The notes under the pieces are model-generated. The model ran no database searches. It saw only the letters and a list, made by a program, of their open reading frames with translations, and was not told where the DNA came from. From assembly GCA_023247085.1 (NCBI GenBank), contig JAHFHC010000020.1:1-16952 (forward strand): 16,952 nucleotides of DNA, given 5' to 3'. Origin of the DNA: Microcaldota archaeon. GTDB lineage: Archaea > Micrarchaeota > Micrarchaeia > Norongarragalinales > UBA8480. Shown here one piece after another: positions 1-16,952 of the stretch. The position numbers were made by a program, and so were the translations under genes. Positions within the stretch are counted from its first letter, which is position 1; the number at the start of each line of letters is the position of its first letter.

Positions 1-592
1 TTTTTGCTAATTCTGGTGATTCTATGTCCGGGTCAGTTGTGATTTCCACTAGGGGTATTCCGAGCCGGTCTACGCCATAAGCTGCTCGTTTTGCTTCTTG
101 TCGTTCAATTATTCTACAACTTTCTTCTTCAAGTGAAATTGTGCCTATGCCGATTTTTTTGCCGTCAATTACTATTTTGCCATTTAATGCAATGAGTGCA
201 GTTCGTTGAAACCCGCTTACTGTGCTTCCGTCAATGATTGACTTGCGCATTACATGAACTTCATTGACAATTTTTGCGTTTAAAGTTTTTGCAATTTGCA
301 ATGCAATTTGCAGCGCTTCTTCGTTGACTAACCTGGGTGGTTCATCGTCGCTTTCAACTAAACAACTTGTTTTTTCACCGCAAGTATATTCGTAACTCTT
401 GTCGTTACTTGCTTCGAACAATGCAGCTACATCTGTTGTTCCAAGTTCGCCGGTTATACTGCGTAATTTACGCGTTATGTGAACGTCTTTTTCTGTAATT
501 TGCTTGTTTGCATCAGCGTAACAGTTGCAGAATAATTTGTGTGTATCTAGCCTCTGGTGAATTTCTAAGCCGCACTTTACTGTTGTTGTCAT
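1..592 (-). CDS. gatE: Glutamyl-tRNA(Gln) amidotransferase subunit E, 5' part (truncated by window edge)
   Basis: GatE works with GatD to convert Glu-tRNA(Gln) to Gln-tRNA(Gln) in archaea. GatE holds the tRNA-binding and kinase/transamidase site, and GatD releases the ammonia. The 197 or so visible residues begin MTTTVKCGLEIHQRLDTHKLFC and contain RKSIIDGSTVSGFQRT at about residues 117-132 and an EEESCR stretch. These are hallmarks of the GatB/GatE family. The ATG at 592 overlaps the TGA stop of gatD as ATGA, so translation is probably coupled and the two subunits are made together. The reading frame is open to the left edge with no stop, so the rest of the kinase-like core and the tail domain lie outside the window. 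GatE differs from bacterial-type GatB in pairing with GatD, and the adjacent gatD makes GatE the clear choice. Confidence 0.95.
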   Translation of the reverse strand, partial: MTTTVKCGLEIHQRLDTHKLFCNCYADANKQITEKDVHITRKLRSITGELGTTDVAALFEASNDKSYEYTCGEKTSCLVESDDEPPRLVNEEALQIALQIAKTLNAKIVNEVHVMRKSIIDGSTVSGFQRTALIALNGKIVIDGKKIGIGTISLEEESCRIIERQEAKRAAYGVDRLGIPLVEITTDPDIESPELAK

Positions 593-1935
593 TGGAATTC
601 CTCAGTTATGCGCGGGTTGATTTCCCCTGCTATATTTTCAAGCATTTTCTTCTTCACTTCTTCTCTATCGTAATTATGCCCAAGTAGCCAGCCTAGTTTT
701 ATGTACGCGGTTTCAGTTAGCATATCTTCACAATGAACTGCCCCTGCATCTCTCAATAGCCTTAAGTTGCGGTAAACGTATGCATTTGTCCGCCCGTAAA
801 TACTCTGACTTGTTACAGCCACTACAATTCCTTTTTTTACCGCACGTTCAACATGTGGAATCCAAGATAGCTTTCTTGTTAATGGCCCTGCGCCTGCTCC
901 GCTTTTGCCAGTTGGCACATGTCCAAGCGCCATACCCTCTATTACGATGCCCTTGTAATGTTTTTGGATTAAGTAGTCAATTAGAGTTGGGTCTGAACCC
1001 GGGTAAGCTTTGATAATTGCTACTTTTGGTTCAAAGTCGGTTTCTGCGCGCACTATTGTTTCTGAACGAGAATTTAGCCGGCTGTTAAGTTTTTCTATTC
1101 TACCATCTGAAAAAATGCGGGCAAGTGGCTTTTCATTTATTGCTTTAAACGCATCTCGCCGAGTAGTGTGCATTTTGCGTACTTTTGTGCCGCGAATAGC
1201 ATAACAATAATCATCGTTGCTAGTAGCGTGCATAACCGTAGCAACTTCGGCAATGTCGGACGTTGCAAAATGCGCTCCGCATAATAAGTTAAGTGAACCA
1301 TCGAAACTTGACCGGTCCGGAGAGCGCTGTGCGCCTACAATTGCAACTGGTTTACATAAGTCCCGCAGCATAAATGACAACGCAGCTGCTGTGAAATGCA
1401 TTGAGTCTGTACCATGCGTGATTATGACTCCCTCTGCGCCGGCGTTTAATTCTTTTACAACTGCTTTTGCTAGTTTTTGCCAGTGAGTGTAGTTCATATC
1501 TTCACTTGCAATTGTGAATAGTGAAGTGATTGAACGCAAGTTAACAAATTTTCCAAGTTCAGGCGTAGTTGCGATTATCTCTTCTGGTGTTCGGCACATG
1601 TAAACTGCGCCGCTCTTGTAATCAATGTGTGTGCCAATTGTTCCGCCGGTTCCAATAAGCGAAATTGCTTTAAGCCCTTCTTTTTTTTCAAGTTTAATAG
1701 TTGGAATTTTTCCAATTTCAATTCGGGGGCCAATCTTTTCGATTTTTTCTACGTCTTTTAGCCCAACGTTGTACCCGCTTTCTAGTTTTAATATAATTGC
1801 TTGTTCGTCGCCGGTTTCAATGCGTGGCATCAAGTAACCCGTGAGGTCTTCTCCCTTCCAGTGCACCTTGACAAAGTCGCCGACTTTAACTTTGTTTTTG
1901 TCAATAACTCGTTTAGTTTTTCCAGTATAAGGCAT
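589..1935 (-). CDS. gatD: Glutamyl-tRNA(Gln) amidotransferase subunit D (asparaginase-like)
   Basis: GatD is the glutaminase of the archaeal GatDE complex. It hydrolyses glutamine and passes ammonia to GatE to amidate Glu-tRNA(Gln). The protein is about 448 residues, the normal size for the family. A small N-terminal domain (about residues 15-70, with VGDFVKVHWKG) precedes an asparaginase I-type domain. The asparaginase active-site Thr loop is IGTGGTIGTHID. The second Thr-Asp pair lies in THGTDSMHFTAAALSFML, and the catalytic Lys is expected in IRGTKVRKMH. GAQRSPDRSSFDG is also conserved. I chose ATG at 1935. A GTG at 1950 in the same frame would add MSRLQ, and neither has a strong ribosome site. 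The stop overlaps the gatE start as ATGA. No intact TATA box is obvious directly upstream. The key residues appear intact. Confidence 0.96.
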   Translation of the reverse strand: MPYTGKTKRVIDKNKVKVGDFVKVHWKGEDLTGYLMPRIETGDEQAIILKLESGYNVGLKDVEKIEKIGPRIEIGKIPTIKLEKKEGLKAISLIGTGGTIGTHIDYKSGAVYMCRTPEEIIATTPELGKFVNLRSITSLFTIASEDMNYTHWQKLAKAVVKELNAGAEGVIITHGTDSMHFTAAALSFMLRDLCKPVAIVGAQRSPDRSSFDGSLNLLCGAHFATSDIAEVATVMHATSNDDYCYAIRGTKVRKMHTTRRDAFKAINEKPLARIFSDGRIEKLNSRLNSRSETIVRAETDFEPKVAIIKAYPGSDPTLIDYLIQKHYKGIVIEGMALGHVPTGKSGAGAGPLTRKLSWIPHVERAVKKGIVVAVTSQSIYGRTNAYVYRNLRLLRDAGAVHCEDMLTETAYIKLGWLLGHNYDREEVKKKMLENIAGEINPRITEEFQ

Positions 1936-2025
1936 TTGTAATCTACTCACTTCAACGTAAAGCTAGAAGAAAAACATTGCGATAGTTGCCAATCAATGCT
2001 AAGATAATGTGGTGGCGCTAGCAAG

Positions 2026-2055
2026 TATTTTTATGGTCGTGTATTAAAAAACACG
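2026..2055 (+). promoter_or_regulatory. Promoter with inverted repeat upstream of VIT1-family gene
   Basis: A TATA-like run TATTTTTAT lies at 2026-2034, followed at 2038-2055 by an inverted repeat (CGTGT, 8-nt AT spacer, ACACG). A second A/T box, TTAAAAAA, sits in the spacer about 25 nt before the ATG and would give a leaderless transcript. The repeat therefore overlaps the likely transcription start or second TATA box, where a repressor could act. An operator is inferred only from position and symmetry. It could equally form a small hairpin. Confidence 0.35.
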
Positions 2056-2072
2056 GCTGGGATAATTAATTT

Positions 2073-2801
2073 ATGTCTACTACTAAAAAAGAAGCGAAGC
2101 TGCACATTTTAAATGAACAGTCAAATCAAAACACAAAAGGCGCGCTTCTCCGACAAATTATACTAGGCGGCCAAGATGGGCTTGTAAATGTACTTGGCAT
2201 AATCCTCGCGCTTGCAACTGGCACAAATGATCGCGCGATTATCATACTTGGAGGGCTTGCGGCTACGTTTGCGGAAAGTATTTCAATGGCTGCAGTTGCC
2301 TATACGTCTGGCAAGGCACAGCGGGACTATTATTATTGCGAATTAGAGCGCGAGAAATACGAAATGAAACACTTTCCAGATGTAGAGCGCGAAGAAATTC
2401 GTTTGATTTATATGAAAAAAGGGTTTCGAGGCAAACAACTCAAAAATATAGTTTCTAAAATTTGCAGTGATAAAAAACTCTGGCTCGAAACCATGATGAC
2501 TGAAGAGCTCAATTTGTCCGAAAGTAAAGATATTAAACCAATGCGGGAAGGGGCAATTGTGGGCATATCTGCAATGGTTGGTTCGATCGTCCCATTGCTG
2601 CCTTTCTTCTTCTTGTCACCGCAAGCGGCAATCCTGCCGTCACTAATGCTGTCAATAATTGCATTGTTCGTTACTGGCGCATACAAGGGCAAAACAACCA
2701 TTGGCTCGTGGTGGAAATCCGGCATTGAAATGGCTGCAATTGGAATCGCAGCTGCACTTATTGGATATGCTATTGGAATACTAGTTGGTGCTAAAGTATA
2801 A
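2073..2801 (+). CDS. VIT1/CCC1-family iron (manganese) transporter
   Basis: This is a membrane protein of 242 residues of the vacuolar iron transporter family. Members export Fe2+ or Mn2+ from the cytoplasm, typically by exchange with protons. Residues 28-50 (RQIILGGQDGLVNVLGIILAL) form the first conserved segment. Residues 56-80 with ESISMAAVAYTSG are the second. A Glu-rich cytoplasmic stretch (about 85-150, with ELEREKYEMKHF and EREEIR) matches the metal-binding domain of the family. Three hydrophobic segments at about 160-182, 185-205 and 218-238 complete the five-helix plan. The start MSTTKKEAKL is the first ATG. It ends 29 nt before the convergent elp3 stop. In an archaeon without vacuoles the likely job is metal detoxification across the cell membrane. 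The substrate is inferred from the family. Confidence 0.9.
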   Translation: MSTTKKEAKLHILNEQSNQNTKGALLRQIILGGQDGLVNVLGIILALATGTNDRAIIILGGLAATFAESISMAAVAYTSGKAQRDYYYCELEREKYEMKHFPDVEREEIRLIYMKKGFRGKQLKNIVSKICSDKKLWLETMMTEELNLSESKDIKPMREGAIVGISAMVGSIVPLLPFFFLSPQAAILPSLMLSIIALFVTGAYKGKTTIGSWWKSGIEMAAIGIAAALIGYAIGILVGAKV

Positions 2802-2830
2802 GCTATCTTTAGTGAAGCTGATTAGTTACT

Positions 2831-4378
2831 TCATTTCGGCAGTGTTTTACCCATGTAGTGGCCGATTCTTTTGTAGCCTAGTTTATGGTAATATTCTCGC
2901 GCTCCAACTCCGCTTATAACTAGTAATTTGTGCGCGTCGAATTCTTCTTGCGAGATTCTCTCAGCTTCTTCAAGTAATTTCTTTCCAAGGCCGTGGTGTT
3001 GTACTATACCCGTTCCGCCAATAGGTGCTTGGTCGCCATACACGTGTAACTCGCGTACCCCGCAAGTTTTGCTATTGATTTCTTTGAGAAACGGTTTACC
3101 TGGATTACGTAGTCGACAGAATCCAAAAAGCGTGTCATTTGCTTCAAAACTAAGGAACACTTCATCTCCACCACTTGCGCGGTAATCAAACCGCTTGAGT
3201 TTTGCATCTCCTACATCAACAATTTCCTTTCGGGACTTAAGCCCCGCTTCTCTACAACGAATACACTTGCATTTAATTCCATACTCGTCACACTTTGCTT
3301 TTATCATTTCGCGTAAATTACTGTTCTTCACACCTGCAGCTACGAGTGTAGTTGGTATGTCCCGATCAACTCGCATTACCCTGCAATATTCTGGAATGAA
3401 TTGCTTACAACGCGCAATTACATCCGCTGCTTGTTGCGAATTATAAGGTTCAAATTCTCCGCGCTTCCACATTTCAAACAGTGGCGTATTTGGCAAAACT
3501 AGGCACGGGTAAATTTTAATCATGTCGGGCCGAAAGCCCTCTTCGCTGAACAATCTACTGAACATCTCCACGTCTTTATCTGGTTTTGAAAACGTTCCGG
3601 GCATAAAGTGATGACATACTTTGAAAAAAGCATCTTTACAACGTTGAGTCGCATCAATAGATTCTTGTACCCCGTGGCCACGCTGCATTTTTTCTAGTGC
3701 CTTATCATCAAGGCTTTGAATACCTAGTTCAATGCGCGTTGCACCCAGTGATAAAAACCAATCTACGTCAGATTCAGTGCACCAGTCTGGCCGAGTTTCA
3801 AATGTTAATCCAATTACCCTGTGCTTAGCTGTTTCGTTTACTTTTTGTGCTTCTGCAATGTCTTTTGATACTTTGCCATTAAAGCCATCAAACGCCCCTT
3901 TTACGAACTCATATTGGTAATCGCGAGGAAACGCATTGAAAGTAGCGCCCATTACAATAACTTCACACTTTTCAGGATCATGACCAATAGCAGCTAATTG
4001 TTCTAACCGATTACGTACTTGCCTAACTGCATCGAAATTGTTTTGTCGTGCGCGCATTGCAGCAGGTTCAAAACCAGTATAACTCTTTGGAGACGTAACC
4101 CCGCCAGGGCAGTAAATGCACTTACCTGGACAGCCAGCTGGTTTTGTCATAATTGCAATTACGCTTACTCCCGAAAGCCCACGGACATTGCGAATGCGCA
4201 ATAGTTTTTCTAATTCGCTGCGTTTCTTTCCACTAGCTTCAAGTAATTCTGAATTTGGAATTAAATCTTTTAAGCCAAATTTTTTGCTAATTCGCTTTTT
4301 AATCCCAATCACTTCTTCTGAAGTAATTGGATTTTCAATTGCTATTGCTTCAAGTATCTCTTTAACTGGACTTTTCAT
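2831..4378 (-). CDS. elp3: Elp3-type tRNA uridine(34) acetyltransferase
   Basis: Archaeal Elp3 acts alone. It uses a radical SAM cluster and acetyl-CoA to add a carboxymethyl-type group to the wobble uridine (cm5U) of tRNA. The protein is 515 residues, full length for the family. The radical SAM cysteines are C83, C87 and C90 in AGCPGKCIYCPGG (CX3CX2C). Conserved core segments include GLTFETRPDWC and RIELGIQSLDD. A Cys cluster around residues 363-380 (KAKCDEYGIKCKCIRC) resembles the zinc site. The C-terminal third is a GNAT domain with an acetyl-CoA loop, QHHGLGKKLL, and ends YYHKLGYKRIGHYMGKTL. The start is the first ATG. An A/T box (TTAAAAGC, about 4428-4435) lies some 50 nt upstream, and a terminator-like hairpin separates it from the gene before. 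It appears intact. Confidence 0.96.
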   Translation of the reverse strand: MKSPVKEILEAIAIENPITSEEVIGIKKRISKKFGLKDLIPNSELLEASGKKRSELEKLLRIRNVRGLSGVSVIAIMTKPAGCPGKCIYCPGGVTSPKSYTGFEPAAMRARQNNFDAVRQVRNRLEQLAAIGHDPEKCEVIVMGATFNAFPRDYQYEFVKGAFDGFNGKVSKDIAEAQKVNETAKHRVIGLTFETRPDWCTESDVDWFLSLGATRIELGIQSLDDKALEKMQRGHGVQESIDATQRCKDAFFKVCHHFMPGTFSKPDKDVEMFSRLFSEEGFRPDMIKIYPCLVLPNTPLFEMWKRGEFEPYNSQQAADVIARCKQFIPEYCRVMRVDRDIPTTLVAAGVKNSNLREMIKAKCDEYGIKCKCIRCREAGLKSRKEIVDVGDAKLKRFDYRASGGDEVFLSFEANDTLFGFCRLRNPGKPFLKEINSKTCGVRELHVYGDQAPIGGTGIVQHHGLGKKLLEEAERISQEEFDAHKLLVISGVGAREYYHKLGYKRIGHYMGKTLPK

Positions 4379-4439
4379 AAAAATTCGCCGATAAACGCCG
4401 TAGTGTGTTGTGCTAAATTCTAAGGGCTTTTAATGCTTA

Positions 4440-4467
4440 AAAATAGGAGTCGGTATAATCTCCCTAC
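4440..4467 (-). terminator. Hairpin plus U-tract after the secreted-protein gene
   Basis: On the minus strand TAGGGAG and CTCCTA arms (plus-strand 4461-4467 and 4445-4450, one bulged base) flank a 10-nt loop. They are followed directly by five Ts. The element lies just past the stop of the 4482-5303 gene and before elp3. Archaeal termination depends mainly on the U-tract, so the hairpin may be incidental. Confidence 0.45.
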
Positions 4468-4481
4468 TTTGTTTTGAAAGT

Positions 4482-5303
4482 TTATTTGAAGAATAAGTTA
4501 GACACTAAGCCAAATAAAGCGTATACGTGTTGTTCAACACTTGGAAACAACGGCAAGCCAAGAGATGAAGATTTAGCGTCTTGCATTAAGTCACTCGTTG
4601 TCACCACTTTAGCGTCTAGTTTCTTCATAACCGCTGGACTTGAAAGTGAAGTGACATTAATCGAAAACGCCACTTCTTTTTGTATGTTGCCAACAACTTC
4701 AAAAAATATTTCTTGTTCACTTCCGTGCGGCAAGAAAAACGTTTTTTTGAATTGCCAATCGTACGGCAACCCAGTTGCTTTAATCACAAAAGTATCACTT
4801 GCAATGCTCCTACTCTTTGCGCGTAGTAAGAACACTGCCGGTTGTCCAATTCCCGCAGTTACTGTTTGCTTGTCTAAATTTAACTCAACTACGTCTGGAT
4901 CAACATCGACTTTGAAATGCGCAGCTTCCGCCGGTGTGCCTTCGTATTCATCTAGAAAAACAACTGAAAACGTGTATTCTCGTTTCTCCGCAGTTGGGCT
5001 AACTGTAACGTAAACCGTCAACGGATTCTCGTACTTTAAACTATCTCGCGAAGTCCAACCCTCTGGAAGAGTTGCCTTCACAACATTTGCTTGATCCCAA
5101 AGCGCATTTTTCTTAGTTGCGGGATTAATAGCTGCAAGTACGCCTGTATCGCGAGAAAATTTAAGTTCCAGAGTCTGACCTGGAGCAACTGCGCCAAGCG
5201 AAACTGGGTCATTACCAACTTGCTTTTCAAGTGGTTCAAGCAATGAAACGCCGATTACTAAAGTAGGTAAGATCAAAAACAATGCAAGTGCGTGTTTTAA
5301 CAT
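4482..5303 (-). CDS. Secreted or surface protein with Ig-like beta domains, function unknown
   Basis: I do not recognise a named family. The 273-residue protein begins MLKHALALFLILPTLVIGVS, a clear signal peptide. What follows is rich in beta-strand pattern with no catalytic motif: GQTLELKFSRDTG, then PLTVYVTVSPTAEKREYTFSVVFLDE, then VELNLDKQTVTAGIGQPAVFLLRAKS and EIFFEVVGN. This resembles two or three tandem immunoglobulin-like or NEW3/CARDB-type domains, as in archaeal surface proteins. A short hydrophobic C-terminus (HVYALFGLVSNLFFK) could be a weak membrane anchor. ATG at 5303 is preferred over TTG at 5327. It starts the signal peptide cleanly, and an A/T element (TTATTAAATTT, about 5326-5336) lies some 25 nt upstream, as for a leaderless mRNA. 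It is expressed separately from elp3. Confidence 0.75.
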   Translation of the reverse strand: MLKHALALFLILPTLVIGVSLLEPLEKQVGNDPVSLGAVAPGQTLELKFSRDTGVLAAINPATKKNALWDQANVVKATLPEGWTSRDSLKYENPLTVYVTVSPTAEKREYTFSVVFLDEYEGTPAEAAHFKVDVDPDVVELNLDKQTVTAGIGQPAVFLLRAKSRSIASDTFVIKATGLPYDWQFKKTFFLPHGSEQEIFFEVVGNIQKEVAFSINVTSLSSPAVMKKLDAKVVTTSDLMQDAKSSSLGLPLFPSVEQHVYALFGLVSNLFFK

Positions 5304-5526
5304 AGCAAAATACTTAACAAGCTGCAAATTTAATAACTTGCACTATTTTCCCTAAAATCAACGACAATTCTCTTTTAATTTCAGCCCAAAGATTAAATTC
5401 GTCGATTTCCAAAATTTTCTTAAAAATTCGTGTTTTTGTCGAAAAAACGACAGTTTGATTTTCTTAGTTGTTGCTTTTTTTCATAGTTTGCAGGACGTTT
5501 GCCTCTCTAAAAAAAGTTTCCGAAAA

Positions 5527-5556
5527 GTACGATTTTCGTACCGTAACCTTTATATA
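5527..5556 (+). promoter_or_regulatory. Strong archaeal TATA promoter with upstream palindrome
   Basis: TTTATATA at 5549-5556 is a near-perfect archaeal box A, so transcription should start near 5577-5582. A perfect palindrome (GTACGA, TTT, TCGTAC) at 5527-5541 lies 8 nt upstream, where an activator or repressor could bind. No long protein gene follows, which points to an RNA product or a very short peptide. Confidence 0.6.
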
Positions 5557-5576
5557 CTATTTTCAAGTGAATAGTT

Positions 5577-5690
5577 ATCCCTACACGAATTCTAAGAAAA
5601 GAGTGGTGTTTCGAGAGAAGAAGGCGTTTCGGCTTTTAAGAAGGATTGCCTCCTTGGGTATTTTGCTCTTCTTTCTCTCCCCCTCTTAAT
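5577..5690 (+). ncRNA. Candidate structured small RNA, family unknown
   Basis: A transcript from the 5549 TATA box would start near 5577. It contains a long hairpin at 5613-5679. The arm GAGAGAAGAAG (5613-5623) pairs with 5668-5679 over 11 base pairs with one bulged T. Two further pairs (G24-C66, C25-G65 in 56xx numbering) extend it. A second stem-loop inside, at 5641-5655 (AAGGA, TTGCC, TCCTT), forms the tip. I see no SRP, RNase P, C/D-box or H/ACA signature. An alternative is a 28-codon reading frame from GTG 5606 to TAA 5687-5689, with a basic then hydrophobic peptide. The long complementary arms favour RNA structure. The 3' end is a guess. Confidence 0.4.
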
Positions 5691-5969
5691 TTAACACTAT
5701 TTAGCTATAGCACTACAAGTATCAAACAGAGTAAAATTCATTTTGTGAATAGCTTTTGTTTCCCTACTTTTTCACGGGTCAGTTTTTCAACAACAAGCTG
5801 AAAAAAACTCAAAACGTCATCCCCTATGCTTATTTTTTATTTCTACAAATAATTGGGGTGATTGTAAAACCGTGCATTCCATAGAGCCAGCTAAGCAATA
5901 AAGAGAACTTTTTCGTTAGCGCTGACTCCATATAAACTACTTCTCGCCACGAGTATAAAAAACTAGCGT
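5691..5969. other. Intergenic stretch without a recognised gene
   Basis: No convincing protein gene or known RNA is visible. It holds imperfect inverted repeats: AGCTAT/ATAGCT at about 5703-5752, and a hairpin at about 5779-5809 with CAGTTTTTCA and TGAAAAAAACTC arms. It also holds the minus-strand promoter described separately. A 21-codon frame from a minus-strand ATG near 5880 is too short to call. Confidence 0.4.
5929..5936 (-). promoter_or_regulatory. Orphan minus-strand TATA box
   Basis: On the minus strand TTTATATG matches box A, predicting a start near 5905. No protein gene follows before the 5303 start some 600 nt away. The hairpin at 5779-5809 would lie about 100 nt into the transcript. 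It could drive a short RNA, or be chance in AT-rich DNA. Confidence 0.3.
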
Positions 5970-6395
5970 TTAGAACTTTTTAATGTCTATTTTTTCTAAA
6001 TCTCCGTTTAAAATTATTGGTTTAACTGCTTCAATTTCGCTTTTGTAAAAAGGAATTTCTGGAATCGGGTTTAGTAGGAAAATCTTTTTGTTAAGTACGT
6101 GCGCAAAGCCAATTTCCATCAGGGTATTTCCCCCAATGTAATTTTTGATATTGCGTCTATCATAATTAAGTACAAGTATCGCGTCGCTTTGTTTGATCTT
6201 TTCCCAAAATTCGCGGATCGCGTCTTTTTCATTTTTATCGAATAATGTCAAAGCTTCTTTTTCACTTTCGGTTTTTCCCACGTATGCTTCACAAAATCCA
6301 GAAACAAAAACGACGTGCCCCTTAGCTTCTAGTTGTTTTTGTATTTCTAGCATTTTTTCCGTAAAGACCATGCTAGCGCAAATAGCTATTTTCAA
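5970..6395 (-). CDS. Nucleoside 2-deoxyribosyltransferase-like protein
   Basis: This is a small 141-residue cytosolic protein with a Rossmann-like pattern. KIAICASMVFTEKMLEIQKQL opens with a strand and helix. DAILVLNYDRR lies at residues 71-81. IGGNTLMEIGFAHVLNKKIFLLNP at 87-110 carries the Gly-Asn and Glu-Ile-Gly-Phe-Ala features of the deoxyribosyltransferase-like/YtoQ fold, common in DPANN archaea and candidate phyla bacteria. Whether it transfers deoxyribose, hydrolyses nucleotides or does something else cannot be told. The start is TTG at 6395. GGTGA sits 9 nt before it, immediately after the stop of the DUF373 gene, which is strong support for this non-ATG start and for an operon. The next ATG, MVFTEK, would lose the first strand. 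Confidence 0.75.
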   Translation of the reverse strand: MKIAICASMVFTEKMLEIQKQLEAKGHVVFVSGFCEAYVGKTESEKEALTLFDKNEKDAIREFWEKIKQSDAILVLNYDRRNIKNYIGGNTLMEIGFAHVLNKKIFLLNPIPEIPFYKSEIEAVKPIILNGDLEKIDIKKF

Positions 6396-6410
6396 TTTTA
6401 AATTTCACCG

Positions 6411-7667
6411 TTAATACTTTACAATTATTTTGTCTTCAAATGAGGCTAAGTAGTCTAGTGGAATGTCGAACTTTTGTTCATTTGGAGTTGCTATTATCAC
6501 TGTTCCTTTTTTGCGGTTTACGCCAAGTACTTTGCCGACTGTTGCGCCAACTTCAGTGAACACTGTTTTACCTTCAATGTGCATTTTTGCAATTAAACTT
6601 ATTTTGAACTCGCGCGCTAAGTAAAGTAAGAGTAGCATGAGTACTATTACAAGTAGGAGTGTAGTGAAGAACTCGGCAAATCCAATTGTTCCAAGTACCC
6701 ATTCAGCTGCGTTGGAGAACAGTAACCACATTAGGATGACTGAGCCGAAGTAAGTTAAGTATTGTGGCAAAATATAATATTTTTTTTCGCTTGCTGCTTC
6801 TATGAATTTACCTGCGATTACGAGTAAAATTGCTGGGACAAGTAGCAAAAGTAAATCTTTTTCAAATCCAGCTGCTAATTTTGCTATGTCGGTTATTCCT
6901 GCTAATCGCATTGCAGATATGCGTGAGAAGCCAAGCCAAATTGAAACTGCAGCAAGTGGAATTGCTCCAAAGTAAAAGATGAAGCCGAGTTTGTTAAATG
7001 AAACTTCGAAGTCGTGTAATCCACGTAGCATCCGGTCCTCTATACCGGTTCCTTTTAGTATCAAGTATGCGCCAAGTATGCCGATAAAAACTCTTAAGCC
7101 AACGATTTCTGAAAAGGCGAATAATAGTAATACTATTCCAGGTATGCCGAACACTATGCGTGCGTAGTGTGGGTCTTTTAATTTGTCTAGAATTGTGAAA
7201 TAAGTGGTTTCTAGTTCTTTTGCTTGTTTTATTGTTAATCTGCGTACTTCGTTTATTTTTATGCGTGATTGAATTAGTGGCAATACTTGCTCGTCGCTTG
7301 CGCCATCTGAAATTAATATGCATGCATCTGGTTTGAATTTGGCAATTATGTCTTCAAGTTGCCTTACCACTTCACGCGTAGCTGCAAACCCGAGTTTCTT
7401 ATCTCCAGTTAGTGTGGCAACTTCAACTAGGTATTCTGTTGATAATTCGTTCGCTGCTCTAACTGCTTCAAACATTGCGTTTGCATCTGAGTCAGTTGGG
7501 TCAGCCAAAGCTAGTTTAGCTGCTGCTTCTGTACAGTTTTTCTTACCGATTACTGGCCCCCTTACTTTGCCTTTTTCGAACAAATCGTTGTCAATGTCGA
7601 TGTTCAGCACAAGTAAACGGTTAGCTTCTTTTGCCATGTTATCTAAAATTTTGGGGTTTCCAACCAT
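6411..7667 (-). CDS. DUF373 family integral membrane protein
   Basis: This is an archaeal membrane protein of 418 residues with an N-terminal soluble domain of unknown function. Acidic motifs are NIDIDNDLFEKG (22-33), DPTDSDANAMFEAV (56-69) and LISDGASDEQVLPLIQ (118-133). These are typical of DUF373 and suggest metal or nucleotide binding. About six hydrophobic segments follow: 171-188, 190-206, 226-246, 270-287, 305-320 and 332-350. The last 65 residues (VGATVGKVLGVNRKKGTVIIATPNEQKFDIPLDYLASFEDKIIVKY, read in short blocks) look like a small PRC-barrel-type beta domain: GATVGKVLGV, then FDIPLDYLASFEDK. The role is unknown. It starts at ATG 7667, though MAKEANR at 7637 is possible. It shares a short divergent promoter with the slipin gene and is followed by the deoxyribosyltransferase-like gene 15 nt downstream. 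Confidence 0.85.
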   Translation of the reverse strand: MVGNPKILDNMAKEANRLLVLNIDIDNDLFEKGKVRGPVIGKKNCTEAAAKLALADPTDSDANAMFEAVRAANELSTEYLVEVATLTGDKKLGFAATREVVRQLEDIIAKFKPDACILISDGASDEQVLPLIQSRIKINEVRRLTIKQAKELETTYFTILDKLKDPHYARIVFGIPGIVLLLFAFSEIVGLRVFIGILGAYLILKGTGIEDRMLRGLHDFEVSFNKLGFIFYFGAIPLAAVSIWLGFSRISAMRLAGITDIAKLAAGFEKDLLLLLVPAILLVIAGKFIEAASEKKYYILPQYLTYFGSVILMWLLFSNAAEWVLGTIGFAEFFTTLLLVIVLMLLLLYLAREFKISLIAKMHIEGKTVFTEVGATVGKVLGVNRKKGTVIIATPNEQKFDIPLDYLASFEDKIIVKY

Positions 7668-7711
7668 TTAAACATCTTCTTTAACTAGGCGGGTCAAAAA
7701 GCAGCGAATGT

Positions 7712-7719
7712 CTTATAAA
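7712..7719. promoter_or_regulatory. Shared TATA element between DUF373 and slipin genes
   Basis: TTATAAA on the plus strand and TTTATAAG on the minus strand are the same near-symmetric sequence. It lies 43-50 nt before the slipin ATG and 45-52 nt before the DUF373 ATG. Either or both genes could use it, with starts near 7742 (plus) and 7688 (minus). The gap between the genes is only about 94 nt. Confidence 0.45.
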
Positions 7720-7761
7720 CTTCAATTTTCCATGTTTTACAACTAGTAAGTGATTACATTT

Positions 7762-8664
7762 ATGGTTCATAGGGAAGTTGTGATTTTTGTATCAATTGTC
7801 TTACTAATTATGGCAGTTCTCTCTTCTATTTTCTTCTTTCACCTTTCGCCATTCTGGATAATTGCACTTACACTAGTCATATTGGCTGCTTCGTTTTTAT
7901 CTCCGCGTTTAATTGAATTTAAGGAATTTGAGCGGGGTGTAATGTTTCGTTTTGGAAAGTTCCGCAATGTTGCCGGCCCGGGTTGGGTTTGGTCGTGGCC
8001 TGCATTTGAAAATTCTATTGTAACCGACATGCGTGTATCCACTATTGACCTCCCGGCTCAAGATGTAATCACGCGTGACGATGTTGAAATTAAAGTAGAT
8101 GCAATTATTTACGCAAAAATAGTTGATCCAAAAAAGGCGGTTGTTGAAGTTAAGGATTTCAAAGCTGCTATGCGTGAATTGCTCAAATCACAAATTCGTA
8201 ATACTATTAGCAAAATGGAATTGGAAGAAGTGTTAGAAAAAACCGACGAGATCAAGAATGATTTGGAGCTTACTTTGAAAACCATTGCGCAAGAGTGGGG
8301 AATTTCTGTTGTTAAAGTTGAAGTGCAATCCATTGCCTTGCCGCCTTCTTTAGTCCAAGCAATGCACAAACGCCGCGAAGCAGGGGAATATAAAATCAAG
8401 CTTGAAACTGAGGCGCAAGCAAAACAATTATCGCTTGAAATTTTAAACAAAGCAACTAGCACTCTTGACCCAAAGACGATGTCTTTTCTTTACATAGATG
8501 CATTAAAAAGCGTAGCAAACGGTAGAGCGACAAAAATAATTTTGCCGCTTGAACTCGCAAACATGGCACGCGCGATGTCTGACAAACTTTCAGTTAGCGA
8601 CGCTTCAATTGAAAACGTGTTATCAAAAGCACTGAAAACACTTTCAACAACCGACAAAAAATAG
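7762..8664 (+). CDS. Slipin (stomatin/prohibitin, SPFH-domain membrane protein)
   Basis: Slipins are oligomeric membrane-scaffold proteins that form ring assemblies on the cytoplasmic membrane. This 300-residue protein has two hydrophobic stretches (about 6-26 and 31-47). The SPFH domain follows: FKEFERGVMFRFGKFRNVAGPGWVW (53-77, read as overlapping motifs), STIDLPAQDVITRDDVEIKVDAIIYAKIVDP, and ALPPSLVQAMHKRREAGEYKIKLETEAQAKQL leading into an alpha-helical coiled coil. The usual partner, an NfeD-type protease or OB-fold protein, is not adjacent. The divergent neighbour is DUF373 instead. I chose ATG 7762, with an AGTGA ribosome-like site about 8 nt upstream. A GTG at 7750 in frame would add four residues. 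Confidence 0.9.
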   Translation: MVHREVVIFVSIVLLIMAVLSSIFFFHLSPFWIIALTLVILAASFLSPRLIEFKEFERGVMFRFGKFRNVAGPGWVWSWPAFENSIVTDMRVSTIDLPAQDVITRDDVEIKVDAIIYAKIVDPKKAVVEVKDFKAAMRELLKSQIRNTISKMELEEVLEKTDEIKNDLELTLKTIAQEWGISVVKVEVQSIALPPSLVQAMHKRREAGEYKIKLETEAQAKQLSLEILNKATSTLDPKTMSFLYIDALKSVANGRATKIILPLELANMARAMSDKLSVSDASIENVLSKALKTLSTTDKK

Positions 8665-8720
8665 AAAACGCGATTGTGCCGTAGCCGCATTCATTTTAAA
8701 GCAGTTAAACTAATTCTTTC

Positions 8721-9386
8721 ATGCGACCCATTTTAGCGCTTAATTTTAAGACTTTTGAAACTTCCACTGGAAACAACGCAGTTCAACTTGCCAAACTAGC
8801 TGATGAGTTTGCACAAAAGTCAAATTTTGAAGTGATACTAGCTCCCGCTTATTCTGATTTACGCGCCGTTGCTTCGGTTGCCACGCATTGTTCTATATAC
8901 TCGCAACATGTTGACCCAGTTGAATACGGACAATTTACTGGCTATTTTCCAGTACCAGTTGCAGCAGCAATTTGCAAAGGAACACTCTTGAACCACAACG
9001 AGAAAAAACTATCTTTCAAAATCCTAGGTGATACGGTAAAGCTATGCAAAAAATATAGTTTTCAAACAATCCTTTGCGCTGATAATCTAGCTGAAGCCAA
9101 ACGCATTTCCGCGCTAGAGCCATATATGATTGCAATTGAACTGCCTGAATTAATTGGAAGCGGCAAAAGCTTGACAAATGTAAACCCCGAACTAGCAGAA
9201 CAAATAGCGAAACAATTGAAGCGAATCACGAAAAAAACAAAAAGCAAGTTACTAATGGGTGCTGGAGTTTCAACAGCACAAGATTTACAAAAGGCAATTG
9301 AACTCGGGCTAGATGGAGTTTTACTTGCAAGTGCATTTGCGAAAAACAAAAACCCAAAAAAGTGGCTACAAGGCTTTTTACTTTAA
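8721..9386 (+). CDS. tpiA: Triosephosphate isomerase, archaeal short type
   Basis: It interconverts dihydroxyacetone phosphate and glyceraldehyde 3-phosphate in glycolysis and gluconeogenesis. At 221 residues it has the short archaeal length, against about 250 for bacterial enzymes. Substrate residues are N8 and K10 in LNFKTFE. The electrophilic His is H92 in GTLLNHNE, and the catalytic Glu is E140 in IELPELIGSG. The phosphate-binding end is LLMGAGVSTAQDLQ followed by GLDGVLLASAFAK. Two oddities are visible. The residue after the catalytic Glu is Leu instead of the usual Pro of loop 6, and the TGYFPVPVAAAIC segment departs from the common TGxxxPEM pattern. TTTTAAAG about 27 nt before the ATG suggests a leaderless transcript. 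The stop lies 8 nt from the convergent SpoIIM-like gene. Confidence 0.95.
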   Translation: MRPILALNFKTFETSTGNNAVQLAKLADEFAQKSNFEVILAPAYSDLRAVASVATHCSIYSQHVDPVEYGQFTGYFPVPVAAAICKGTLLNHNEKKLSFKILGDTVKLCKKYSFQTILCADNLAEAKRISALEPYMIAIELPELIGSGKSLTNVNPELAEQIAKQLKRITKKTKSKLLMGAGVSTAQDLQKAIELGLDGVLLASAFAKNKNPKKWLQGFLL

Positions 9387-9394
9387 ATTATCCA

Positions 9395-10234
9395 TTAATG
9401 TACGATTGTTCCAGCTTCTATAAACGCAGCTATTGCAAGTAAGATAATTGAAATCGCGGTTAGCTTTATTGAATCATGTAACACGAGTATGAATGAGTTG
9501 CTTTTGTGCACTTCGCGTGTAATTGCACTGCTTAATATGCCGCCTGCAAGTGCAGCGGTTAGATACGCTAGTAATTCAAAAGAACCGTGTGGAAACAATC
9601 CAAGCGCGCTTGTGCCAATCCCGCCAAGAATCGCAAATATGTTACTGCCTTGGCTAACTGCTTTTGCATAATTGCCAATAAATGCGCCGATGATTGAAGA
9701 ATTCCACACTAAAACAAATACAGCGCCTGAACTGTAAAGTATTGAAAACAATACGATAATTAATAATACGCCAAAATTATGAAAGAACAGCATTTCAAAT
9801 GTGTCAAGGAATTTATCTTGAGCAATTGAAAAAATTGCTTTTCCGCTACTTACTCCTATGTTTGCTAGTTCAGTGTTTTGCACTTCAAAAATGGTTTTTG
9901 ACGCTTCTGCAGGAAGAGCAAAATACCAAAATACAAAACCAGCAATTAAACCAATGAACAACATTGAAAGAACCATAATTACTGGCAAATGCCGCGCAAT
10001 GGTTCTGCTTCCCATTACAACTCCTTTTTCAGTTTCTTCTTCTTCAAAGTCAAACAACCGCCAGACAAACGGAACAGCTGGCATTGAAACCAGCGTAATA
10101 GCAACTATGCTCTGGTGTATCCCTAAGTAATTTGCCGCAAATATCCCTATTGAAGTAAATATAAACGCCAAAATTGCAATCTGCCAACTATGCTTTCTGG
10201 CAGTTTTAGGGCTGATAATTGTCTCAAGTACCAT
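9395..10234 (-). CDS. SpoIIM-like (DUF95) membrane protein
   Basis: This is a 279-residue integral membrane protein of the stage II sporulation protein M family, found widely in archaea that do not sporulate. Family signatures are FFHNFGVLL at about 150-158 and LGLFPHGSFELLAYLTAALAGG at 211-232 (two overlapping motifs). About seven hydrophobic segments are visible: 17-38, 42-58, 84-106, 153-176, 180-200, 218-236 and 255-275. An acidic run, FDFEEEETEKG, joins the second and third. SpoIIM in Bacillus helps recruit peptidoglycan hydrolases, and the archaeal role is unknown. It starts at ATG 10234, 55 nt from the divergent csl4. A TTTTTAACC element in that gap (about 10257-10265) could serve this gene as a leaderless promoter. 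Confidence 0.85.
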   Translation of the reverse strand: MVLETIISPKTARKHSWQIAILAFIFTSIGIFAANYLGIHQSIVAITLVSMPAVPFVWRLFDFEEEETEKGVVMGSRTIARHLPVIMVLSMLFIGLIAGFVFWYFALPAEASKTIFEVQNTELANIGVSSGKAIFSIAQDKFLDTFEMLFFHNFGVLLIIVLFSILYSSGAVFVLVWNSSIIGAFIGNYAKAVSQGSNIFAILGGIGTSALGLFPHGSFELLAYLTAALAGGILSSAITREVHKSNSFILVLHDSIKLTAISIILLAIAAFIEAGTIVH

Positions 10235-10289
10235 CGAACGTGATTAGCCTGTCAAGGGTTAAAAACATGTCTTATCCTTATATCAACAT

Positions 10290-10868
10290 ATGGACAAAAT
10301 TAAACTCGCTTTACCTGGCGAATTCGCCGCAATCGTCGAAGAAATTGCACCAGGTGAAAACACTTTTGAAGAAAATGGCGAAATTTACTCGGCCACTATT
10401 GGAATTCCAACTATTAACAAAGAAAAACGCACTCTTGGAATAAAATCCATTAAACCGCTTACTGCACTGCGCCGCGGCGACATCATAATCGGAGAAATAG
10501 TTGAATTATTTGAATCAATTGCACAAGTTGAAATTTCTAGCGTTGAAGGAAACAAACGAACTGCATTAGCCAATAAACACGCTTTTCTACGCATTTCTGA
10601 ACTAGAAAAAGGATTCGTTGAACAACTACGCGACCACATTAAAACCGGCGACGTACTACGCGCAAAAGTAATTGAAGTAAACGACTTAGGCACCTACTTA
10701 ACAATCGCATTTCCAGAATACGGTGTAATCAAAGCATGCTGTTCGCGCTGTAGAAACTACATGGAACTCCAACGCGATGGATGTACGTTTACCTGCAAAG
10801 AATGTGGTTCAAAAGAACAAAGAAAAACCCCAACAGCAAACCAACCCACAAACACGAATTCTTATTAA
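10290..10868 (+). CDS. csl4: Exosome RNA-binding subunit Csl4
   Basis: Csl4 caps the archaeal RNA exosome, the 3'-to-5' RNA decay and tailing complex, and helps feed substrates and recruit DnaG. The 192-residue protein has the three-domain plan. The N-terminal domain (about 5-50) contains LPGEFAAIVEEIAPGENTF. The S1 RNA-binding domain (about 62-142) contains RRGDIIIGEIVEL and KTGDVLRAKVIEVND. The zinc ribbon has C151/C154 (CSRC) and C169/C172 (CKEC). The tail after 180 is a short polar Asn/Thr-rich stretch. An A/T element, GGTTAAAAA (10256-10264), lies about 26-33 nt before the ATG, consistent with leaderless expression. The tRNA-Phe gene begins 26 nt after the stop with no obvious promoter of its own, so the two may be co-transcribed. 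Confidence 0.95.
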   Translation: MDKIKLALPGEFAAIVEEIAPGENTFEENGEIYSATIGIPTINKEKRTLGIKSIKPLTALRRGDIIIGEIVELFESIAQVEISSVEGNKRTALANKHAFLRISELEKGFVEQLRDHIKTGDVLRAKVIEVNDLGTYLTIAFPEYGVIKACCSRCRNYMELQRDGCTFTCKECGSKEQRKTPTANQPTNTNSY

Positions 10869-10925
10869 GCTAACCGATTCTTTTTTTACTAATTGCCGCA
10901 GTAGCTCAGCCTGGGAGAGCGTTCG

Positions 10926-10986
10926 AAGCAAATGTGCGGGGTTAGAAACGCTTTCAGCGTTTCATATCCGTACCTCTGTTGATGAA
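10926..10986 (+). other. tRNA-Phe intron 1 (61 nt, position 30/31)
   Basis: A bulge-helix-bulge can be drawn. The central helix is CGTT (10920-10923) with GATG (10981-10984), two Watson-Crick and two G-U pairs. The bulges are CGA (10924-10926) and AAG (10985-10987). The inner helix is AGCA (10927-10930) with TGTT (10977-10980). Deeper in the intron GTGCGGG pairs with TCCGTAC, and AAACGC with GCGTTT. The junction predicted by the motif is exactly the one the tRNA fold needs. Confidence 0.75.
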
Positions 10987-10993
10987 GCTGAAG

Positions 10994-11043
10994 TCGGCAC
11001 TTTACATCCTTCAGATGTTTAGTGTCGTTCTCTCAAGCTGGAA
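10994..11043 (+). other. tRNA-Phe intron 2 (50 nt, canonical position 37/38)
   Basis: The boundaries are set by the anticodon loop, which needs CTGAAG then A then CCGAT. The central helix is weak: CTGA (10988-10991) against CTGG (11038-11041), with three pairs and one A-C mismatch. The bulges would be AGT and AAA. The outer helix is the anticodon stem, which exists only after intron 1 is removed. An internal hairpin, ACATC/GATGT, lies at about 11004-11018. Confidence 0.6.
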
Positions 11044-11065
11044 ACCGATGTGTCGCTGGTTCAAA

Positions 11066-11127
11066 TCGGCTTTTCTTTTTGTAAAAAGAAAAGTCCGTGG
11101 GAAAAGAAAAACTTTTTCCGTTGAAAA
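11066..11127 (+). other. tRNA-Phe intron 3 (62 nt, position 59/60 in the T-loop)
   Basis: The motif is clear. The central helix TTCA (11060-11063) pairs perfectly with TGAA (11122-11125). The bulges are AAT (11064-11066) and AAT (11126-11128), and the outer helix is the T-stem itself. The intron body has two hairpins, CTTTTCTTTTT/AAAAAGAAAAG at 11070-11093 and GGGAAAAG/CTTTTTCC at 11099-11119. Confidence 0.8.
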
Positions 11128-11303
11128 TCCGGCCTGCGGCATCATATTTAAACCTGAGATTGAAAATTAATTTTGAATCTATTTTTCACAGTTTTAATTC
11201 TGATTAATATCTGTTTACCTAGCTTGTGAAACGCTTTTAAAGAACTGTAAGTACAATGAGTTGAACTAACGTATGGAAACTCGTTACTATCGGCTGATTA
11301 TAA

Positions 11304-12296
11304 ATGGTTGAACTCAAATATGTAGCTGCTCTTCTTTTGAGTGTATTGCTTTTTGGCTGTATAAACACTCAAGGACCAGCTGTTACTGGGAATAACTCGG
11401 GCGAAAATTTAACTACTGTAAACAACATGTCGGTTATTCGGCAAGGCGTTTTTACTCTTTCTGATTTAGAGGGGGTATTGCTTAGTGAACAAGATGTTCC
11501 TCGCGGCTTTGAAATCAATGCGCTTCAAACAGGGGTAACTGAAAATGCGTTGCAGTTTTCCGAAGGCGATGCTGAACGTGCAAACGAATTAAAGTCATAT
11601 GGCTGGAAGGGCAATAAAGCTGTTCAATATGACTATAAAACAAATAATTTGACTTCCAAGGCGATTACGGTTCTTGCTTCGGTTTACGAACAACCTACTC
11701 AATATTTTTCATGTAATGTTAAATGGGACAAAGAAGACTTAGGTGCCACGTCAATTGAAGATGTCGGGCAACAAGCAGTATACTTAGGTGGCTTTAACCA
11801 AACTCCGTTAGGTATGGAATCTAGAAATGAAATTCGAAGCTTCTTTTCAAACGTTGCTTTTACAGTTAAAGTAAATGGATTGGGCAGATCAGCGTCTAAA
11901 CAAGAGGCATTTCAATATGCTAAATTGATTTCTGATCGTTTAAAAGGAAAATGTCCAACTTGCGTTTTGGCTCCAACTCAATGTGGTTTGACAAAACCAT
12001 CGTTGATAACTAAGACTCAAAATCTAGTTGTTATTCAACAAAATTCAGTCTCTACTAGTTATGGCGGCCTAAGTGTAATTGGTAGTGTTAAAAACAATGG
12101 AACAACTTCAGTTACCTTTGTACAAGTAACCGTAAACTTTTTTGATTCACAAAACCAAATGGTCACTGTGCAAAACACTTTTTTGACTCCATCATCACTG
12201 CGACCAAGCGAAACCGGCTCTTTTAACATCGCTATTCCAGATAAAAGCGTTGCCTCTAGAATAGCTAGATATGAAGTAAAAGTTACCAGTCAGTAA
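11304..12296 (+). CDS. Lipoprotein with C-terminal FxLYD-like domain, function unknown
   Basis: The 330-residue protein starts with a lipoprotein signal, MVELKYVAALLLSVLLFGC, with the lipobox LLFGC ending at C19. It is expected to be lipid-anchored on the outer face of the membrane. The stretch after C19 is rich in Asn, Thr and Gly. A middle domain (about 50-215) has no motif I recognise. It contains FTLSDLEGVLLSEQDVPRGFE and a cluster GKCPTCVLAPTQCG (about 215-230). The last 100 residues (LVVIQQNSVSTSYGGLSVIGSVKNNG, then TFVQVTVNFFDSQNQMV and LRPSETGSFNIAIPD) look like the FxLYD fold, an Ig-like domain common in prokaryotic surface lipoproteins. CTTTTAAAG at about 11230-11238 may be its TATA box. 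It ends 12 nt from the convergent PIN gene. Confidence 0.75.
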   Translation: MVELKYVAALLLSVLLFGCINTQGPAVTGNNSGENLTTVNNMSVIRQGVFTLSDLEGVLLSEQDVPRGFEINALQTGVTENALQFSEGDAERANELKSYGWKGNKAVQYDYKTNNLTSKAITVLASVYEQPTQYFSCNVKWDKEDLGATSIEDVGQQAVYLGGFNQTPLGMESRNEIRSFFSNVAFTVKVNGLGRSASKQEAFQYAKLISDRLKGKCPTCVLAPTQCGLTKPSLITKTQNLVVIQQNSVSTSYGGLSVIGSVKNNGTTSVTFVQVTVNFFDSQNQMVTVQNTFLTPSSLRPSETGSFNIAIPDKSVASRIARYEVKVTSQ

Positions 12297-12308
12297 TTGT
12301 TGTTCTCG

Positions 12309-12731
12309 TCAGCCAATTTCATGCGCCTCTTTTAACGTTTCTAATAATTTTCCAGGGTTTTGAATTTTAACGTCGTTAAATTCAATCAAATTGGTTAAGT
12401 GTGGATCCCAAGAAGCAATGTAGTTTGAGCTGGAATAAACTGCGCATTCGACAACTCGGTTGTCGTCTGGATCAGTTTTAACAACATCAAGTCTAATGTC
12501 TGGCTCAACTAATTTGAGGAATTGTAAATAAACGTCAACCATTTGCTCTGCTCTTTCAAGTGGAACTTTGTGATCGCGTTGTACAACTTCTTTGAACTCT
12601 TCCATCAAAGTTTTTGAAGTGTAGCCGGTTACTTTGCCTTCGGCTACTAAGTGTACTAAATTGTAAGACGCACCTGTTTCCGATAGTAAGGCAGATAGAA
12701 GTACGTTTGTGTCAAACGTTATCTTCACCAT
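12309..12731 (-). CDS. PIN-domain toxin ribonuclease (VapC-like)
   Basis: PIN domains are magnesium-dependent RNases, and in toxin-antitoxin pairs they often cut tRNA or rRNA. This 140-residue protein has the N-terminal signature VKITFDTNVLLSALL with D7. Other acidic residues are E44/E45 in TLMEEFKEVV, D90 in DPDDNRVVECA, and D109 in IASWDPHL. The catalytic set looks intact, so it may be active. The pattern is closest to the PIN_3 group (putative toxin-antitoxin toxins of about 140 residues). The start is ATG 12731, 9 nt after the antitoxin stop, with AGGAGA overlapping the antitoxin stop as ribosome site. This order, antitoxin then toxin, is typical for such modules. The target is unknown. 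Confidence 0.85.
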   Translation of the reverse strand: MVKITFDTNVLLSALLSETGASYNLVHLVAEGKVTGYTSKTLMEEFKEVVQRDHKVPLERAEQMVDVYLQFLKLVEPDIRLDVVKTDPDDNRVVECAVYSSSNYIASWDPHLTNLIEFNDVKIQNPGKLLETLKEAHEIG

Positions 12732-12740
12732 TCATTTCGA

Positions 12741-13016
12741 CTATCTCCTGTGTTTGTGTTGCGTTTCCACAATTTTTTTAACTGAAGTGTCTAGCCCTTT
12801 TTCTGCTGCGTGTTGCCGACTCCATTTCACCATTTCTTCAAAAGCCTTTACTGGTTCTTGAAATTTTAATTTCTTGAGTAGGATTGAGTCTGCATCTTTT
12901 CGAGCAAAGACTACGAACGTAGAGCCTGCTTCGAGCCCCATTTCATCTCTAATCCCTTCAGGGATAACTACTTGTCCTCTTGAAGACATTTTTGTTATCT
13001 GTCCTTGGCTCTCCAT
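12741..13016 (-). CDS. AbrB/SpoVT-type antitoxin
   Basis: The 91-residue protein has a swapped-hairpin AbrB DNA-binding domain at about 5-50: GQITKMSSRGQVVIPEGIRDEMGL, read as the usual SSRGQVVIP core. The C-terminal half, a likely toxin-binding helix, contains FEEMVKWSRQHAAEKGL and a basic tail QHKHRR. It should neutralise the downstream PIN toxin and repress its own promoter. The ATG at 13016 has an excellent ribosome site, AAGGTGG, 7 nt upstream. A perfect palindrome 22-42 nt upstream is the natural operator candidate. Confidence 0.88.
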   Translation of the reverse strand: MESQGQITKMSSRGQVVIPEGIRDEMGLEAGSTFVVFARKDADSILLKKLKFQEPVKAFEEMVKWSRQHAAEKGLDTSVKKIVETQHKHRR

Positions 13017-13037
13017 ACCGAATCCACCTTATTCTTA

Positions 13038-13058
13038 TTAATAAGACTGTCTTATTAA
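13038..13058 (-). promoter_or_regulatory. Perfect 21-bp palindrome, probable autoregulatory operator of the AbrB-PIN pair
   Basis: Arms TTAATAAGAC and GTCTTATTAA surround a single central base. A third half-site, CTTATTAA, overlaps at 13034-13041. On the minus strand CTTAATAAG is a plausible TATA box, so a bound AbrB dimer would block the promoter. Operator function is inferred from symmetry and position. Confidence 0.65.
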
Positions 13059-13176
13059 GCGTTTTGGTGCTTGAACGAAACGGTTCTGAGCTTCTGCTCT
13101 TATTAGGCCTTCGGCGGTTCTGTTTTTTTCTATTGTCATATTGTTTTTAATCTTGTTTTGTCTTTTATTTCCTGTT

Positions 13177-14820
13177 ATGCGTTTTCCTTTCTTTGCTTTG
13201 TTCGCGTTGCTGTTATTTTCTACATTCGCCGTAGCTACTGTTGATTTGGAGCCGAAGTTAATTGGTTCATCTAAAGCTGTGATTGAGATTACGTGGGATA
13301 TTGATTTTAATGGCCAGAGGCCAGCTAGTTCATCGTTTACTTCGTTTAATTTTCTTAACACGTCTTACCAGTCAGCGTCGTTTACTTCTTCCCTTCCTTT
13401 CACCACTAAAGTGGATGAATTTGAAAATAATTTGATTACTTTTCAGTTGAATCCGGCTTTGAATCGGCAAAATGTTACTTTGACTAGTATTGTTGATGTA
13501 ACTGATTCGCGGTTTTTTGAAGATGTTTCTGGTTCTATGGATCGCTACGTTGACAATAGTCAATATGTTGTGATTACGCCGGAGATAAGCGCAAAGGCTA
13601 GGGAGCTAATTGGCTCTGAACAAAATAAGTTCAAGCAAATGGCGATTTTGTCCGCGTGGGTGTATAACAATGTCCAGTATGATTTAGCATACAAGGATCG
13701 TTTGCTTCCAGCAAATGAAGTTTTTCAAGTCCGAAAAGGGGTTTGCAATGAGTTCAGTCACTTGCTAATTGCAATGGCTCGCAGCGTAGGAATACCTGCA
13801 CGTTTTTCAGCGGGTTATGTTTACAGTGGAGAGATCTGGGCGGCACATGCGTGGACTGAAGTTGCAATTGACGGCAAGTGGTACCCTTTTGACCCAACTT
13901 ATAACGAAGGAATTGTCCTTGATGCCACTCATTTTAAATTCGCTAATGGCGTTGACCAAGGTGATGTAGTTGAACAGCTTTCTGCAACTGGAGCGGTAGA
14001 CGTTAGTAAAGCGGTGCTTTTACGGTTGCATCGCATATCTTTTTTAGAACGAAATAATTTTGCCACTCCCCCAATTTTGCGAGTGCAGGTTTCAAATGTA
14101 ACGGCGGCTTCTAATTCAGTTCAACAAGTATCCGCCATGCTAAAGTCAACTTCAAATATTCCAGTTGCATATCCGCTTGACTTGGACGTGCCCGATGAAG
14201 TGAAAACTTTGACTGACCGCGCTACTTTGATTTACGTGTTGCCTGGTCAGGAAGTGTATGCTAATTGGAGTGTGTTAATGCCTCCAAATTTGAATAAGAG
14301 TTTTGTTTACACTTTTTCAGTCATAGTGCGTTCCCTTGGCGTATCTGCCACTAGCTCATTTCAGGCTCGTGAAGGCGCGCCGGTTTCGGTTTCTGCGTTG
14401 CAAGTAAAAGAAGTTCGTTTCAAACAACCAGATTCTTTATCGCTTTTAATTAAAAACTCAGGTAACACTGGTTTTTCAAACATATCCGTGCAAGTCACTT
14501 TATCTAATCAATCGTATAGCAAAGTTTTTTCACTTGAAGCGGGGAGGGAATCAGAAGTTTTGTTTTTGTTATCCGGTGCGAATTTCTCGCAACAAAACCA
14601 AGTCATGGTGCGGTTAACTGCAGAGGACTATTCTTTTGCACAGTCTTATTTGTTGAGCCCAGTTTCTACTCAAGTGCCTTTACTTCCACAGTTTAACTTA
14701 CAAACTAAGCGGGCTATTAGCGCAAATAGCCTTTTTGACCTCATTTACTCGAAATGGCAGTTCATAGCAATAATTTTAATATTACTAGTAGCGATTATAC
14801 TTGTAAAAATGCGATCGTAG
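13177..14820 (+). CDS. Membrane-anchored transglutaminase-like surface protein
   Basis: The 547-residue protein has a signal peptide (MRFPFFALFALLLFSTFAVA), an extracellular body and a C-terminal membrane helix (QFIAIILILLVAIILVKMRS). The transglutaminase-like core lies at about 140-250. Its catalytic triad is complete: C190 in KGVCNEFSHLLIAMA, H224 in WAAHAWTEV and D239 in WYPFDPTYNEG. Such domains in archaea act as proteases or amide-forming enzymes on the cell surface, and the substrate is unknown. Residues 290-500 are beta-rich, Ig-like repeats (LRVQVSNVTAASNSV, then SLSLLIKNSGNTGFSNISV). ATG 13177 gives a clean signal peptide, while an in-frame TTG at 13141 would add 12 residues. The last 10 nt are also the first 10 nt of tRNA-Gly, and the stop TAG is tRNA positions 8-10. 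Confidence 0.85.
   Translation: MRFPFFALFALLLFSTFAVATVDLEPKLIGSSKAVIEITWDIDFNGQRPASSSFTSFNFLNTSYQSASFTSSLPFTTKVDEFENNLITFQLNPALNRQNVTLTSIVDVTDSRFFEDVSGSMDRYVDNSQYVVITPEISAKARELIGSEQNKFKQMAILSAWVYNNVQYDLAYKDRLLPANEVFQVRKGVCNEFSHLLIAMARSVGIPARFSAGYVYSGEIWAAHAWTEVAIDGKWYPFDPTYNEGIVLDATHFKFANGVDQGDVVEQLSATGAVDVSKAVLLRLHRISFLERNNFATPPILRVQVSNVTAASNSVQQVSAMLKSTSNIPVAYPLDLDVPDEVKTLTDRATLIYVLPGQEVYANWSVLMPPNLNKSFVYTFSVIVRSLGVSATSSFQAREGAPVSVSALQVKEVRFKQPDSLSLLIKNSGNTGFSNISVQVTLSNQSYSKVFSLEAGRESEVLFLLSGANFSQQNQVMVRLTAEDYSFAQSYLLSPVSTQVPLLPQFNLQTKRAISANSLFDLIYSKWQFIAIILILLVAIILVKMRS
14774..14783 (+). promoter_or_regulatory. Possible internal promoter for tRNA-Gly
   Basis: TTTTAATATT lies inside the end of the transglutaminase gene, about 30 nt before the tRNA 5' end, the right distance for an archaeal TATA box. 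It falls in the codons of the membrane helix, so the AT-richness has another explanation. Confidence 0.3.
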
Positions 14821-14863
14821 TCTAGCCTGGTAGGACACTGCCTTGCCAAGGCAGAGGCTCGGG

Positions 14864-14911
14864 AAAGCCTTTTTTAATTCTTTTAAAAAAATTAATAGGG
14901 GTTTTCGAGAA
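14864..14911 (+). other. tRNA-Gly intron 1 (48 nt, position 53/54)
   Basis: The central helix CTCG (14858-14861) pairs perfectly with CGAG (14906-14909). The bulges are GGA (14862-14864) and AAT (14910-14912), and cutting them gives exactly the ends the T-arm needs. The intron body folds as a hairpin with AAGCCTTT and AGGGGTTT arms. The helix uses T-stem bases 49-51, so the T-stem cannot form until this intron leaves. Confidence 0.8.
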
Positions 14912-14917
14912 TTCAAA

Positions 14918-14952
14918 AACTATTTCCCTATAACTAGGGGAGTGGCTGGTCC
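14918..14952 (+). other. tRNA-Gly intron 2 (35 nt, position 59/60)
   Basis: The central helix TTCA (14912-14915, in the microexon) pairs with TGGT (14947-14950) over three positions (A-U, C-G, U-G) with one U-U mismatch. The bulges are AAA (14916-14918) and CCT (14951-14953). The body is an 11-bp hairpin, 14920-14930 with 14935-14945. The outer helix is the T-stem, available only after intron 1 is spliced. The position matches intron 3 of the tRNA-Phe gene. Confidence 0.7.
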
Positions 14953-14966
14953 TCCCGACGGTCGCA

Positions 14967-14983
14967 TTTTTTTCTTTTATTTT
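14967..14983 (+). terminator. T-rich tract after tRNA-Gly
   Basis: A run of seven Ts, a C, four Ts and further T-rich sequence follows the tRNA discriminator base directly. This is the standard form of an archaeal terminator. Confidence 0.6.
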
Positions 14984-15044
14984 GTTGAAAAAAGTGAAAA
15001 TAGCATAATATAGATATAACCGCAATAGTGAGGAGATGTAAAGT

Positions 15045-16058
15045 ATGAAAATTCAAAGTGATGCGATTTATTACGCGTTGATAATTGTGTTTGTAGGTGC
15101 AACCCTTTTCTTAGTTTCGCCGTATTTATTCAAGGCACCAAACTCGGCTAATATAATCACCACTCCAGACAAGCTGGTGCCAGTTGATTTAGTTGTGCTC
15201 ACCTCTTCAAAGTGCAAAGTGCTTTGCGAAACTAGTGCCGTTGAATCTAATATTGCCAATAATGTAGCATATTTGAATGTAACCCGCTTAGATGTGGAAA
15301 CGCAAGAAGGAAAGCGATTCGCAACGAACCATAATTTAACACTTGTTCCTGCTTATGTTTTTAGTTCAACTTTATCGCAGAGGCCTGAGTTCAGTAATTC
15401 AATTATAAATTTCTCACAATACGTGCGTAAAGTAAACGAAGGCTATGTTTTGAGTACGCTTGAAACTCAATCGGGGTATCTTTACAATAATGCGCCGTCT
15501 CTTTCTAGTGACTGGAAATTATTCGTAACTAGCTATAATCCAGCTTCACTGCGTTTTGAAAACGCTTCTCTAAACGTGTTGCGCAAGTTTAATGAATCTA
15601 TAAACTTTTCACTTCACTTTGTGGTAGGCGACGTTAACGGGACATTGTCTTCAATAGGCGGTCCAGTTGAATTAGTTGAAGATTCCATTCAATTATGCGC
15701 TTTGCAAAGCGGGAGCAAAAATGCATTAAATGCAATTAATTGCAGGTCAGAAGAGATACTTGGATGTTACAATTCTTCGCAGCAAGCATCTTTTTGTGCA
15801 CAAGTTTGGCAGCCATGCATGCAAGGCTGGGGGATTAATGATTCAGTTATAACCCGTTGTGTGCGCAGCCAAAACCACACCTTGCTAGCTAATGAAGCAC
15901 AAGTTGCAATTGACAACCGTATCATCGGGGTTCCAACTACAATTATTGGTAACCAGTATAAGTTGTTTGGCGGACGTTCTGAAAGTGATTTACTGTCAGC
16001 TATTTGTGGCGTTTACCCCTCTTTAGCTGGCTGCACTATCAGTGTGCGCCAGTCATAA
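15045..16058 (+). CDS. Membrane-anchored thioredoxin-fold (DsbA-like) protein
   Basis: The 337-residue protein has one N-terminal membrane helix (about 9-28) and an extracellular body. A first thioredoxin-like stretch (VDLVVLTSSKCKVLC, residues 47-61) carries two Cys with three residues between (C57, C61), unlike the normal CxxC. The C-terminal part has the cis-Pro loop of thioredoxin folds at P297 (IIGVPTTIIGN), followed by KLFGGRSESDLLSAIC as in DsbA-like proteins. Between them lies a Cys-rich stretch (about 215-280) with at least seven Cys. It may form or isomerise disulfides in surface proteins, but this is inference. A strong ribosome site (GAGGAGATG) precedes the ATG, and a TATA element (TAATATAGATATAA) sits at about 15005-15018. 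The next gene follows 44 nt after the stop. Confidence 0.75.
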   Translation: MKIQSDAIYYALIIVFVGATLFLVSPYLFKAPNSANIITTPDKLVPVDLVVLTSSKCKVLCETSAVESNIANNVAYLNVTRLDVETQEGKRFATNHNLTLVPAYVFSSTLSQRPEFSNSIINFSQYVRKVNEGYVLSTLETQSGYLYNNAPSLSSDWKLFVTSYNPASLRFENASLNVLRKFNESINFSLHFVVGDVNGTLSSIGGPVELVEDSIQLCALQSGSKNALNAINCRSEEILGCYNSSQQASFCAQVWQPCMQGWGINDSVITRCVRSQNHTLLANEAQVAIDNRIIGVPTTIIGNQYKLFGGRSESDLLSAICGVYPSLAGCTISVRQS

Positions 16059-16102
16059 GGAATTAAAACTCAACTAGCCTAAAAGGTTTGCAAGGAATAA
16101 TT

Positions 16103-16855
16103 ATGATAGTTCGACCAGATACTTTAACCGGCGTTTTTTGGCATGCGCTTGATAGTTATTCCCGTAATTTCAAGTTCCTACTGCTTTTCAGTATCCCGTT
16201 TGTAATAGTTTTTCCACTTGCGTTGATGTTGCCGAATTTCACTAGCCTTGGCGGTATATTCCTTCGTTTTGGCAGCATAAGTCGCGATATTGGTTTTCCT
16301 GAACTCGCTTTGATTTCACTTGCTTTTTGCATTTCACTCTTGTTGTTTTCTTTTGGGTTAGTTGCTATTAACATGGTTGTGAAAACAGAACGCACTTTGA
16401 AAACAATTACTTTTTACGAGTTTGAAAAAATCGAAGTGTACACTCTTAAACTCTTTGCTGTTTTCTTCACTGCGTTCATAATTTCTCTTGCTGCTAATAT
16501 TTTCTTGTATGAAAAAGGGTTGCATTCCACCTTAGGTGCGCTAATATCTTTCATTGCTGCACTCCTTGTTGTTTTTGCTCCACAAGCAATTGTTATGGAT
16601 AACCAACAAGCAAAACACGTTCCAAAAAACACGCTGTCAGTGATCTTGCACAAGTTTCCACTCTTTTTGAGTTATCTAGTTACTTCGGTAATCCTGATTT
16701 TGGTTCTCGGCCAACTAATGTTGTTCGCCGCCCCGCTTATCGGCGGCACAGTTAACGCCCAACTCTTCACTGTTCTTCTAAATGCAGTGATAATAGTCCC
16801 ATTTTTAGAAGTGTTGAAATCACAAGTCTACTTATCTAAATACTCGCTGCTCTAA
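16103..16855 (+). CDS. Multi-pass membrane protein, function unknown
   Basis: I do not recognise a family. The 250-residue protein has about six hydrophobic segments (near 25-45, 68-92, 112-134, 141-162, 184-208 and 212-235), with short polar links such as KTERTLKTITFYEFEKIEVYT. The opening, RPDTLTGVFWHALDSYSRNFKFLLLFSIPF, is a pattern seen in archaeal proteins related to the glycerophosphodiester phosphodiesterase membrane domain, but I see no catalytic residue. I chose ATG 16103, with AAGGAA 7 nt upstream. An in-frame TTG at 16088 would add five residues. It lies 44 nt after the thioredoxin-fold gene and is probably co-transcribed with it. Confidence 0.7.
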   Translation: MIVRPDTLTGVFWHALDSYSRNFKFLLLFSIPFVIVFPLALMLPNFTSLGGIFLRFGSISRDIGFPELALISLAFCISLLLFSFGLVAINMVVKTERTLKTITFYEFEKIEVYTLKLFAVFFTAFIISLAANIFLYEKGLHSTLGALISFIAALLVVFAPQAIVMDNQQAKHVPKNTLSVILHKFPLFLSYLVTSVILILVLGQLMLFAAPLIGGTVNAQLFTVLLNAVIIVPFLEVLKSQVYLSKYSLL

Positions 16856-16876
16856 CCGAATATAAGTTACGGTTAT
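16854..16876 (+). repeat. Inverted repeat at the end of the membrane-protein gene
   Basis: TAACCG (which includes the stop codon) and CGGTTA form a 6-bp stem around an 11-nt loop. No T-tract follows, so termination is doubtful. Confidence 0.3.
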
Positions 16877-16907
16877 ACAATAACTGCGTGTGCATAGGCA
16901 CAAATCG

Positions 16908-16952
16908 TTTTAAACTTGGGCTGTGCAATCGTCTTCTTACATTACTATGTCA
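16908..16952 (+). promoter_or_regulatory. Probable promoter and first codons of the next gene
   Basis: TTTTAAACTT at 16908-16917 resembles a TATA box, and an ATG (16947-16949, then TCA) follows about 35 nt later at the window edge. Whether a gene really starts here cannot be seen. Confidence 0.3.

Follow-up and report, generated by a model that had tools for sequence, protein, structure and literature searches.

Among archaea, tRNAs with two or three bulge-helix-bulge (BHB) introns at non-canonical sites are known from Thermoproteales such as Pyrobaculum and Thermofilum (PMC8450103, PMC4390854, PMC3218864). Published cases include up to three introns per tRNA, at non-canonical sites that include the T-loop, and extend to close introns that are removed in order (PMC8450103, PMC4390854, PMC6379350); the authors of tRNAscan-SE 2.0 noted that some introns lie so close together that the motif of one becomes available only after excision of the other (PMC8450103). 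Multi-intron tRNAs have also been reported in ARMAN-1 and ARMAN-2 (PMC4033280), and 92-95% of tRNA genes in the Asgard lineages Atabeyarchaeia and Freyarchaeia are interrupted, with more than half multi-intron and many introns non-canonical (PMC11291895). Epsilon-type splicing endonucleases cut both relaxed BHB and bulge-helix-loop (BHL) motifs (PMC6379350, PMC12397907). In permuted archaeal tRNAs, the junction usually falls at position 59/60 (PMC3978253).

Here we describe a tRNA-Gly(GCC) gene with two predicted introns in one T-loop, from a tiny uncultured micrarchaeon. The DNA analyzed (the window) is a 16,952-nt stretch, contig C21 of a 0.89-Mb genome that is 92% complete. This host genome (G000) was compared with two congeners (G001 and G002), another genus of the family (G003), and a third genus (G004).

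Results

Architecture of the tRNA-Gly(GCC) Locus

The acceptor stem of the gene is GCGATCG/CGGTCGC with the discriminator A at 14966, and the coordinates given by the initial annotation proved exact (Table 1). That annotation described a tRNA with all stems present but 90 nt in place of a 7-nt T-loop, and 90 nt do separate the T-stem strand TCGGG from its partner CCCGA. The first splice motif (BHB1) has the perfect 4-bp central helix that had been claimed, CTCG/CGAG (4/4 pairs), flanked by bulges. The second (BHB2) is relaxed, again as described: TTCA/TGGT forms three standard pairs plus U.U (3/4 pairs in all four species discussed below), its 5′ bulge comprises 4 nt (AA↓AA) instead of 3, and intron 2 contains the 11-bp hairpin. 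Removal of both introns leaves a 73-nt tRNA with the anticipated TTCAAAT loop. Where Micrarchaeota tRNA-Gly genes are uninterrupted, their T-loop is identical to the microexon.

ARAGORN called tRNA-Gly(gcc) only after both introns had been removed; no call was obtained with either one retained, and no tRNA was reported in the unspliced window. The Rfam tRNA model gave merely a partial match of 19.5 bits at the locus, so the expectation that annotation tools may miss this gene holds for both. Rfam matches to isrD and TP53TG1 near the locus fell under the gathering score and were taken as chance. No single-intron solution for the insert yields a TTCRA loop. Of 20,000 dinucleotide shuffles of the 90-nt insert, 119 (0.6%) could be resolved into two introns as well as the real sequence, and 0 had the exact observed split; these statistics alone are modest support, and the comparative evidence is much stronger. 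A second, weaker microexon that can be drawn in the real insert, TTCGAG (3+3 pairs), was excluded by the relatives.

Table 1. Features of the tRNA-Gly(GCC) locus and of other tRNA genes (window coordinates unless a locus is named; ↓, cut site)
Feature	Location	Strand	Description
tRNA-Gly(GCC) precursor gene	14811-14966	+	156 nt, mature 73 nt; cloverleaf, 5-bp T-stem, anticodon loop TTGCCAA
Exon 1 (positions 1-53)	14811-14863	+	3′ end is TCGGG at T-stem position 53
Candidate intron 1 (53/54)	14864-14911	+	48 nt; BHB1 CTCG (14858-14861)/CGAG (14906-14909), bulges GG↓A and AA↓T
Microexon TTCAAA (positions 54-59)	14912-14917	+	6 nt; invariant in four species, flanking introns differ
Candidate intron 2 (59/60)	14918-14952	+	35 nt; relaxed BHB2 TTCA (14912-14915)/TGGT (14947-14950), cuts AA↓A and CC↓T
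Intron 2 hairpin	14920-14930/14935-14945		11 bp
Exon 3 (positions 60-73)	14953-14966	+	T60, T-stem CCCGA, acceptor CGGTCGC, discriminator A
Upstream ORF	13141-14820		Overlaps tRNA-Gly at 14811-14820
Small ORFs	12309-13016	-	140 and 91 aa
tRNA-Phe(GAA)	10895-11141	+	Three introns; spliced 74 nt
tRNA-Phe intron (30/31)	10926-10986	+
tRNA-Phe exon GCTGAAG	10987-10993	+	7 nt; holds whole anticodon
tRNA-Phe intron (37/38)	10994-11043	+
tRNA-Phe intron (59/60)	11066-11127	+
tRNA-Pro(TGG)	L136 1460-1653		Introns at 37/38 and 53/54; 53/54 intron absent in G001

The upstream ORF terminates at a TAG that is made of tRNA-Gly nucleotides 8-10. An in-frame-looking TAG stands at the equivalent tRNA-Gly position in G001, so the protein gene and the tRNA may be co-transcribed. 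The two small ORFs lie next to each other and resemble, by eye, a pair of PIN-domain toxin and AbrB-type antitoxin.

Conservation in Related Genomes

A search for related loci returned one close relative and one distant bacterial protein. The former, Candidatus Micrarchaeota archaeon isolate nzgw34, is the nearest named relative and encodes a 92% identical protein adjoining the same tRNA (contig JAHFHN010000017.1). An intron pair at the same positions around TTCAAA was found in G000, G001, G002, and G003, with a mature length of 73 nt in all. In G002 the introns measure 48 and 35 nt as in the host; the exons of these two genomes are identical (73/73) and their introns match in 81 of 84 aligned columns. 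G001 has introns of 117 and 53 nt and matches the host at 64 of 73 exon positions, intron 1 being unalignable (40/120). The introns of G003 measure 50 and 90 nt. The gene in G004 has a D-loop intron and, of the T-loop pair, the 59/60 intron only; no Gly(GCC) gene was located in either G005 or G006. When 301 genomes of the class were scanned with a pattern for a 53/54 intron of 33-63 nt in Gly(GCC), it was matched as such in G000, G002, and G003 only; the other matches were uninterrupted tRNAs or unrelated sequence, and the 117-nt intron 1 of G001 exceeds the length limits of the pattern.

The T-stem partner of nucleotide 49 (nucleotide 65) and its partner in the intron 1 helix each vary along with it. 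Nucleotide 49 is U in G000 and G002 and C in G001 and G003. U49-A65 occurs with the splice helix CTCG/CGAG, and C49-G65 with CCCG/CGGG (G003) or CCCG/UGGG (G001). Position 49 is tracked by two partners, as would be expected if it paired with one of them in the precursor and with the other after splicing, in the mature tRNA.

A degenerate tRNA pseudogene carrying a T-loop insertion would also account for the failure of standard finders to recognize the gene, but its exons match at every position between sister species, no stem is broken, the T-stem change is compensated, and four species share one architecture with no replacement gene found. The pseudogene reading is thus largely refuted, and we regard it as highly improbable. 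The initial annotation had proposed two comparisons that bear on this point. Orthologous tRNA-Gly loci in relatives are intact rather than degenerate, and searches of the host genome, in its 92% complete assembly, found no second Gly(GCC) gene, uninterrupted or otherwise. Split and permuted tRNAs do exist in archaea, and an insert could be an assembly artefact, but here a single 156-nt stretch holds every part in collinear order, in a layout common to four separate genomes, which makes such origins scarcely credible.

We conclude, with a probability of about 0.92, that this is a functional tRNA-Gly(GCC) gene with BHB introns at 53/54 and 59/60 that are cut by an ARMAN-like epsilon-type endonuclease and joined by tRNA ligase. 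The direct observations are two junction pairs, conservation with covariation, the finding of no other copy, and the presence of an endonuclease gene. Cleavage and ligation of the precursor are predicted from its sequence. Recognition of the spliced form and the relatives together confirm the two T-loop introns and 6-nt microexon of the initial annotation.

Splicing Endonuclease and Proposed Order of Intron Removal

The host genome contains a match to PF01974, an endonuclease ORF that lies in two pieces around a 10-N assembly gap, an interruption that weighs against the splicing model. The pieces match ARMAN-2 4fz2 with E values of 3.7e-82 and 8.5e-43 and cover chain positions 12-180 and 198-387. 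Residues aligned to the catalytic Y236, H251, and K282 and to Y160-K161 of the specificity loop are conserved, as is QYGTYK (numbering and roles from PMC6379350 and PMC12397907). With read-through of the N gap inferred, the predicted enzyme fits the epsilon-2 (ARMAN-type) plan of three fused units with a specificity-loop Tyr-Lys.

BHB1 would engage T-stem nucleotides 49-52 and, in the fold of the excised core, could be framed by pairing of the microexon UUC(A) with the variable-loop region. For BHB2, the outer helix would be the re-formed T-stem and the inner strand the same UUCA. The two motifs are mutually exclusive, so excision of intron 1 and ligation of its flanks should precede the cutting of intron 2; in any other order the 6-nt exon would come free and be lost. 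Some folding results count against this scheme. In the unconstrained fold of the whole precursor, the T-stem was preferred over BHB1 in three species (G000, G001, and G002), G003 being the exception; the GGA bulge of the excised G000 BHB1 core can pair weakly with UUU; and a forced BHB2 lies 3.0 to 4.9 kcal/mol above the free fold, with one mismatch in each of the four species. A reading that differs in order alone has both introns real and intron 2 removed first or independently, its 11-bp hairpin being accepted as a BHL. Epsilon-type enzymes do accept relaxed BHB and BHL motifs (PMC6379350, PMC12397907), and the hairpin is present in every fold that contains intron 2, but with intron 1 in place and BHB1 formed, the T-stem that frames BHB2 is impossible. 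We therefore consider this order less likely and favor removal of intron 1 before intron 2.

T-Loop Introns in Other tRNA Genes

Cut sites were assigned after the second bulge base, and intron gain or loss between sister species provides a test of this rule at both positions. At 59/60, G000 has an intron in Ala(GGC) where the genes of G001 and G002 have none, and applying the rule to G000 regenerates the TTCGATT loop of the other two. In Pro(TGG), the G000 intron at 53/54 has a perfect CCTG/CAGG helix, and the rule likewise reproduces the uninterrupted G001 gene, whose T-arm is contiguous.

T-loop introns are the rule in the host genome. A scan of the fetched host loci gave 18 candidate 59/60 introns, 15 of which were judged to lie inside tRNA genes (at least 15 in the genome), and a partial, hand-read survey of the searched loci counted seven uninterrupted genes among at least 30 tRNA genes; the T-arms of Asn, Val(GAC), Thr(GGT), and Arg(TCT) were read by eye. 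The two introns 6 nt apart, put forward as an extreme case, are supported as such and thus mark the far end of a pattern seen across the genome.

Many of the 59/60 introns, e.g., in Ala(GGC), Gly(TCC), and Phe, belong to one sequence family (AAGCCTTTTCTTT...AAAGAAAAGCC...GGGAAAAGAAAA) of ~58-65 nt, found at host loci L013, L012, L084, L135, L139, L141, L143, L144, and L145 and in the tRNA-Phe gene of the window (Table 1). The family occupies many different tRNA genes, and its presence or absence varies between sister species: the tRNA-Phe T-loop intron shares 91% identity with that of a G001 Leu gene, and none occurs in G002 Phe. The pattern looks like recent intron transposition, which has been reported for Thermoproteales (as cited in PMC4390854). 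The other tRNA-Phe introns are also found singly, 37/38 alone in G002 and 30/31 alone in G005, and the spliced tRNA-Phe is identical at 72 of 74 positions to the intronless genes of G004 and G006.

Directly past tRNA-His, at L009, a copy resembling the Asp/Gly T-loop introns of G001 (AACAGCCCTTTCTTTT...AAAGGTCCGT...CCCCCAAAGAAAAA) is located outside tRNA sequences, and this element may therefore also be a free dispersed repeat. The tRNA-Ser(GCT) gene of G003 (L161, contig C5) has a very long T-loop insert containing a T-arm-like GGGTTCGAATCC, perhaps an intron within an intron.

We tentatively suggest, at slightly less than even odds, that the genus has a mobile BHB-intron family aimed at tRNA T-loops, mainly at 59/60 and in most tRNA genes seen. 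Gly(GCC) would have been invaded at 53/54 as well, so that splicing would have to proceed in two obligate, ordered steps, with the 6-nt exon serving first in the outer helix, next in the central helix, and finally as the T-loop.

Discussion

The gene would be a limit case of archaeal tRNA splicing: the whole T-loop motif TTCAA resides on a 6-nt exon, so the tRNA elbow could not form before both splices. Its precursor offers an ordered-splicing substrate that is testable in vitro, and the differences between sister species make tRNA intron gain directly observable. Genomes of this type can seem to lack tRNAs because standard finders miss such genes.

The initial annotation placed archaeal multi-intron tRNAs mainly in Thermoproteales. 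They are known there, and like the present gene they have several BHB introns at non-canonical sites, but Thermoproteales belong to another phylum and have a heterotetrameric endonuclease, in contrast to the epsilon-type enzyme of the present host, a member of the Micrarchaeota. Dense non-canonical tRNA introns are thereby extended to Micrarchaeota with an epsilon-type enzyme. ARMAN-1 and ARMAN-2 belong to the same phylum as the host, and their homologous epsilon-2 endonuclease has the same catalytic and loop residues. Atabeyarchaeia and Freyarchaeia form a lineage unrelated to the host, and T-loop intron pairs are not described in the consulted part of PMC11291895. No description of a single T-loop with two introns flanking a 6-nt exon was found in literature outside the key surveys (Sugahara 2007, 2008; Tocchini-Valentini 2009), and priority is therefore not claimed. 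Since multi-intron tRNAs, T-loop introns, and ordered close introns are already published, the present gene belongs to a known kind, that of multi-intron archaeal tRNAs processed by an endonuclease of broad specificity; what is unusual is its geometry, with both introns in one loop around a 6-nt exon, and its setting.
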